A stretch of 64,000 bases of DNA from the NCBI GenBank assembly GCA_025360005.1, contig JANYDA010000008.1, positions 62,001-126,000 of the forward strand. Reading direction: 5' to 3'. Positions 1 to 64,000 of this stretch are shown piece after piece. Numbering within the stretch: the stretch's first letter is position 1; every line of letters starts with the position of its first letter. Position numbers and translations under genes: made by a program. This stretch comes from Fibrobacteria bacterium (GTDB lineage Bacteria > Fibrobacterota > Fibrobacteria > UBA11236). The notes below the pieces were generated by a model. The model was not told where the DNA came from, did no database searches, and saw only the letters and a program-made list of their open reading frames with translations.

Positions 1-215
1 GCCGTGAATTGCGCGCCGACGGTTTGCAACCAAGCGCCTTGCAGGTTGATGCTATTGCCGCTTCCGTCGTTGGTCAGGGAATCATGGGAGGCCACGAGCT
101 TGCCGGCATCCAACCAGGAGCCACCGTGCATCTTGAAAGACGTCTTTTCGACGCCGGCCAAGACTGCGCCGGCCTGCGCCCAAACAAGTGTTGCGATTAG
201 AATCTTGCTTCTCAT
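1..215 (-). CDS. Exported protein, N-terminal fragment (truncated by window edge)
   Basis: Reading leftward from the ATG at 215-213 gives an open frame of 71 codons that runs off the window without a stop. The product begins MRSKILIATLVWAQAGAVLA, a basic start, hydrophobic core and Ala-x-Ala-like end that fit a Sec signal peptide. It continues with a polar stretch containing SFKMHGGSWLDAGKLVASHD and alternating polar and hydrophobic residues, as in the first strands of an outer-membrane barrel. An AAGGG lies about 10 bases before the ATG. A strong terminator at 357-390 separates it from the gene to its right, so it probably has its own promoter. No family is recognised; porin-like is a guess. 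Confidence 0.55.
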   Translation of the reverse strand, partial: MRSKILIATLVWAQAGAVLAGVEKTSFKMHGGSWLDAGKLVASHDSLTNDGSGNSINLQGAWLQTVGAQFT

Positions 216-356
216 GGAAATCGGACCCTTGGGAAAAATGCAGCCGAAAAGATTGCTCATGAAGTGCACCGAAAGTTAATAACAATCAAAGTTATGACAA
301 GGGGATTTTTCGGGATCGGTCTCGGATTAATCCGCGATTGGGGATGCGAAAAAGAA

Positions 357-390
357 CGCAAAAAAAAAGCGCGAATATGGATTCGCGCTT
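357..390 (-). terminator. Intrinsic terminator of the DUF1080 gene
   Basis: Bases 367-376 (AAGCGCGAAT) pair perfectly with 381-390 (ATTCGCGCTT) around a four-base loop. On the minus strand the stem is followed by an uninterrupted U tract (complement of the A run at 357-368). It lies 26 bases beyond the stop codon at 417. Confidence 0.85.
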
Positions 391-416
391 CTGTTGATCG
401 GTGAATTTCGAGGTGC

Positions 417-1673
417 TTAGATTCGGGTCACCCGTTGATGGGTGATACCCTTGGCGGTCTTGATATCCAGCGTCAAAAGCCCATTCACCTTGGACGTGAA
501 GGAATAATTGATGTTGCCGGCGGCGCCCGAGAAAACCTCCAATACGCGGCCTTGCATATCACGCACCGTTATCGTGTGATCTTCGTCGATATTGCCGGCA
601 AGCATGCCGGAAGCGGCGCTCAGAGCATAAGATTTCACGCCGTTATTCTGGCGTCGCATCGCGACGGTGACCAAAGGTTTGCCTTCGTTATCCAGTTCCC
701 GGATTTTGTAATTCCGGTACCAGTTTCCCTTTGCTCCGCCGAAACGCCCGCCGCCGTGAACCTGAAATCCGATAAAGCTGGGGGTATCCACTTTTATGAT
801 GGAGTCGGCCCAGATGGGAACCCACATGGTCGCCCCAAGCTTACGGAATGCGGACTGCATATGGATTTTTCCCGTGCCGGCGGCGGTACCCCCGTAGAAC
901 TTGATGCGCACCTGATTCCAACCATCGAAGCTCCACAGCCGGTTCCAGTCGGCGGCAAGGCAGCCACTCGCGGCACAGCCCAAGGCTTCTGCTTGAGGCA
1001 GTCCCAGATTGGATGGCTTGTTATGGTTTCCCGTCCAAACGGTCCAACCGCCTCCACCATGGCCGCCATCAGCCGGCAGCCTATCGTTCCCACCTGCGGT
1101 CGTATTCAAGTCATGCGGATCAGTCCCCGAATTATACTTGGTCGGCCGGAAATCATAGCTGCCCTGATAGCCGCCCTCCGGCCAGGTACCGCCGAAAGAG
1201 GCGCCCTGGATATAATCCATAACGGTCTGGTAACAAGTTCCGCCGGGCGTGGTACGATTGAAAAATCCGCCATCGTCGCCGAAGCTGGGCCACATATCAA
1301 AGGTGACCTCGTAGCTACCGTACTTATGCTTCGTCAGCAGCAGGCCGCCCACATTGCCGTTGCGTTGGGTTGAATAGATGGCATGCTCAACGGGGTCGAT
1401 CCTCCAGATGGCGCCTTTAACCCGGTCACCGCTGCTATGGCTGGCCTGGCAATCCTGCCAAAGACCTTTCCAGGTCGAACCATCGAACAAAGGTGTATAG
1501 CCATCCGCATCCACCGTGGTCGAGGCCACCTCTCCGCTGGTGGGCGTCACCTGGCACAGGTAATCATCCGTGATCGGCGCCGCCGGCTGGGCCATAGCAG
1601 GCAAGACTGCGACGGCCCCGATGGCGATGACGCTGTGAACGGTTTTCTTAATCCATGACATGTTTGGTTCCAT
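417..1673 (-). CDS. Secreted DUF1080 (3-keto-disaccharide hydrolase-like) protein with sorting-type C-terminus
   Basis: The start at 1673 (MEPNMSWIKK, 418 aa) is chosen because GGGAG lies four bases upstream and a signal peptide follows at once (hydrophobic VIAIGAVAVLPAMAQ). The ATG of MSWIKK at 1661 is an alternative. Residues from about 55 to 330 have the DUF1080 / concanavalin-like pattern (PLFDGSTWKGLW, then ETHD-like strand repeats, FDMWPSFGDDGGFFNR). This fold occurs in secreted glycan-active proteins. The last 75 residues (ITVRDMQGRVLEVFSG ... LTLDIKTAKG) resemble a Por-type secretion tail: a beta-sandwich with a 'DMQGR' turn. The protein is therefore probably exported across the outer membrane and carbohydrate-directed. 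The substrate is unknown, and the tail assignment is inferred from pattern only. Confidence 0.75.
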   Translation of the reverse strand: MEPNMSWIKKTVHSVIAIGAVAVLPAMAQPAAPITDDYLCQVTPTSGEVASTTVDADGYTPLFDGSTWKGLWQDCQASHSSGDRVKGAIWRIDPVEHAIYSTQRNGNVGGLLLTKHKYGSYEVTFDMWPSFGDDGGFFNRTTPGGTCYQTVMDYIQGASFGGTWPEGGYQGSYDFRPTKYNSGTDPHDLNTTAGGNDRLPADGGHGGGGWTVWTGNHNKPSNLGLPQAEALGCAASGCLAADWNRLWSFDGWNQVRIKFYGGTAAGTGKIHMQSAFRKLGATMWVPIWADSIIKVDTPSFIGFQVHGGGRFGGAKGNWYRNYKIRELDNEGKPLVTVAMRRQNNGVKSYALSAASGMLAGNIDEDHTITVRDMQGRVLEVFSGAAGNINYSFTSKVNGLLTLDIKTAKGITHQRVTRI

Positions 1674-2142
1674 ACTTCTCCCACGCGAATAACCCATGAA
1701 TCCCCCGATTGAACGATCCGATTTGAATTTAATTTTTGCAACTCCCAAGCTTTCCGCCTTCCAGAGTAGAGGGAACTATCGAATGTGAAGCGATTAGGCT
1801 CCCGACGCCCCCGAACCCCTACGTTCGCCCCCACGAACGGATAGCCTTGAAGCCCGCAAATCTCCCGTCAGCCGAGATCATTGAAAACTACGAGGGCCAT
1901 CGTGGCCCCGTCTATGCTACCAAGGATAAAATGTATGTCGGAAAAGGATATTTGGAGGGTTGATTTTAAAAAAATTTGGGTCTTTTCGTTTCCTCAATGG
2001 AAACACTAAGCTTCCCTTTGGAAACTGCATTCCAAAAAAAGGTGTAAAAAGGAAATAACCCCAATGGGAAAAAGCGATCGATTGCTTCACCCGTCATGGA
2101 GGGGTAAAATGGATGGAGTCATAAGTCTTGGGAGGCAATGGT
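1674..2142. other. Intergenic stretch between divergent genes; possible decayed reading frame
   Basis: This holds the divergent promoters of the DUF1080 gene and the hybrid kinase, though no -10/-35 pair is convincing. From about 1840 to 1963 the plus strand reads protein-like (…LPSAEIIENYEGHRGPVYA…, then KMYVGKGYLEG and a stop) but has no acceptable start or ribosome site. It could be a gene remnant. Bases 1970-2060 are A/T rich with short TTCC…GGAA hairpins. Confidence 0.4.
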
Positions 2143-4251
2143 ATGGGCAATCCCCGGATCCTGGTGGTGGAGGATGAGAGAGACGCTTCGCTTGATTTAC
2201 AGGCCCATTTGCGCGATCTGGGGTATCGCGTCAACGCCATCGACTCCAACGGCGGCGCATCCGGCGATGAAATCGCCCTGGCCGTCCAGGAAGAAGGGCT
2301 CCGGGGCGCCATAGAGACCGCGCTGCAGCGCCATGCCATGGAAACGAAATTGCGGGAAAGCCAGGAATGGTTCTTCACCACCTTACGCAGCATCGGAGAC
2401 GCCGTGGTAGCCAGCGATGAGAAGGGCAGAATTACCTTCCTGAATCCGCAGGCGGAAGCGTTGACGGGCTGGTCCCTGGCGGACGCTTGCGGCCGGCCAT
2501 TGGCTGAAGTCCTGCGTCTGGAGCGCCACCCCCCGGAAACCGCGTCGGGCGGGGACTTTGCCCGGGGAAGGAACCGCATTGTGGCCAGCGCATTTGATTC
2601 GGAAGTGATTTCCCGGGAAGGCGACAAGACGCCGGTGGAAGCCAGGTCGGCATTGATCCGGGAGAACGGCGGGCGCGTGATGGGAGTGGTTCGGATCCTG
2701 AGGGACGTGACGGATCGGAAACGCGCCGAGGAGGTTTTCCGCCGATCGGAACGGCGCTATCGCAACCTGGTGGAAAAATCCCAGGACATCATATTCACCC
2801 TTTCCCGTGAAGGCATCATCACCTCCCTCAATCCGGCGTTTGAAAAATGCACGGGATGGTCAAGCCGGGATTGGCTGCACCGGCCCTTTTCCGACCTGCT
2901 CAATCCCGCCGACGCTGAACCGGCCTGGGAATCCTTCCTCAAGGTGCTGTGCGGAGAATACTCCCCCCCTTTGGAAATGCGGCTGCGGGCGAAGGTCGGC
3001 GGCGAGATGGTGGTTGAATGCACTTGCGCCCCCGCCATGCAGGACGATAAGCCCGGCGGGATCTGGGGCATCGCCCGCGATATGACGGCGCGGAAGAATC
3101 TGGAACAGCGCGTGCTCCAGTCCCAGAAAATGGAAGCGGTAGGCAGGCTGGCGGGCGGCATCGCCCATGACTTCAACAATCTGCTGACGACCATCAACGG
3201 GCACGCGGATCTTCTCAACCGAGCGCCTGCGATGAAAAGCCCCTGGTTGGAAAACGTGAAGGGCATCCTGGGATCCGTGGACAAGGCGGCGGCCCTGACC
3301 AAGCAATTGCTTTCCATCAGCCGGCAACAAACGGTGTCCCCCTGCAACCTCGATCTGAACACGATCATCGCGCGGTTGCGTCCCGATTTGGCGGGCTTGG
3401 GAGAGGATAGCATCGAATTGATCCTGGACCTGGAGCCGCAACTGGCCCCCGTCCTGGCCGATGCCAACCAGATGGAGCGCGTGGTTTCCCTTCTCATCGC
3501 CAATGCGCGGGATGCCATGCCCAAGGGAGGCAAGCTCACCATCACGTCCTATGAGGCCTCCGGACAGGACTGGCGGCCCGCATCCGCGACGGAAGGCCAA
3601 GCTCCCGGCCATGTGGTGCTGTGCATCCGTGATAACGGTATCGGAATGACCGATGATGTGAAAGCCAGGCTGTTCGAGCCCTTCTTCACGACCAAGCCCA
3701 TAGGCAAGGGCGCGGGTCTGGGGTTATCCACCGTTTACGGTATCGTGAAATCGGCGGGCGGCGACATCCAGGTGGAATCCGCGCCCGGAAAGGGAACCGC
3801 AATCGTCCTGCTTTTCCCGCGCTTCGATGAACCGGTTGCCCCGGCTGCGGCGGCGCCCATCGCCCCGCCGGAAATGAAATCGGGCGGGGAAACCATCTTG
3901 TTGGTGGAAGACGATGATGATGTCCGCTTCCTGCTCTACAGCATCCTCAAGGCGGACGGTTATTCCGTTTTGCAGGCCAAGGACGGGGAACAGGCGTTGG
4001 AAGTGACGGCCGGCAGCAAGGAATCCATAAACCTGGTTTTGACCGATCTCCAGATGCCCAAGTTAGGCGGCCGCCGGCTGGTGGAAAAACTGCTCGCCGT
4101 GCATCCCGGCATGAAAGCCGTTTTCATGTCCGGCTTCGGGCGGGAGGATTTCCCGGATGCGCAAGCGCATGGGCTTCCCGTCAGTTTCCTGGAAAAGCCC
4201 TTCATGCCCAAGTCCCTGATGAGGCAAATCCGCAAGGTGCTGGACGCCTGA
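2143..4251 (+). CDS. Hybrid sensor histidine kinase (vestigial REC-PAS-PAS-HisKA-HATPase-REC)
   Basis: The ATG at 2143 is chosen (702 aa): GGGAGG sits seven bases upstream. Domains in order: a shortened receiver (residues 1-70), PAS (about 76-195), PAS (about 212-330), HisKA with the phospho-acceptor His342 in GGIAHDFNNLL, HATPase with N, G1 (DNGIGM) and G2 (GAGLGLSTVYGI) boxes to about 565, and a complete C-terminal receiver (585-702) with Asp635 in LTDLQMP and a Lys in EKPF. No membrane segment is visible, so it is cytoplasmic. The N-terminal receiver starts normally (ILVVEDERDASLDLQ) and ends normally (GLRGAIETALQRHAM) but lacks the middle, including the phosphorylatable Asp. The signal and output partner are unknown; no DNA-binding regulator is adjacent. 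Confidence 0.9.
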   Translation: MGNPRILVVEDERDASLDLQAHLRDLGYRVNAIDSNGGASGDEIALAVQEEGLRGAIETALQRHAMETKLRESQEWFFTTLRSIGDAVVASDEKGRITFLNPQAEALTGWSLADACGRPLAEVLRLERHPPETASGGDFARGRNRIVASAFDSEVISREGDKTPVEARSALIRENGGRVMGVVRILRDVTDRKRAEEVFRRSERRYRNLVEKSQDIIFTLSREGIITSLNPAFEKCTGWSSRDWLHRPFSDLLNPADAEPAWESFLKVLCGEYSPPLEMRLRAKVGGEMVVECTCAPAMQDDKPGGIWGIARDMTARKNLEQRVLQSQKMEAVGRLAGGIAHDFNNLLTTINGHADLLNRAPAMKSPWLENVKGILGSVDKAAALTKQLLSISRQQTVSPCNLDLNTIIARLRPDLAGLGEDSIELILDLEPQLAPVLADANQMERVVSLLIANARDAMPKGGKLTITSYEASGQDWRPASATEGQAPGHVVLCIRDNGIGMTDDVKARLFEPFFTTKPIGKGAGLGLSTVYGIVKSAGGDIQVESAPGKGTAIVLLFPRFDEPVAPAAAAPIAPPEMKSGGETILLVEDDDDVRFLLYSILKADGYSVLQAKDGEQALEVTAGSKESINLVLTDLQMPKLGGRRLVEKLLAVHPGMKAVFMSGFGREDFPDAQAHGLPVSFLEKPFMPKSLMRQIRKVLDA

Positions 4252-4321
4252 ATCCGTCGCCGCCGGCCGATCCAGGGGCTTTGCCGTCTTATGGTTCCGC
4301 AAATGCTAATTTGTCCTTTGT

Positions 4322-5200
4322 ATGCCGCCCCGCAATCCTGATCTGGCCCGGGAACAATCCCATCATCCGCGGGAATTCGCCGACTTCGTCTATACCTATC
4401 CAGTGGTCTCCCGGCGTTCCGGAGGCGTATCCATCGGCGTCAATCTCAATCTCGACAAGTTCTGCAATTTCGATTGCCCCTATTGCCAGGTGGACCGCAC
4501 CGTGCCCAAGCCGAAACAGGCGATCTCGGTTTCCGCCATCCGCGCGGAACTGGAAAAGCTGCTGGCGGCTTTCGATGCGAACGGGATCTGCGGGTTGGAG
4601 CGGTTCGCCGCCATCGCCGCTGCGGATAAGCGATTGCGGGATATCGCCGTGAGCGGGGACGGGGAGCCAACCATGGCGCCCGAGTTCGGACCCGTATGCG
4701 AAATGCTCGCGGCCCTGCAGTCATCCCGCCCGGAACTGGATTTCCAATTGATCCTGATCACCAACTCCACTCTGCTCGATCGCGGGAACGTCCTTGCGGG
4801 GATATCCCACCTGCTTTCCCGCAAAGGGGAGGTCTGGGCCAAGCTGGACGCCGGTACCGAAGAATGGTACCAGCGCGTAAACATCTCCCGCGTGGGCCTG
4901 GACAGGATCGAGGCCAACCTGATTCGATTGGGCCAAGATCACCCTTACAAGATCCAATCCCTTTTCTGCGGCTTGGATGGCGTGCTGCCCCCCGCCGGCG
5001 AACAGGACGCCTACCTGGGTCGGCTGCGCCGCATCAAGGATTCCGGCAGCGATATCCGCGAAGTGCAGTTGCATACCCTGGCGCGCAAGCCGGCTCAGGC
5101 TTCCTGCACCCCGGTAACCTTGGGGTTACTCCAGGACTTGCGCGGCCGCATCGAAACCGAAATCGGCATCCCGGCCCGCGTCTACGGGATCGAGACCTGA
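4322..5200 (+). CDS. Radical SAM protein (COG0731-like)
   Basis: A 292-residue protein with the radical SAM cysteine triad C48-x3-C52-x2-C55 (CNFDCPYC) that should bind a 4Fe-4S cluster and S-adenosylmethionine. Further conserved pieces are SGDGEPTM (the SAM-binding GGE-like motif), LITNSTLL and WAKLDAGTEEWYQRVN. The layout matches the group related to tRNA wyosine synthase-type radical SAM proteins found widely in bacteria with no settled function. The ATG at 4322 has no clear ribosome site, so a downstream start is possible. It is followed with a one-base gap by a small membrane protein gene and then rsmE; these probably form one transcript. The substrate cannot be read from the sequence. 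Confidence 0.85.
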   Translation: MPPRNPDLAREQSHHPREFADFVYTYPVVSRRSGGVSIGVNLNLDKFCNFDCPYCQVDRTVPKPKQAISVSAIRAELEKLLAAFDANGICGLERFAAIAAADKRLRDIAVSGDGEPTMAPEFGPVCEMLAALQSSRPELDFQLILITNSTLLDRGNVLAGISHLLSRKGEVWAKLDAGTEEWYQRVNISRVGLDRIEANLIRLGQDHPYKIQSLFCGLDGVLPPAGEQDAYLGRLRRIKDSGSDIREVQLHTLARKPAQASCTPVTLGLLQDLRGRIETEIGIPARVYGIET

Positions 5201-5201
5201 A

Positions 5202-5516
5202 ATGCCGTTGACCTTCCTGTTGCTGCAAGCGGCGAACCTGATCTTGGCGGCCGCGACCCTGTGGATCCATTTCAAGGCTCCCTTTCTATGGGACGATCAG
5301 GCCATCGTACTCTCCGCTTGCGGCGGGACCTTGATGGCCAGCCTGACCGCCATCCTGATCGGGCTCACGCTGGCCTTCCGGAATGACACCAAGTGGGGCG
5401 CCGTTATCCTGAACCTGATGCTCACGCTTGCCTTCGCGGGGTTGCAGGGTTATTTCCTTTTCCTTACCGGCCGCGACCTGGGGCTTTTCCAGATGCTCAA
5501 AGCCAAGCTGGGCTGA
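5202..5516 (+). CDS. Small three-helix membrane protein, unknown function
   Basis: A 104-residue protein with three predicted membrane helices (about 4-22, 38-58 and 66-88) and a short polar C-terminus ending LKAKLG. It begins one base after the radical SAM stop codon, so translation is probably coupled, and rsmE starts 14 bases beyond its end. No conserved motif or family is recognised. Codon use resembles its neighbours and there is no competing frame, which supports a real gene. Confidence 0.65.
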   Translation: MPLTFLLLQAANLILAAATLWIHFKAPFLWDDQAIVLSACGGTLMASLTAILIGLTLAFRNDTKWGAVILNLMLTLAFAGLQGYFLFLTGRDLGLFQMLKAKLG

Positions 5517-5530
5517 ACCCTTTGGAACCG

Positions 5531-6241
5531 ATGTTCGCGGAGAGTTGGTTCTACGCCCCTTTGCGCGCGGTGGGCGACACGGCGGAATTGCCGCCCCAGG
5601 AAGCTTTCCATATGCAGAAGGTCTTGAGAATCCGGCCGGGACGGGCGGTGATGGCCTCCAATGGAAAGGGGTCCGTCTTCGCGTGCAAAACCGAGCCGGC
5701 GAAATCGGACGGCATAAGATTGCTGGCGACGGAAATCGTCTCCAGCCAACCCTCCAGGCCCAGGCTCAATATGATCCTCAGCCTGCTCAAGGCCAAGGAT
5801 CTGGAAGAACCGGTGGAGGGCCTATGCCAGTTGAACCTTGGCGCCATCCATCTGGTCACCACGGATCATACCCAGGAGTTCAAAGGGCAAAACCATGATC
5901 GCTTGGTGGAGAGGCTGCGGGGCAAATCCCTGGTCGCCTTGAAGCAGGCGAAAAAAGGCTGGCTGACCGAGGTATACGATCCGTTACCGTTGCGCGAATG
6001 GCGGAAGCGCGTTCCGGATATGCCCTTAATCCTGCTCCATCCCGGCAAGGATCAATTCCCGGAAGCCTTTACCGGCGACTTCGGATTGCTGGCGGGACCG
6101 GAAGGGGGATTTTCCCGGCAGGAACTGGAATGGTTGGCAAACGAGAAGTGCCACCGCATGGGTCTCGGGGAAACGCGGGTCAGGGGGACCCACGCGCCAT
6201 TGCTGGCTTGCGGGAAGTTGATGGGGTTGGGTTATTTCTGA
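5531..6241 (+). CDS. rsmE: 16S rRNA (uracil(1498)-N(3))-methyltransferase
   Basis: A 236-residue SPOUT-class methyltransferase that methylates N3 of U1498 in 16S rRNA. The N-terminal PUA-like part (ESWFYAPLRAVG…HMQKVLRIRPG) is followed by the SPOUT core with LLKAKDLEEPVEGLCQLN and the SAM-knot motif LLAGPEGGFS. The start at ATG 5531 matches the usual family beginning just before the 'MHHFRV'-like strand. In the final knot the customary LRxETA sequence reads RVRGTHAPLLA, an unusual variant that may alter SAM contacts. The gene ends a short plus-strand run. It converges with the toxin remnant at 6313. Confidence 0.9.
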   Translation: MFAESWFYAPLRAVGDTAELPPQEAFHMQKVLRIRPGRAVMASNGKGSVFACKTEPAKSDGIRLLATEIVSSQPSRPRLNMILSLLKAKDLEEPVEGLCQLNLGAIHLVTTDHTQEFKGQNHDRLVERLRGKSLVALKQAKKGWLTEVYDPLPLREWRKRVPDMPLILLHPGKDQFPEAFTGDFGLLAGPEGGFSRQELEWLANEKCHRMGLGETRVRGTHAPLLACGKLMGLGYF

Positions 6242-6312
6242 GCCTTTCGGATCAAATCCAGTAATCGCAGCTTACGGATTGAGTGGCGGAGAAAGCAAGG
6301 CGGGGTTTTCTC

Positions 6313-6719
6313 TCAGGTTTTCAAGTGTTCTCGGACGAACTGGCCAGGGGTCACTATCAAGGTGGGCCCGATCCTTTCAAGGACTCCCAGATCTTTGTCG
6401 CCGCTGACCAGGAACAGCGCATCCGCAGCCAAGGCACAGCTCAGGAACTTGTCGACATCCGGATCGCGACAGAGTTCGATCTTTCGCTCAGGTATAACCA
6501 CATGGATCCGCCCCTTGATGGTCATGATCCACCTTCCGCGAAGTCTTTCCTGCCGACCTTGTGACCTACCTCAAGTAGGATTTCCTCGTACTCTTCCAGG
6601 ATTTCAGGACTGGCTACGGCCTCAAAGAGGCGGTCTGCCCAGGCATTCAAAATGGTGGCGGGATTTCCCCGCCACATAGCCCCAGACGCGACGACGTTGG
6701 TATCAAGGACGACGAGCAC
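6313..6719 (-). pseudogene. PIN-domain toxin (VapC-like, PF13470 type), frameshifted
   Basis: Two minus-strand frames together make one PIN nuclease. The first (to the TGA at 6522-6524) carries LVVLDTNVVASG, SPEILEEYEEIL and ends KDFAEGGS. The second (from 6525) carries CRDPDVDKFL, LVSGDKDLGVL and IVTPGQF. These are the family's acidic metal-binding positions in order. Removing one G from the GG near 6530 would restore a continuous ...FAEW-IMTIKG... junction, so a single-base insertion explains the break. The GTG at 6719 (MLVVLDTNV) is the likely start, overlapping the antitoxin gene by 17 bases; an ATG at 6749 is possible. As it stands the toxin would be inactive unless the ATGA overlap lets two halves be made and associate. 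A sequencing error is the alternative. Confidence 0.75.
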
Positions 6720-6975
6720 GACGCCGGACTTTCTGGATGGCCTCATCAACGTCGCTTTTTTTCAACCCTGCTTCCTTGGCATAGCGGTGGCTATCTTGGA
6801 TCAGCTTCTTGAAGGATGCGGCGCTCGGCGGCATAATGGGCTTCATGAGCAGATTGACCCCGTCGCTAAAGACCATGAGTTTCGTACCTTCTTCAAGTCC
6901 CATTTGTTTCCGGATATCGTTGGGTATAACAACTTGGCCCCGCGAGGAGACGCTGGTGAACTCGACATGAGACAT
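6703..6975 (-). CDS. AbrB/MazE-family antitoxin (SpoVT-AbrB domain)
   Basis: A 90-residue protein with an N-terminal swapped-hairpin AbrB domain (TSVSSRGQVVIPNDIRKQMGLEEGTKLMV), which binds DNA as a dimer. A helical C-terminus (FKKLIQDSHRYAKEAGL…) would neutralise the partner toxin. It overlaps the start of the PIN toxin remnant, the usual antitoxin-first order. GAGGG precedes the ATG at 6975 by five bases. Its own operator probably lies at 6992-7004. With the toxin broken, it may now be a free-standing repressor. Confidence 0.85.
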   Translation of the reverse strand: MSHVEFTSVSSRGQVVIPNDIRKQMGLEEGTKLMVFSDGVNLLMKPIMPPSAASFKKLIQDSHRYAKEAGLKKSDVDEAIQKVRRRARRP

Positions 6976-6991
6976 GGTGTCCCTCGTTGGA

Positions 6992-7016
6992 TAAGATTTT
7001 CTTACTCACAAGTATA
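6992..7016 (-). promoter_or_regulatory. Candidate promoter and operator of the AbrB/PIN pair
   Basis: The inverted repeat TAAGA-TTT-TCTTA (6992-7004) lies 17 bases upstream of the antitoxin start. On the minus strand a TATACT box (7016-7011) precedes it, so the predicted transcription start would fall on or next to the palindrome. That is where an autorepressing AbrB antitoxin would bind. No good -35 box is visible. Confidence 0.4.
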
Positions 7017-7307
7017 CCCGTTTCCACCGACTCCGCCAGACGGACCGCTTTTGGGGTTTTCAACCAAATTCGAGGCCGCCCCTGGCGGAACCGAAGCCAC
7101 GCGCGGGCAAAAGGGATCGTGCGTGCGCGGTGGTATCCCCGTGCGTACCCCACGCCGGCATTTGTGCGGATGCGGCAGGGCCCGGCCATGCTTTTGCCTT
7201 CCCTCGCTCAGGTTCTATTGATTGCCGGGGCTTGGTCGGTTCGGGGCGAACCGGCCAGGGATGGCGGAGCTGGGGAGTGGAAGGCCTGCAGGTCCCGGAA
7301 ATCCGGC
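7017..7307. other. Intergenic stretch, nothing recognised
   Basis: About 290 bases between the antitoxin promoter and the UPF0104 gene. No reading frame with a plausible start and family resemblance, no terminator with a U tract and no RNA gene were seen on either strand. Confidence 0.4.
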
Positions 7308-8318
7308 TTACGGGGTTGCGGAGCCGCTCTTGGAACGGATCCTGAAGAGGAAATAGAACGGCGCCCCGAACAGGGACGTCACCAGAATGCAGATATGCAC
7401 CAGGGCCAGCACCTCGCCGCCTTGAGTAACACCCAGGTTACGATAGATCACTGCGCCCGCCGCCTCTCCCACGCCCAACCCCGACGGCGAAATGGGGATG
7501 CCGTTGATCATGGTCAGGGTGGGGACCACGAAACCCTGCACGGCCAAGGGAAGCGCCAGCCCCAAGGCGCGGGCGGAAAAATAATAGAGCAGGATGAGCC
7601 CGCAATCCACCACTATGCCCAATCCTAACGGCGCCAGCAATCCCCAGGGCCGCCGGCGATATACCAGCAGGGAATCCGACAGGGAACGGAGGAAGCCGCC
7701 GCCCGGCGCCCGATGCAATCGGGGATGCTCCAGGAAAAACCGGGACCAGGGCGAAAAGAAGAACGCTATCACCGCGGTGTATGTCAGGAAAACGCCGGCG
7801 TAGAAAATGCTGTTGACCCGGAGGGGCGCGGAATCCTTCCAGAGCCCGAAATTGGCCCAGGTCATGGCCATGGCAACGCACAAAAGGCCGTATAATCCGA
7901 TCAGCCTGTCCATGGCGATGGAGGTGAGCGCCAACGCTTTCTCCTCGGCGCCATGCTCCTTGAAGAGGTAATAGCCTTTGATGAAATCGCCGCCCGTGCC
8001 GCCGGGAATGAGGCTGTTGAAAAAGACGCCTATCATCTGGAGGCTGAAAACGCGGAAGGGATCCGCCTTGAGCCCGGCCTGGCGGATGAGCAGGAGCCAG
8101 CGCAACCAGGCCGGGACCAACACCGCCAGCAGATAGGTCAGGAAGGCGGCCAGGCACAGCCAGGGATGGGCCACGAACGCATGCGCGACCAATGCCGGAT
8201 CGAGCGCGCCCGAATGGATCAGGACCCAGATGGCTCCGCCGCCCAAAGCGAACTTGAGGAAATGCTTTAGGGGGGCCGGCATGTGGAATCGCCTGGTCAC
8301 GCCGATTTCATTCTCCAT
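7308..8318 (-). CDS. UPF0104 / AglD2-type flippase-like membrane protein
   Basis: A 336-residue polytopic membrane protein of the lysylphosphatidylglycerol synthase transmembrane (AglD2, UPF0104) family. Seven or eight hydrophobic helices are visible. The family hallmarks are SLQMIGVFFNSLIPGGTGGDFIKGYY (NxxxPGxxGxD-type) and the late GIPISPSGLGVGEAAGAV. Members are thought to move or modify glycolipids or phospholipids in the inner membrane. The start at 8318 is uncertain: no ribosome site precedes it and an ATG at 8282 (MPAPLKHF) begins closer to the first helix. It follows rnhB by nine bases and is probably the last gene of the leftward run. Confidence 0.85.
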   Translation of the reverse strand: MENEIGVTRRFHMPAPLKHFLKFALGGGAIWVLIHSGALDPALVAHAFVAHPWLCLAAFLTYLLAVLVPAWLRWLLLIRQAGLKADPFRVFSLQMIGVFFNSLIPGGTGGDFIKGYYLFKEHGAEEKALALTSIAMDRLIGLYGLLCVAMAMTWANFGLWKDSAPLRVNSIFYAGVFLTYTAVIAFFFSPWSRFFLEHPRLHRAPGGGFLRSLSDSLLVYRRRPWGLLAPLGLGIVVDCGLILLYYFSARALGLALPLAVQGFVVPTLTMINGIPISPSGLGVGEAAGAVIYRNLGVTQGGEVLALVHICILVTSLFGAPFYFLFRIRSKSGSATP

Positions 8319-8327
8319 CGGGATTGA

Positions 8328-9020
8328 TTATAGCTTTCCGGGACCGGAAATGCGCGGGTAGCCGCTTTCCTCTTCGCACCCATCCTGCGGTTCCTCATCG
8401 AAGAGATCCGGCTCCGCATCGAAAGCATTGCAAAAGGTTTTCCGATGGATGGGAGTCAGGCCATGCCTGAGGATGGCGTTGCGGTGGACCAAGGTGGCAT
8501 AGCCTTTATGGCCGGCGAATCCGTATTCGGGATAAAGCTCATGCATGGCCAGCATTTGCCGATCGCGGACGACCTTGGCCAGGATCGATGCCGCCGCGAT
8601 GGAAGCGGAGCGGCCGTCCCCTTTCACCAAGGTGCGTTGCGGCCAGCCTACGTCCGGTATCCGTTGGTTGCCGTCCACCAGCAAAAGCCCCGGGGCCAAG
8701 CCCATGGATTCCAAAGCGCGGCGCATGGCCAATAAGGATGCCCGCAGGATGTTATGCTTGTCTATCTCCGCCGGGCTGCATTCGCCAACGCCGAAGGCCA
8801 ATGCCCGCTCGCGGATTTCCGCGGAGAGCTGTTCCCGCGTGGCGGCGGAGAGCTTCTTGGAATCGTCCAGGCCCAGGATGGGCCGGGCGCGGAAATCCAG
8901 CAGCACGCAAGCGGCCACCACGTTCCCGGCCAGGGGCCCGCGCCCTACCTCATCGACCCCGCAAAAAACCGGGAACTCCGCGAGCAGTTGGGAGTCGAAA
9001 GACCAAAGGGGATAGGGCAT
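8328..9020 (-). CDS. rnhB: Ribonuclease HII
   Basis: A 230-residue RNase HII that cuts the RNA strand of RNA-DNA hybrids and nicks at single ribonucleotides in DNA. The type 2 signature GVDEVGRGPLAG supplies the first two catalytic acids. LLVDGNQ and the run KGDGRSASIAAASILAKVVRD carry the remaining acid and the substrate-binding GRS-like motif. HELYPEYGFAGHKGYAT is the usual C-terminal block. The acidic tail (EPDLFDEEPQDGCEEE) is not conserved. It lies nine bases after purN and nine before the UPF0104 gene, consistent with one transcript. Confidence 0.95.
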   Translation of the reverse strand: MPYPLWSFDSQLLAEFPVFCGVDEVGRGPLAGNVVAACVLLDFRARPILGLDDSKKLSAATREQLSAEIRERALAFGVGECSPAEIDKHNILRASLLAMRRALESMGLAPGLLLVDGNQRIPDVGWPQRTLVKGDGRSASIAAASILAKVVRDRQMLAMHELYPEYGFAGHKGYATLVHRNAILRHGLTPIHRKTFCNAFDAEPDLFDEEPQDGCEEESGYPRISGPGKL

Positions 9021-9029
9021 AACGGAAAA

Positions 9030-9698
9030 TTACGTCGTAGCGGCGAACCTGTCCAGGAAGCCGCCCAGATCCACGGCGCGCCCGGGCTCATGGCTCTCCG
9101 TGGGCTTCACTTCGCCGATAGCGAAGGCGCGGACCACTTGCCAATACCATTCATGCTCCCGCTTGAGCACCCCGGCGGCAACCGCTTCCGCCGAGCTTCC
9201 TGCCGGCACGGGTACCACCCGTTGCAGGATTATCTGGCCTTCGTCATAGGCTTCGTTAACCATGTGGATGGTGACCCCGGTGAACTGGCATCCGCGCGCG
9301 ATCACGGCCTCGTGGACTTTGCTCCCGTAGAAACCGGCGCCGCCAAAGGCGGGCAAAAGGGCCGGATGGATGTTGAGGATGCGGTTGGGAAGCAGGGCAT
9401 GGACGGGAGCCGGCACCAGTTTCATGTAGCCGGCGAGCACCAGCAAATCGATGGCGCTTGCTCGAATGATTTCCGCCATGCGAAGGGCGGCCTTTTCCTC
9501 GCTCCCTTCGGTAAAAGCGCTGACGTGGTACGCATGCGTGCCGAAGGCTTCCGCCTTGGCCATAGCTCCCGATTTGCTGTTGTTGGAGAGTACGAAGGCC
9601 AGATCCGCCGGCAAATCGCCGGAACGGATCCTGTCCATCAGGGCCTGGAGATTGGATCCCCCGCCCGAAGCGAATACCCCGATCCGGTAGCGAGCCAC
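9030..9698 (-). CDS. purN: Phosphoribosylglycinamide formyltransferase
   Basis: A 222-residue GAR transformylase that passes the formyl group of 10-formyltetrahydrofolate to glycinamide ribonucleotide in purine synthesis. The phosphate loop SGGGSNLQAL lies near the N-terminus. The catalytic Asn and His are in ILNIHPALLPAF, and the catalytic Asp is in NEAYDEGQIILQ. It starts with GTG at 9698, four bases after the stop of the B12 radical SAM gene. The C-terminus is slightly longer than in the E. coli enzyme (212 aa). No other purine gene is adjacent. Confidence 0.95.
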   Translation of the reverse strand: MARYRIGVFASGGGSNLQALMDRIRSGDLPADLAFVLSNNSKSGAMAKAEAFGTHAYHVSAFTEGSEEKAALRMAEIIRASAIDLLVLAGYMKLVPAPVHALLPNRILNIHPALLPAFGGAGFYGSKVHEAVIARGCQFTGVTIHMVNEAYDEGQIILQRVVPVPAGSSAEAVAAGVLKREHEWYWQVVRAFAIGEVKPTESHEPGRAVDLGGFLDRFAATT

Positions 9699-9702
9699 CG
9701 TA

Positions 9703-11310
9703 TCAGGCTTTGACGACCGCCTGGGCCTTGACGGCCGGCTCCGTCCTTAAGACCGGAGCCGTTTCCGCCATAGCTTCGTCATGGGAATGGCTATGCGAAG
9801 AGGCCGCGCGGATTTTGGGAGCCGCCGCGGAATACCCGCTGGCCTCCTGGGGCGCGCCGTGCTTCTTGAAAAGATGCTTGACCAAAGTGCCCGCGCCGCG
9901 CATCACGCGGTAACGTTCCCGGCTGTTGGTCAGGGCCATGATTGCCTGCTTGTAGATATAGGCGGGACGGAGGTAGAATTCGCGGCGGGCGCGATCGCAG
10001 AAGTCCACCAGGTCTTGCGAAGTCAGGCCCTTGCGGATGACGGTGGTGTTGTGTTGGCCGTCTTTATCCAGCCATTGATCGTAATCCTCGCTGGCGAGTT
10101 CGCCGCGGCTACGCGCCTCATTATAGGCCGTGGTGCCGGGATAGGCCATGATGGGATAAAACTGGGCCGTATTCGGATTCAGCTTCTTGGCCATTTCGAG
10201 CGTGCCTTGCAGGGTATCCTTGGTATCACCCAGGTTACCCACCATGAAGCAACCGTGGATGAGGATGCCGGCTTTGTTGGCGGAGTCCATGAATTTCTCG
10301 GACATGCCATTGGCCAAGCCCTTTTTCACGTTCTTCAAGACATCTTGGGAGCTGGATTCGAATCCGACGCAGAGTTCGCGGCAGCCGGCTTTCTTCATCA
10401 CGTCCAGCACTTCAAACTTAACGTCCGCGCGGGCATTGGCGGACCAGGTGACCTTGAGACCGCGGTTGATGACTTCCTGGCAGAGCTCCGCAGTGCGGGT
10501 GGGATGGGCCGTGAAGGTGTCGTCCTCGAAGAAGATCTCGCCCAGATCGGGGAAGTTCTCCTTGATGTAAGCCATTTCATCCACTACGTCCTTGATGCTG
10601 CGCTTGCGGTAGGTGTGGCCGGTAAGGGTTTGCGGAATGACGCAATAGGTGCAGCGGAACGGGCAGCCGCGGCCGGAAAGGATCACGATCAGCGGGTTGA
10701 TGTTGGCGCCGTAGAAATAACGCTTGTAGCAGGAAAAAAGATGCTTGCGGTAAACCTTGCTCACCCAGGGCAGCGTATCCAGGTTCTCGATCTTGGGGCG
10801 CTCCGGATTGCGGAAGACCTCTTCGCCTTTGCGCCAGGAAACGCCGAGGATCTTTTTCTTCTCATCGGACCCATCGCCGCGCAGGAAACGCACCAGTTCG
10901 CGGGCAGTGTAGTCGGCTTCGCCGGAGATGACGTAGTCGATGGCCATCTCGCGTTCCAGGATTTCCAGGGGCTCGGCGGTGGCATGGGTGCCCATCATGG
11001 CGATGTCGCAGCCGAAAGCTTCTTTGAGGGCCTTGCCGACCCGCATGTCGTTGTTGATGGAAGGGGTGGAGGTATTGAGGACGGCGAGTTGGGGGCCGAA
11101 GTCCTTGACCCGGTCCAGAGTGGCCTGCAAGTCCAGGTCCATGGCCGGCGAATCGATGACCAAGATTTCGTTCCCGTCCTGCTCGACGCAACCAGCGGCG
11201 TACGCCATGAACATGGGCCAATACAGCGTGCTGGATTTGGTGACGCAGGGACTCCGCGATTCCCGTGAGAACATGGGAAAGTAGGGTGGATTAAGGAACA
11301 AAACCTTCAT
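9703..11310 (-). CDS. B12-binding radical SAM protein
   Basis: The ATG at 11310 is chosen (535 aa): GGAGG stands eight bases upstream and the product then begins MKVLFLNPPYFP, the usual first strand of a B12-binding domain. Residues 1-180 form the cobalamin-binding Rossmann domain. The radical SAM triad CPFRCTYC follows near residues 214-221 and the GFESSS motif later. The architecture is that of HpnJ/BchE-like enzymes that modify lipids, antibiotics or cofactors through methyl transfer or ring chemistry. No hopanoid or bacteriochlorophyll gene is near, so the substrate is unknown. The last 50 residues are low complexity with a His-Ser patch (SSHSHSHDE) that could bind metal. Confidence 0.88.
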   Translation of the reverse strand: MKVLFLNPPYFPMFSRESRSPCVTKSSTLYWPMFMAYAAGCVEQDGNEILVIDSPAMDLDLQATLDRVKDFGPQLAVLNTSTPSINNDMRVGKALKEAFGCDIAMMGTHATAEPLEILEREMAIDYVISGEADYTARELVRFLRGDGSDEKKKILGVSWRKGEEVFRNPERPKIENLDTLPWVSKVYRKHLFSCYKRYFYGANINPLIVILSGRGCPFRCTYCVIPQTLTGHTYRKRSIKDVVDEMAYIKENFPDLGEIFFEDDTFTAHPTRTAELCQEVINRGLKVTWSANARADVKFEVLDVMKKAGCRELCVGFESSSQDVLKNVKKGLANGMSEKFMDSANKAGILIHGCFMVGNLGDTKDTLQGTLEMAKKLNPNTAQFYPIMAYPGTTAYNEARSRGELASEDYDQWLDKDGQHNTTVIRKGLTSQDLVDFCDRARREFYLRPAYIYKQAIMALTNSRERYRVMRGAGTLVKHLFKKHGAPQEASGYSAAAPKIRAASSHSHSHDEAMAETAPVLRTEPAVKAQAVVKA

Positions 11311-11437
11311 AGGCAAAGCCTCCGATATAAAAGGCAAAAAAGCGGTACTGGGCAGCCCCGACAACCCCCCAACGGGACCGAGGACCCAAAGTACCTAGTT
11401 CAATATTCAAATTCAAATATACGGCCCGGATTTCTTT

Positions 11438-12799
11438 TTAGCGTGCCCTAAATCTTTGGATATCGGCCTTGTCCAAAATCCCAATATCGTATTCCACCTG
11501 GAATTTTGCGGATTTTGACCCGGCTTCAAAACGAATGCGATCGGCTCCGGCGAGCAATACATCCAACCCGGCATAATACCCGGAATGGAAATCCCGTTCC
11601 AGCCAGGAGTTGTGATCCCACAGGCTGGCGCCTTCCCATCCCAAAATCCCTTGTAGACCGTAATAAACGCTCCAATGCCAAAGCCCCAAGGTCCGCTTAC
11701 GGACCAGGTCGCTACGGTTTTCCAGGGTGAAAACGTTTTCGCTTTTCCCCTGGAAAGCATCGTTCCCATAACCGCGCAAGGTGTTGACACCGCCAACGTG
11801 GAACCGATCATATCGCCCGAAACTGCGGCCCTCATCCCCGTCGCGGAACTGGTACAGGTTGGCCAATACCAGCGAGTTGCGGCTTTGCCAAGGCAGGTAG
11901 ACCCGGCTATCCGATAGCCACTCGCGATAGTCTGCGGGACCGCCCAGGAATCCGCCGTTCTGGGTCACGCGCAATTCCTGGTACACGCCGCTGCGGGGAT
12001 TATGCCTGCGATCGCGGCCATCCCACAACAATCCGGTGCCCATGCGCGGAACGAAATCGCCGCCCGGGCGCAGGAGGACACCGGAATCGCCCTTCCCATC
12101 GTTCAGGAAGAACAGCTCTCCGGCATATAATATATAGGCGGGCGGAGGCAATCCCGATGCCGCCAGGGACTGGGCCAGATCCAATTTGACCCGCCAGGAA
12201 TCTTCATGGAAAGCCTCGAAACGATTGTAGCTGTCCACCCGCAACAGGGCGAAGTCGTATTTGAGGGGGAGGTTCCATAAGCGGCTGGAACTTAAGGAAG
12301 CCTGGAATTCGGTGGTGCCCCCGAATCGGCTGATGAACTCGGCGCGGATGCCTTGGCCCAGGAAATTCAGGGACGCCAGCGCGGGCCCCAGGCTCAGGCC
12401 ATCCTGCTCGGTCTTGGAGACGGCCACGAAAGGGATGTATGGGGGCAGTTCCCTGAACACGTAGGTCAAAATGGCTTGGGAATCTTTTACTTGCGTCCGC
12501 AGGGAGACCTGGGCGAAGATGTCCAGGTCCTCCAACCGCGCCTGCTCGGATTCCCACTTGGCGCAAGTGAATGGCTCCCCTACCTTATTGCGCAACTCCC
12601 GCGCCACCACCTCCGGCTGCGTGGTGCGGAGACCTTGGAGATCCAGGGATTGGACGCGGAGGGACTCTGCCTCCCGGCAGCCCGTGTTGAGGGAGGAATC
12701 GCCTCCGGCCGGTTCCGCGGAGACGCCGCCCCAAGCAAGGCAAAGCAACGGAACGGCAATATGGATGCAACGCGATGAGAACGTATCGGGCGCGAACAT
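11438..12799 (-). CDS. Small Omp85/BamA-TamA family outer-membrane protein
   Basis: A 453-residue exported protein. After a signal peptide (IAVPLLCLAWGGVSA) comes one POTRA-like domain (residues about 48-115, VQSLDLQGLRTTQPEVVARELRNKVGEPF) and then a 16-strand type barrel. The barrel carries the loop-6 motif GGVNTLRGYGND and ends in alternating strands finishing with RFRAR rather than the usual aromatic residue. It is much shorter than BamA (796 aa at 49873) and has a single POTRA, so it is not the essential insertase. Families of this shape act as two-partner or lipid-linked translocators. The neighbour 100 bases downstream is the B12 radical SAM gene. No ribosome site is visible before the ATG. 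Confidence 0.8.
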   Translation of the reverse strand: MFAPDTFSSRCIHIAVPLLCLAWGGVSAEPAGGDSSLNTGCREAESLRVQSLDLQGLRTTQPEVVARELRNKVGEPFTCAKWESEQARLEDLDIFAQVSLRTQVKDSQAILTYVFRELPPYIPFVAVSKTEQDGLSLGPALASLNFLGQGIRAEFISRFGGTTEFQASLSSSRLWNLPLKYDFALLRVDSYNRFEAFHEDSWRVKLDLAQSLAASGLPPPAYILYAGELFFLNDGKGDSGVLLRPGGDFVPRMGTGLLWDGRDRRHNPRSGVYQELRVTQNGGFLGGPADYREWLSDSRVYLPWQSRNSLVLANLYQFRDGDEGRSFGRYDRFHVGGVNTLRGYGNDAFQGKSENVFTLENRSDLVRKRTLGLWHWSVYYGLQGILGWEGASLWDHNSWLERDFHSGYYAGLDVLLAGADRIRFEAGSKSAKFQVEYDIGILDKADIQRFRAR

Positions 12800-12861
12800 G
12801 CGGCGGGAAAGCTAGCAATTGCGTCGCCCCCCCCCCGCCTTCCGCATCCATCCCGGCGGCC

Positions 12862-13188
12862 TTACCTGGGCGCCAAGGTGGAGATGTATTCGATGGATTT
12901 CAAAGCCAGATCTTCCCACTTGGAAAGATGGGAAGCGGATATCTGCACCCACTCCTTCATGGCCCGGCCCTGGCCCGATGGGTCCCAGAGCCGGGAGCCC
13001 TTGAGCTTGAGCGCATCTTCCCGCGACTGGCCGGAAAGCTTCAGGACCAGATCGCCCTCGAAGAAGGCCATGAACCCGTTACCCCGGAATTTCATGCATT
13101 GCTTGCCGAACATGGTGGCTTTTTCGGCCCGCTTGGCCTTGGCAAGCTTCTCGGCAAGCGCATCGAAAACCTGTTGGGTATCGGGCAT
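12862..13188 (-). CDS. TfoX N-terminal-like domain protein
   Basis: A 108-residue single-domain protein. The pattern ATMFGKQCMKFRGNGFMAFFEGDLVLKL corresponds to the first half of TfoX/Sxy (alternating strands with a conserved MFG). The C-terminal helices (AMKEWVQISASHLSKWEDLALKSIEYI) resemble the helical part of YjbR/TfoX-like stand-alone proteins. TfoX itself regulates competence, but single-domain members have no proven role. It starts 12 bases after the gnd stop codon with GAGG four bases before the ATG, so it is likely co-transcribed with gnd. Confidence 0.65.
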   Translation of the reverse strand: MPDTQQVFDALAEKLAKAKRAEKATMFGKQCMKFRGNGFMAFFEGDLVLKLSGQSREDALKLKGSRLWDPSGQGRAMKEWVQISASHLSKWEDLALKSIEYISTLAPR

Positions 13189-13200
13189 GTTACCTCGCGA

Positions 13201-14622
13201 TCAGGCTTGCAGCCATTCCGTGTGGAAGACGCCGGGCTTGTCGATCCGCTCGTAGGTATGCGCGCCGAAATAATCGCGCTGGGCCTGGAGCAGGTTGGCG
13301 GGCAGGCTGGCGCTGCGGTATTGGTCGTAATAGGATAGCGCCGAGCTGAAGGCCGGGATGGCGATGCCGTTCTTGCCGGCCTCCGAGACCGCCAACCGCC
13401 AGTTCGCCTGGCTCTTGCGGATCACGTCGGTGAAGTACGGGGCCAGGATCAGGTTGGCCAGCTTGGGCTCGTTGCCGTACGCCTTTTTGATCTCGTCCAG
13501 GAATTGGGCCCGGATGATGCAGCCGCCGCGCCAGAGCATGGCGATTTCGCCGTAATGGAGATCCCATTTGTATTCCGTGGCCGCAGCGCGCAGGAGCTGG
13601 TAGCCCTGGGCGTAGGACATGATCTTGGACGCGTAGAGCGCGTCATGGATGGCGGGCAGGAACTTGGCCTTGTCGATGGCGAAATTGATTTCCGGGGCGG
13701 GCAGCCTGGAGGAAGCGGCCACGCGTTCATCCTTCATGGCGCTGAGGCTGCGCGCCACCACGGCTTCCATCATGGTGGGAATGGGGACGCCCAGATCCAT
13801 GGCGTTCTGGGAAGTCCATTTGCCGGTGCCCTTCTGCCCGGCGCGATCCAGTATGATGTCTACGATGGGCTTGCCGGTTTCCGGATCCTTCTTGCCCAGG
13901 ATGTCCCGCGTGATCTCGATGAGATAGGAGTTGAGCGGCCCATTGTACCATTCCGCGAACACCTCGCCGATCTCGGGAGCCGACATTTTCAAGAGTACCT
14001 TCATCATGAAGTACGCTTCGCAAATGAGCTGCATATCCCCGTACTCGATGCCGTTGTGGATCATCTTCACATAATGGCCGGCGCCGTCCGAGCCCACCCA
14101 TTCGCAGCAGGGGATGTCGTTGTTGGGGCCGACTTTGGCGGCGATGGATTGGAAGATGGGCTTGAGTTCCGGCCAGGCCGAGAGGGAGCCGCCCGGCATG
14201 ATGGAAGGGCCTTTCAGGGCGCCTTCTTCGCCGCCGGAAACGCCTACGCCCAGGAAGCGGAAGCCCTTGGCCTCCAGGTTCTTGGTGCGGCGCACGGAAT
14301 CGGGGAAATAGGAATTGCCGCCGTCGATGAGAATGTCGCCCTTGTCCAGGAACGGGACCAATTGATCGATGAGATCGTCGACGGCCGGGCCGGCTTTGAC
14401 CATCATCATAATCTTGCGAGGGCTTTTGAGCGCGCCCACCAGCTCCTTGAGGGAGTGGGTGCCGACGAGTTTCTTGCCCTTGCCGCGGCCTTGCATCAAT
14501 TCGTCCACCCTGGCGGTGGTGCGGTTGAAGACGGCCACGGTATAACCGCGGCTTTCCATGTTGAGGACCAGATTTTCACCCATGACCGCCAGGCCGATGA
14601 GGCCGATATCCGCTTGTGCCAT
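13201..14622 (-). CDS. gnd: 6-phosphogluconate dehydrogenase, decarboxylating
   Basis: A 473-residue enzyme of the oxidative pentose phosphate pathway that converts 6-phosphogluconate to ribulose 5-phosphate, CO2 and NADPH. The N-terminal Rossmann loop reads IGLIGLAVMGENLVLNM with NRTT following, the NADP-preferring pattern. The substrate-binding stretch ILIDGGNSYFPDSVRR and the signature VGVSGGEEGALKGPSIMPGG are intact, as is the catalytic WVGSDGAGHYVKMIHNGIEYGDM. The length equals the long, dimeric form. It is the first gene of the minus-strand run that continues with the TfoX-like gene. Confidence 0.97.
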   Translation of the reverse strand: MAQADIGLIGLAVMGENLVLNMESRGYTVAVFNRTTARVDELMQGRGKGKKLVGTHSLKELVGALKSPRKIMMMVKAGPAVDDLIDQLVPFLDKGDILIDGGNSYFPDSVRRTKNLEAKGFRFLGVGVSGGEEGALKGPSIMPGGSLSAWPELKPIFQSIAAKVGPNNDIPCCEWVGSDGAGHYVKMIHNGIEYGDMQLICEAYFMMKVLLKMSAPEIGEVFAEWYNGPLNSYLIEITRDILGKKDPETGKPIVDIILDRAGQKGTGKWTSQNAMDLGVPIPTMMEAVVARSLSAMKDERVAASSRLPAPEINFAIDKAKFLPAIHDALYASKIMSYAQGYQLLRAAATEYKWDLHYGEIAMLWRGGCIIRAQFLDEIKKAYGNEPKLANLILAPYFTDVIRKSQANWRLAVSEAGKNGIAIPAFSSALSYYDQYRSASLPANLLQAQRDYFGAHTYERIDKPGVFHTEWLQA

Positions 14623-14990
14623 TCTGTTTCCATGCTCCTGTATTGCGAAAAATCCCCGGACCGCCCCGCGGGCGCAATGTCCCGTCCCAAGAGCGGCCGA
14701 TGGAGGCCGGCGCCACCGGAGGGATCCGGAACGGGGCTGGGCAAAACTAAATAAGTTTGCCCCCCCTAGAAAGGGCCGGAACCGGACCCTGACGGAGTCT
14801 GTCCAACCCGGGCTGAATCCGGGTGCGGCCGCGGCGGCCGCGCAAAGCCGTGCCCGGAATGGCTGCCGCCTAGAATGAACTTGGGCGGGATAAGGTCCGG
14901 AATCGCCGTGTTTGTAAATTATACCCGCTAAACCACGACTGCCTGAACGCGAATTTGTACCGTACAGGAAAATTGCCGAAAGGGATTATC
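14623..14990. other. Divergent intergenic region between gnd and htrA
   Basis: 368 bases without a gene. At 14739-14762 GGGCAAA and TTTGCCC form a seven-base-pair stem around an A/T-rich loop, which could be an operator. Between 14800 and 14850 are G/C-rich self-complementary stretches. No clear -10/-35 pair was found for either gene; TAAATTAT near 14913 is the best -10-like sequence for htrA. Confidence 0.4.
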
Positions 14991-16565
14991 ATGAAGGGCT
15001 ACCGCCATGCTCCGCTTCTCGCCTTAACCATTCTATTCTCCGGGATCCTTCCCGGGGCCATCGCCCACGCCAAAGATGCCCCCGCCCCCAAGGAAGAGGC
15101 CCGCCCCAAGCGCGGCAGCCTGGATCTGGGCAAAGGGAAACCGGCCCAGACCGATGCCGCCAAGATCGAATTGCTTAACGGGGCCTTCGCCAAGGTGGTG
15201 GAAGCCGTATCGCCCTGCGTGGTCAGCGTGAATACGGAAAAGAAATGGTCCGAACAGGACAAGCAGATGAACCATCCCTTCTTCGAATTCTTCGGCATGC
15301 CCAACCAGCCGGACGGCGGGGGCCAGGAAGACAATTCCCCCAAGCGCAATATCCCGCTGGGCGGCGGCTCCGGCTTCATCGTGAACAAGCAGGGCTATGT
15401 TTTCACCAACGCGCACGTGGTGGAAGGCGCGGACATCGTCAAAGTCAGCCTCATCAACAAGAAGACCTACGTGGCCAAGGTGGTGGGCGTGGATAAAAAG
15501 GCAGACGTGGCCGTGCTCAAGATCAAAGCATCCGGCGAGGAATTGCCCGTGGTCGCTTTCGGGGATTCCAAGAAGCTGGGCATCGGCGAATGGGTGCTCG
15601 CCATCGGCAATCCCTTCGGCCTGCAGAACACGGTGACCTCCGGCATCGTTTCCGCCAAGGGCCGCCGCGATCAGATGCAGCAAGGCGACGCCTATCAGGA
15701 TTTCATCCAGACGGACGCGGCCGTGAACCCGGGCAACTCCGGCGGGCCGCTGGTCAATCTCAAAGGCGAAGTGGTGGGCATCAACTCCAGCATCTACACG
15801 CGCACGGGCGGCTATATGGGCGTCAGCTTCGCCATCCCCATCACCATGGCCGTGAAGGTGGCGGAGGATTTGATCTACGAAGGCAAGGTCACGCGCGGCT
15901 ATCTGGGCATCGGCATCGATAACGTCTCCGAGAACCTGGCGGATGCGCTGGGATTGGCCAATACGCAAGGCTGCCTGGTGCGCGAGGTGATGAAAAACGG
16001 GCCCGCCGCCAAAGGCGGGTTGAAAGAAGGCGATATCATCCTCAAGGTGCAGGGCGTAGTCGCCCAGGACGCGGCCGACCTCCGCAACATGGTGGCCGAT
16101 CTCAAGCCCGGCGAAAAATACGATTTCGAAGTCCTGCGCGACGGCAAGCGCCAGACCATCGGCCTCAAAATAGGCGCGAAGCCGGAAGAGAGCGAAGTCG
16201 CCGGCGACGACGCGGTCTCGGCCCCGGAACCGGACGAGAGCGACGGCAGCTTCCTGTCCAAGAAACTCGGCATCCGTTTCGGCACGCTGGACAAGGAGGC
16301 GCGCGTGAAATACGGCATCCCCAACGATCAGACCGGCGTGGTGATCACGGGGGTCTCGGACGGTTCCAGCGCGGCGGAGAGCGGATTGCAGGAAGGCATG
16401 GTCCTTTCCTATTACAAACGCCAAGCCGACGGTAGTTTTCAAAAAGTCGAGGATCCGAAAAAACTGCTGGCTGCGGTGAAGACATTGAAAGTGGGCGAGA
16501 AGATCGCGTTCAAGGTATTCGCCAAGGGCCGTACGGACTTCATCGCGCTGCAGGCCGACGAGTAG
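14991..16565 (+). CDS. Periplasmic serine protease Do/HtrA
   Basis: Start at ATG 14991 (524 aa), with AAGGG eight bases upstream and a signal peptide (APLLALTILFSGILPGAIAHA) directly after. The trypsin-like catalytic triad is visible: His142 in FTNAHVVEG, Asp172 in KKADVAVLKI and Ser250 in PGNSGGPL. Two PDZ domains follow (about 290-385 with GYLGIGIDNVSENLADALGL, and about 420-520). This is the DegP/DegQ layout of an envelope chaperone-protease that clears misfolded outer-membrane proteins. The enzyme fits a region rich in envelope assembly genes. It stands alone, between a divergent gnd and the non-coding repeat region. No sigma-E-type promoter could be recognised. Confidence 0.93.
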   Translation: MKGYRHAPLLALTILFSGILPGAIAHAKDAPAPKEEARPKRGSLDLGKGKPAQTDAAKIELLNGAFAKVVEAVSPCVVSVNTEKKWSEQDKQMNHPFFEFFGMPNQPDGGGQEDNSPKRNIPLGGGSGFIVNKQGYVFTNAHVVEGADIVKVSLINKKTYVAKVVGVDKKADVAVLKIKASGEELPVVAFGDSKKLGIGEWVLAIGNPFGLQNTVTSGIVSAKGRRDQMQQGDAYQDFIQTDAAVNPGNSGGPLVNLKGEVVGINSSIYTRTGGYMGVSFAIPITMAVKVAEDLIYEGKVTRGYLGIGIDNVSENLADALGLANTQGCLVREVMKNGPAAKGGLKEGDIILKVQGVVAQDAADLRNMVADLKPGEKYDFEVLRDGKRQTIGLKIGAKPEESEVAGDDAVSAPEPDESDGSFLSKKLGIRFGTLDKEARVKYGIPNDQTGVVITGVSDGSSAAESGLQEGMVLSYYKRQADGSFQKVEDPKKLLAAVKTLKVGEKIAFKVFAKGRTDFIALQADE

Positions 16566-16591
16566 CGCGCGGGTTTTGGTCGCGCACGTCC

Positions 16592-16817
16592 GCGAGGGGT
16601 GCGCGCGCCTTCCCGGGCTGGCGGCTCGGCAAGTCGCCGGCTATGCGCTGGGTTGGCGGCTCACGGCTGGAGCAGGCTGCGAGGTCGGTCGCCCCCGCTC
16701 GACATTAGCCGGTCTCCCCATTGGATCTTTAGGAAGAGCGCGAGCGGGTGCTGCGCCGTGCGGCCCCGGCTTGGTTGCCTCGCCTGATTCGCCCCGGAAG
16801 GCGCGCGCACCCCTCGC
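16592..16817 (-). repeat. Long self-complementary element, copy A (candidate structured RNA)
   Basis: Bases 16592-16613 and 16796-16817 are perfect 22-base inverted repeats enclosing about 180 bases. Read on the minus strand, the inside holds GGGGCGA…GGCG next to the 5' arm and GAGCCGCCAGCCCG next to the 3' arm, which can continue the stem. It also has an eight-base-pair stem CCCGCTCG/CGAGCGGG. In the centre is a hairpin TCTTCC/GGGGAGA with a 12-base loop (UA…CAAU). A second copy with the same inner motifs but different arms lies at 17149-17378 in the opposite orientation. It could be a structured RNA or a small transposon-like repeat. No tRNA, 6S RNA or tmRNA pattern fits. Confidence 0.55.
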
Positions 16818-17148
16818 TGGCGTACAGGGTCAACGCGCGTGCGCAAATGCGGGGTCCAAAATAAAGACTGCGGTCCAAACCCCGTTGACCGCAAATGCCC
16901 CACCTTACCGACTCACCTTAGTCCAGCCCACGCTAGTCTTAGGCGTGGGCGGTCGCAGCACCGCGTCAGCATCGGCGCTGCATTCTCTTTAGGACCACTC
17001 CCTCCGAATAACCACCGAGCCCTCATGAAATCACCCCGCTAGCCGGAAGCCCACACCACAGCCCCGACCAGTAGCCAATAGCCCGCAATCCACAGGACCC
17101 ACCTTCTTCACCGACAAAAACCTTAGTCTGGTGCGGCCCATTCGACCG
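16818..17148. other. Non-coding spacer between the two repeat copies
   Basis: No supportable gene. It holds GGTCAACG (16828-16835) paired with CGTTGACC (16883-16890) and an eight-base-pair hairpin GCCCACGC/GCGTGGGC (16926-16950). There is also a twice-used ACCTTAGTC. Base composition drops in G/C after 16980. These short stems may belong to the same non-coding unit. Confidence 0.35.
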
Positions 17149-17378
17149 CGGCCTGCGCCCCCGCGCGGGGCTCCGGGCGATCGGCGGAAGGGGTGAGGCG
17201 GGACCGGCGGCGGAGCGCGCCGCGAGTGCTCTTCCTATGGGCTCAATGGGGAGACCCGCTCATCACGAGCAAGCGCCGCGACCGGAACCCATCGATCCGC
17301 CGCCGGGCCGGCAGACCGCGCTATAGCGCCGATCCCCCGGAGCCGCCAGCCCGTAGCCCCGCGCGGGGGCGCGGGCCG
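17149..17378 (+). repeat. Long self-complementary element, copy B (candidate structured RNA)
   Basis: Bases 17149-17172 pair with 17355-17378 over 24 positions with a single T-G wobble. Inside, in plus-strand order, are GGGCGA…GGCGG, the central CTCTTCCTA…CAATGGGGAGACC (17230-17259) and GAGCCGCCAGCCCG (17341-17354). The same motifs occur in the same order in copy A at 16592-16817. The outer arms of the two copies differ almost completely in sequence yet each pairs with itself, as expected if pairing and not sequence is maintained. The right arm ends 18 bases before the stop codon of the convergent TonB-receptor gene. Confidence 0.55.
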
Positions 17379-17395
17379 GGATAGACCGAACAGCA

Positions 17396-19849
17396 TCAGA
17401 TAAGCAACTTGCCCTCGAGGCCGAACATGATGAAGAGGCCCATGCCCCGCGTCACCACCGGTTCCAGATCCCCGTTGGGATTGGCCCGGGTCCAACCGCG
17501 CTTGCGTTGGTTGGACCCGCCCAGGTAGGAGAAGTACGAGTTGTCGAAGTCGGCGAAAATATTATCCGCCTCGAAGAAGAAGCGCATGGCGTCGAGCGGC
17601 CGCCAATGACTTTTCAGATCGAGATTGATGCGCACGTCAGTGCGTTGCCGGGACACCAGGGGATAAGTCCCATCCACTCCGATGGTCCGTCGCTGCGTCG
17701 CGCCCTTGTTGTACAGGCCGGTGTATTGGTAAAGCGGCGCATCGTTCGCGGCGCCGTAGGTGAGGATGAAGCTGAGCAGGGAATCGTTGCGCGGCAGGAT
17801 GCGGATATTGGAAACCAGATCCAGGCTGCGGTTGGCTTCCCAAGGAAGATAGCTGTCGTCTTCCAGATGGTAATCGCCTTGCACCACCGAGGCATTCACG
17901 TTCATCCCGAAATGATGGCTGGGCAGCCACGCCACCGTCACGTTACCGCCGTTGGCATAGGCGAAATCGGAGGAGTGCGTTTCCGCATAATTCCAGAAAA
18001 CCTCGGGAACGGGAAGCACCGGATCCTTGTAGAAGCGCGAATACAGGCTGGCGGTCATCTTGATTTCGTCGAGCCAGCCCCCTTCCACGCCCAGCTTGCC
18101 TTCCGCGCTGGACGTGGTCACCGCATCGATACGGTTGGTGCCGGTCGGCTGGATGGCCGTGTTCTGGCGCAGCGCCACTTCGCCATAGCCGATAACGCTC
18201 TTGATCACGGGCCGGGAATAGCGCAGAGAGGCCAAGGGAGCCGGAGTGTTCAGGCCCGCATTCGCGCCGTTGAAAAAATCCTGGTAAACGAAAGCGGCGC
18301 CCACCGCCGCATCGAGTGTTTGCTTATCCGGCAAAGTCCAACGCAAGCGGAGCAGGCCGTTTCCCAAGCCATAGTCCTGCGCCAGCCGCAAGTAGCGCGG
18401 ATTGGGAATGTTACCGTCGGTATAGATGTCCAAATAATTGCGCACCTGCTGAAGGTACTCCATGTCCCAACCATAGCTGAAAGCGGCGCCCAGCACCTTG
18501 CGGTTGGAATTCCATTGCAGGGATGTGGTCACCTGGAACTCCTGGTTGCTGGCGTCCCCGATGGTATTATCCACCGATTGGCCGTTCTGGGGATACCAGG
18601 GATAAGCAAGGGAAAGGTCCCCCAGATCCGGCGGCAAGGTATCCCGGAAGGTTTCTTCGCGGTTGCGCCGCATGAAGCCCAGGGCGTAATTGAGATCCCC
18701 GCTTTCGTGCGGGGAGAGCCCTTCGTACGCGTACATCCACCCATCCTGCGTCCCATCCACCAGCACCTGCGGCTTGCTCTCGCCCTTGATGTTGGAAACA
18801 TCCTGGATCACTTTGTAGGAGTCATCCAGGCCGATGATGCTGTGCCGAGTATAAGCGCCGGTGGAATCGCGTTCAAAGGTGCCCAGGTAACCGTCCATGG
18901 TCTTGAACTTGAAGGGTTCCTTGATGGTCTGGCAATTGGTTTTGCAGGGAGCGCCGTTGCTTTGGATGCGCGCATCCTTGGGATCGGTGAAGAAGTGCTC
19001 CCCAAGATTGGCCAGGAAGGTGGGCTCCAGATAGCGCCCGCTGGCGATGAAGGTACGGCCGCCCCAATATCCCGTCAGGTTCAATTCGCGGTTGACGGTG
19101 CCGAAGACCACGTCTCCGGTGATGTTGTTGGGATCGCCGTCCTTGAGATCGTAGACGAGCGCGGAAGCGTTGCCCTGGTTGATGGGCCCCTTGGCCAGGT
19201 TGTCCGAGACGGTGATGGATTTGAGCAGGCGGGGATTGAGGACGCTTTGGTTGCCCGGGAACCCGATATCGAGATGGCGCAGGCTGGGGATGCGGCTTTG
19301 GCCAAGGTAATGAGTGACATCATTGGTGCGAGAACCCCACACGGAGATATCATTGGAAAATTCATTCATGCCGGATACGCCCGGAAGCTGGCGCAGATGA
19401 TCGTTGAGATCGATGCGCATCCCCTGCATCAACTCCAGTTCCTCCATCGATTTCGCCCCGCCCAGATCCAGCGCCACCCCTTTGCGGGAAACGGTATCCT
19501 TGTCGGCCAGGCTGATCACGTCCGACTCCATGTTCACTTCGATGTCGATGAGCTCGGTCAGATCGGTGAGATCCAATTCCTGGGTCTTGAAAGTATGGCG
19601 TTTGAACACCAAGGTGGAATTGTGGCTATTGACGGTGATCTCGAAACGGCCGTTCGATTTGGTGTATCCCAGCACCTTGCCGCTTTGCTGGGAGATTTCC
19701 ACCTGGCCGATGGGTTCGCCCTTCTCCCCGTCCAGCACCAGCCCCACTACATTGTAAGTCTGGGCGAACGCGGGGACGGCCGCCAGCAGCAGGCATGCGA
19801 GCAAGGCCGCGCCCAAATTCCTGATACCTACCTTGCACTGCAAAAGCAC
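17396..19849 (-). CDS. TonB-dependent outer-membrane receptor with carboxypeptidase-like N-terminal domain
   Basis: An 817-residue exported protein. The signal peptide (GAALLACLLLAAVPAFAQ) is followed by a CarboxypepD_reg-like domain (about 32-110, YNVVGLVLDGEKGEPIGQVEI). Next comes a plug domain (about 135-270, LNDHLRQLPGVSGMNEFSNDISVWGSRTNDV) and a barrel of some 540 residues ending in GLEGKLLI. Such receptors pull large ligands such as glycans or siderophores through the outer membrane using TonB energy. No SusD-like partner and no TonB box can be identified. The start is uncertain: GTG at 19849 sits on top of its AGGGGG, while TTG at 19843 has better spacing. It is divergent from serS. 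Confidence 0.85.
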   Translation of the reverse strand: MLLQCKVGIRNLGAALLACLLLAAVPAFAQTYNVVGLVLDGEKGEPIGQVEISQQSGKVLGYTKSNGRFEITVNSHNSTLVFKRHTFKTQELDLTDLTELIDIEVNMESDVISLADKDTVSRKGVALDLGGAKSMEELELMQGMRIDLNDHLRQLPGVSGMNEFSNDISVWGSRTNDVTHYLGQSRIPSLRHLDIGFPGNQSVLNPRLLKSITVSDNLAKGPINQGNASALVYDLKDGDPNNITGDVVFGTVNRELNLTGYWGGRTFIASGRYLEPTFLANLGEHFFTDPKDARIQSNGAPCKTNCQTIKEPFKFKTMDGYLGTFERDSTGAYTRHSIIGLDDSYKVIQDVSNIKGESKPQVLVDGTQDGWMYAYEGLSPHESGDLNYALGFMRRNREETFRDTLPPDLGDLSLAYPWYPQNGQSVDNTIGDASNQEFQVTTSLQWNSNRKVLGAAFSYGWDMEYLQQVRNYLDIYTDGNIPNPRYLRLAQDYGLGNGLLRLRWTLPDKQTLDAAVGAAFVYQDFFNGANAGLNTPAPLASLRYSRPVIKSVIGYGEVALRQNTAIQPTGTNRIDAVTTSSAEGKLGVEGGWLDEIKMTASLYSRFYKDPVLPVPEVFWNYAETHSSDFAYANGGNVTVAWLPSHHFGMNVNASVVQGDYHLEDDSYLPWEANRSLDLVSNIRILPRNDSLLSFILTYGAANDAPLYQYTGLYNKGATQRRTIGVDGTYPLVSRQRTDVRINLDLKSHWRPLDAMRFFFEADNIFADFDNSYFSYLGGSNQRKRGWTRANPNGDLEPVVTRGMGLFIMFGLEGKLLI

Positions 19850-19919
19850 CCCCTGGGAATGATGGCCGCCGGGTCCGCCCAGCCGGGGCGAAAGCCGAAA
19901 AACTGTTATAAACTACAAT

Positions 19920-19941
19920 AGAATGCCCAGCGGGGCATTCT
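19920..19941. other. Hairpin in the serS/TonB-receptor intergenic region
   Basis: AGAATGCCC and GGGCATTCT form a nine-base-pair stem around AGCG, 39 bases ahead of the serS ATG. There is no U tract on either strand, so it is not a standard terminator. A leader structure or an operator is possible. Confidence 0.35.
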
Positions 19942-19979
19942 TGACTAAATTTCGCTTCCGCTGATAGGAGATTGTGAAA

Positions 19980-21275
19980 ATGCTGGATCCGCGGTTGTAC
20001 CGGGAAGAGGTCGACAAAATCAGGCATGGCCTGGAACGGCGTGGCGCCAAGGTGGACTTGGACGCCATGGTCAACATGGATATCGAAAAGCGTAAAATCA
20101 ACGTACGCCTCGACCAATTGAAGTCGGAGCGGAACGTGGCTACGGAGAGCATCGCGAAGCTCAAGCGCGCCGGCCAGGACGCGCAGGCCGATATCGAAAA
20201 GACGCGCACCCTGGGCGACGAGATCAAGGCCCAGCAGGAGAAGTTCGACGATTTGGAGGCCCGCTTCAAGGCTATGGCTTTGCTGGTCCCCAACCTACCC
20301 CATGCCTCCGTGCCGGACGGCCGTTCCTCGGCGGACAACAAGGTGGTCAAGGAGTGGCGCCATAAACCCGCCTCCGCTCCTGCCGGTGCCGACGGGGTAA
20401 AGCCCAAGCATCATCTGGACGTGGGCAAGGAACTGGGTTTGTTCGATTTCGAGCGCGGCGCCAAGATCACCGGCAGCGGTTTTCCCATCTTCACGGGATT
20501 GGGCGCCCGGCTGGAAAGGGCCATGCTCAACTTCTTCCTGGATTTCCACGTGGCCCATCACGGCTTCACGGAAATCTCGCCGCCCTTCGTGGTCAACAAG
20601 GCCTCGATGATCGGCACCGGGCAATTGCCCAAGTTCGAAGAGGACATGTACCATTGCGATGCGGACGATCTCTATCTCATCCCCACCGCCGAAGTGCCCG
20701 TCACCAACATGCATGGGAACGAAGTCCTGGACGCGGCCTCGCTGCCCATCTCCTACGCCGCCTACTCCGCCTGCTTCCGCCGCGAGGCGGGCTCGTGGGG
20801 CAAGGATACGCGCGGCTTTCTGCGCCTGCACCAATTCAACAAAGTGGAAATGGTCCAGTTCAGCGACCCGGCCACATCCTACCAGGCCCATGAATTCCTG
20901 CGCGAATGCGCGGAGACGCTGCTGCAAAAGCTCGGGCTGCATTACCGCGTGCTGGAACTGTGCACGGGCGATCTCGGCTTCGGCGCGGCCAAGTGCTATG
21001 ACCTGGAAGTATTCGCGCCCGCGGAAGAGCGTTGGCTGGAGGTTTCCTCGGTTTCCAACTTCGAGGATTTTCAGGCCCGCCGGGCCAATATCCGCACCAA
21101 GATCGACGGCAAGATGCAATTCGTGCATACCCTGAACGGCTCCGGCCTGGCCACGCCGCGCGTGCTGGTCGCCTTGCTGGAAAGCCACCAGACCGCGGAA
21201 GGCGGCTTGCGCGTCCCGGAAGTGCTGCAGCCGTATATGGGCGGGGTGGCGGAGATAAAGCCGAAGAAGAAGTAA
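19980..21275 (+). CDS. serS: Serine--tRNA ligase
   Basis: A 431-residue class II aminoacyl-tRNA synthetase that charges tRNA-Ser and tRNA-Sec. The start at ATG 19980 gives the family beginning MLDPRLYREE, with AGGAG nine bases upstream; the GTG at 19974 is too close to it. The N-terminal coiled-coil arm covers residues about 30-110 and binds the long variable arm of tRNA-Ser. Motif 2 (FRREAGSWGKDTRGFLRLHQFNKVE) and motif 3 (NGSGLATPRVLVALLE) are intact. The C-terminus is basic (EIKPKKK). An A/T-rich inverted-repeat pair follows immediately at 21275. Confidence 0.97.
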   Translation: MLDPRLYREEVDKIRHGLERRGAKVDLDAMVNMDIEKRKINVRLDQLKSERNVATESIAKLKRAGQDAQADIEKTRTLGDEIKAQQEKFDDLEARFKAMALLVPNLPHASVPDGRSSADNKVVKEWRHKPASAPAGADGVKPKHHLDVGKELGLFDFERGAKITGSGFPIFTGLGARLERAMLNFFLDFHVAHHGFTEISPPFVVNKASMIGTGQLPKFEEDMYHCDADDLYLIPTAEVPVTNMHGNEVLDAASLPISYAAYSACFRREAGSWGKDTRGFLRLHQFNKVEMVQFSDPATSYQAHEFLRECAETLLQKLGLHYRVLELCTGDLGFGAAKCYDLEVFAPAEERWLEVSSVSNFEDFQARRANIRTKIDGKMQFVHTLNGSGLATPRVLVALLESHQTAEGGLRVPEVLQPYMGGVAEIKPKKK

Positions 21276-21447
21276 GATTTTTGCAAATTGAAAATTGCAA
21301 ATTGAAATATGAAAATTTTGAAAGCCGGGATCCGACTTTCAAGAGGCCGTGCGGTTTATCGCGCCGGCCGCAAAATCGGTAATCGTTTTCCAGGGGTCAG
21401 AACCATTTTGCGATTTTCAATTTGCAATTTGCAATTTGCAGAATTGC
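21275..21447. repeat. A/T-rich phased inverted repeat, locus 1
   Basis: The left arm (21275-21320) and right arm (21403-21447) consist of 7-8-base units of the type GCAAATTG / AAAATTG. They are complementary over most of their length and enclose about 80 ordinary bases. Similar arms with different units occur at 29982-30140 and 56622-56660. It fills the gap between serS and the PorY-like kinase gene. Confidence 0.7.
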
Positions 21448-21464
21448 CTTAGGGAACCCAGCGC

Positions 21465-22799
21465 ATGGCCTCCGACCGCTCCTTCCCCACCCGCTTCATG
21501 CAGCTCCTGCCGCCCTTGCGGAGGCTGCGGGGATGGCTGACCTCGCTTTCGCTGGCCAACATCAAGTACATCCTCTTCACCAGCGCCCTGGCTTTGCTGG
21601 CCTGCTTCACCATCCTCAACCAGATCTTCATCAGCAACCTGGAGACCCAGGCTTTGCAGATCAACGACAAGGAAGCGCGCCTTTACGCCGTGGCCATCGC
21701 CGAGCAATTGAACCGCGAAGAGATCAACGTCATCTTCAACGAGATCGTGCGCAAGTCCCAGGTGCCCATGGTCATCACCGACAACCAGAACGTGCCCATC
21801 AACTGGAACAACATCAGTTACAAATTCTGGAGCAAGGGCAAGAACAAGATCCCGCAGGTCCCTTTCTTCTACCTGGCCAAGCCCGAGCAGGAATTCCTGT
21901 TGAAGCTGGTCAAGGACATGGACAAGAAGAACCAACCCCTGGAACTGGAGGCGGAGGGGCATACCTTCGGCTACCTGCATTACGGGGAATTCACCTTGGT
22001 GCATATCCTGGCGTGGATGCCCATGGTGGAGCTTGTCATCATCTTCCTATTCTGCTTCGTCGGGTATTTCGGTTTCTACATCATCCGCTCCAACGAGCAG
22101 AGCGTGCTCTGGGTGGGACTGGCCAAAGAGACGGCCCATCAGTTGGGGACGCCCATATCCTCCTTGCTGGGTTGGATCGATTTCCTGCGCATGAAGCTGG
22201 AGGGCATCCCGGACTCCGAGAAGAACCTGCGCATCCTGGGCGAGATGGAAAGCGATATCTCGCGTCTCAACCGCGTGGCCACGCGCTTCTCCCAAATCGG
22301 TTCCACGCCGGAATTGAAGAAGGCGGACCTGAACGAAATCATCGGCTTCACGGCCAAGTATTTTTCCTCCCGCCTGCCCCATCTGGGCAAGCGCATCAGC
22401 CTGGAACTGCAGTTGCAGGATTTGCCGGAAATCTGGATCAACCGGGAACTGATGGGATGGGTAATAGAAAACCTCATCCGCAACGCGGTGGATTCCATTG
22501 AAGTGGAAGCAGGGCTGATAATCATAGCCACCCGGTACGCGGCCGAGGAGGAGAGCGTGCATATTTCCCTCATCGACAACGGCAAAGGCATTCCGCGCGA
22601 GCACGTCAAGCATATTTTTAACCCCGGCTTTACCACCAAGAAGAGAGGTTGGGGACTGGGCCTGAGCCTGTGCCGCCGGATAGTTAATGAATACCACGAA
22701 GGAAAAATCTATGTTGAGAAAAGTCAGCGGGACGTAGGCACCCAGTTTGAAATCGTGCTGCCGCTGGCCCCCAAAAGTACCACCAGGAAGAAGCCATGA
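21465..22799 (+). CDS. PorY-like membrane sensor histidine kinase
   Basis: A 444-residue kinase. Two membrane helices (about 31-55, IKYILFTSALALLACFTIL, and about 185-207, MVELVIIFLFCFVGYFGFYI) flank a periplasmic sensor region of about 130 residues. The phospho-acceptor His is in AKETAHQLGTPISSLLGWIDFL, the sequence type typical of FCB-group PorY/HtpP kinases. HATPase boxes follow (IRNAVDSIE, DNGKGIP, GWGLGLSLCRRI). Its TGA overlaps the ATG of the PorX-like gene by four bases, so the two are translationally coupled and almost certainly cognate. In Bacteroidota PorY-PorX control genes of the type IX secretion system; the same role here is inference. Confidence 0.85.
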   Translation: MASDRSFPTRFMQLLPPLRRLRGWLTSLSLANIKYILFTSALALLACFTILNQIFISNLETQALQINDKEARLYAVAIAEQLNREEINVIFNEIVRKSQVPMVITDNQNVPINWNNISYKFWSKGKNKIPQVPFFYLAKPEQEFLLKLVKDMDKKNQPLELEAEGHTFGYLHYGEFTLVHILAWMPMVELVIIFLFCFVGYFGFYIIRSNEQSVLWVGLAKETAHQLGTPISSLLGWIDFLRMKLEGIPDSEKNLRILGEMESDISRLNRVATRFSQIGSTPELKKADLNEIIGFTAKYFSSRLPHLGKRISLELQLQDLPEIWINRELMGWVIENLIRNAVDSIEVEAGLIIIATRYAAEEESVHISLIDNGKGIPREHVKHIFNPGFTTKKRGWGLGLSLCRRIVNEYHEGKIYVEKSQRDVGTQFEIVLPLAPKSTTRKKP

Positions 22800-24364
22800 A
22801 CAATACCGGAAAACGCCTGCTTTGGGTCGATGACGAAATCGAGTTCCTCCGCTCGCATATCATGTTCATGGAGGAGCACGGCTACGTGGTCGAGAAAGCC
22901 ACCAATGGCGACGATGCCGTGGCGATGATCAAGAGCAAGCCTTACGATCTGGTCCTGCTCGACGAGCAAATGGCGGGCAAGGACGGCCTGAGCACCTTGG
23001 AGGAAATCAAGGACTACGATCAAAACATCCCCGTGGTGATGGTGACCAAGAGCGAAGAAGAACGGCTGATGGAAGCGGCCCTGGGGCGCAACATCAACGG
23101 CTACCTGATCAAGCCGGTCAATCCCTCCCAAATCCTTTCCGTCTGCAAAAGCATCCTGCATTCGCGCGCCATCCGCAGCAACCACGTCACCTCTTCCTAC
23201 GTGCGCGAGCTGTCCGAGAACAAATCCAACCTGATGACCAACCTGCTCCCGTCCAAATGGGAGAAGATCTATTTCCAACTCTGCAAATGGGACAATGATA
23301 TCCAGGCCCTTTCCGATCAGGGGCTGGAAGATACCCATCAAGGCCAGAAGAAGGAGATGTCGCGCAAGTTCATCTCCTACGTGGAAGAGAACTACGTTTC
23401 CTGGTTCGGCAAAAAAGGCGGCAATCCCAACATCTGCACCCAGGCCGTCAAGCGCAAGGTGATCCCGCTGCTCAAAAAAGGCGACAAGGTCTGCCTGCTG
23501 GTGATGGCCGGCTTCCGCGTGGATCAGTGGCTGGCGCTGCAGCCCATGCTGGAGCAGGATTTCAAGGTCGAGAACGCAATGTCCTGGTCGCTGCTGCCCA
23601 GCGAGAAGACCAATTGCCGCGTGGGCTTATTCTCCGGGCAAAGCCCGCGCGAGGTCAGCCTCAAGCAGCCTCAGATGTGGCGCAAGATGCAGGAGGAAGA
23701 GGACAAGGCCCCTTACGAACGGGAGCTTTTGCGGATGAACCTGCGCATCAACGGGGTGGATATCGAGGAGCCGAAGATCCTGCACCTGCGCCAACGGGAA
23801 GACAGCGAAGCGTTGGCCGAGGAGATGGGCAACTACGATGAAGAAATGCTCCTCACCGTGGTGGTGGAGTTCTTCGACATCCTAAACCAGCTGCGCCGGG
23901 AAAGCGCCCTGGTCAAGGAAATCGTCCCGGACGAAAAAGGCTTCCGCGAACTGGCCAAGACGTGGTTCCGTTCCTCCAAGCTGCTGGAGATCCTCAAGAT
24001 GTTCGCGAAGAGGAACCGCACCGTGATCCTGACCAGCGACCACGGCACCGTGCTGGTGGACTCGCCTGCGGAAGTGTTCTGCCAGGAGGAGAAAACCCCC
24101 AATCCGCGCGTCAAGATCGGGCAGGACATCTCTTGCGATGAACGTCACGCTTTGTTCGTGGAGACGCCGGTCCAATACGGGCTGCCGGGAGAGGTGGGCG
24201 AAGTGGCCTATGCCATCGCCAAGGACAATTACTACTTCGTTTATCCCAACAAGTTCCAGTACTTCGTGACCCAGTTCAAGGGCCAGATGGTGGGCGGAGG
24301 CCTGTCCATCGAAGAACTGCTGGTTCCCCTCGTCACGCTGACGCCCAAGCCGCCCCTGGAATGA
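22796..24364 (+). CDS. porX: PorX-like response regulator with PglZ domain
   Basis: A 522-residue protein. Residues 1-125 form a receiver domain (LLWVDDE, Asp56 in LVLLDEQM, TKSEEE, Lys in LIKPVNP). A helical linker leads to a PglZ/alkaline-phosphatase-like domain to the C-terminus. LLVMAGFRVDQWLALQPML and ILTSDHGTVLVDSP correspond to its metal-binding strands. This architecture is that of PorX, the FCB-group regulator of type IX secretion, whose PglZ part acts as a zinc-dependent phosphodiesterase in published work. Unlike in Porphyromonas, the kinase gene is directly upstream and overlaps it. The symbol is given by architecture, not by a search. Confidence 0.88.
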   Translation: MNNTGKRLLWVDDEIEFLRSHIMFMEEHGYVVEKATNGDDAVAMIKSKPYDLVLLDEQMAGKDGLSTLEEIKDYDQNIPVVMVTKSEEERLMEAALGRNINGYLIKPVNPSQILSVCKSILHSRAIRSNHVTSSYVRELSENKSNLMTNLLPSKWEKIYFQLCKWDNDIQALSDQGLEDTHQGQKKEMSRKFISYVEENYVSWFGKKGGNPNICTQAVKRKVIPLLKKGDKVCLLVMAGFRVDQWLALQPMLEQDFKVENAMSWSLLPSEKTNCRVGLFSGQSPREVSLKQPQMWRKMQEEEDKAPYERELLRMNLRINGVDIEEPKILHLRQREDSEALAEEMGNYDEEMLLTVVVEFFDILNQLRRESALVKEIVPDEKGFRELAKTWFRSSKLLEILKMFAKRNRTVILTSDHGTVLVDSPAEVFCQEEKTPNPRVKIGQDISCDERHALFVETPVQYGLPGEVGEVAYAIAKDNYYFVYPNKFQYFVTQFKGQMVGGGLSIEELLVPLVTLTPKPPLE

Positions 24365-24421
24365 GCATGGCTACCCGGACCCGGTCCCGGCAGCAGCGCA
24401 TCGGTCGATAAGAGGGGGAGC

Positions 24422-24859
24422 GTGGCCCAGACGGAGGAATTCCTTTCCGGTTCGGAGGCGGAGACCTTGGCATGGGCCGCCGCCTTCGCCGCCCGCTTGC
24501 GGGCCGGGGATACCGTTGCGCTCTCCGGGGACTTGGGCGCCGGCAAAACGGTCGTCTCGCGCGGGGTGGCCCTCGGCCTGGGATTCGCCGGGGACGTGCA
24601 TTCGCCCTCCTATGCTTTGGTCCATGAATATGCCGGCGCGCGCCTGCCGCTGTTCCACATGGATCTGTACCGCCTGAAGGAAGGCGCGGACTGGGAGGAG
24701 ATAGGGCTGGACCATTATCTGGGCCAAGGCGGCGTTTGCCTGGTGGAGTGGCCGGAGCGGCTGCCGGCGGAACAGGCGTTCGCCTACCGGATCCGGATCG
24801 GAACAGTAACCGAGACGCGACGTCACATTCAGGTTACTATAGGCCGGACCCAAGCCTGA
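24422..24859 (+). CDS. tsaE: tRNA threonylcarbamoyladenosine biosynthesis ATPase TsaE
   Basis: A 145-residue P-loop protein needed, with TsaB, TsaC and TsaD, to make N6-threonylcarbamoyladenosine at position 37 of ANN-decoding tRNAs. The Walker A loop GDLGAGKT is intact. SPSYALVHEYAG, LFHMDLYRLKEGADWEEIGLD and VCLVEWPERLP are the usual TsaE blocks. It starts with GTG at 24422, preceded by AGGGGG at short spacing, 57 bases after porX. It converges with the membrane-protein gene ending at 24877. Confidence 0.95.
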   Translation: MAQTEEFLSGSEAETLAWAAAFAARLRAGDTVALSGDLGAGKTVVSRGVALGLGFAGDVHSPSYALVHEYAGARLPLFHMDLYRLKEGADWEEIGLDHYLGQGGVCLVEWPERLPAEQAFAYRIRIGTVTETRRHIQVTIGRTQA

Positions 24860-24876
24860 GGGGGGTCCCTTTGCCT

Positions 24877-25410
24877 TCAGGGTTTGGCGGGAGCGCCGGC
24901 TTTGCCGGGCTTGGCGGATGCTGATGCGGGCGCAGGCATGGAGGCGGGCGCAGCCGCGGCGGATCCCTTAGACGCCGAACTTTCCCCCGCGACTACGGAA
25001 TCAACCCAGGCCTTGTCCTCTTCGGAAAGCATTTCCTTATGGGGCAAACGCCCCAGCACCGGAGCGAGGCGGGTGGAGTCCCCCGCAGCGGCTTTTTTGC
25101 GGGCGGCGGCCACCAAAGCGTTTTGGGTCTCCTGGATGGTTTCGATCGCGTCCAGGCGCGCGTAGATGGTGCTGTCGTCCTTGGTGGTGAGGTATTGGGC
25201 GGATTTCAATTCCTCGTACAGCTTGCCCGCATCCTTGAAATTGCCGGCCTGGTAAAGGGAGTCCGCCTCGTGGAAGCGGCTGGTGGAGGATCGCTTCTGG
25301 TATTGGTAGAACACGGTGAATCCGCCGATAACCACCACCAACCCTATGCCGACCACCCAGTCCCAGAAGGTGCTGGCTTTTTCGCCTTCTTCCTTTTCAA
25401 GAAAACTCAT
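24877..25410 (-). CDS. Single-pass membrane protein of unknown function, Ala/Pro-rich tail
   Basis: Start at ATG 25410 (177 aa), with AAGGA seven bases upstream. An acidic cytoplasmic N-terminus (MSFLEKEEGEKAS) leads into one membrane helix (about 17-37, WVVGIGLVVVIGGFTVFY). A helical, TPR-like segment follows (SRFHEADSLYQAGNFKDAGKLYEEL), and then a low-complexity Ala-Ser-Pro-Lys tail. The helical part resembles YfgM/TPR periplasmic proteins, but no family can be named. It is last in the leftward lipid-transport run (TolC-family gene, mlaC, the 25442 gene). Confidence 0.6.
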   Translation of the reverse strand: MSFLEKEEGEKASTFWDWVVGIGLVVVIGGFTVFYQYQKRSSTSRFHEADSLYQAGNFKDAGKLYEELKSAQYLTTKDDSTIYARLDAIETIQETQNALVAAARKKAAAGDSTRLAPVLGRLPHKEMLSEEDKAWVDSVVAGESSASKGSAAAAPASMPAPASASAKPGKAGAPAKP

Positions 25411-25441
25411 GGGTCGATCCTTTTCCCTTTTGTACGGGCAC

Positions 25442-26197
25442 CTAAGGTAGTAAAACCCGTCTTTGCCATCGGTTGAGGCGCGGGTCCCTCCAACTGATGA
25501 GGAAGCGGGAAGCGAGGGGAACCCAGGGAAAGGAGAACACGGTGGCGAGGCCCAACCATAATGCCTGCAGGCCGGTAAAGCGCCCGCCCAACCTGGTCCG
25601 CAAGGTAAAGGACTTTGCGGCGAACAGGAACTCGGTGGGGCAGGCGAGGGCGGGAATGGCGCCCCGCAATCCGGACCAGAGCGATGCGATGCGGCCCAAG
25701 GTATAAACGTCTTCAATCCCCAGTTGCAGGTATTCCAAGACGGGATGCAATAGGCCCAGCATCCGTTTTCCGGAAGCGAGGGTGAAACGGAGCAGGATGC
25801 CCCAAACCCGGAAATCCAAAGCCCACTTGATGGAAGCGGCGCGGGCCCGGCGCTTGATGCGCGCGAAAAAGGCGAGCCAGGAATCGGGCAGGCTCAAACC
25901 ACCGCGTTGGCGCGTCCCCGTTGCCGCCGCTTCAGGGGGAGACGGACTTGCACCAGCGACTCCGTTCCGGACGCCCGCTTGGGACGCATCTCCATGGATA
26001 CCACCACCGGATGCAAGGGCGGAACCGCCGTCCCAGGTGAACTCCCGCCGGATCCACAAGAAGGAAACCGCCAGGGCGCCTTTAAAGGCCGCCGGCGTTT
26101 GCAGATCTAGCGAAAAATGGAAGCGAAGCAGTTGCAGCGAAAGGAGGATAAGCAGGGGAGGCGCCAGGGCGATGCAGGCCCAGACCATCCCCGCCAT
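25442..26197 (-). CDS. Hypothetical membrane-associated protein (DUF2953-like?)
   Basis: A 251-residue protein that starts one base after the mlaC stop codon, so it is co-translated with it. A hydrophobic N-terminus (residues about 2-24) is followed by LRFHFSLDLQTPAAFKGALAVSFLWIRREFTWD. A Pro/Ala/Gly-rich insert and a C-terminal half with hydrophobic patches come next. The first strands recall DUF2953 proteins, but this is only a loose resemblance. Its position suggests a role linked to lipid transport or the envelope. Confidence 0.55.
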   Translation of the reverse strand: MAGMVWACIALAPPLLILLSLQLLRFHFSLDLQTPAAFKGALAVSFLWIRREFTWDGGSALASGGGIHGDASQAGVRNGVAGASPSPPEAAATGTRQRGGLSLPDSWLAFFARIKRRARAASIKWALDFRVWGILLRFTLASGKRMLGLLHPVLEYLQLGIEDVYTLGRIASLWSGLRGAIPALACPTEFLFAAKSFTLRTRLGGRFTGLQALWLGLATVFSFPWVPLASRFLISWRDPRLNRWQRRVLLP

Positions 26198-26198
26198 G

Positions 26199-26948
26199 CT
26201 ATTGCGCGGCCGGTGACGCCGAAGCCGGAGCCTTGGGCGGGTTTTGCTTGACCGCTCCGCCCGCGGAACCGGGTTTGGAGCCTCCCGCGCTCACCGACGT
26301 CTTGGCGGCTCCGGGAGTCTGTTCGGATTTGGCCTTGATGCTGTCGGCGGGCTTGCTTTCCACGGCCCCGGATCCTTTTTTCTCGAGCTTGGCGATAAGG
26401 CCGTCCATGCTCGAGGTCTGGAGGATCTTATGGAACTGTTCGCCGTAGTTGCGGGCCGTGCTCAGATCATCGATGATGAGATCCCAGGATTTCCAGGCAT
26501 CACCCTTGACCAGTAGCTTGTAGGTTACCACCGATTCCGTCCCCTTGGAAAAGACGTGCGCGGTCACGCTTGCCTTGCCATCCCCCAGGTCCGGAGCCTC
26601 GTATGTGCTGGAGTCGGATTGGTAGACTTCCAGCTTCTTGACGGACGCGTTCTCGACCATTTCCTTGAACGCCTTTACGAAGCGCTTCTGCTGATCGGGC
26701 GTCATCGTCTTCCAGGTATCGGGGCCCAAGGCATGCTTGCCCAGTTCCTCGAAATCGAAAATGCCGTTGATGAGCACCTTGATGCGATCGGTTTGCTTGG
26801 ATGCTACCTTGTCGCGCAACAGCTTTTGCAGCTCGGCGTCTTTCTTCTTGATGACGGCCACCGGATCCCCGGGCGCCGCGAACGCCGGCGCCGCCGCCAG
26901 CAGCATCGCCGCCATCCCTGCCAGCATCCCGTAAGTCAATCTTCGCAT
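26199..26948 (-). CDS. mlaC: MlaC-family periplasmic phospholipid-binding protein
   Basis: A 249-residue exported protein (signal peptide MLAGMAAMLLAAAPAFA) of the MlaC/Ttg2D family, which ferries phospholipid between the outer membrane and the inner-membrane MlaFED complex. The core (residues 25-190) shows VLINGIFDFEELGKHALGPDTWKTMTPDQQKRFVKAFKEM and the strand block WKSWDLIIDDLSTARNYGEQFHKIL. The last 55 residues are a Ser-Lys-Pro-Ala-rich tail absent from E. coli MlaC. AAGGAG stands five bases before the ATG. The other Mla genes are on the opposite strand from 28894, so the system is split into divergent units. Confidence 0.9.
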   Translation of the reverse strand: MRRLTYGMLAGMAAMLLAAAPAFAAPGDPVAVIKKKDAELQKLLRDKVASKQTDRIKVLINGIFDFEELGKHALGPDTWKTMTPDQQKRFVKAFKEMVENASVKKLEVYQSDSSTYEAPDLGDGKASVTAHVFSKGTESVVTYKLLVKGDAWKSWDLIIDDLSTARNYGEQFHKILQTSSMDGLIAKLEKKGSGAVESKPADSIKAKSEQTPGAAKTSVSAGGSKPGSAGGAVKQNPPKAPASASPAAQ

Positions 26949-27025
26949 GGAAACTCCTTGTCAATTCCGTTCCGGACCACCCGGGATTGGACGCACGCCC
27001 CTTCCCGATCCGCCGATACCCGCGA

Positions 27026-28762
27026 CTATCCGTTAGGTTTTAAATTATGAATATAATCGGTGAGGGTCCAACCGATTGATTTGATCACCTTGGATACAGC
27101 CAGGTTGTAATTCAGCACCGCTTCGAAATAATCTCGTTTGGCGCCGATGACGGTTTTATAAGGCGAAATGATATCCTTGGCCGTGGAGGGATCCAAATCG
27201 TATTTCAGGGCCGCGCCCTTCAACCAAGCTTCCGCGGCGCGCAGGGATTTCTGCGATTCGGTGACATTGGCCCGGCAATTCAGCATCTGGATATATTCAT
27301 CCTGCATCTTAAGGACCAGGCCGCGGGCCGCGTAGGTCTCCGTGCGCTCCAACTGGGTGAGTTCGATTTTCTCCTTCTTCACCTTCTCGTAGCGGGACCA
27401 GAAATTGAGGCTGAGGCGCATTCCCAGGCCCCCCACTCCCGTCAGCTCGTTGAGCGGATCCCGCGCGAAAGGATCCTCCCCCCCCGACTGCCGATCCGTG
27501 GACCAGGCCTTGGTGTACTTGAAGGATCCGAACAGGAAAATGTCCGGCCCCACTTCCCCCTTGGCCACGCGCAGCAATTCCCGCCTGGCTGCCAGCCCGT
27601 TGGCAAGCCGTTTGAGATCCGGATGGTTGAGCAAGGTGAGCATCTTCAATGAATCCAAAGACGGGAACGTTTCCGGGCGGATCGAAAGCACGGAATCCTT
27701 GGGAGCCAAAGCCAGGCTGTCCGGAACCTGCATCAGGAAACGCATTCCCAGGTCCGCGCGGGCCACGCCCAAGCCCGCCTCGTTACGCGCCTTTTCAAAC
27801 GCATAGCGGCCCGCTTTCAGCTCCAGCAAATCGGTTTGCTTCACGTTTTGATCGCCGTCATCCAGCATATCTTCCATCTTCTTCTGGGCGCGATCGAGCT
27901 CATGGCCGGCGTCCTTGAGCACGGACAGCATCTGGCCCGCGTACACGCGCTGGAAATACAGCTTCTGCGCGTCCTCGGAAACATCCATTTTCTCTTTTTG
28001 GAAAGCGGCTTCGGTAACCTTGATATTGGACGCCGCAGCCCTATGGCCGGCCCGATAGCGGGAGAGATTCAGGGGCTGGGCCACGGTCATTTCTATCCCG
28101 AAGTAGGGGCCCCAGGTCCCGAAGTCAAAGTCTTTCGAATGCTGGACGATATAGCTGCCGCTGCCGGGTTTAACCTGCACGGTATCCGCCAAATCCTTGA
28201 GGCCGGGCGCGGGACCCACTCCGGTCTCGATCTGGAACTTGGGCAGGATGACGGCCATCTCCAGCTCGTGCATCTGCTGTTCGGCCTTATCGATCTCGAG
28301 TTTTTTCTCTCGAAGGATGGGATGGATTTCCTGCGACCGCTGTTCCATGAAGAGATAGTCGAACCCCAGGGACGGGGGCGCGGGAGCGGAAACCGCAGCC
28401 GGGACCGTAGGAGCCTCCGTTGCGGCAGCGGCTGCTGCGCTCTCCGAAGGCGCGGCGGAAGCGCTGTCCTCCGAGGCCGCCGTGTCCGCAATGGCGGCTT
28501 TTGGCCCATGCGCAGGTTTGGGCCGGGAATTCGGCCTCGGCCTCGGCTTCGGCTTGGCCTTGGACACGGCGGGCTTGGCTGCCGTTGCCGTTTTGTTGGC
28601 CGGCGCCTTGGCCGAATCGGCCGGGACGGCGGCGGTCGGCGCCGCATGGAGAACCGCGATCAGCGTCGTCTGCAGGAAGAAGCCGGTCCATCCCGCAGAT
28701 CTTAACATCGCGGTGAACATGGGTCGGGAAGCGTGCCGGGTCGGGAAAAGCCTATATTTCAT
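27026..28762 (-). CDS. TolC-family outer-membrane channel protein
   Basis: Start at ATG 28762 (578 aa) is preferred; a TTG at 28774 is in frame. After an exported N-terminus there is a Lys-Pro-Arg/Ala-rich linker (about 45-130, with KPKPRPRPNSRPKP). It is followed by the long alpha-helical and short beta segments of the outer-membrane efflux fold: the first repeat from QSQEIHPILREKKLEIDKAEQQMHELE-like helices, the second from LLNHPDLKRLANGLAARRELLRVA. The basic linker may bind peptidoglycan or the periplasmic face. TolC proteins usually serve efflux, yet no pump is adjacent. The next genes are mlaC and, divergently, mlaE, so a part in lipid transport is possible. Confidence 0.8.
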   Translation of the reverse strand: MKYRLFPTRHASRPMFTAMLRSAGWTGFFLQTTLIAVLHAAPTAAVPADSAKAPANKTATAAKPAVSKAKPKPRPRPNSRPKPAHGPKAAIADTAASEDSASAAPSESAAAAAATEAPTVPAAVSAPAPPSLGFDYLFMEQRSQEIHPILREKKLEIDKAEQQMHELEMAVILPKFQIETGVGPAPGLKDLADTVQVKPGSGSYIVQHSKDFDFGTWGPYFGIEMTVAQPLNLSRYRAGHRAAASNIKVTEAAFQKEKMDVSEDAQKLYFQRVYAGQMLSVLKDAGHELDRAQKKMEDMLDDGDQNVKQTDLLELKAGRYAFEKARNEAGLGVARADLGMRFLMQVPDSLALAPKDSVLSIRPETFPSLDSLKMLTLLNHPDLKRLANGLAARRELLRVAKGEVGPDIFLFGSFKYTKAWSTDRQSGGEDPFARDPLNELTGVGGLGMRLSLNFWSRYEKVKKEKIELTQLERTETYAARGLVLKMQDEYIQMLNCRANVTESQKSLRAAEAWLKGAALKYDLDPSTAKDIISPYKTVIGAKRDYFEAVLNYNLAVSKVIKSIGWTLTDYIHNLKPNG

Positions 28763-28893
28763 TTTAAACTTCAAACCCGGTACGGATTTTGGATAGAATA
28801 TCGGTTAGATCCATGACTTCATTCACAGGCTAGTGAAAATTAACATTTATTATCCGCATCATGCACTCCCTTAAACGTTAACGGGGCGGCCCA

Positions 28894-29961
28894 GTGAAAG
28901 TTCAGGAAGTCGAACTACCCGAGGAAATCACCCCCGATTGGGTTTCCCGGGAGCACGCCCGTCTGATGGCGGATGCCAAAGGCGGCGAGATTAAACTCGA
29001 TTGCCATCGCCTGCGCAAGCTGGACGCGCTTTCCCTGGCCTGGCTGGCCCATCTCCAGGATACCCTGGAAAAATCCGGCCGCCGGCTGATCCTATCGCGG
29101 CTTTCCCCGGAACTGAAAAAGGATCTCGCCAAGGTCACCTTACCGGAACCGGTTGCCCCCGCTCCCAAGGATGAACCGGCTTTAAGCTTGCGTTTGGGAG
29201 AGGGAGCCGCAAAGTTCCTGGTGGAAATCCGGGACACCCTGGTATTGCTTTCCGAATCCCTCTACTGGTCGACCGCGGCCTTGTTCCGTCCCAAGACCAT
29301 GCTGCGGGAAGACGTCATTATCCAAATGGTGCGGCTGGGGAGCAACGCCCTGCCCATCGTGCTGCTGTTGTCCACCCTGATCGGGTTCACCCTGGCTTTG
29401 CAATCCGGCATCCAATTGCAGAAATTCGGCGCCACGGTTTTCCTGGCCAGCGGCATGGGCATCAGCATGGTCACGGAGATTGGCCCTTTGATGACGGCGG
29501 TGATCCTGGCGGGCCGTTCCGGCAGTTCCATCACCGCGGAAATCTCCACCATGGTGGTCCAGGAGGAAGTGGGGGCCCTGCATGCCATGGCCATCAATCC
29601 CGTCCATTTCCTGGTGCTGCCCCGCTTTTGGGCCATGAGCCTGACCATGCCGCTGTTGACCATATGCTCCGCCGTTTCCGGCATCCTGGCGGGCCTGATG
29701 GTGGGGCTCATGTTCTTCCGGCTTTCCCCGGTTTCCTACCTGCACGAGCTCAGGGATGCGGTCACCATCAATTATCTGATCCAGGCCCTAATCAAATCGC
29801 TGACCTTCGCCTGGATTATCGCCTTGGTCGCCATCAACAAGGGCATGAACGTGCGCGGGGGCGCCGATGCGGTGGGCAAAGCGACCACCTCTTGCGTGGT
29901 CACCTGCATTTTCACCATCATCATGGCCGATGCGGTGTTCTCATTTATCTTTTACTATTGA
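28894..29961 (+). CDS. mlaE: MlaE-family ABC permease with fused N-terminal STAS domain
   Basis: A 355-residue inner-membrane protein. Residues 1-95 look like an MlaB-type STAS domain (KLDCHRLRKLDALSLAWLAHLQDTL). They are followed by a Pro-rich hinge and the MlaE permease (about 115-355) with EVGPLMTAVILAGRSGSSITAEI-type sequence and five to six membrane helices. The fusion replaces the separate MlaB of E. coli; the same arrangement is known in other phyla. It begins with GTG at 28894. MlaF, the ATPase, follows after an A/T-rich inverted repeat. The complex moves phospholipid across the envelope. Confidence 0.93.
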   Translation: MKVQEVELPEEITPDWVSREHARLMADAKGGEIKLDCHRLRKLDALSLAWLAHLQDTLEKSGRRLILSRLSPELKKDLAKVTLPEPVAPAPKDEPALSLRLGEGAAKFLVEIRDTLVLLSESLYWSTAALFRPKTMLREDVIIQMVRLGSNALPIVLLLSTLIGFTLALQSGIQLQKFGATVFLASGMGISMVTEIGPLMTAVILAGRSGSSITAEISTMVVQEEVGALHAMAINPVHFLVLPRFWAMSLTMPLLTICSAVSGILAGLMVGLMFFRLSPVSYLHELRDAVTINYLIQALIKSLTFAWIIALVAINKGMNVRGGADAVGKATTSCVVTCIFTIIMADAVFSFIFYY

Positions 29962-29981
29962 CGATTAAAGTCGCCCGGGGA

Positions 29982-30140
29982 AAAGGCAGAATTCAAAGTG
30001 CAAAATGCAAAGTGAAAAATTGAAGAGTAAAACCAATCCCTTGATCCATCGGGAAGGTTCACGCCCGTTGGCGGAGCCGCATGCTCGGCATCCCCTCGCC
30101 CATTTCGCCTTTTGCCTTTTGCCTTTTCCATTTTGCATTC
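29982..30140. repeat. A/T-rich phased inverted repeat, locus 2
   Basis: The left arm (29982-30031) is built from units like TTCAAAGTGCAAAATG. The right arm (30100-30140) repeats TTTTGCC three times and ends in CATTTTGCATTCT, the reverse complement of the left-arm type. About 70 ordinary bases lie between. The right arm abuts the mlaF ATG and leaves no room for a normal ribosome-binding site. Confidence 0.65.
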
Positions 30141-30141
30141 T

Positions 30142-30936
30142 ATGAGTACTGCCTTGAAGCTTACCGTGGACGGGCTCAAGGCCGGCTATGACGGCAAGGT
30201 AGTGCTGGAGGATGTTTCCATGCGCGTGGCCGCGGGCGAGATCCGCATCATCCTGGGCGCTTCCGGCTGCGGCAAGTCCACCTTGCTCAAGAACATCATC
30301 GGATTGGAACGCCCCTTGGCGGGGACCATCGAGATCCTGGGCAGCAAAGTGGATTGGTCGCAGGGAAGGCCCTCCAACGATCTGATGCGGCGCATCGGCG
30401 TCCTTTTCCAGGCGGGGGCATTGCTTTCTTCCCTGACCGTGGGCGAGAACGTGGCCCTGCCCTTGCGCATCCATAATCCCGGGCTTCCCATGGCCGTGGT
30501 GGACCAATTGGTGCGGCTCAAGCTGGAGCAGGTGAAAATGGGACACGCATACGACAAGCTTCCCAGCGAGCTGTCCGGCGGCATGCGCAAGCGCGCCGGC
30601 CTGGCGCGGTCCCTGGTGACCGATCCGGAACTGCTTTTCTGCGACGAGCCCTCGGCGGGTCTGGATCCGGTAACTTCCCGGGGACTGGACGACCTGTTGC
30701 TGGAGTTGCGCGAATCCCTGGGCATCACCATGGTGGTGGTGACGCATGAACTCGATTCCATCCGCACTCTCTGCGATCGCATGACCTTCCTTTCCCAAGG
30801 CAAGGTGGTTTTCGACGGCGGATTGGATCAGGCGGAAGCGAACGGGCCGCAGGAGGTCAAGGATTTCCTCGCCCGCAAACCCGAAGAGAGCAAACATACC
30901 GGGCGTACCGTCGCCTTCAATCTGGAGGATGGGTAA
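30142..30936 (+). CDS. mlaF: MlaF-family ABC transporter ATPase
   Basis: A 264-residue ATPase of the phospholipid transporter. Walker A GASGCGKST, Q-loop in GVLFQAGALLSSLTV, signature LSGGMRKRAGLARSL, Walker B LLFCDEPSAGLDPVTS and the switch His in VVTHELDS are all present. The ATG at 30142 follows the right arm of an A/T-rich repeat with no Shine-Dalgarno sequence. Its expression may therefore depend on read-through from mlaE or on a structure. The TAA overlaps the mlaD ATG by one base. Confidence 0.95.
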   Translation: MSTALKLTVDGLKAGYDGKVVLEDVSMRVAAGEIRIILGASGCGKSTLLKNIIGLERPLAGTIEILGSKVDWSQGRPSNDLMRRIGVLFQAGALLSSLTVGENVALPLRIHNPGLPMAVVDQLVRLKLEQVKMGHAYDKLPSELSGGMRKRAGLARSLVTDPELLFCDEPSAGLDPVTSRGLDDLLLELRESLGITMVVVTHELDSIRTLCDRMTFLSQGKVVFDGGLDQAEANGPQEVKDFLARKPEESKHTGRTVAFNLEDG

Positions 30937-31820
30937 TGGACGTGAGCAAGGCCGAGAAGGCCCGCTTGGGGGTCTTCCTCATCGGGGCGGGGGTGCTGGT
31001 GGCGGCTATCCTTTTCATCATGATAGGGAAAAAGATCTTCACCAAGAAGGTACCCTACTTCACGCGGCTTTCGGAATCGGTGAGCGGCCTGGAGCTGGGC
31101 ACGCCGGTAAAGCAGAACGGCAAAGAGGTGGGCAATATCGCCGGCATCACCACCGACTCCAGCGACATCTCCAGGTCCATCGTGCATTTCGAGGTGGCCA
31201 AGGGGACGCCCATGAAGGCGGATATGGTTGCCACCATGGGCAGCTATGGGATAACGGGTTTGAAATACCTGGAGATCACCGGCGGTTCCTATACGGCGCA
31301 GGACATCCCCCGCGGGGGGGAAGTGAAATCGGACCTGTCCACGCTGGGCAAAATCACCTTGCGCGCGGATTCCATCGCTTACAAGATCGACCGTCTGCTG
31401 GGGAACGTCATTTCCTTCACGGAATCACAGAACCGGGATCAACTGGAGCATCTCATCAAAAGCTCCGCCAACCTGAGCGCCTCGCTGGACACGTTGGCCA
31501 CCGACCTAAACCGGGTCAAGCCCGGAAAACGGATAGACAACATCCTGAGTTCCATGGAAACGGCGGCTACCGCCCTGAAAACCAAGATCCAGAAAATGGA
31601 GGTGGAGCAGACCGTGCATGAATACCGGAAGGCGGCCGAAGGCATCACCGGCGTGGCCCAAAAGGTGGATCTGACCGTGCTGCGCGTCCAGGAGGACTTG
31701 GCCCAATCCATGAGCAATCTGAAAGAAACCATGAAGAACATGAACACCTTCAGCCGGCAGATCAAGGAAAACCCTTCGATCCTATTGCGCGGGGAAGACA
31801 AGCAGGAGCGGCATAAATGA
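30936..31820 (+). CDS. mlaD: MlaD-family MCE-domain protein
   Basis: A 294-residue protein anchored by one N-terminal helix (LGVFLIGAGVLVAAILFIMIG). It has a single MCE domain (about 38-115, FTRLSESVSGLELGTPVKQNGKEVGNIAGI … GLKYLEITGG). The remaining 170 residues are largely helical and could form a short tube, as in longer MCE proteins. MlaD hexamers sit on MlaFE and pass lipid to MlaC. It overlaps mlaF by one base and the lipoprotein gene by four, so the whole set is translationally coupled. Confidence 0.93.
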   Translation: MDVSKAEKARLGVFLIGAGVLVAAILFIMIGKKIFTKKVPYFTRLSESVSGLELGTPVKQNGKEVGNIAGITTDSSDISRSIVHFEVAKGTPMKADMVATMGSYGITGLKYLEITGGSYTAQDIPRGGEVKSDLSTLGKITLRADSIAYKIDRLLGNVISFTESQNRDQLEHLIKSSANLSASLDTLATDLNRVKPGKRIDNILSSMETAATALKTKIQKMEVEQTVHEYRKAAEGITGVAQKVDLTVLRVQEDLAQSMSNLKETMKNMNTFSRQIKENPSILLRGEDKQERHK

Positions 31821-32506
31821 ACCTCAAGCGTGCGATCCGGATCCTGCTCGCCGTTGCGGCGGGCGCCTTGCTGTTGGCATGCGGCTTTTTCGCCAAACCC
31901 CAGGTGACCGAATACTATGTGCTGGATTACCTGCCTACGCCTCCCAAGGAGCGCCTGGACAAAGGACCCTACCCTTATGTGGCGCGCGTGCGCGATTGCA
32001 ATATCGCGGAAGCCTATCGCCGCAGCCAAATCGTCTATCGACAATCCGCCAACCAGATGCAGTTCTACAACCTCCATTTGTGGGCCGTGGATCCGGAACG
32101 CATGGTCAACGATCTGGAGGTCAAGCATCTCAAGGCGGCCCGGCTGTTCGACAACGTGACGCGATCGGTGGAGAACTATGTTCCCGATTTCCTCATTTCC
32201 TGCGATGTCCAGGCGCTGGAGGAATACGACAATAAGTCGCAATGGTACGCGCATATGGCCATCGAGTACCAATTGGAGAACGCCAAGACCAACCAGATAA
32301 TCTGGAAAAAACTCTATGACTTGCGCAAGTCGGTGCCCCAACAGGAGCCGGTCTTCATCGTACGGGAGCTTTCCTCGCTGCTGGAAGGCATCAATGATCG
32401 CATGGTTAGCGAAATGGAGGTGGTGTTGGACGAGACCAAATACAAGGTATTGACACGCAGGGATTCCGTTGCCGCAGACACGCTTTCCAGCAAGACAAAA
32501 CCGTAA
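31817..32506 (+). CDS. ABC-type transport auxiliary lipoprotein (PqiC-like)
   Basis: A 229-residue lipoprotein. The lipobox LLLACG near residue 22 predicts lipidation and, with no Asp at +2, outer-membrane sorting by Lol. The mature part (QVTEYYVLDYLPTPP … RRSQIVYRQSANQMQFYNLHLWAVDPERM) matches the ABC_trans_aux/PqiC pattern. PqiC-type lipoproteins dock MCE transporters at the outer membrane; E. coli Mla instead uses MlaA, which is absent here. The gene overlaps mlaD by four bases (ATGA) and is followed four bases after its stop by the barrel gene. Confidence 0.85.
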   Translation: MNLKRAIRILLAVAAGALLLACGFFAKPQVTEYYVLDYLPTPPKERLDKGPYPYVARVRDCNIAEAYRRSQIVYRQSANQMQFYNLHLWAVDPERMVNDLEVKHLKAARLFDNVTRSVENYVPDFLISCDVQALEEYDNKSQWYAHMAIEYQLENAKTNQIIWKKLYDLRKSVPQQEPVFIVRELSSLLEGINDRMVSEMEVVLDETKYKVLTRRDSVAADTLSSKTKP

Positions 32507-32510
32507 GCCG

Positions 32511-34139
32511 ATGGTTCCGTCCTTCCGGGCATCGTTGGCCGCCCTCGCCGTGCTGGCCGCATTCCTTTCCGCCCAAGCCGCGCAGATAGGGGATTTGCCC
32601 GGAGAGGACATATCCACCGTGGAGTTGGAAAAATCGGAAGCCCATGCCAGAATGGAAGCCCCGCCGCAAAAGCCCGCCAGCAATTGGTTGGCGCCCTCCG
32701 TCGATGAGCAGTTGGGCCGCGATCGCACCTTGATCCCGCTCGGCAAAGGCGCCGTCTTCGTCCCCACCTATACGGAGCCGCGCCGGGAACCGGAGATCTC
32801 CGTGTTCAACGCCCGCGGCCGCCTCGTCAAGACCGGCCAGACCGGAGAACGCATCCTGCTGGATTCCGGCTCCTACTCCTTGCGCTTCGGCTCGGGAACC
32901 TCCATCCAGCAGATCCCGGTGGACGTCATGGTGGAGGAAAGCCATACCACCGTGATCCCGCCGGCCTGGGGCGGGCTGATCGTCGAGACCCTGGATGCGG
33001 ACGGCGGCTATATCGATGCGCAATACGAAGTGGTGCGCATGGAAAAGTGGATCAACTTCGGCAACGGCCACGGACTCAAGCAGGAACGCCTGCAGGATAT
33101 CAAGACGTGGATCCTGCCGCCCGGCCTTTACCGCATCAGCAAGCCCGGCGAAGGATTCACCTCCCTGCGGAACTACATCACGGTCCAGATCAATCCGGGC
33201 GAACTTTCCCAGATCGAACTCGTCTACGATAAGCCGGTGGGAGGGGATATCGTTTCCGGCGGCAGCAAATCCCTGGAGGCGCATACCAAGGTAGGCAGCT
33301 TTTGGTCTTACGGCCTGAGAGCGGGCGGCAACGTGAATCTTACGCGGCAAACCAGCGACGCGGCCGTGCGCAAGGAGGCGGCCCAAGTCTCGAGTGATTT
33401 GCGGATGCGCATCCTCTTCGACAACATCCTCTATCTGGGGACTACCGAGCTCTTGCTGCAGGATAACTTCAGCAAAGAACGGGGGCGGCGCTTCAGCGTG
33501 GCGTCGGACATCGCGGAATTCCGGACCACCTGGATCCGGCGGCTAAACCAATGGCTGGGCCCCTATATACGCGGCACCGTGGACACGCATTTCTTCAACA
33601 CCATCGCGGCCACGGATACCATTTTCATCGCGCGCCAGGTCGATTCCTCGGGAACTCCCGTGACCCGCAAGTTCCGCGATACCAGCGGGGATTTCCTGAT
33701 CGCGCCGGCCTTCGATCCGATCAACCTCAAGGAAGGCGCAGGAGTGAACGTCGAACTGCTGTCCAAATATTACCTGGAAGCCACCACGCAAGTGGGAATC
33801 GCCGCCCACCAAACCCTGGTGGAGAACAGCTACACCAATATCATCGATTCAACTTATTCGCGCAACCTTTCCATCTATGAAATAGGCGCGGAAGGCACCT
33901 TGAACACGACCGTGCGGTTGGGGTCGCAGATGGCGCTGGATCTGCGGCTGGAAATGTTCGCCCCCAACGCCCAGCCTTCGCGGCTGCGCCTGGACGATCT
34001 CACCGCGGACTTCCGCTTTTTCCTGAGCCGGAACCTGGAAGTGGGCTATCTCTACCAGGTGAAGCAAACCCCCACCGACGCGAAGAACCGCTTTCCCAGC
34101 TCGCACAACCTTTCGCTGCGCCTGTCTTTCAATTATTGA
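32511..34139 (+). CDS. Outer-membrane barrel protein of the Mla operon, unknown family
   Basis: Start at ATG 32511 (542 aa), four bases after the lipoprotein stop, followed by a signal peptide (LAALAVLAAFLSAQA). Residues about 80-260 contain two beta-rich PEGA/Ig-like repeats (EISVFNARGRLVKTG … YSLRFGSGT; GGLIVETLDADGGYID … PPGLYRIS). From about 275 to 542 come alternating strands ending in LSLRLSFNY, a terminal aromatic typical of BAM substrates. The tight linkage to mlaEFD and the lipoprotein suggests that it is the outer-membrane end of this lipid pathway. That is inference; no known family was recognised. Confidence 0.75.
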   Translation: MVPSFRASLAALAVLAAFLSAQAAQIGDLPGEDISTVELEKSEAHARMEAPPQKPASNWLAPSVDEQLGRDRTLIPLGKGAVFVPTYTEPRREPEISVFNARGRLVKTGQTGERILLDSGSYSLRFGSGTSIQQIPVDVMVEESHTTVIPPAWGGLIVETLDADGGYIDAQYEVVRMEKWINFGNGHGLKQERLQDIKTWILPPGLYRISKPGEGFTSLRNYITVQINPGELSQIELVYDKPVGGDIVSGGSKSLEAHTKVGSFWSYGLRAGGNVNLTRQTSDAAVRKEAAQVSSDLRMRILFDNILYLGTTELLLQDNFSKERGRRFSVASDIAEFRTTWIRRLNQWLGPYIRGTVDTHFFNTIAATDTIFIARQVDSSGTPVTRKFRDTSGDFLIAPAFDPINLKEGAGVNVELLSKYYLEATTQVGIAAHQTLVENSYTNIIDSTYSRNLSIYEIGAEGTLNTTVRLGSQMALDLRLEMFAPNAQPSRLRLDDLTADFRFFLSRNLEVGYLYQVKQTPTDAKNRFPSSHNLSLRLSFNY

Positions 34140-34165
34140 CCGGATCGTCGGATGGCGGGAGACGG

Positions 34166-34199
34166 CTTGAGCGGCGCTCAAGGTAACACAAGAGTTACC
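34166..34199. terminator. Tandem hairpins between convergent genes
   Basis: CTTGAGC-GGC-GCTCAAG (34166-34182) and GGTAAC-ACAAGA-GTTACC (34182-34199) are two perfect hairpins in the 75 bases between the barrel gene and the convergent glycosyltransferase gene. Neither has a U tract, so termination function is only plausible from position. Confidence 0.35.
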
Positions 34200-34214
34200 C
34201 GTGCGGCAATCCGG

Positions 34215-35345
34215 CTATCCCGGGCCCGCGCCCATCATCCGCAAATAGGCGTTCGCCACCGCGTCGAAATCCCACGGGTAGAGATTGGATAAGGCCGGCG
34301 CCGTTCCCGACAAAGCCGCGGCCACACCCATCCGCAATTGCGCTTGATCGGCATACAACTCCAAAGGCGCGCCCTGCGCCTTGAGATAGCGGGTAAGCGG
34401 AAGATCGGAAGCCAGGATGGGTTTCTCCAGGTGGATGAGGTTCAGCAGGGAACTGCTGTTGCTCTTGAAGCGCATGGGACAAAGAAAGGCGTCGCACAAG
34501 CGGAAAAAAGCGCTTAACCCGCTCTCCGGCAGATAACCCGTAACATGCACGCGACCCTGCAGCCCGCGCGCGGCGATGGCCGCGGCCAATCGGTTTTCCG
34601 CCCTTCCCCGGGATCCTTCCGGCGCTTCCACGGGATCCCGGGATCCGCCCAGGATTAACAGGCAAACGCCCGCCTCCAGTCCCGCAAGCAGATCGAGAAC
34701 CGAGGCGTAGTCCACTCCCGGCGCCAGGAATCCGAAAATGCCCAGCACGGCTTTAGGGCTTTGCGGGAACAGGGTTTCCCGGAGCGGCGGCGCCGGCATG
34801 GCTTCCGTTTCCGGCGGCGCGAAACTGGCCAGCGGAATGGGATCCAGAACCTTCCCGCTCACCTGCGCCCGCAGGATTTCCATCCCCGGTCCGGATAGGG
34901 GGATGACTCGATGGGCCCGGTAACCCAAAGCCTGCAGCCTTTTCTCGGCCGCGTAACCGCGGTGCAGCCACCGGTAACGCAGGCGTTTCAGCCACAGGAA
35001 AGGCGGGAAGCCGGCGCGCAGGGCGGCGAAGGGGAAGGCGAAGGGGTCCTGATCGTAGACCTCGTGCGGCACCACGAATACGCGGCCGGGATGGCGGCGG
35101 GAAAGAGCGGCGAGAAACTTATCGCCTCCGTGGAATCCGGGCTCGGCCAGCAGCGATCTTTCGTATTGCACCAGGATGCCGCGGCAATCGTCAAGCCGCG
35201 AATCGATGAGAGCGCCCCGGAACGGGGCGAAGACCAGATCGGATTTGCGCGCCAGGGCGGAGGCCAGCCGCGCGGTATAATCCGCGATGCCGCAGGGTTG
35301 GGTCCGGTCGGGACCGATCAGTCCGATGCGCGCTGGGGACGGCAT
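34215..35345 (-). CDS. Glycosyltransferase, GT4-like
   Basis: A 376-residue GT-B protein. The N-terminal half begins RIGLIGPDRTQPCGIADYTARLASAL, the 'GIADYT' acceptor-loop type of GT4 enzymes. The C-terminal half has LGIFGFLAPGVDYASVLDLLAGL, VHVTGYLPESGLSAFFRLCDAFLCPMRFKSNSSSLLNLIHLEKPIL, corresponding to the nucleotide-sugar-binding region. The customary E-x7-E element is weak: the second acid appears as the E of HLEKPIL. It probably makes a cell-surface glycan, but donor and acceptor are unknown. The gene stands alone, 25 bases from the stop of the acetyltransferase gene on the same strand. Confidence 0.75.
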   Translation of the reverse strand: MPSPARIGLIGPDRTQPCGIADYTARLASALARKSDLVFAPFRGALIDSRLDDCRGILVQYERSLLAEPGFHGGDKFLAALSRRHPGRVFVVPHEVYDQDPFAFPFAALRAGFPPFLWLKRLRYRWLHRGYAAEKRLQALGYRAHRVIPLSGPGMEILRAQVSGKVLDPIPLASFAPPETEAMPAPPLRETLFPQSPKAVLGIFGFLAPGVDYASVLDLLAGLEAGVCLLILGGSRDPVEAPEGSRGRAENRLAAAIAARGLQGRVHVTGYLPESGLSAFFRLCDAFLCPMRFKSNSSSLLNLIHLEKPILASDLPLTRYLKAQGAPLELYADQAQLRMGVAAALSGTAPALSNLYPWDFDAVANAYLRMMGAGPG

Positions 35346-35369
35346 GCGGGTATTATACCCTTTTGCGGA

Positions 35370-36302
35370 CTATTTGCGCTTGCGTTCGGCCTGTTCGGAC
35401 ATCACCACCGTTTCCGGCGGCACCGAGGAGGTAATCCAGCAGTTACCGCCGATCACGCTGCCCTTGCCGATGGTGGTTTTCCCGCCCAGCACGGTGGCCC
35501 CGGCGTAGATGGTGACGTTGTCCTCGATGTTGGGGTGGCGCTTGATGCCCTTGATGGGATTGCCGTCCTTGTCCTTGGGGAAACTGAGCGCGCCCAAGGT
35601 CACTCCCTGGTACAGCTTGACTCCCCGGCCGATGACGGCCGTCTCGCCGATGACGACGCCGGTCCCATGATCGATGAAGAAGCCGGGCCCGATGGTAGCG
35701 CCCGGATGGATGTCCGAACCCGTGCGCGAATGGGCCACCTCGCTCATCATACGCGGCAGCAATGGGATGCCTGCCCGGTAAAGCTCATGGGCGATGCGAT
35801 GCGTGGAGATGGCATGGACGAAAGGATAGCTCATCAGCACCTCTACCACGGAACCGGCGGAAGGATCGCCTTCGTAGGCGGCGAGCAGATCCTCGCCCAG
35901 CACTTGGCGGATGCCGGGAAGCGCTTCCAGCAAACGGGAGGCGATCTCGGAGCCCTGGGACGCATTGGCGCCGCAACGCGGATCCCCGGAGAGCAGCGGG
36001 CTGGCCTGGGATGCCCGGAAATCCAGGGCCATGGCGATTTGCCGCGAGAGGGATTGCCGGATGGAGGCCAGGCTTTCCAAGAGGAAGTCACCCAATTCGC
36101 TCTCGCGGACCACCTGGTTGCCGAATACGCCCGGGAACAGCACGGACAGCAATTGGTCGAGCACTTGGGCCACCGCATCGCGACCGGGAAGGTGGCATTC
36201 CTCCCAGATATTGGCGAGATGGTCCCCGGTTATCGCCAGGCCGAGTTTGCCGGCTAGATCATGCAATCCGTTTTTGGTTCGATCCGCGTAGTCATGGGTC
36301 AT
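35370..36302 (-). CDS. cysE: Serine O-acetyltransferase (EpsC/CysE type)
   Basis: Start at ATG 36302 (310 aa), with GGAG five bases upstream. The enzyme acetylates L-serine for cysteine synthesis. An N-terminal helical domain (about 1-170) precedes the left-handed beta-helix of hexapeptide repeats (DIHPGATIGPGFFIDHGTGVVIGETAVIGRGVKLYQGVTLGAL). The latter contains the catalytic His pair (…HSRTGSDIHPG, DHGTGVVIGE). RHPNIEDNVTIYAGATVLGG closes the helix. The C-terminus ends basic (EQAERKRK). It is divergent from pdxB with 124 bases between. Confidence 0.9.
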   Translation of the reverse strand: MTHDYADRTKNGLHDLAGKLGLAITGDHLANIWEECHLPGRDAVAQVLDQLLSVLFPGVFGNQVVRESELGDFLLESLASIRQSLSRQIAMALDFRASQASPLLSGDPRCGANASQGSEIASRLLEALPGIRQVLGEDLLAAYEGDPSAGSVVEVLMSYPFVHAISTHRIAHELYRAGIPLLPRMMSEVAHSRTGSDIHPGATIGPGFFIDHGTGVVIGETAVIGRGVKLYQGVTLGALSFPKDKDGNPIKGIKRHPNIEDNVTIYAGATVLGGKTTIGKGSVIGGNCWITSSVPPETVVMSEQAERKRK

Positions 36303-36426
36303 GGTTGCTCCGAAATATACTTGCAAAGCCATGAGGCGTATAGAGTCCGGCCCGGCCCAAGGCCGCGTGGAAATGCTATTTTGCCGCCTTGCGGCCGGCC
36401 CAGTCGGGGCGCCGCCCGGAGGCGGC

Positions 36427-37578
36427 ATGAAGATCTGGGTCGATGAGAACATTCCCATGGGCAAGGAGGCATTTTCCGCCCACGGCGATGTGGTTTCTTT
36501 CGCGGGGCGCGCGCTGACGCGTAAGGACATCGCGGAAGCGGACGCCCTGATCGTACGCTCCATTACGCGCGTCAACGCCGATCTCCTGGAAGGCACCGCG
36601 GTTCGTTTCGTGGGCACGGCCACCATCGGCACGGATCACGTGGATCAAGCCTACCTCGGCTCCCGCGGGATAGGGTTCTCCTCCGCGCCCGGTTGCAACG
36701 CCGACTCCGTGGGCGAATACGTGACCGCCGCCCTTACCCATCTTGCAGTCAAGGAGGGTTCCGAACCGGCCGGCAAAACCCTGGGCATCATCGGCTACGG
36801 CCATGTGGGCAAGCAGGTGGAGCGCAAGGCGGAAGCGCTGGGCATGCGCGTACTGAAGTCCGATCCCCCCTTGCGGGACGCGGCCCTGGCGGCGGGCCAA
36901 CCCGCCGGGGGTTTCTCCGATCTGCACGCCCTATTGGCCCAAAGCGACGTGCTTACTTTGCATGTGCCGCTGATCAAAACCGGGGCCCACCCCACTCTCA
37001 AACTCGCCGACGCGGATTTCTTCGCGCGGCTGGCGCGCCCTTGCGTCCTGATCAACTCCTGCCGGGGAGAAGTCATCGATGAACCCGCGCTGATGGCCGC
37101 ACTCGACGCGGGCCGAATCCGCCGGCTGGTATTGGACGTATTTCGGGGCGAACCGAACATCGATCAAAATCTCTGCGCCCGCGCGGATTTGATCACGCCC
37201 CACATCGCCGGCTATTCCCTGCAAGGAAAACTGAACGGCACCACCCAGGTGGCGCAAGCCTTCCGGAGTTTTTTCGGATTCGCCACCTCCTGGCGGCCCG
37301 TCTTCCCTGCCCCGTCGCAACCGGCCATCCGGTATCCCGGATCCGGATCGGATCCCGCCTTCCTGCATTATTGCGTCCACACCGCCTACCCAATCCTGGC
37401 GGACGATCGGCGCTTGCGGGAATCGTTCCGCGAGAGCGATGCGGGCAAGGCGTTCGATCGCCAGCGGCGCGATTATCCGGTCCGTCACGAATTCCCGGCA
37501 TATACCGTTCTCGGCCTGCCGGAGGAAAAACGGGAATTGCGCTCCCGCCTCGCGGGACTGGGTTTCCGGGTGGCTTGA
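36427..37578 (+). CDS. pdxB: Erythronate-4-phosphate dehydrogenase
   Basis: A 383-residue D-2-hydroxyacid dehydrogenase of the DXP-dependent pyridoxal phosphate pathway. MKIWVDENIPMGKEAF is the typical PdxB N-terminus. GIIGYGHVGKQVERKAEALGMRV is the NAD loop. NSCRGEVIDEPAL and VFRGEPNIDQNLCARADLITPHIAGYSLQGKLNGT carry the catalytic Arg, Glu and His, with the PdxB-specific GYS-x-GK-x-NGT. A C-terminal dimerisation domain follows (about 290-383). Start at ATG 36427 has GGAGG four bases upstream. Confidence 0.93.
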   Translation: MKIWVDENIPMGKEAFSAHGDVVSFAGRALTRKDIAEADALIVRSITRVNADLLEGTAVRFVGTATIGTDHVDQAYLGSRGIGFSSAPGCNADSVGEYVTAALTHLAVKEGSEPAGKTLGIIGYGHVGKQVERKAEALGMRVLKSDPPLRDAALAAGQPAGGFSDLHALLAQSDVLTLHVPLIKTGAHPTLKLADADFFARLARPCVLINSCRGEVIDEPALMAALDAGRIRRLVLDVFRGEPNIDQNLCARADLITPHIAGYSLQGKLNGTTQVAQAFRSFFGFATSWRPVFPAPSQPAIRYPGSGSDPAFLHYCVHTAYPILADDRRLRESFRESDAGKAFDRQRRDYPVRHEFPAYTVLGLPEEKRELRSRLAGLGFRVA

Positions 37579-37881
37579 AGTTCCGGCCGGCGCCCGGTCC
37601 CGTCGATTTCCGCCCTAAAACACGCCGGGGCCCGCGCCTCGAAAACACTCCGCTCCAAAATTCCCAACTTTCCTTTCGGCAATGATTGTGGTTTTACAGG
37701 TGGTGTTTTTTCAGGCAATCCAGTACCTTGACTCCATGGCCGCGGGCTCATGGAGAGCCCGAAACCGGGCGCGGCGAAGGCGCCCGTTCCCGACCCTTCG
37801 ATACTTCGGGACGTCCGCCGCGGCAGACGGAAACGGATGATGCCGGATGAAGTCGGAGAACAGCCCAGCGAAAGGACTGTC

Positions 37882-38685
37882 ATGAAGAGCATGCTTTCCC
37901 AACAAACCCCGGTGCGCTTCCTCCTCAAGATGCGGCCCATGGCCATCGCCAGTTTGGACAAGCGAAAAATCCGGTATTGGGATGCGCTCGACAAGCCGCT
38001 GGGGGATCTGTTCCGGCGCGAAGGCATGGACGATTTCCTGGACGAAGTCTCCTATACCCGCATTCCCGCCTCCGATACCGATTGGAGCGCTATGCCCCTT
38101 TACATGCTGGTGGATTATCTCACCCATGATCATCGCAGCCTCATGCTCCGGGAAGTTTCCGATATCACGCATCTGCTGGATATCCACGCCATCGCCGATT
38201 CGGAAGAGGCCGTAGACTTGCGCCGCTTGCAAACGGACTTCAAGGACTGGGTGCGGGATTTCCAGACCCACATCGACCAGGAGGAAAGCTTCCTGTTCCC
38301 CAAAGTGCTGCGCTACGAAGCCTGCCTGCGCGATCGCAATGTCCATCCGGAATTCCACCTGGGTTCCATCCAAACCTATATGGCCACCCAGGACGCCAAA
38401 GAGGGCCGCTGCTTCTATGCCGATGCCGCCCTGCTGGCCCAGCGGATGCGGACGCACGAGATAACCCATTCCGCCTCCATTGCCGGCCGCGAATTGGCAG
38501 AGCTCATGGAAAACCTCCGCGACAAGCTGAACGCCCATTATGAACTCGAATCCACCGCCTTGTACACGGCCGCCCGGGACCTGGAACGCAGCCTCTACAA
38601 CAAATCCATCGACGGCGACCCGACCGTAGCCTTCCAGCGCCGGGGCCCCATGGACTCCGGGATCATGCGGCTGGACGAGGGTTAA
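37882..38685 (+). CDS. Hemerythrin-like (HHE) metal-binding protein, RIC/YtfE-like
   Basis: Start at ATG 37882 (267 aa) has AAGGA five bases upstream; in-frame ATGs at 37837 and 37750 would add a basic, low-complexity head. Helices carry the spaced His/Glu ligands of a di-iron four-helix bundle: VDYLTHDHRSLM, FQTHIDQEESFLFPKV, RMRTHEITHSAS and LNAHYELESTALYTAA. The order (H-x-x-H, H-x3-E, H, H-x3-E) is that of hemerythrin HHE proteins such as RIC/YtfE, which repair iron-sulfur centres or sense O2/NO. A helical N-terminal domain (KRKIRYWDALDKPLGDLFRREGMDDFLDEV) differs from the DUF542 ScdA domain. The gene stands alone. Confidence 0.75.
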   Translation: MKSMLSQQTPVRFLLKMRPMAIASLDKRKIRYWDALDKPLGDLFRREGMDDFLDEVSYTRIPASDTDWSAMPLYMLVDYLTHDHRSLMLREVSDITHLLDIHAIADSEEAVDLRRLQTDFKDWVRDFQTHIDQEESFLFPKVLRYEACLRDRNVHPEFHLGSIQTYMATQDAKEGRCFYADAALLAQRMRTHEITHSASIAGRELAELMENLRDKLNAHYELESTALYTAARDLERSLYNKSIDGDPTVAFQRRGPMDSGIMRLDEG

Positions 38686-38833
38686 GACCCGGGAAGCCCC
38701 GCCCCCACTTCCTGCCACCCCCGTATCTAAAGGGCTGGAACGCCCTAAACCTTGAGGATTCCCCCTGGGCGAACTACATTGACTCGTCTCAAAATCACGA
38801 CTTTTCCACAGTTCCAGGTTCAAAGGAGTTCAT

Positions 38834-41803
38834 ATGGCGAAGGCGCCTAAATACGTCTATCACTTCGGCAAAGCCAAAACCGACGGCGATTCGTCGATGC
38901 GCGCGTTGCTCGGCGGCAAGGGCGCCAACCTGGCCGAAATGTGCCGCATCGGCCTGCCGGTCCCTCCGGGGTACACCATCTCCACCGAAGTCTGCACCTA
39001 CTACTATGACAACAAGCGCACCTATCCCACCGTGCTCAAGTCCCAAATGCAAGAGGGCATCAAGATCATCGAGAACGAGGTCAAGGCCAAGCTCGGCGAT
39101 CTGAAGAACCCGCTGCTGGTCTCCGTCCGCTCCGGCGCCCGCGACTCCATGCCCGGCATGATGGACACCATCCTCAACCTGGGCCTGAACGACGACACGG
39201 TCGTAGCCCTGGCCAACAAGACCAAGAACGAGCGCTTCGCCTGGGATTGCTATCGCCGCTTCGTGCAGATGTACGGGGATGTGGTGCTCGGCGTGCAGAA
39301 AGCTCCGGGCGAAGACCATGAACCTTTCGAAATGGTGATCGAGAAGCTCAAGGAAGATCGCCATGGCAACCATGACATCGACGATACCAAGCTAACCGTC
39401 GAAGATCTCAAGGAACTGGTGACCCGCTTCCAGGCCTTGATCAAGGAACGTTCGGGCAAGAGCTTCCCCAAGGATCCCTGGGCCCAGTTGGAAGGCGCCA
39501 TGGGCGCCGTGTTCGGCTCCTGGATGAACGATCGCGCCATCGTCTACCGCCGCAAGTACAATATCCCCAGCGAATGGGGCACGGCCGTCAACGTCCAGGC
39601 CATGGTGTACGGCAACACCGGCGACAACTCCGGATCCGGCGTCGCGTTCACGCGCGATCCCGCCACCGGCGAGAAGGTTTTCTACGGCGAATTCCTCATC
39701 AACGCCCAAGGCGAAGACGTGGTCGCCGGGGTGCGCACGCCCCAGCCCGTATTGGAGCTGAACACGGCCATGCCCAAGGCCTACAAGGAACTGGACCGGA
39801 TCCGCACCACCCTGGAAAAGCATTTCAAGGACATGCAGGATTTCGAGTTCACCATCGAAGACGGCGTCGTCTACATGCTCCAGACCCGTAACGGCAAGCG
39901 CACCGGCGTAGCCGCCGTCCGCATCGCCTGCGAAATGGTCCAAGAGAAATTCATCGACTGGGAAACCGCCGTGATGCGCGTTCCCGCCGACCAGCTGGAT
40001 CAGGTGCTGGCCCCCATCTTCGATCGCGTGGCGCTGTCTTCAGCGCCCGTCATCGCCACCGGCCTTCCCGCCGGTCCCGGCGCCGCCACCGGCAAGATCT
40101 ATTTCAACGCGGACCGCGCGGTGGAAGCCGCCGACAAGGGCGAAAAGGTATTGCTCGTGCGCGTCGAGACCTCGCCGGAGGATTTGCGCGGCATGATCGC
40201 TGCGGAAGGCATCCTCACCGCCCGCGGCGGTGTTTCCTCCCATGCCGCCCTGGTGGCGCGCCAGATGGGCAAGGTGTGCGTGTGCGGCGCCGCCGCATTG
40301 CACGTGGACTACGATTCCAAAACCCTCAAGGTGGGCGGCAAGACCTACCATCAGGGTGATTTCCTATCCATCGACGGAACCTCCGGCAACGTATACGCCG
40401 GCCAGGTCAAGACCGCTCCCTCGGAAGTGGTGCAGGCCCTGGTGCAAGGCGATGCGGAAGCCCTCAAGAGCCGCACCTACAAGAATTTCGCCCAGTTGAT
40501 GAAATGGTGCGGCCAGGCCGCCCGCATGGACGTGCGCACCAACGCGGACAATCCCGAACAGACCCGCAACGCGGTGGCGTTCGGCGCGGTGGGCATCGGA
40601 CTCACCCGCACCGAGCACATGTTCTTCGAAGGCGACCGCATCGACGCCATGCGCGAGATGATCCTGGCCGATTCGCTGGAAGACCGCAAGACCGCCCTGG
40701 CCAAGCTCCTCCCCTACCAGCGGGAAGACTTCCTGGGCATCTTCAAGGCCCTGAACGGCTATCCCGCCACCATCCGTTTCCTGGATCCCCCCCTGCATGA
40801 ATTCCTGCCCCACAGCAAGGAACAGCAATTGGATCTGGCCAAGAAGCTGGGCATCCCGGTGGAGAAGATCATGGCGCGCGTGCACGAACTGCACGAGTTC
40901 AATCCCATGCTCGGCTTCCGCGGCTGCCGCCTAGGCATCAAGTATCCGGAAATCACCGCGATGCAGGCGCGCGCCGTCATCGAGGCCGCCGCAGATGCCA
41001 AGAAGGCCGGCATCAAGGCCAAGGCCGAGATCATGATCCCGCTCGTGGGCTTCAAGCGCGAATTCGACTTGCAGATCGCCGTTGTTCATGAAGTGGCGAA
41101 GGCCGTGCAGGCGGAAAAGAAGATCAAGGTCGACTACAGCGTGGGTACCATGATCGAAATTCCCCGCGGCGCCCTGACCGCGGACGAGATCGCCCAGACG
41201 GCCGAGTTCTTCAGCTTCGGCACCAACGATCTGACCCAGACCACTTTGGGCATGAGCCGGGACGATTCCGGCTCCTTCCTGCAGCCGTATATCGAATCCG
41301 AAGTCATCAAGAAAAACCCTTTCGCCAGCATCGATCAGACCGGCGTGGGACAGTTGATGCAGATCGCCATCGAGAAGGGCCGCCAGACCCGCCCGGACAT
41401 CAAGCTGGGAATTTGCGGCGAACACGGCGGCGATCCGGACTCAGTGAAGTTCTGCCATAAGATCGGCCTCAGCTATGTCAGCTGCTCGCCTTTCCGCGTG
41501 CCTATCGCCCGCCTCGCCGCGGCCCAGGCTGCAGTCCAGGAAGGGATCGATGCGAAGAAAGCGGGCAAGAGCGTAAAGAGCGCAAAGCCGGCCAAGGTTT
41601 CGGCCAAGCTGGCGAAGCCCGCCGTCAAGGCTACGGCCAAGGTCTCCAAACCGGCGAAGGCCAAGGCCGCGAAACCCGTGAAGAAGGCGGCGGCCTCCAA
41701 AACCGCCTCTGCGCGGCCCATAGTCGCCAAAATCATAGCCAAACTCCCTCCCCTCAAAACCAAGAAGTCGGCCCCCAAGCGCCGCGAAATGGCAATGGCT
41801 TAA
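38834..41803 (+). CDS. ppdK: Pyruvate, phosphate dikinase with basic C-terminal tail
   Basis: A 989-residue enzyme that interconverts pyruvate, ATP and phosphate with phosphoenolpyruvate, AMP and pyrophosphate. The N-terminal ATP-grasp domain starts [12 protein letters not shown] and includes [22 protein letters not shown]. The phospho-carrier His470 is in [16 protein letters not shown], and the PEP/pyruvate barrel has the catalytic Cys861 in [11 protein letters not shown]. The conserved enzyme ends near residue 905 ([15 protein letters not shown]). The remaining 80 residues are Lys/Ala/Pro-rich, histone-H1-like ([19 protein letters not shown]). AAGGAG lies five bases before the ATG. A strong terminator follows. 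The enzyme points to PPi-dependent glycolysis or gluconeogenesis. Confidence 0.96.
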
Positions 41804-41827
41804 CGGCCCGAACGCGTGATCTGATTC

Positions 41828-41886
41828 GGGGCGTTCCCGGTCCGGCGCGGCGCAAGCCAGCCGGGTCCGGGGACGCCTTTTTTTTT
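41828..41886 (+). terminator. Intrinsic terminator of ppdK
   Basis: GGCGTTCCCGGTCCGGC pairs with GCCGGGTCCGGGGACGCC around a G/C-rich loop, and the stem runs directly into nine T residues (41878-41886). It ends 80 bases after the ppdK stop. Confidence 0.88.
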
Positions 41887-42256
41887 GCTCCTTTTTTTGC
41901 TTTCCGCAGGTAACCCGCGAGTTACTCTCGCGCCGGAACCGCCCTCCGGGAAAAAGCCGCACCTGGATTTTCCCTTGCAGGGAGCCGACTGCCGCCGTGC
42001 CGCGCCATGAGCGCAATCGGGAATCGGAACCTGGGAATTTTATCGAGTGTAAAATTTTCGTCGGGAACTTTACCGGTCTTTGACCCTATCGAAAAAATCA
42101 GGCCGCAGAAGCCGTAAAATAGCGGCAATATAAGGAAAAACCCCAATCATTTGCGGCCGGGGTCTATGGGAACCCAGAGCGGGATAAACCTTTCCTTGGT
42201 ATAATGCATAGAGCGTACTACCTTTTTTCACGGTTCTTTTTGAAGGGGATTCTTTA
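41887..42256. other. Intergenic region with promoter of the following small gene
   Basis: 370 bases without a supported gene. A hairpin AATTTTA/TAAAATT lies at 42036-42056. The only promoter-like signal is at 42197-42205 (see that entry). The sequence between is A/T richer than the coding neighbours. Confidence 0.45.
42197..42205 (+). promoter_or_regulatory. Extended -10 promoter element
   Basis: TGG followed by a perfect TATAAT (42200-42205) makes an extended -10 box about 52 bases before the GTG at 42257. No -35 hexamer stands 17 bases upstream, which extended -10 promoters can tolerate. Confidence 0.5.
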
Positions 42257-42685
42257 GTGGGATCCGATGTCGTAAGAGAATTGGAACACGCCTTTGATTG
42301 CGGTGAGATGAATGATCTCAAAGCCTCAATCCTTCCGTTCATACGCGCCAACCGAGAAAAGTTGATCCGCTTCATCCAGGACTTCCAGCGCATCGAGGGC
42401 CCTCGCCCCCTGGAAATGCTCATCAAGATCTTCATCATCCAGCACAACATGCCTTTCAACATGGCCCAGTACATGGAGAAGCAGTCTAATACCATCCGCA
42501 AGGAAATCGACGGCGGGCAAGCCGACGATCTTTCCAAGCGTCAGAACTGCGTCGCGGAATGGATCCGCCATAAAGCGGCGGCCCATCGCAGCACGAGCAT
42601 GTTCCAACAGGTGTTTTGCTTCGAGAAGCTGAAGGATGAGCTGATGCCCATCATCGAAGAGGAGCTCAACCTCCATACGGCCTGA
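42257..42685 (+). CDS. Small helical protein, unknown function
   Basis: A 142-residue, largely alpha-helical soluble protein starting with GTG at 42257, nine bases after AAGGGG and behind an extended -10 promoter. It contains LIRFIQDFQRIEGPRPLEMLIKIFIIQHNM and FCFEKLKDELMPIIEEELN. No signal peptide, membrane segment, metal motif or known domain is seen. It ends 70 bases before the convergent lpxA. Its own promoter and good ribosome site support a real gene. Confidence 0.6.
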   Translation: MGSDVVRELEHAFDCGEMNDLKASILPFIRANREKLIRFIQDFQRIEGPRPLEMLIKIFIIQHNMPFNMAQYMEKQSNTIRKEIDGGQADDLSKRQNCVAEWIRHKAAAHRSTSMFQQVFCFEKLKDELMPIIEEELNLHTA

Positions 42686-42755
42686 TGCGGAGGACGGCCT
42701 TGGCGGCCGTGCTCCGGTCCCACGCCGGCGAACCCCGCTGGTGCGGGGGGTCGGG

Positions 42756-43532
42756 TTAACCGCGCAGGGGGCGCAGCAACACTCCCCGCTTTTGGTTGGC
42801 GAAAAACTCTTCCAGGATCCTCGGGAGTTCCGGGTCCCGGAAAGCCAGCAGCTTCTCCAGGGCGGCGGCCCTGCCCAGTTTGGAAAATCCACGGTACCAG
42901 GATTTCAATTCCGGACCCGCCCCATCGGCCAACCCGTAACGGGAGAAGCCTATTTCATTGAGTCCCGCGTAGCGCAGCGGCTCGCCCAGGGCCTTGCTAA
43001 AAGGGAGGATGTCCTTGTCCACCCGCAAGCCTCCCCCGATGAACGCTCCCGCCCCGATGACCACGTACTGATGGATGCCGGTCATGCCGGAGACGACCGC
43101 CGCTTTGCCGATGCGGACGTGGCCGCCCATCTGCACGCCGTTGGCGATGATCGCCGAGTCCTCGATCAGGCAATCATGGGCCACGTGGGAATACGCCATG
43201 ACGAGGCAGTTCTTGCCGATGACGGTGACACCCGTTGCGGCGGTACCGCGATTGACGGTCGCGTACTCGCGCAAATGCGTCCCGGCGCCGATGCGTACTC
43301 CCGTTTTTTCCCCGCGGTACTTCAGGTCCTGCGGCGCATTGCCTACGATGACGCCGTCTTCCAGGCGCACGCCTGCCTCCAGGCGCACGCCCGCATAGAC
43401 ATGGCAGAAAGGCCCGATGCAGACCGCCGGCGCCAACTCCACGTCCTCATCCACAACCGCATACGGTCCCACTTCCAGATCGGGTGGCAGGACCAAGGAA
43501 GGATGCACGAGCGCGGTGGGATGGATGGACAT
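42756..43532 (-). CDS. lpxA: Acyl-ACP--UDP-N-acetylglucosamine O-acyltransferase
   Basis: A 258-residue left-handed beta-helix protein that puts the first 3-hydroxyacyl chain on UDP-GlcNAc in lipid A synthesis. Hexapeptide repeats run from IHPTALVHPSLVLPPD. The catalytic His lies in LVMAYSHVAHDCLIED, and GNAPQDLKYRGE and VSGMTGIHQYVVIGAGAFIGG are LpxA blocks. The C-terminal helical domain (residues about 185-258) is present. It starts 15 bases after fabZ, and lpxC, fabZ and lpxA read leftward in order. Confidence 0.95.
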   Translation of the reverse strand: MSIHPTALVHPSLVLPPDLEVGPYAVVDEDVELAPAVCIGPFCHVYAGVRLEAGVRLEDGVIVGNAPQDLKYRGEKTGVRIGAGTHLREYATVNRGTAATGVTVIGKNCLVMAYSHVAHDCLIEDSAIIANGVQMGGHVRIGKAAVVSGMTGIHQYVVIGAGAFIGGGLRVDKDILPFSKALGEPLRYAGLNEIGFSRYGLADGAGPELKSWYRGFSKLGRAAALEKLLAFRDPELPRILEEFFANQKRGVLLRPLRG

Positions 43533-43547
43533 GGAAAGGGGGGCGGA

Positions 43548-44024
43548 TCAGATCATGGAGGCTTTGATGATCGCTTCGGCCGCCAGTTCGCCGTCGATTT
43601 CCGCGCGGGCGCGGACTACGGCGAAACCGCGGCGGTATTTTTCCAGCTCCCCTTTGAGAGTCAGCACATGGCCCGGCCGCACCGGCTTGCGGAAGCGGCC
43701 TTCTTCGATGCCGGCGAAGGCGGGGCGTTTGCCCGCCGTCTCTTCCGGGAAGGAGAGGGCGACCAGGATGCAACTGATCTGGGCAAGCGCCTCGATCTGG
43801 AGCACTCCCGGCATCACCGGTTCGTTGGGGAAGTGGCCGGCGAAAAACGGCTCGTTGAAACTCACGTTCTTCTGGCCAACGATGGATTTTTCCTTCTCGA
43901 AGGCGATGATCCCATCCACCAACAGGAAGGGATACCGGTGCGGCAGGACTTTCAGGATACCCGCGAAATCCATGATGAACTTTGGATTATCAGATTTGAA
44001 AAGACCCGCCGCATTTTCCGCCAT
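43548..44024 (-). CDS. fabZ: 3-hydroxyacyl-[acyl-carrier-protein] dehydratase
   Basis: A 158-residue hot-dog-fold dehydratase of fatty acid elongation, located as usual between lpxC and lpxA. It competes with LpxA for hydroxyacyl-ACP. The catalytic His is in LPHRYPFLLVD and the Glu in PNEPVMPGVLQIEALAQ. GRFRKPVRPGHVLTL completes the family pattern. GGAG lies eight bases before the ATG. In many FCB bacteria lpxC and fabZ are fused; here they are separate genes with 115 bases between. Confidence 0.95.
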   Translation of the reverse strand: MAENAAGLFKSDNPKFIMDFAGILKVLPHRYPFLLVDGIIAFEKEKSIVGQKNVSFNEPFFAGHFPNEPVMPGVLQIEALAQISCILVALSFPEETAGKRPAFAGIEEGRFRKPVRPGHVLTLKGELEKYRRGFAVVRARAEIDGELAAEAIIKASMI

Positions 44025-44139
44025 AGACCTATCTCCGCTCCGGATGGGAGGATAAATCTAGTATCGAATAGGAACGAAACGCGCTGAAGGCCTCGGCCGG
44101 GGCCCTCCTTTGCTTAAACGGCGGCTCCCATGCCGCGGG

Positions 44140-45012
44140 CTAACGGGCCGCCAGCAGCCTATCCATGAGGAGATGGTTGACGGCGTGTCCGCCGTTGCGG
44201 ATTTCAATCTCCAATTTAGGCAAGGCCAGATCCGCCAGGGCCAGATCGCCAAGCAAATCCAGGATCTTATGCTTGACCGGTTCGTCATCCATGCGCCAGG
44301 CGGATTGATTGAGCAACGGATACGGGCCGCCCCGCCAATGCGGATAGCGGGCCAGCACTTGCCGGTATTCCGTTTCCGACCCGGCCAGCAGAAGCCCGGA
44401 ATCCTCGTCAGCTCCCGCCATCATGCCGATTCCAATCGCTTGCAGCCATTCCGTATGGAAGGCGAAGGTGCGGGCCGGCAGGATCTCGCGATACGCCGTG
44501 CCCGGATCCTCCAAGTTGAAAACCTGCCGCAGCGGGGACCGATCCAGGCTCCAGCTCACCCGGAAATGCGGCGCGGGACGTACGCGGATATGACCGTAAC
44601 TCCAATGATACTCCCAGGAAAGGTCCGCCGCATACTCGCGCCAAGCGGGTTTTGCGGCCGAAGCCGGAGCCATCGCCGCCAAGGCCTCCCGGAAAGGCAA
44701 GGCGCTGCCGTCCAGGCCCGGCAATTCGGCGGCATCGCATTCCAGATCCACCGGGACGGCCGGGAAGAACAGCAATGCGGCCAAAAGATGCTCCGGGGTC
44801 CCGATGGCGGATGCCCCTTCCCCTAAACGGGTGGAGCGATGGGCGCTGCGGACCAACCCGCCCATTTGGGACGGTTCCAATGGAGCCAGTCCCGGGAAAC
44901 GGAAGCGCGGTCCCAGCGGCGGCGTCGAGGCCCTCAGGCTCAAGTGCAAGCGGGCCATGAGGCCGCTGTGGAGGGCCGGTCCGGCCAGGACGGATGTGGG
45001 CGGTAAAGGCAT
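44140..45012 (-). CDS. lpxC: UDP-3-O-acyl-N-acetylglucosamine deacetylase
   Basis: A 290-residue zinc deacetylase, the committed step of lipid A synthesis. Zinc ligands are visible: the first His in GTPEHLLAALLF, and the second His and Asp in DEPVKHKILDLLGDL. The general acid His is in NGGHAVNHLL. The N-terminal motif normally reading GxGLHSG is GPALHSG here. ARTFAFHTEWLQAIG is the substrate-loop region. At 290 residues it is a little shorter than E. coli LpxC (305). It is first in the lpxC-fabZ-lpxA unit and divergent from the TIGR02147 gene. Confidence 0.93.
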   Translation of the reverse strand: MPLPPTSVLAGPALHSGLMARLHLSLRASTPPLGPRFRFPGLAPLEPSQMGGLVRSAHRSTRLGEGASAIGTPEHLLAALLFFPAVPVDLECDAAELPGLDGSALPFREALAAMAPASAAKPAWREYAADLSWEYHWSYGHIRVRPAPHFRVSWSLDRSPLRQVFNLEDPGTAYREILPARTFAFHTEWLQAIGIGMMAGADEDSGLLLAGSETEYRQVLARYPHWRGGPYPLLNQSAWRMDDEPVKHKILDLLGDLALADLALPKLEIEIRNGGHAVNHLLMDRLLAAR

Positions 45013-45130
45013 GGTTTTTCCGTTGTAAAATTAGGTTTTTTGGCGAATTCCAAGCCGGGCCCCGGTTTCTAGCGACAGAAAATTTTATCCGGATGTATCC
45101 TTATGGAATACGCAAATCGGAGCCCCATCC

Positions 45131-45159
45131 TTGGCCGAAATCCGCCCCTACGCTATACA
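45131..45159 (+). promoter_or_regulatory. Promoter of the TIGR02147 cassette, predicted leaderless
   Basis: TTGGCC (45131-45136) and TATACA (45154-45159) are separated by exactly 17 bases. The ATG at 45167 begins seven bases after the -10 box, where transcription would start. No ribosome-binding site fits in between. Confidence 0.6.
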
Positions 45160-45166
45160 TTCACTC

Positions 45167-46066
45167 ATGGATAAAGCCCGAAACGTACCGGCCACCCCGG
45201 ATATCTTCCTGTTCTACGATTACCGCGCTTTTCTCAAAGCCTTGTTCGAGTTCAACAAAAACCAATCGCGGCGGTTTTCCCATCGCTACATCGTCACGCG
45301 GGCGGGTTTCAAATCCCCGAACGTGCTTAAAAACGTCATCGACGGGAAAAGGAACCTCACCTTCGCGGCCGCGGAATCCTTCGCCAAAGCCTTCAAGCTG
45401 GACGGGAACTCCAAGCGCTATTTCCTGGCTTTGGTGCAATACAACCAGGCCGGCACCGCCACGGAAAAGGAAAATTTCTTCCAGGATCTCATCGACTTGC
45501 GCGATCGGGAAAATCCCGCCCGCCTGGGCGAACGGCAATACGAGGTTTTCTCCCATTGGTGGCACCTTGCCATCCGGGAAATCGTTTCCCTGCCCGATTT
45601 CCAATTCTCGCCGGAGTGGGTCGCGGATGCCCTCTCGCCTTCCATCACTCCCGCGGAAGCGGCGGACTCGCTTTCCCTGCTCAAGACCCTCGGTCTCATC
45701 GCGCAGCAGAAGGATCGCAGTTGGACCCAAGTGGAAAAGACCATGGCCACCGATGCGCGCGTGAAGTCCGTAATGGTTTCCCAATTCCACCGCGAGATGA
45801 TCCGCTTGGGAGGGGAATCCCTCTCCCGTTTCCAGGGAAAGGAAAGGGAGATTGGCGGCACCACCTTGCGCGTCTCGGAACCGGATCTGGAGAAGATTAA
45901 AACCTGGCTGCGCGAGTTCCGCATGAAGATCCTGGGCCTGGCTTCCCAAAGCGCCGGCGCCGATAAGGTGTACCAATTGAACTTCCAATTCTTCCCGCTG
46001 GTGAAAACCAAACGGGGGGGCGGATCCAAGCCTATCGATTCCCGCAACGCGGCGGGAGTCCAATGA
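45167..46066 (+). CDS. TIGR02147 family protein
   Basis: A 299-residue cytoplasmic protein. The N-terminal part (DIFLFYDYRAFLKALFEFNKNQSRRFSHRYIVTRAGFKSPNVLKNVIDGKRNLT) is the TIGR02147 signature with a helix-turn-helix-like segment. The family is expanded in Fibrobacter and in Bdellovibrio-type bacteria and often sits beside lipoprotein genes; its role is not established but a DNA-binding regulator is likely. The ATG at 45167 is used because a promoter ends just before it. The TGA overlaps the lipoprotein ATG by four bases, so regulator and lipoprotein are coupled. Confidence 0.85.
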   Translation: MDKARNVPATPDIFLFYDYRAFLKALFEFNKNQSRRFSHRYIVTRAGFKSPNVLKNVIDGKRNLTFAAAESFAKAFKLDGNSKRYFLALVQYNQAGTATEKENFFQDLIDLRDRENPARLGERQYEVFSHWWHLAIREIVSLPDFQFSPEWVADALSPSITPAEAADSLSLLKTLGLIAQQKDRSWTQVEKTMATDARVKSVMVSQFHREMIRLGGESLSRFQGKEREIGGTTLRVSEPDLEKIKTWLREFRMKILGLASQSAGADKVYQLNFQFFPLVKTKRGGGSKPIDSRNAAGVQ

Positions 46067-46755
46067 AGGCCGCGCGCGCATTTCCGGCATCCTTTCCGGC
46101 AACCGCGCCGCTGGCAGCCATATTGGCCTTGGCCCTGTGCGGCCTGGCATCCTGCAACCTGGCGCCGGGCGGCGGCACGGACGTAGGCAATCCGGAAATC
46201 GCGGCGCGCATCAACGGGTCCATCCTCCACAGGGATGGGAGCCCCGCGGCCCTGGTGCAAGTCCACCTGCGGCCCACGGCCTTCCTGTCCAATCCGGACG
46301 GCCTCGCCGGCCAAGGCAGTAAAGCCGTCCAGGACGGATCCAGCGACACGCAGGGATTCTTCACGTTCGATTCCGTGCCCAAAGGGGACTACCGTATCGA
46401 AGCCGTCGACACATCCTCGCGCGGCGCGGTGATTTCCATTTCCGCCGACGGCCGCACCGATCGCTTTACCGTCGATCCTTTGATAGTGGACACCACCGGC
46501 TGGATCACGGGCAAGGTGAACTACGCGGGCCCCGCCCTGGGCAACTCCGAAATCATCATAGCCGTTTACGGCATGGACAGGTGGACGGCCTCCATTATCA
46601 GCGGGGACTTCACGCTCAGCGCCCTGCCCCCCGGCACCTATACCTTGCGCATTTCTGCCTTCGCCAATCCCCTCATCACCACTACGGTGCCCGATGTCAA
46701 GCTTACCGCGGGCGGCAGGGTCTCGGTGGGAACCGTGAACCTGGCGGGGCCGTAG
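46063..46755 (+). CDS. Lipoprotein with carboxypeptidase-regulatory-like repeats
   Basis: A 230-residue lipoprotein: lipobox LASC near residue 31, then NLAPGGGTDVGNPEIAARINGSI. The GGGTDVGNP start of the mature part recurs in lipoproteins found next to TIGR02147 genes. Two beta-sandwich repeats follow (GSPAALVQVHLRPT … GFFTFDSVPKGDYRIEAVD and GWITGKVNYAG … DFTLSALPPGTYTLRISA), each with the 'LPPGTY' turn of CarboxypepD_reg domains. It is probably a cell-surface binding or structural protein. It overlaps both neighbours (ATGA upstream, TAGTG downstream). Confidence 0.8.
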   Translation: MKAARAFPASFPATAPLAAILALALCGLASCNLAPGGGTDVGNPEIAARINGSILHRDGSPAALVQVHLRPTAFLSNPDGLAGQGSKAVQDGSSDTQGFFTFDSVPKGDYRIEAVDTSSRGAVISISADGRTDRFTVDPLIVDTTGWITGKVNYAGPALGNSEIIIAVYGMDRWTASIISGDFTLSALPPGTYTLRISAFANPLITTTVPDVKLTAGGRVSVGTVNLAGP

Positions 46756-48017
46756 TGACGGCCGGGGCAGCCATTTCATGCCGGCCTATCCGGCTGATCG
46801 CCTCCGCCTTCTTGGCCTTGGTTCCCCTGCTTTCCGCCGGCGGACCACAGATCATTTCCAACCCGCCATCCGATTTCCTGCCCGTTAAAACCCTGTACCG
46901 CGGGGCCACCGTCTATGGTACGGGTAAAGGGGTCAGCGTCCGCTTTGTCCACAGCACCGCGAATTGGGGCAACCAGCTTTTCTTCATGGACCCGCGCACC
47001 AGCACGGAGAATCCCCTGCTGCTCTACCACGGCAGCGGCCGCGGCAACCTTTGCCCTGACAGCGGCGGATTGCGGGCCGATCTGGGCGTCTTCGATTCCA
47101 CCCAGGAACTTGTCTTCATGATGCGTACCGTCTCCAGCAATTATCCCGGCTTGTACTGCACGGGCGAGGCGTGCGGGCCGCGTTATACCGGCATGAACGA
47201 TCCGAAAAAGAGCAGGTTCTATTCCTCTGTCGGCTTCAGCCACATGGCCAACCACCTGTGGGCGGAAGCGGCGCGGGTCACCAAGGCCCAGGTCAACTCC
47301 CTGCCGCCCCCATGCCCGGGCGCGCCCAGGACTCCGGCCGATGACAGCGGCATCGTCTTTTCCTACAACGACGGGGCCAATGCTTCCTACGGGGATCTGG
47401 TGTTCCTGGTGACCGGCGTGATCATGGACGTGGAACGCGGGGGTAGGCCCCCGATCCCACCGGGAGACGGCGTCCGCCCGGACACGGCGTCTTCCCCATC
47501 GGTCTGCCTCATCGAGGCCAGTAGCGGCGGTGTTACCCAGGGCGAAACCTTTTTTCCCAAGCCCATGGCCCTGCCGGTTTCCGCCATCCTGCCGCGCGGC
47601 TCGCCCAGCCAAAGCCGGCGATTCATGGATCAGGCCTGGCGGCTGGCGGATGCGGCTCGCCCGGATGAGACCGGTTTCCCCAATGGGCCGGATATCAAGG
47701 TGACGACGCCGGGGCCCTTCGCATTCAACTTGGGTTTCTTCACCAACCAAGGCGGGCTGGTGAACCGCGCCAGGGGAGAGGTAACCGCGGAGATGCTGGC
47801 GAATATCGATCGGCAAGCGGACGGCCGCCGCGTCATCTCCTTGATGTGGTACCCCGCCGGCGAGGATGGGTACCAGGCGTCCACCGGCACCTATGTAGTC
47901 AAAGGTTTCCTGCGCACCTTGGCTTCCGAATCGGCAGCCGGCCCGGGAGACAGGCCCACCGCTTGCAAGGATGAGAAAACGGACCTGCTTTCCGTCTTCG
48001 GGTATCTGCGGCATTAG
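46755..48017 (+). CDS. Secreted protein of unknown function (DUF4114-like segment?)
   Basis: A 420-residue protein starting with GTG at 46755, which shares one base with the lipoprotein's TAG. A hydrophobic segment (RLIASAFLALVPLLSAGG) is a signal peptide. The mature protein has several Cys residues that could pair (CPDSGG, YCTGEACG, PPPCPG). The stretch GIVFSYNDGANASYGDLVFLVTGV resembles the D-x-DYND-like calcium loop of DUF4114 domains. The end (VISLMWYPAGEDGYQASTGTYVVKGFLR) recalls a surface-protein beta-domain. No enzyme motif was found. It closes the TIGR02147 cassette. Confidence 0.65.
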   Translation: MTAGAAISCRPIRLIASAFLALVPLLSAGGPQIISNPPSDFLPVKTLYRGATVYGTGKGVSVRFVHSTANWGNQLFFMDPRTSTENPLLLYHGSGRGNLCPDSGGLRADLGVFDSTQELVFMMRTVSSNYPGLYCTGEACGPRYTGMNDPKKSRFYSSVGFSHMANHLWAEAARVTKAQVNSLPPPCPGAPRTPADDSGIVFSYNDGANASYGDLVFLVTGVIMDVERGGRPPIPPGDGVRPDTASSPSVCLIEASSGGVTQGETFFPKPMALPVSAILPRGSPSQSRRFMDQAWRLADAARPDETGFPNGPDIKVTTPGPFAFNLGFFTNQGGLVNRARGEVTAEMLANIDRQADGRRVISLMWYPAGEDGYQASTGTYVVKGFLRTLASESAAGPGDRPTACKDEKTDLLSVFGYLRH

Positions 48018-48024
48018 GTCTATC

Positions 48025-48052
48025 CCGTATTCTAAGGGAATACGGACTTTTC
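48025..48052 (+). terminator. Terminator of the TIGR02147 cassette
   Basis: CCGTATTC and GAATACGG form a perfect eight-base-pair stem around TAAGG, followed by ACTTTT. It begins eight bases after the stop codon of the secreted-protein gene. The U tract is short, so efficiency is uncertain. Confidence 0.6.
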
Positions 48053-48262
48053 CCGGGCGCATCCTCGCCCATCGCCGTTCAGACATATCTTGCATGTACT
48101 GGAGAGGTGGACCTGGAAATGCCGGCGACCCCAGCCAGAGCTTATCGACCGGCCGTCGGACTGTGGGTCAGTGGGGAAGCCGCACCCGGCGGACCGGTCG
48201 CCTTGCCATCCGCCCGGGCGCTTTTTCACTTTTCACGTTCATCGGACCGTCCCATCCTTATG

Positions 48263-49345
48263 TCATTCCCTCTTCGCGTCCCGTTGTTGGGCCATACGCC
48301 GCAGCGCCATCTCGCGCAAGCGCCAAGCCTTGATGGGAATGGCCGGGAATCCCGCCACTACGGCCCGGTCCGGTAGATCCTTGGTCACGCCCGAGCAGGC
48401 GGCTACGGATACGTCATTGCCCAATCGCAAATGCCCCGCCACGCTGGCGGCCCCGCCCATGCGCAAGCGATGGCCGGCTACGGTGGATCCGGCTATACCG
48501 GATTGGGAGGCCAACAGGCACGCGTCCCCGATACGGACATTGTGGGCTATTTGCACATGGCTATCGAGCTTGCAACCCAGACCCAAGCGGGTGGGATGGA
48601 GCACGCCCGCCGCCACCACGGTATTGGCGCCGATCCAGCACCCCTCGCCCATCTCCACCCCGGCCAAGTGCGGCATGGCCAGGAGGCCGTCGGCCGGCAA
48701 GGCCCCATCTTCACCGGCGGCCCGGGCGGGATAAAACCCGAAGCCGGCGCAACCGATCACGGCTCCGGATTGGATCACGCAATCGCGTCCCAGGAAACAA
48801 TGGTCCAGGATCACCGCATTGGGCTCGATCCTCGTTCCCGCCCCGATGAAGGATCCCTTTCCCACGTAGGCGCCCGGGCCCACGGAAACATTCCCTTCCA
48901 GACAGCCTTCGACCATGGCGCTCGACGCTACGCGGTTGCCCCCTCCGGAGACGAAGGGGGTGCGGCGCAGGATCCTGGGTTCCAAGACATGCAGCAAAGC
49001 CGCCATCGAGGCATGGACGGAGCCGACCCTGAGTACGGGCGGCACCGGGTTTTCCGGAGCGGGAAAAAACTCGACCTCGGGTTCGGACAGGACCAATGCG
49101 GCCCGCAAACCGGTCCGCATCCGGAGCGGGGTCCCTGCGGCCGCAAAGGTGAGGGAACCGGGTCCGGAAAACTCAGGGGAGTCCAGCGAGTAAATGGAAA
49201 GCGGGGATGGGGGCCCCGGCGCGACCGCGGGCATGAGGTGAGGACCGCAAATGCGGAGGATTTCGTCCAGCGGAACGGCATCCTCCGGAAGCGATGCCGG
49301 GGCGGCGTCCCGCCCGGCTGGCTGCCGCGAAGCGGCCAGGCGCAA
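48263..49345 (-). CDS. lpxD: UDP-3-O-acylglucosamine N-acyltransferase
   Basis: A 360-residue left-handed beta-helix acyltransferase that adds the second hydroxyacyl chain in lipid A synthesis. The N-terminal uridine-binding domain (LDEILRICGPHLMPA … GSLTFAAAGTPLRM) is followed by hexapeptide repeats. The catalytic His is in KLDSHVQIAHNVRIGDACLLASQSGIAGST. It probably begins with TTG at 49345, two bases after the skp stop; no ATG or GTG lies before the domain. A non-conserved Ala/Pro-rich head of about 20 residues precedes the domain. Confidence 0.92.
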   Translation of the reverse strand: MRLAASRQPAGRDAAPASLPEDAVPLDEILRICGPHLMPAVAPGPPSPLSIYSLDSPEFSGPGSLTFAAAGTPLRMRTGLRAALVLSEPEVEFFPAPENPVPPVLRVGSVHASMAALLHVLEPRILRRTPFVSGGGNRVASSAMVEGCLEGNVSVGPGAYVGKGSFIGAGTRIEPNAVILDHCFLGRDCVIQSGAVIGCAGFGFYPARAAGEDGALPADGLLAMPHLAGVEMGEGCWIGANTVVAAGVLHPTRLGLGCKLDSHVQIAHNVRIGDACLLASQSGIAGSTVAGHRLRMGGAASVAGHLRLGNDVSVAACSGVTKDLPDRAVVAGFPAIPIKAWRLREMALRRMAQQRDAKRE

Positions 49346-49347
49346 GG

Positions 49348-49863
49348 TTATTTAGCCTCTTTGTTCAGAACGTCGATGACCTTCTGGGTCAGATCATTGT
49401 CCTTCTTCCAGAATACCACGGCGCCCGCGGCGCGGTCGAAAACCATGTCATAGCCTTCCTGATTGGCCACGTCCTGGATGGTCTTCTTGATCTTGGTGAT
49501 GATGGGGCCGGAGAACTCCTCGTTCTTCTGGAACAGGGCGCCGTCCTTGCCGTAGATCTGCTGGACGAACTGCTCGTACTCGCTTTTCTTCTTCAGGAAG
49601 TCGGCCTCCATCTCCTTCTTCTTCTCCTCGCTGAGCATCAGGGATTGCTTTTCCAGCTTATCCTTCAGTTCCATCAGAGACTTCTGCTTGGTGGCCGCGT
49701 CCTGCTCCCACTTCTGCACCTGCTTGTCGTATTCCTTCTGCGCTTTCTTGGTATCCGCGTACTTGTCGAAAACCAGCTTCGAATCCACATGCGCGATTTT
49801 CAGATCGGCGGGATAGGCCAATCCGGCCAACAACAGCCCCATGGCCAATATCATCTTGTTCAT
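49348..49863 (-). CDS. skp: Skp/OmpH-family periplasmic chaperone
   Basis: A 171-residue exported protein (signal MILAMGLLLAGLAYPA). After a short strand (DLKIAHVDSKLVFDKY) comes a long charged coiled coil (about 35-110), the tentacle of the Skp trimer that cages unfolded outer-membrane proteins. It then returns to the body domain (GYDMVFDRAAGAVVFWKKDNDLTQKVIDVL). The Val-Val-Phe strand is the usual OmpH C-terminal block. It lies nine bases after bamA and two before lpxD, the widespread bamA-skp-lpxD order. Confidence 0.92.
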   Translation of the reverse strand: MNKMILAMGLLLAGLAYPADLKIAHVDSKLVFDKYADTKKAQKEYDKQVQKWEQDAATKQKSLMELKDKLEKQSLMLSEEKKKEMEADFLKKKSEYEQFVQQIYGKDGALFQKNEEFSGPIITKIKKTIQDVANQEGYDMVFDRAAGAVVFWKKDNDLTQKVIDVLNKEAK

Positions 49864-49872
49864 CTTTCCTCC

Positions 49873-52263
49873 TTAAAATCCTTGCTCGATTACGAAGTTG
49901 ACCTTGGGCGCTTTGCCTACCACGGGCACCCGTGCGCCTTGATACGTTTCCTCATCATCCAACGGCCAGCCGAAATCGAAGCCCATGCCGAAGGGGGCCA
50001 CCAGCGGGATCACCAAACGGAATCCAAAGCCGAAATCGTGGCGCAGATCCGAGAAATCGACTTCGTCCAGGGGGCTGGGAACCGCGTCTTTGCTGATCGG
50101 GTTGTAATTGTTGGACTCGTCGTACTTGGCCAGGTTTCCGAAGACGTTTCCGATATCGTAGAAGCCGAGCAGATAAAAGGTATTCTCTACCACGGGGTAG
50201 GTCAGTTCCGTGACGAAGGAGAAATAGCTCCGGCCGATGCGGGCGCTTCCGATGCTGCCGGGATCATATCCGCGCATCTTGCCTTGGTAGCCCAGCACGC
50301 CGCCCATTTGGAAGAGGTCATACGTTTGGATATGATCACCCAAAAGCATTCCGAAATCCGTAGAGATGCCCAACACCAGTTTTTCGACCGTCGGGAACCA
50401 CCAGTTCACCTTGCTCTCGATCTGGTGGTAGTCGAACGCGCCCCCCAGCGGGCCGCCTATGCGGCTGTAAGTCAAGCGATACAACGATCCTTCCGAGGGA
50501 AAGAAGGGCAGATTCTTATCGTCGCGCGTGATAGTGAGATGAAGCGAGGATTCCAGGCCGGAGGGGACGATGAGGGAGTTCTCATTGCTGGTGAAGCCGT
50601 TGTCGTTCTCGGTGAGATTGTAGCTACCGCTCAAGGTGAAGTAATCGTCCGGCCAGGTGAGGCGGCGGCCAAGGTTCAGGCGCAACCCGTAACGCGTATA
50701 ATCACGATCGATGTCCCGCAATGCCTGTTGGAAGGTGTAAAAAATGCTCCCGCCCACCAGGGTAGGCGTGTCCAGGAACCAGGGTTCCGTGAACCCCAGG
50801 GAGGCGGATTGCTTGCTCGGTCCCCATTCCAGGCTCAGATCCGCGCGCTGCCCATTGCCCAGGAAGTTGGGGATCTGCAGGCCGACGGTTCCCACCAGCT
50901 TATCGCGCTGGCTGTAGGCCAGGCCCGCCGATACGGTCCCGGTGCCGGCTTGCTTTTCGGCCACCTTCATCACCAGGTTCACGTCGCTGGCATCGCCATC
51001 CTTTACCTGCTCGATATTGGGTTCCACGTTATCGAAGAAGGCCAATTGCATGATGTCGCGCTGGGCGCGCATGATCAGGGATTGGCGGAAGATGTCGCCG
51101 GGGAAAAGCTTCACTTCGCGGCGGATGACCTTGTCCTTGGTCTTGGTGTTTCCGCGGATATCCACCAGGTGGATATGGGCGATGCTGTTCTCTTTGATGG
51201 TGAAATTGACATCCACGACGGTATCGCGGTACGTGAACTGCTCCTGCATGTCCATGAAGAGGTATCCCTCTTCGCGATAAAGCGAGGTCACCTGGAATTT
51301 GGAGGCCTCGAACTTCTTCATGTTGAAGATCTCGCCGGAGTCCAGCAGCACCTGCGCCTTTAGCGCCGCATCCTCAACGATGTTGTTATGGATGAAGGTG
51401 GCCTTGCCGAAACGATAGCGCTTGCCTTCCGTGACATTGATGCGGATATCCATCCACTTCTTGTCCGGAGTATAATTGATCTTTTCGCCTTGCACGGCCG
51501 CGTCCAGGTAGCCCAGCTCGCGGTAAGAATCCACCAGCGTATCCAGGCCCAGCCGGTACTCGTCTTCCTTGAAATCCCCGTCCCGCCACCAGCGATCTTC
51601 CTTGGTGGGGATCTTCTTGCGAAGCTGCTTGTCTGGCACATGCTTATTGCCCGCGAAAGTGATATAACGGACCTGCACCTTCTTGCCTTCTTCGACCTTG
51701 AAGGTGATGGTCTTGCGTCCGGTTTCCTGTTCGATGCCTTCTTCCACGTCTACCTTGGCCAACAGATAACCCTTGTTGTGGTAGGTATCCAGGATTTTCT
51801 GGCGATTGCGCTCTACGGCTCCGCGGGAATAGACCTGGCCGTCCAGGAGATCCATGGCGTCCTTGAGATCATCCTTTTTCAATTTGTTGTTGCCTTTGAT
51901 CTCGGCGCGCGCCAAGGTGGGCAACTCGGAAACCGTGAAGGTGAGGATGGCGCCTTCGAGCGAATCCGGGTAATCGATATCGACCTGGATGTCGGAGAAA
52001 AGGCCCAGCTTGTTCAAGGCCGTGACCGAAGCCTGCACCTTCTGGCGCAGGACCGGCGGCAGGTATTCTTCCCCTTTTTCGACTTGCAGAGTGCGGATGA
52101 CCAGGGACTTATCCACGGTCCTGTTGCCTTCCAGGACGATGCCGGCAACCTTTACTTCCTTGACCGGGCTCCGAAAACCGGGGCCAGCGAGTTGCTGGGC
52201 GGAGGAGGAGGCGATGGCCAGAAATAGCATGAAAACAGCGAAACAATGCTTAGAAATGGTCAA
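49873..52263 (-). CDS. bamA: Outer-membrane protein assembly factor BamA
   Basis: The TTG at 52263 is chosen (796 aa): GGAAGG lies four bases upstream and a signal peptide (FAVFMLFLAIASSSA) follows. About five POTRA domains span residues 30-400 (first VAGIVLEGNRTVDKSLVIRTLQVEKGEEY). The Omp85 barrel follows, with loop-6 motif GKMRGYDPGSIG and FFPSEGSLYRLTYSRIGG. BamA inserts barrel proteins into the outer membrane. The protein ends FVIEQGF with the canonical terminal Phe. Its leader (52264-52480) carries tandem hairpin repeats. Confidence 0.93.
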   Translation of the reverse strand: MTISKHCFAVFMLFLAIASSSAQQLAGPGFRSPVKEVKVAGIVLEGNRTVDKSLVIRTLQVEKGEEYLPPVLRQKVQASVTALNKLGLFSDIQVDIDYPDSLEGAILTFTVSELPTLARAEIKGNNKLKKDDLKDAMDLLDGQVYSRGAVERNRQKILDTYHNKGYLLAKVDVEEGIEQETGRKTITFKVEEGKKVQVRYITFAGNKHVPDKQLRKKIPTKEDRWWRDGDFKEDEYRLGLDTLVDSYRELGYLDAAVQGEKINYTPDKKWMDIRINVTEGKRYRFGKATFIHNNIVEDAALKAQVLLDSGEIFNMKKFEASKFQVTSLYREEGYLFMDMQEQFTYRDTVVDVNFTIKENSIAHIHLVDIRGNTKTKDKVIRREVKLFPGDIFRQSLIMRAQRDIMQLAFFDNVEPNIEQVKDGDASDVNLVMKVAEKQAGTGTVSAGLAYSQRDKLVGTVGLQIPNFLGNGQRADLSLEWGPSKQSASLGFTEPWFLDTPTLVGGSIFYTFQQALRDIDRDYTRYGLRLNLGRRLTWPDDYFTLSGSYNLTENDNGFTSNENSLIVPSGLESSLHLTITRDDKNLPFFPSEGSLYRLTYSRIGGPLGGAFDYHQIESKVNWWFPTVEKLVLGISTDFGMLLGDHIQTYDLFQMGGVLGYQGKMRGYDPGSIGSARIGRSYFSFVTELTYPVVENTFYLLGFYDIGNVFGNLAKYDESNNYNPISKDAVPSPLDEVDFSDLRHDFGFGFRLVIPLVAPFGMGFDFGWPLDDEETYQGARVPVVGKAPKVNFVIEQGF

Positions 52264-52526
52264 AAAGCCTTCCCGGTTGGAAACCGGAATAATATAGATA
52301 AAAGCCTCTATTAAGGGTCGTGTTTGGCTCGATAATGGCTCGTCGCTATGGAGTTTGCCAGAGCAAACTCCGCGCTCCTCGCTTGCATAAGCGGCTCTCC
52401 GCAAAGCGAGTTGCTAAGGCAAACTCCACGCTCCCCGCATTCAACGGGAGTCTTCCGCCGTGGCGTTAATCGTGCTTGTCCACTTTGAAAATCACCGGCG
52501 CAATTGTGTGACGTTTTGGGGTGGGA
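52264..52526. other. bamA leader region
   Basis: Contains the hairpin repeats listed separately (52350-52438) and an A/T-rich segment (52285-52320) with TATATT on the minus strand as a possible -10. No reading frame here has a ribosome site. Confidence 0.4.
52350..52438. repeat. Tandem hairpin repeat upstream of bamA
   Basis: GGAGTTTGC-CAGA-GCAAACTCC (52350-52371) is a perfect nine-base-pair hairpin. A near copy (GAGTTGC…GCAAACTC, 52409-52426) follows, and both continue into almost identical tails (52363-52382 and 52419-52438). Between them CTCGCTT and AAGCGAG (52378-52410) form a further stem. The unit is thus duplicated 56 bases apart. Confidence 0.65.
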
Positions 52527-52572
52527 ATAAAAAAGCGCCGGGCTCCGGGATTTAATCCCCGGGGCCCGGCGC
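52527..52572 (-). terminator. Intrinsic terminator of clpC
   Basis: On the minus strand a G/C-rich stem of about 16 base pairs (arms near 52556-52572 and 52535-52551, one bulge) with an A/T loop runs into six T residues. It lies 34 bases after the clpC stop. Confidence 0.9.
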
Positions 52573-52605
52573 GGCGTGGTCATAAATGTCCGGATGGAGG
52601 CGGGC

Positions 52606-55095
<2,490 letters not shown>

Positions 55096-55177
55096 TTTTT
55101 TAGCTCCGTTGGACAGGACTATTCCGATCCCATCATCCAGTGAATAAAATACTTGTTATCCCCTAAAATCCCAATCT

Positions 55178-56299
55178 TTACGTGACTTCTCCACTGTGAT
55201 CCATCAGGAAAGATTTTACAACATTCGCCCGGGTAAAGTCTTCCTCTTCTTTCACCAATTCCCGCCCGGAAGTTACCGCCAGGTGACCGCTTGCGGCGAA
55301 TACGCGCAGTTCTTCCAGTACACCCTCCAATTCGGGCTTCAGCATTCCCAGTCCCGCTCCCATACGCACCAAAGAGGACGCGGCCAACATCTCCCCATAA
55401 TCGAGAAGCGGGGTCCCGGTCAGCCGCTGAAAAGATTGTTGCATCCTTTCCCCGAGCCTTTTGTGATGTTTATCCCGGCATCGCTCCCGGGCCTGGCGTT
55501 CCAGGCGCAGAACGGGTTGGACGCGGCGCGTGAAGGATTCGTAAACGCCGTCGCGATCTTTGCCCAGCCCGCCCCGGGACAGCAGGCGGAAAAGCCCCGC
55601 GTCCGCGGGACCGAAAGCGGTAGGCCCATGCGGGAGCGCAAGGGGAAGAAAAGCCACGCCGGCCGCCGCCAGATAGTTCCGGGCATGCGGCAGTTGCCGG
55701 GAAAGCGCAAGGCCGGGAAGATGCGCGATGGCCTCCACCATGATCCCCGGCCCTATGCGGGAGGGATCGGAAGCCAGATACCCGAAGCGCCGCGACCAGG
55801 CCCAGGGCAGATGCGCCGCCTCCCGGGGGTCCCCGGCGGGTTCTTCCGGACGCAGCTGCGCGAGCATCCACGCGCCCGGGCCTCCAGGCAGGTTCCGCCC
55901 GAATGTCATGTGCTCCACTTCATTGACCAGGATCCAATCCCGTCCGCCGGGACCGGCGGCCAGGTATTTGAATTCCTTCTTGCCGGGGAAAGCCACGGCG
56001 CGCCGGGGCAGGATCTCCCGCTCGCGCAACATGCGGATGACGCGTGGCGGGCAATCGGCCAGGCGCTTGACTTCCAGGCCTCCGGAGCGGGCGATCAGGC
56101 TGAGCGCCTTTTCGGCGACGATGGCGCAGACATTGGGCGGGGCGGAAGCGACAAAAGGCAGACCGGCGAAGTTGCGGAAGGAATGGATGCGGATCAACAC
56201 CAGGGCGCCCGGATCGGATTCCGGGGAAACCTCGCGGTTACCTCCCCAGGCTACCGGCGCCGCGGCCAGGGCGCTTAGGAAGGGATCAGGCGAGTCCAA
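55178..56299 (-). CDS. mcsB: McsB-like protein, probably catalytically dead arginine kinase
   Basis: A 373-residue protein aligned with McsB along its length. It retains RIHSFRNFAGLPF near the N-terminus, GRDWILVNEVEHMTFG, RRFGYLASDPSRIGPGIMVEAIAHLPGLALSRQL and a C-terminal DFTRANVV block. Key residues of active McsB are changed. NEEDH reads NEVEH, the reactive Cys of TSCPTNxGTG is Asp, the RGxxGE nucleotide-binding segment is replaced by LALPHGPT, and one N-terminal nucleotide-binding Arg is His. It starts with TTG at 56299, overlapping mcsA by 14 bases. It may still bind ClpC or McsA as a scaffold. Confidence 0.8.
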   Translation of the reverse strand: MDSPDPFLSALAAAPVAWGGNREVSPESDPGALVLIRIHSFRNFAGLPFVASAPPNVCAIVAEKALSLIARSGGLEVKRLADCPPRVIRMLREREILPRRAVAFPGKKEFKYLAAGPGGRDWILVNEVEHMTFGRNLPGGPGAWMLAQLRPEEPAGDPREAAHLPWAWSRRFGYLASDPSRIGPGIMVEAIAHLPGLALSRQLPHARNYLAAAGVAFLPLALPHGPTAFGPADAGLFRLLSRGGLGKDRDGVYESFTRRVQPVLRLERQARERCRDKHHKRLGERMQQSFQRLTGTPLLDYGEMLAASSLVRMGAGLGMLKPELEGVLEELRVFAASGHLAVTSGRELVKEEEDFTRANVVKSFLMDHSGEVT

Positions 56300-56606
56300 G
56301 GCCCGGTCTTTGCGCGGCGTCGTTTCCCAGGATGAGCCGGTTCAGACGCGCGGCTTCCTCATAGTTCTCGGCGCGCACCGCTTCCGCGATCTGCTCGCGC
56401 CAACGCGCCAGGCTTTCCGGATCGGGATGCGCCGGTTCCGGTCCGGCGGTATCAGGTTCCGCGAAAGCGAACGCCTGGTGCAGCCAAGCCACGTCGGCTT
56501 GCAAGGCTTCCCCGAAGCTGACATAGCAATGCGCGCAACCCATCAGGCCGCGGGATCGGTATTCATCCAAAGTGAATCCGCATTGGGTGCAGACGAAGCT
56601 ATCCAT
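56286..56606 (-). CDS. mcsA: McsA-like zinc-finger/UVR protein
   Basis: A 106-residue protein with one zinc finger (CTQCGFTLDEYRSRGLMGCAHCYVSF, two CxxC pairs) and a C-terminal UVR domain (WREQIAEAVRAENYEEAARLNRLIL). This corresponds to the second half of Bacillus McsA; the first zinc-binding region is absent. McsA activates McsB and bridges to ClpC through UVR. The ATG at 56606 has no ribosome site; a TTG at 56630 is an alternative inside the A/T-rich repeat. It is followed by mcsB in overlap. Confidence 0.8.
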   Translation of the reverse strand: MDSFVCTQCGFTLDEYRSRGLMGCAHCYVSFGEALQADVAWLHQAFAFAEPDTAGPEPAHPDPESLARWREQIAEAVRAENYEEAARLNRLILGNDAAQRPGLGLA

Positions 56607-56621
56607 GGCGGTCTTGGGGGT

Positions 56622-56660
56622 AGAAGTCAAAGTTCAAAGTGCAAAAAGCAAAGCGCATTC
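56622..56660. repeat. A/T-rich phased repeat, locus 3 (single arm)
   Basis: Units AAGTTCAAAGTGCAAAAAGC followed by AAAGCGCATTCT fill the 54-base gap between lolD and mcsA. The unit type is the same as in the left arm at 29982-30031. No opposite arm is visible. Confidence 0.55.
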
Positions 56661-57389
56661 TCACCGCTCCACCGCAATCCCCCCGCCTTCCATCATATAG
56701 ACCCGGCGCGCCAAGGCGGCCAAGTCCATGTCGTGGGTGACCACCAGGATGGCCACGGAGAGGCGGCGATTGAGATCGAGCAACAGCGCATGCAGAGCTT
56801 CGGAGTTCCTGGAATCCAGGTTGCCGGAGGGCTCGTCGCAGAGCAGGATGCCGGGATCATTGATGAGGGCGCGCGCCAAGGCGATGCGTTGGCGTTCCCC
56901 GCCGGAGAGTTCCGCGGGCAAATGCTTGAGACGGTGGTCCATGCCCACCATGCGGATCAACTCCAAAGCCCGCTCTTCATCGGCCCTGCGCAAGCCGCCG
57001 GAGATGCGCTTGGGCATCAGCACGTTTTCCAGCACGGTCAAATCCGGCAGGAGATGGTGGAACTGGAATACGAATCCCAATTCGCGGTTGCGGATGGCGC
57101 TCAACAGTTTGTCGGAAAGGCCGCCGGTGTCCTGGCCCTTGAAACGCACGCGGCCCACGGTGGGCTTGTCCAACAGGCCCAGGATATGCAGCAGGGTGCT
57201 TTTCCCCACGCCGGACGCGCCTTTGATGGCCACGAATTCGCCGGAGGCGATGGTGAAATCCAAATCCTTGAACAACTCGATGCGGGTTCCCGTTTCCTCA
57301 AAGACCTTCTGGATCTTTTCGACGGCAAGCAGGGGCGCGCCCGCTGCGGCAGAGACGGCGCGGGCTTTGGATTCGACGGTATCATTCAT
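56661..57389 (-). CDS. lolD: Lipoprotein-releasing system ATPase LolD
   Basis: A 242-residue ABC ATPase of the complex that detaches outer-membrane lipoproteins from the inner membrane. Start at ATG 57389 is supported by GGAGG nine bases upstream; an in-frame start at 57413 is less likely. Walker A GASGVGKST, the LolD-type Q-loop FVFQFHHLLPDLTVLENVLMP, signature LSGGERQRIALARAL and Walker B ILLCDEPSGNLDS are intact. It overlaps the permease gene by eight bases. Confidence 0.95.
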   Translation of the reverse strand: MNDTVESKARAVSAAAGAPLLAVEKIQKVFEETGTRIELFKDLDFTIASGEFVAIKGASGVGKSTLLHILGLLDKPTVGRVRFKGQDTGGLSDKLLSAIRNRELGFVFQFHHLLPDLTVLENVLMPKRISGGLRRADEERALELIRMVGMDHRLKHLPAELSGGERQRIALARALINDPGILLCDEPSGNLDSRNSEALHALLLDLNRRLSVAILVVTHDMDLAALARRVYMMEGGGIAVER

Positions 57390-58629
57390 GGCGGATAGCC
57401 TCCACCGGATCATGCCGGGCGGCCTTGAGGGCCGGCAGGATGGTCGCCAGGGCGCATAGGCAATTCGTCACTACCAGCACGGCCACTACATCGCCCAGGT
57501 GCAGCTCCACGGGCAACACGGTGACGAAATATACGTCGCCGGGCAATTGGATCAGGCCGAAGCGGCTTTGCAGCCAGTAACTCAGGAGACCCAGCAAGGT
57601 CCCCGCCAGCGAACCGGCCATGCCTATGAGCATTCCTTCCAGGATGAAGATGCGCAGGATGCCGCGCCGCGTGGCCCCCATGGCCCGCAGGATGCCGATC
57701 TCGCGGACCTTATCGTTCACGGCCATCACCAGGGAGGAGATGATGTTGAAGGCGGCGATGATGATGATGATGCCGAGCGCCAGGCCCACCAGCACCTTTT
57801 CATAAGACATCCATTTGATCAAGGTATAGTTCTTGGCCTGCCAATCCATGGCGCGGAAGGGGAACCCAAGCGTGTCTTCCAGTTCGCGGGATACGGGACC
57901 GCTGGCGTAAGGATCGTCCACGCGCAATTGCAATCCTGTCACGGTCCCGTGCATATCGAACAAGCGCTGGGCTTCCGCCAAGGCGATGTAGGCCAGCGAT
58001 TCGTCGAACTGGTACATGCCGGATTCAAAGGTGGCCGCCACGATGAATGGGGCGATCTTGGGGGAGAAACCGCTCGAGCCCAGCTCGCCCGCTCCGGTAA
58101 AGTCCGCCAGGAAAACCTTGTCCCCTACCGTTGCCTGCAATCGCGCCGCCAAGGCATAACCCAGGATAATGCCCGGATAAACCTTGCCGGTGGAATCCTG
58201 CAATCCATGGAACCGGTACTTCCCGTGCGAAATGGTTCCCGTCAGTCCTATCACGCCCCGGCTGGTGGCGCTGTCGATGCCGTACACGACGATGCCGTCC
58301 TGGTTCTTCTTGCGGGAGATGATGGTCTTGGACATGATGAACGGCGAGGCCGCCGTGACATGCGGGAATTTACGCACCCGTTCGGAAAGCGAATCATAAC
58401 CGGGGACGGGAGCGTATTGATATTGCGTGACCTCGATATGCGCATCCTTGCCGATCAACTGCTTCTTGACTTCATGCTCGAAACCGTTGATGGCGGAGAG
58501 GACGAAGATGAGCAACCAGGTCCCCACCGTCACGCCGGCCGCGGAGAACAAGGCGATCAGGCCCGTGGACAGGGAGCGGCGTTGGGCCCAGAAATATTTC
58601 CGGGCGATGAACCATTCGAAATACTTCAC
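57382..58629 (-). CDS. Lipoprotein-releasing system permease (LolC/LolE family, LolF-like)
   Basis: A 415-residue inner-membrane protein: a first helix (about 22-45, GLIALFSAAGVTVGTWLLIFVLSAINGFEHEVKKQL), a periplasmic MacB-like domain (about 50-265) and three C-terminal helices (FtsX domain, AFNIISSLVMAVNDKVREIGILRAMGATRRGILRIFILEGMLIG). Only one permease gene accompanies lolD, so the complex is probably a homodimeric LolF-type rather than LolCE. It begins with GTG at 58629, sharing GTGA with the lysS stop. Confidence 0.9.
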   Translation of the reverse strand: MKYFEWFIARKYFWAQRRSLSTGLIALFSAAGVTVGTWLLIFVLSAINGFEHEVKKQLIGKDAHIEVTQYQYAPVPGYDSLSERVRKFPHVTAASPFIMSKTIISRKKNQDGIVVYGIDSATSRGVIGLTGTISHGKYRFHGLQDSTGKVYPGIILGYALAARLQATVGDKVFLADFTGAGELGSSGFSPKIAPFIVAATFESGMYQFDESLAYIALAEAQRLFDMHGTVTGLQLRVDDPYASGPVSRELEDTLGFPFRAMDWQAKNYTLIKWMSYEKVLVGLALGIIIIIAAFNIISSLVMAVNDKVREIGILRAMGATRRGILRIFILEGMLIGMAGSLAGTLLGLLSYWLQSRFGLIQLPGDVYFVTVLPVELHLGDVVAVLVVTNCLCALATILPALKAARHDPVEAIRHE

Positions 58630-60140
58630 TCGGGTTTCATCAAGGGAAACAGCAGCACATCCTTGATCGTCGCGCTATCCGTCAGGAGCATCACCATCCG
58701 GTCGATCCCAATCCCCACCCCGCCCGTGGGCGGCATGCCGTATTCCAGTGCGCGCAGAAAATCTTCGTCCAGGGGATGGGTTTCGTCCTCGCCGCCGCGG
58801 CCGCGCTCCACCTGATCCTCCAGGAGCTTGCGCTGCACCAGCGGATCGTTCAACTCCGAATAGGCGTTGCCCACTTCCCAGCCATTGATGTAGGGCTCGA
58901 ACTGCTCCACCAGATCCGGATCGCTGCGATGACCCTTGCACAAAGGCGTGCTTTCCTTGGGATGATCGATGATGAAAATTGGACCGGAAAGCTGCGCTTC
59001 GCACTTGGCTTCGAAAATGGCCTTGATGGCCAGCCCGCGGATAAACTTCCCTTTCAGCTCGATCTGGCCCTTGGCCAATTCCGCCTTCAGGTCCTCGTCG
59101 GACAGGGCGTCCACGTCCAGGCCGGCGAACTTCCGGATCGCCTGCTTGACGGTGAGACGCGGCCAGGGCGGCGTGAGATCGAACTCCTGGCCTTGGTAGG
59201 TGAACCTGGGCGAGCCGTTGGCGGCCGTGCAGGCAGCCGCGTACACGTTCTCGAAATGCTTCATCATATCGTTGTAGTCCGCATAGGCCTGGTAGAATTC
59301 CAGCAGGGTGAATTCGGGATTATGCGTGCGATCGATGCCTTCGTTGCGGAAATCCTTGGCGAACTCGAACACCTTAGGGAAGCCGCCCGTGATGCAGCGC
59401 TTGAGGTAAAGCTCGTTGCTGACGCGCAGATACAGGGGGATGTCCAGCGCGTTATGGTGCGTGAGAAAAGGCCTCGCGCTGGCGCCGCCGTAGATGGCCT
59501 GCAGAATGGGCGTCTCCACTTCCAGGTAGGCGTTGTCCAGCAGGTATTGGCGGATAGCCTGGATGATGCGGGAACGCTTCTTGAAGGTCTCGCGCACGCC
59601 GTCGTTCAGGGTCAGGTCCACGTAACGTTGGCGATACCGGGTCTCCACGTCCTTGAACTCGTCGAAGATCACCTTGACGCCGTTCTCCATCTTCTCCTTG
59701 GGGATGGGCAACGGCCGCACCGCCTTAGACAGGAGTTCCACCGTCTTGGCATGCACGGTGTATTCCCCCGCGCGGGTAATGAACATGGTACCCTTCACGC
59801 CAATCCAATCGCCGATGTCCAGGATCTTGACCAACTCAAAGGAGGGTTCGCCCACCGCATCCCGGCCGAACATGATCTGCATGCGGCCGGTATCGTCCTT
59901 CAAATGCACAAAGGCCAGCTTGCCTTTCAGGTTATACCGCACGATGCGCCCGGCGAACGCCACCTCGGGCCCGGGCACGGCGGCTTCCCCCTCGCCTGCG
60001 GGCAGAAGCTTGCCCTTGGCCGCCTGCAACGCGGCGCTGTCGTGGGTGGGGGCGAAGCCGTAAGGGTAGGGATTGATCCCCATCTCGCGCAGCTTGCGCA
60101 GCTTTTCCAACCTGGCTTCGACCTGATCATTCATTTCCAT
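58626..60140 (-). CDS. lysS: Lysine--tRNA ligase, class II
   Basis: A 504-residue class II synthetase. The OB-fold anticodon-binding domain (about 60-150, VAFAGRIVRYNLKGKLAFVHLKDDTGRMQIM) leads to motif 1 around RSRIIQAIRQYLLDNAYLEVETPILQ. Motif 2 (FEFAKDFRNEGIDRTHNPEFTLLEFYQAYADYNDMM) and motif 3 (GGVGIGIDRMVMLLTDS) follow. The ATG at 60140 is used; 60134 is equally possible. It overlaps the permease gene by four bases at its 3' end and follows prfB by 20 bases, so translation and lipoprotein-export genes share a transcript. Confidence 0.96.
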   Translation of the reverse strand: MEMNDQVEARLEKLRKLREMGINPYPYGFAPTHDSAALQAAKGKLLPAGEGEAAVPGPEVAFAGRIVRYNLKGKLAFVHLKDDTGRMQIMFGRDAVGEPSFELVKILDIGDWIGVKGTMFITRAGEYTVHAKTVELLSKAVRPLPIPKEKMENGVKVIFDEFKDVETRYRQRYVDLTLNDGVRETFKKRSRIIQAIRQYLLDNAYLEVETPILQAIYGGASARPFLTHHNALDIPLYLRVSNELYLKRCITGGFPKVFEFAKDFRNEGIDRTHNPEFTLLEFYQAYADYNDMMKHFENVYAAACTAANGSPRFTYQGQEFDLTPPWPRLTVKQAIRKFAGLDVDALSDEDLKAELAKGQIELKGKFIRGLAIKAIFEAKCEAQLSGPIFIIDHPKESTPLCKGHRSDPDLVEQFEPYINGWEVGNAYSELNDPLVQRKLLEDQVERGRGGEDETHPLDEDFLRALEYGMPPTGGVGIGIDRMVMLLTDSATIKDVLLFPLMKPE

Positions 60141-60160
60141 CGTGCGTTCCCATCGTCGTA

Positions 60161-61259
60161 TTAAGTACCCTTTAGCCGCTCTTCATCCGCGGCCAGCAAA
60201 TAGGCGTTGATGAACCCGTCCAGGTTGCCGTTCAGCACGCCATCCGCATCGGAGGTCTCGAAATCCGTGCGCGCATCCTTTACCATCTGATACGGTTGCA
60301 ACACGTAGGAGCGGATCTGGCTGCCCCATTCGATCTTGAGTTTGGAAGCCAGCTTGGATTCCCGCTTGGCCTCCTCATCGTCCTTGTGCTTCTGGTACAC
60401 CTTCGCGCGCAGCATCTTGATGGCGCTGGCGCGGTTCTTGTGCTGGCTGCGCTCGCTTTGGCAGGAGACCACGATGCCGGTGGGAAGATGCGTCATGCGC
60501 ACCGCCGAGTCCGTCTTGTTGATGTGCTGGCCGCCCGCCCCGCCGGCGCGGAAGGTGTCCACCTTGATATCGTTCTCATTGAGATCGAATTCCACTTCCT
60601 CGATTTCCGGATACACGTACACGGCGGCGAAAGAGGTATGCCGGCGCGCATTGGAATCGAAAGGCGAAATGCGCACCAGGCGATGCACGCCGATTTCCGA
60701 TCGCAAATAGCCGAAAGCGAATTCGCTGGAGACTTCCAAGGTAGCTCCCTTGATGCCCGCTTCTTCGCCCGGCTGCTCGTCCAGGATCTCGAATTTGAGG
60801 CCGCGTTTCTGCATCCAGCTCACGTACATGCGCAGAAGCATGCGCGCCCAATCCTGGGACTCCGTGCCGCCCGCGCCGGAATGGATGCTGAGAATGGCCG
60901 GCTTTTCATCGTTCTCGCCGGAAAGCATTTTCTTGAGTTCCAACTCGCGCACCTTGGCTTCCAGCCCCGGCGCGGCGTCGCGCGCCTCCTTCAAGGAGGT
61001 TTCATCCTTATCCTCTTCGGCCATTTGCACCAGCATTTCCAACTCGTTGGCCTGGGTGTCCAGAGCTTTCCATTGCTCCAGCCACCATTGGTTGGTCTTG
61101 ATTTGCTTCTGGACTTTTTGGGCTTTGGCGGTGTCGGACCAGAATCCCGGATCCGAGGCGGAGCGTTCGAGGAGGGCTACTTCTTCTTCCTTGCGGGCCA
61201 GGTCAAAGATACCCCCATAGGCGATCGACACGGGCCTTGAGATTGGTGATTTCTTCCAA
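60161..61259 (-). CDS. prfB: Peptide chain release factor 2, with programmed +1 frameshift
   Basis: RF2 that reads UAA and UGA. A short first frame starts at TTG 61259 (AGGAG six bases upstream), encodes MEEITNLKARVDRLWGYL and meets a UGA at 61205-61203. The classic site is there: GGGGG, then UAU CUU UGA C. Slippage at CUU into +1 continues DLARKEEEVALLERSASDPGFW to the stop at 60161, in total 365 residues, the same length as E. coli RF2. The stop-codon-recognition SPF is in RISPFDSNA and the catalytic GGQ in GGAGGQHINKTDS. Synthesis should therefore be autoregulated by RF2 level. Annotating only the open +1 frame loses the first 18 residues. Confidence 0.95.
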
Positions 61260-61325
61260 AATTCACTCCTGGGATTACCGGGGCAAAGGTAGTTAATTGG
61301 ACGGCGCGGGCCAACGGCGGGGCAT

Positions 61326-61721
61326 TCAACTGCCGCTTCCAGGCGGCCTTCCGCGACTGCGCTGTCGCGAGCGTCTCCGCTCTACCCCTAAGGGCAAACC
61401 TGTCTTCGCCCGCTTGGCATTGGAGTTCGCCAGGCGGTCCTCTTGCAAATGAATTTCCCGTTTCAGGATTTCGCCCATGTAGGTTTGATATTTCTTCCCC
61501 TGCATCCGAGCCAAAGCCTTCAATTTCATCAGATCCGTGCCGCTTATACGCAACGCGATTTGGCGATCCTTGACCTCCCCTTTCCGCCACTCAAAGTATC
61601 GATGGATTTCCGTCCACGGCAAATCCCCGCCCCTTAACGCCGCCTTAAACTCTTCCTCAGTCCGGTATTCCCGAAGAGCATGCGTGTTCGCACGCAACGC
61701 CTCCAACCTTGGCCCTCTCAT
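61326..61721 (-). CDS. CopG/BrnA-like ribbon-helix-helix antitoxin, solitary
   Basis: A 131-residue protein starting at ATG 61721 (GGAAGGG directly upstream). The core ALRISGTDLMKLKALARMQGKKYQTYMGEILKREI is the ribbon-helix-helix pattern of CopG/BrnA-type antitoxins. The N-terminal ALREYRTEEEFKAALRGGDLPWTEIHRYFEWRKG resembles the linker of such proteins. The C-terminus is Arg-rich. No BrnT-like toxin is found on either side, so the toxin is lost, distant or unrecognised. A palindromic operator candidate lies at 61775-61795. Confidence 0.65.
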   Translation of the reverse strand: MRGPRLEALRANTHALREYRTEEEFKAALRGGDLPWTEIHRYFEWRKGEVKDRQIALRISGTDLMKLKALARMQGKKYQTYMGEILKREIHLQEDRLANSNAKRAKTGLPLGVERRRSRQRSRGRPPGSGS

Positions 61722-61774
61722 CCCTTCCTTTCCCCTTCCTTGCCCTGCCTCCACATTGCATCTACACACACAAT

Positions 61775-61795
61775 AAATGCATTGCATATGCATTT
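61775..61795. promoter_or_regulatory. Palindromic operator candidate upstream of the CopG-like gene
   Basis: AAATGCAT (61775-61782) and ATGCATTT (61788-61795) are perfect inverted repeats around TGCAT, which itself repeats the half-site. The site lies 54 bases before the antitoxin ATG, a usual position for ribbon-helix-helix autorepression. Confidence 0.5.
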
Positions 61796-61841
61796 GCTGT
61801 ATCTGCAATGCGTTCACGGTGCTTAGGCCCCGGCACGGCAA

Positions 61842-62126
61842 CGGCAGGCACGTTCACTTGGGGAAAGAATAATCCGTTTCGGCAACCCAAGGAGTGAGAG
61901 CGCGCACGAAGTAAGGGTTCAGGTTCAGGGATGGACGAACGGCAACCGAAGCCGCAGTTAGCAGCATATAGGCATGTATTCCAGTATACCCGAATTCTGC
62001 AGATACCCGATGGCGTTCATGCAGGATTCCCGCCGTTGCAAGGTACGGGCATCCCTACATTGTATATACAACGTCCACATCATTCCCCACCCTCTGGGGA
62101 AAGGATAGCCGAGTGTCGGAAGTGAT
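61842..62126. other. Intergenic stretch upstream of the CopG-like gene
   Basis: 285 bases with lower G/C content. It contains a perfect 12-base palindrome TTGTATATACAA (62060-62071) and a TTCCCC/GGGGAA hairpin near 62081-62103. No gene with a start signal was found. Confidence 0.4.
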
Positions 62127-62903
62127 TTAGATTGCAGCACGCACGGGAATCCCCGCGGCGGAAAGTCCGGCCTTGATGGCGGGGATGGCGTAGGTGCCGT
62201 AATGCACCATCGAGGCGACCAGGCCGGCATCAGCCCCGCCATTTTTAAAAACGTCGACCAGATGGTCCGGCGTGCCCGCGCCTCCGGAAGCGATGACAGG
62301 TACGTCCACGGCGTCGGCGATCATGCGCGTGAGATTGATTTCATAGCCGTCCTTGGTGCCGTCCGCGTCTATGGAGTTCACGCAGATTTCCCCAGCGCCC
62401 AAAGTCACCGCCTGTTTGGCCCAGGCTATCGCGTCGATGCCCATGGCCTTGCGCCCTCCTTGCACGAACACTTCGTACCCGGAAGCCAATCCCGGAAGAT
62501 CCGTTTTCTTGGCGTCCATGCCAAGGACGATGCATTGGTTCCCAAAAGCCCTGGCCCCTTGGCGGATGATGTCCGGGTTCTGCACGGCCAGGGAATTCAC
62601 GCTCACCTTTTCCGCGCCGGCCAGCAATACTTCGCGCATGTCGTCCAGATTGCGGATACCGCCTCCCACCGAAAACGGTATGAAAACCTTGCGCGCCACC
62701 GCGCGCACCATGGCTATATCGATGGGCCGCTTTTCCGCCGAGGCCATGATGTCGTAGAACACCAACTCATCCACGCCCTCCCGGTAGTATTTGCTTCCCA
62801 TCTCCACGGGATCGCCCAGATCCACATTCTCCTTGAACTTGACGCCCTTGGTAACCTTGCCGTTACGGACGTCCAGACAAACGATAAGGCGCTTGGTCAG
62901 CAT
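62127..62903 (-). CDS. hisF: Imidazole glycerol phosphate synthase, cyclase subunit
   Basis: A 258-residue beta/alpha barrel that, with HisH, makes imidazole glycerol phosphate and AICAR in histidine synthesis. Start at ATG 62903 gives [20 protein letters not shown], with the catalytic Asp in the first strand (CLDV). The second catalytic Asp is in [25 protein letters not shown] and [11 protein letters not shown] are the phosphate-binding loops. A G-rich sequence precedes the ATG. It overlaps hisH by seven bases. Confidence 0.96.
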
Positions 62904-63583
62904 GGGATGCCCCCCACGATCCCGTCCCACTCGCAGAAGCTTTTCAACAGCCTCAATCCCCACTTCCCGCTTTTCTCCACGTGGAATTGGCAGGCCACCA
63001 GATTGTCCCGTCCTATCACGGAGGCGAAAGTCCTGCCGCCGAACTCGGTTTCCGCGAGCACGTCGCCGCGATCAAAGGGCGTAGGGAAATAACTGTGGAC
63101 GAAATAAAATTCGCTGCCGTCCGGGATGCTTTTGAAAACGGGGTGCGACGGGGATTGGGCCGCATCCGGGGGCGGGTAAGCCGCCAGGGGGGGGTGTTGC
63201 GGGATCATCCTGACCTGGTTCCAACCCATATGCGGGACCTTGGCGCCGGGTACCGCCTTAAAAATGTCCGTCCCGCCGGGGAGGAATCCCAGGCAGGTGG
63301 TCCTGCCGTCCTCCAGGCTCCAGTCCATAATGATCTGGCAGCCTACGCAAATGCCCAGGAACGGTTTGCCGGTGGCCAGGAAAGCCTTCAATACCGGAGC
63401 CAATCCCATCTTGTTCAATTCGTCCATGGCCGAACCCGCCGCGCCCACGCCTGGGAAGATGAGCCTCTCCGCGCCCGCGATGACGGCCGGATCGGAGGAA
63501 ATGACGGACTCCCGGCCCACTTCGGCCAGGGCCAGTTGCACGGAAGTGAGGTTCCCGGCTTTATAATCGACGATGACTATCAT
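62897..63583 (-). CDS. hisH: Imidazole glycerol phosphate synthase, glutamine amidotransferase subunit
   Basis: A 228-residue class I glutamine amidotransferase that feeds ammonia to HisF. The nucleophile Cys is in GICVGCQ, and the His-x-Glu pair is in QFHVEKSG (more often FHPEKSG). The N-terminal [19 protein letters not shown] and [13 protein letters not shown] are typical. It is longer than E. coli HisH (196) because of an insert around residues 130-150 ([17 protein letters not shown]). It starts 49 bases after the bioB stop. Confidence 0.94.
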
Positions 63584-63632
63584 GTTGTTGCGTGCGGGTA
63601 GGTGCGGGCAGATGCGAGCCGCGACTCAAAAC

Positions 63633-64000
63633 TTACTTGGCCGACCTTGCCTGCCGGGATGTCAAGGTGACGCGATCCACCAACGGAACGGCGCCGGTCT
63701 CGGTATCTTCGCCTACGATGGCAAAGCCCATGTCGCGGATCATTTCACGATCCTGTGAACCGGGCTGGCCTTCCGTGGTCAGGTAGTCGCCCACGAAAAT
63801 GGAATTGGCCGCGTATAGGCCCAGCGGTTGCAGGCTGCGCAAATGCAGCTCCCGGCCTCCGGCGATACGGATTTCCGCGAAGGGATTGATAAGGCGGAAC
63901 AAAGCCAGGATCTTAAGACAATAGACCGGGGTCAACTCTTCGCGATGGCCCTGCGGCGTGCCTTTGAAAGGGATGAGGAAATTCACGGGAATGGAATCGA
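63633..64000 (-). CDS. bioB: Biotin synthase, C-terminal part (truncated by window edge)
   Basis: The frame enters from the right edge without a start and ends at 63633. The visible 121 or so residues begin [15 protein letters not shown] and continue through [52 protein letters not shown]. This is the BioB C-terminus with the substrate-binding Asn and the conserved Arg of RIAGGRE that ligates the 2Fe-2S cluster. The radical SAM cysteines lie outside the window. The extra tail (residues after MGFAIVGED) is not conserved. Confidence 0.93.

Follow-up and report, generated by a model that had tools for sequence, protein, structure and literature searches.

Large covarying palindromic elements at gene ends in a genus of Fibrobacteria

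The window analysed here is a stretch of 64,000 nucleotides from a contig of a Fibrobacteria bacterium (JANYDA010000008.1, positions 62,001 to 126,000), and positions below are counted from its first base. A gene-free gap of 830 bases (16566–17395) lies between a degP/HtrA-like gene and a convergent gene for an outer-membrane-type protein. Two palindromic elements, A and B, occupy this gap on opposite strands, where a preliminary description, made from the letters, had placed them. The features of the locus are as follows.

14955–16565, plus strand: degP/HtrA-like protease (trypsin and PDZ domains), stop codon 20 bases from element A
16586–16823, minus strand: element A, palindromic gene-end element, 135 bits with covariance model R1
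16586–16618 and 16791–16823: arms of element A, 33 bases each, with a few mismatches
16824–17148, no strand: spacer between A and B, partly conserved in genomes G002 and G004
17149–17378, plus strand: element B, palindromic gene-end element, 155 bits
17149–17178 and 17349–17378: arms of element B, 30 bases each, with a few mismatches
17186–17188, plus strand: 5′ side of the unpaired GNA/GNA internal loop in B (G in 24 of 24 copies, A in 19 of 23)
17212–17281, plus strand: tip hairpin of B, with the conserved CUCUUCC and GACC..GCUNAU
17339–17341, plus strand: 3′ side of the GNA/GNA internal loop in B (G in 23 of 24 copies, A in 23 of 24)
17396–19849, minus strand: outer-membrane-type protein with a CarboxypepD_reg-like domain; 17 bases separate its stop codon from element B

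Perfect or near-perfect arms of 22 and 24 bases had been proposed for the two elements; their pairing was borne out, while the lengths were revised upward to 33 and 30 bases. No inverted repeat scoring as high as these arms was found in four random-sequence nulls of the window, and the folding of A and of B each lay about 6 standard deviations below dinucleotide shuffles. The same ordered motifs are present in both interiors, as had been described, and the alignment identity between A and B is only modest. Because the 3′ ends of A and B face the stop codons of degP/HtrA and of the outer-membrane-type gene, respectively, the pair in the window is read as two convergent genes, each capped by a separate element. 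No terminator-like site (a G+C-rich hairpin with a T-run) was found between 16500 and 17450, and a simple intrinsic terminator is disfavoured because the T-run is absent. A short hairpin in the spacer near 16926–16950 (CCCACGC...GCGTGGG) is kept in three species.

DNA searches of the same-genus genomes returned a syntenic pair in G002, a degP-side copy in G004, and dispersed copies. A covariance model built from ten sequences located 23 places in five of the six genomes from the genus, among them both members of the pair in G004; one further place came from a re-scan, for a total of 24 copies. Between 1 and 9 copies were detected per genome, with 5 model matches in the window's own genome (4.98 Mb). 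The preliminary description had proposed such a search of Fibrobacterota for copies with paired but divergent arms, and many more were indeed recovered. Copies are about 60% alike; a match of a mere 29 bits (L084) still has a near-perfect outer stem, and scans for palindromes yielded two further diverged copies (L194:1104–1404 and L223:13260–13448). Because such weak and additional diverged copies exist, the true copy number lies above the model count.

Outside the genus, the covariance model found no copy in 55 other Fibrobacterota genomes, nor was one found in 162 non-genus Fibrobacterota genomes under stricter filters, which may miss weak copies. A pattern scan of GTDB matched only RYN_348 (the same genome as G002), and a distant blastn of plasmids and phages found no homologues. 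As a negative control, 80 viral loci drawn from a loose IMG/VR pattern scan gave no covariance-model match. Against Rfam, the window had no match at the gathering threshold and only chance-level matches up to an E value of 10, which agrees with the earlier view that the elements were undescribed; no description of such elements in Fibrobacterota was found in the literature. This is a real, multi-copy and previously unlisted family.

Each element is an inverted repeat of 200–270 bases. The consensus runs from an outer stem of 24–40 bp through GGGGC/GCCCC, an internal loop with AUCA, GGC/GCC, the GNA/GNA loop and inner helices to a variable tip. Near-perfect outer stems that differ in sequence are present in nearly all 24 copies, that of G000:C17 being degenerate. 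Two-sided change was seen in 47 of the 52 pairs (29 in shuffles), cells changed on both sides numbered 231 (65 in shuffles), and the covariation score was 0.510, as compared with 0.157 for shuffled alignments and at most 0.094 for slid controls. The proposed covariation is thus far beyond both nulls, and it also holds on a plain MAFFT alignment of ten sequences. Among the inner pairings suggested from A and B, GGGC/GCCC and GGC/GCC are conserved; TCTTCC/GGGGAGA is not, its 5′ letters being kept across the 24 copies while the 3′ partners vary. The unpaired motifs AUCA, GNA/GNA, CUCUUCC and GACC are conserved in one orientation, and the tip motif is swapped for other sequence in some copies. The G and A of the internal loop are predicted to form sheared pairs on one strand alone, the modelled one, which lies antisense to the capped gene; sheared G–A pairs are stable in DNA too.

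In 23 of the 24 copies, no more than about 55 bases separate the 3′ end of the element from a stop codon belonging to a gene on the opposite strand, the gaps ranging from about −10 to 53 bases and usually being below 30 (that of G002:C85b was taken from the junction sequence). On the other side, hundreds of bases usually separate the element from the next gene. Orientation is uniform relative to the capped gene. By our reading, the genes on the two sides are convergent at 19 of the 24 copies and co-directional at 4. The capped genes are functionally unrelated and encode HtrA, outer-membrane proteins, PorX, YicC, SOD, LeuA, a NuoI-like protein, YbjQ, and SecD/F, with the names PorX, YicC, SecD/F and NuoI-like assigned from domains or sequence.

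Presence varies between species at orthologous genes. At yicC, the element is found in G000, G002 and G004, only a few tens of bases separate the convergent genes in G001 and G005, and the 3′ end of the gene in G003 (L369) carries an unrelated heptamer palindrome instead. At degP, it is present in five genomes and absent in G005. The gap between PorX and tsaE holds an element in G002 and none in G000 or G004; in G005 it holds an unrelated palindrome of 166 bases (L195:13418–13583), whose perfect 30-base arms include the PorX stop codon. A clean insertion unit is not defined, because the filled yicC sites carry 300–470 additional bases beyond the palindrome. No target-site duplication was seen at the junctions by eye. 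The earlier suggestion of a small mobile element is upheld in part: sister genomes do have empty sites, but shared terminal repeats and a transposase were not found.

The genus seems rich in large palindromes. A second class of long palindromes consists of inverted heptamer arrays (TTGCAAA TTGAAAA) that flank a spacer and usually follow directly on a stop codon. One lies in the window at 21279–21443, between serS and a histidine kinase gene, and others were seen at L086:9586–9721, L104, L110, L136, L138 and L140. Sister species have heptamer-like units of their own (AGGGTTA, AGGTTTA, GGGCGTC...) in the same palindromic layout, at L213:18394–18472 and L369 in G003, L202 and L204 in G005, and L180, L191 and L192 in G002; the serS gap of G003 also has a palindrome, unrelated in sequence. 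Single large unrelated palindromes occur at L118:6114–6331, L129:18189–18422, L208:7048–7435, L212:18919–19050 and L223:9601–9827, mostly near gene ends. Those of L118 and L129 were tested as members of the family and rejected.

A structured RNA tolerates G·U pairs and not A·C pairs, and on the opposite strand these roles are swapped. Folding of either strand yields the same 52 pairs in the family. The paired columns hold 37 G·U and 33 A·C, in an alignment that contains errors (112 other mismatches); a separate alignment of the arms, scoring both kinds equally, gave 28 G·U, 30 A·C and 75 other mismatches. As a control, RNase P RNA from 14 related genomes (the genus and relatives), on ordinary MAFFT alignments, gave 163 G·U versus 24 A·C, and 51 versus 17 in the pairs found on both strands. 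Family and RNase P differ with a Fisher p of 2e-8 over all pairs and 0.008 over strand-neutral pairs, figures that make a comparison rather than a proof, given that the counts are of sequences and not events and that RNase P is the slower-evolving yardstick. In orthologous comparisons, the elements had 20 G·U versus 16 A·C, and RNase P had 53 versus 17 in strand-neutral pairs. The preliminary description had taken changing arms with kept pairing as a hallmark of RNA-level selection, a reading that loses its footing with G–U no commoner than A–C in the paired columns.

Among the orthologues of B, an indel of a single base in one arm has its mirror image in the other. In G004:C23 the stop codon of the gene lies within the near arm, and the far arm mirrors it. 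Because G·U and A·C are about equal and the arms mirror one another through a stop codon, maintenance of a palindrome at the level of DNA, or of two strands, would, judging from these sequences, fit better than a structured RNA on one strand. The family should not be filed as noncoding RNA on covariation alone. According to published work, inverted repeats can gain perfect stems and keep them through template switching (PMC8794818). Many take covariation to prove a functional RNA, and here a family with extreme covariation fails the simplest test for an RNA strand; it is thus well suited as a test case for distinguishing RNA-level selection from palindrome maintenance at the DNA level.

The reading that we favour, with a probability of about 0.45, sees the copies as a family of large palindromes, specific to this lineage, that would work at gene ends in the manner of REP/BIME and have their arms matched by template switching. 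The function at gene ends is suggested by analogy with REP/BIME palindromes. A hairpin forming in transcripts that pass the stop codon would shield the message from 3′ decay, and one forming in the transcripts of the convergent neighbour would stop antisense read-through. DNA template switching between the inverted repeats would largely keep the arms identical, and selection would retain the element at gene ends. Several observations count against this reading: the gap lacks a terminator-like site, and the sheared-pair loop is confined to the strand antisense to the capped gene. One copy (G000:C57) lies before purD, upstream of the gene start and in the same direction; the extra copy at L223:13260 likewise precedes the start of a co-directional gene; and at the 4 co-directional copies a convergent transcript is not expected.

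It is improbable that the elements are instead an independent family of structured noncoding RNAs, with the modelled strand transcribed and ending against the convergent gene. The strength of the covariation and the unpaired motifs conserved in one orientation argue for such RNAs, as do the spacer partly conserved among three species and 5′ flanks of 300–470 bases that could house a promoter. No sigma-70-like promoter was found in the gap around A and B, however, and a common promoter block upstream of the copies was looked for and not found, the flanks of most non-orthologous copies being without one. Moreover, G–U equals A–C, unlike in RNase P; the tip motif is replaced in some copies; and the element almost always abuts a gene end and is missing at the same place in sister species. 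That the copies abut, in antisense, the stop codons of genes with no relation to one another, and do not stand alone as RNA genes would, also tells against the RNA-level selection first proposed. We consider it quite improbable that the palindromes are functionless, made and perfected by template switching at gene ends, where little is disrupted, with no selected role. Such an origin would sit well with the other unrelated long gene-end palindromes of the genus (L118, L129, L195 and L223:9601), with species-specific heptamer palindromes, with stop codons that can fall within arms, and with arm mismatches whose types look unselected (28 GU to 30 AC to 75 other). It is opposed by a mismatched internal loop and inner motifs that stay conserved although the orthologous copies are only 56–77% alike, by retention at the same genes across species (degP in five genomes, for example), and by the uniform orientation relative to the capped gene. 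An ordinary MITE with terminal inverted repeats, for which dispersed, non-coding copies with inverted ends and presence or absence between species could be cited, is highly unlikely: the copies showed neither a common end sequence nor a target duplication, they are old (about 60% alike), and a standard MITE was rejected because the arms are not common to copies. Identical arms with target-site duplications had been named beforehand as the mark of a MITE; the arms proved to be locus-specific.

A folded single-stranded DNA site for a recombinase or transposase, attC-like or REP/RAYT-like, with copies spread by recognition of the DNA hairpin, is rather unlikely. A DNA-level role is nonetheless a serious rival, given the strand asymmetry of GNA/GNA, a conserved unpaired loop that would be structured when the antisense strand of the capped gene folds but not when the sense strand does, and given the integrases in four of the five element genomes. 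Covariation that is Watson–Crick-only, an orientation fixed after stop codons and gains at orthologous sites are consistent with such a site. The integron-type integrase TIGR02249, above the cut-off in G000, G001, G002 and G004, is absent from the element-free genome, but six genomes are too few to establish this correlation, to which G003 is an exception; nor was a target duplication or clean junction identified. The Y1 (RAYT-type) transposase PF01797 is absent in G000, G002, G003, G004 and G005 and present only in G001, thus missing from four of the five element genomes, and a RAYT was rejected on this account. In a more specific version, the antisense strand would fold as single-stranded DNA and be recognised by a dedicated recombinase, possibly the unusual integron-type integrase of these genomes, with template switching matching the arms. 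This version is also improbable; if true, the elements would amount to lone attC analogues at gene ends, and to a class of strongly covarying DNA that RNA-discovery pipelines would mistake for noncoding RNA.

Integron attC sites lie directly after stop codons in a fixed orientation, keep their structure while their sequence varies, and are folded on the strand antisense to the gene. The family is similar in its position after stop codons, its fixed orientation, its structure kept over sequence and its antisense modelled strand, but the elements are much longer and are single sites at housekeeping genes. No attC boxes (RYYYAAC or GTTRRRY) were found at the element ends, and no attC-like cassette array was seen within 1.5 kb beside the integrases or in L215; attC was rejected because no R boxes and, within that scope, no array were seen. 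At the integrase loci L370 (G002), L371 (G000), L372 (G004) and L373 (G001), the reading frame extends 130–280 residues upstream of the integrase domain.

Like ERIC/RU-1 and RU-2, the family comprises small palindromic intergenic units. ERIC/RU-1 and RU-2 are described as MITE-like intergenic units of the 100–200 bp class (PMC2759123, PMC2229807) and are known by their shared sequence, whereas the arms of the family are locus-specific and only inner motifs are shared. Hairpins attributed to template switching (PMC8794818) resemble the elements in having perfect stems and simultaneous multi-base changes in both arms; those hairpins belong to known RNA genes and mostly have short stems, whereas the stems here are 24–40 bp, stand at gene ends and have no G–U bias.

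For the favoured reading as gene-end elements working like REP/BIME, a comparison can be made with REPs, most of which follow a coding region and have convergent or unidirectional genes on either side (PMC3733652). Their termini can even supply a stop codon, and for REP/BIME there are reported links to mRNA stability, attenuation and supercoiling (PMC3733652, PMC1525189). The family is alike in lying downstream of genes (23 of 24 copies), often between convergent ones. REPs are 20–40 bp, high-copy sequences that carry a GTAG or CGTC tag and whose stems often contain GT pairs (PMC3733652), whereas the elements of the family are 200–270 bp, have 1–9 detected copies per genome that are about 60% alike, and have arms that are unrelated between copies and show no GT excess. 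The family adds a large, low-copy kind of gene-end palindrome, the effect of which is directly testable through its presence or absence at orthologous genes.
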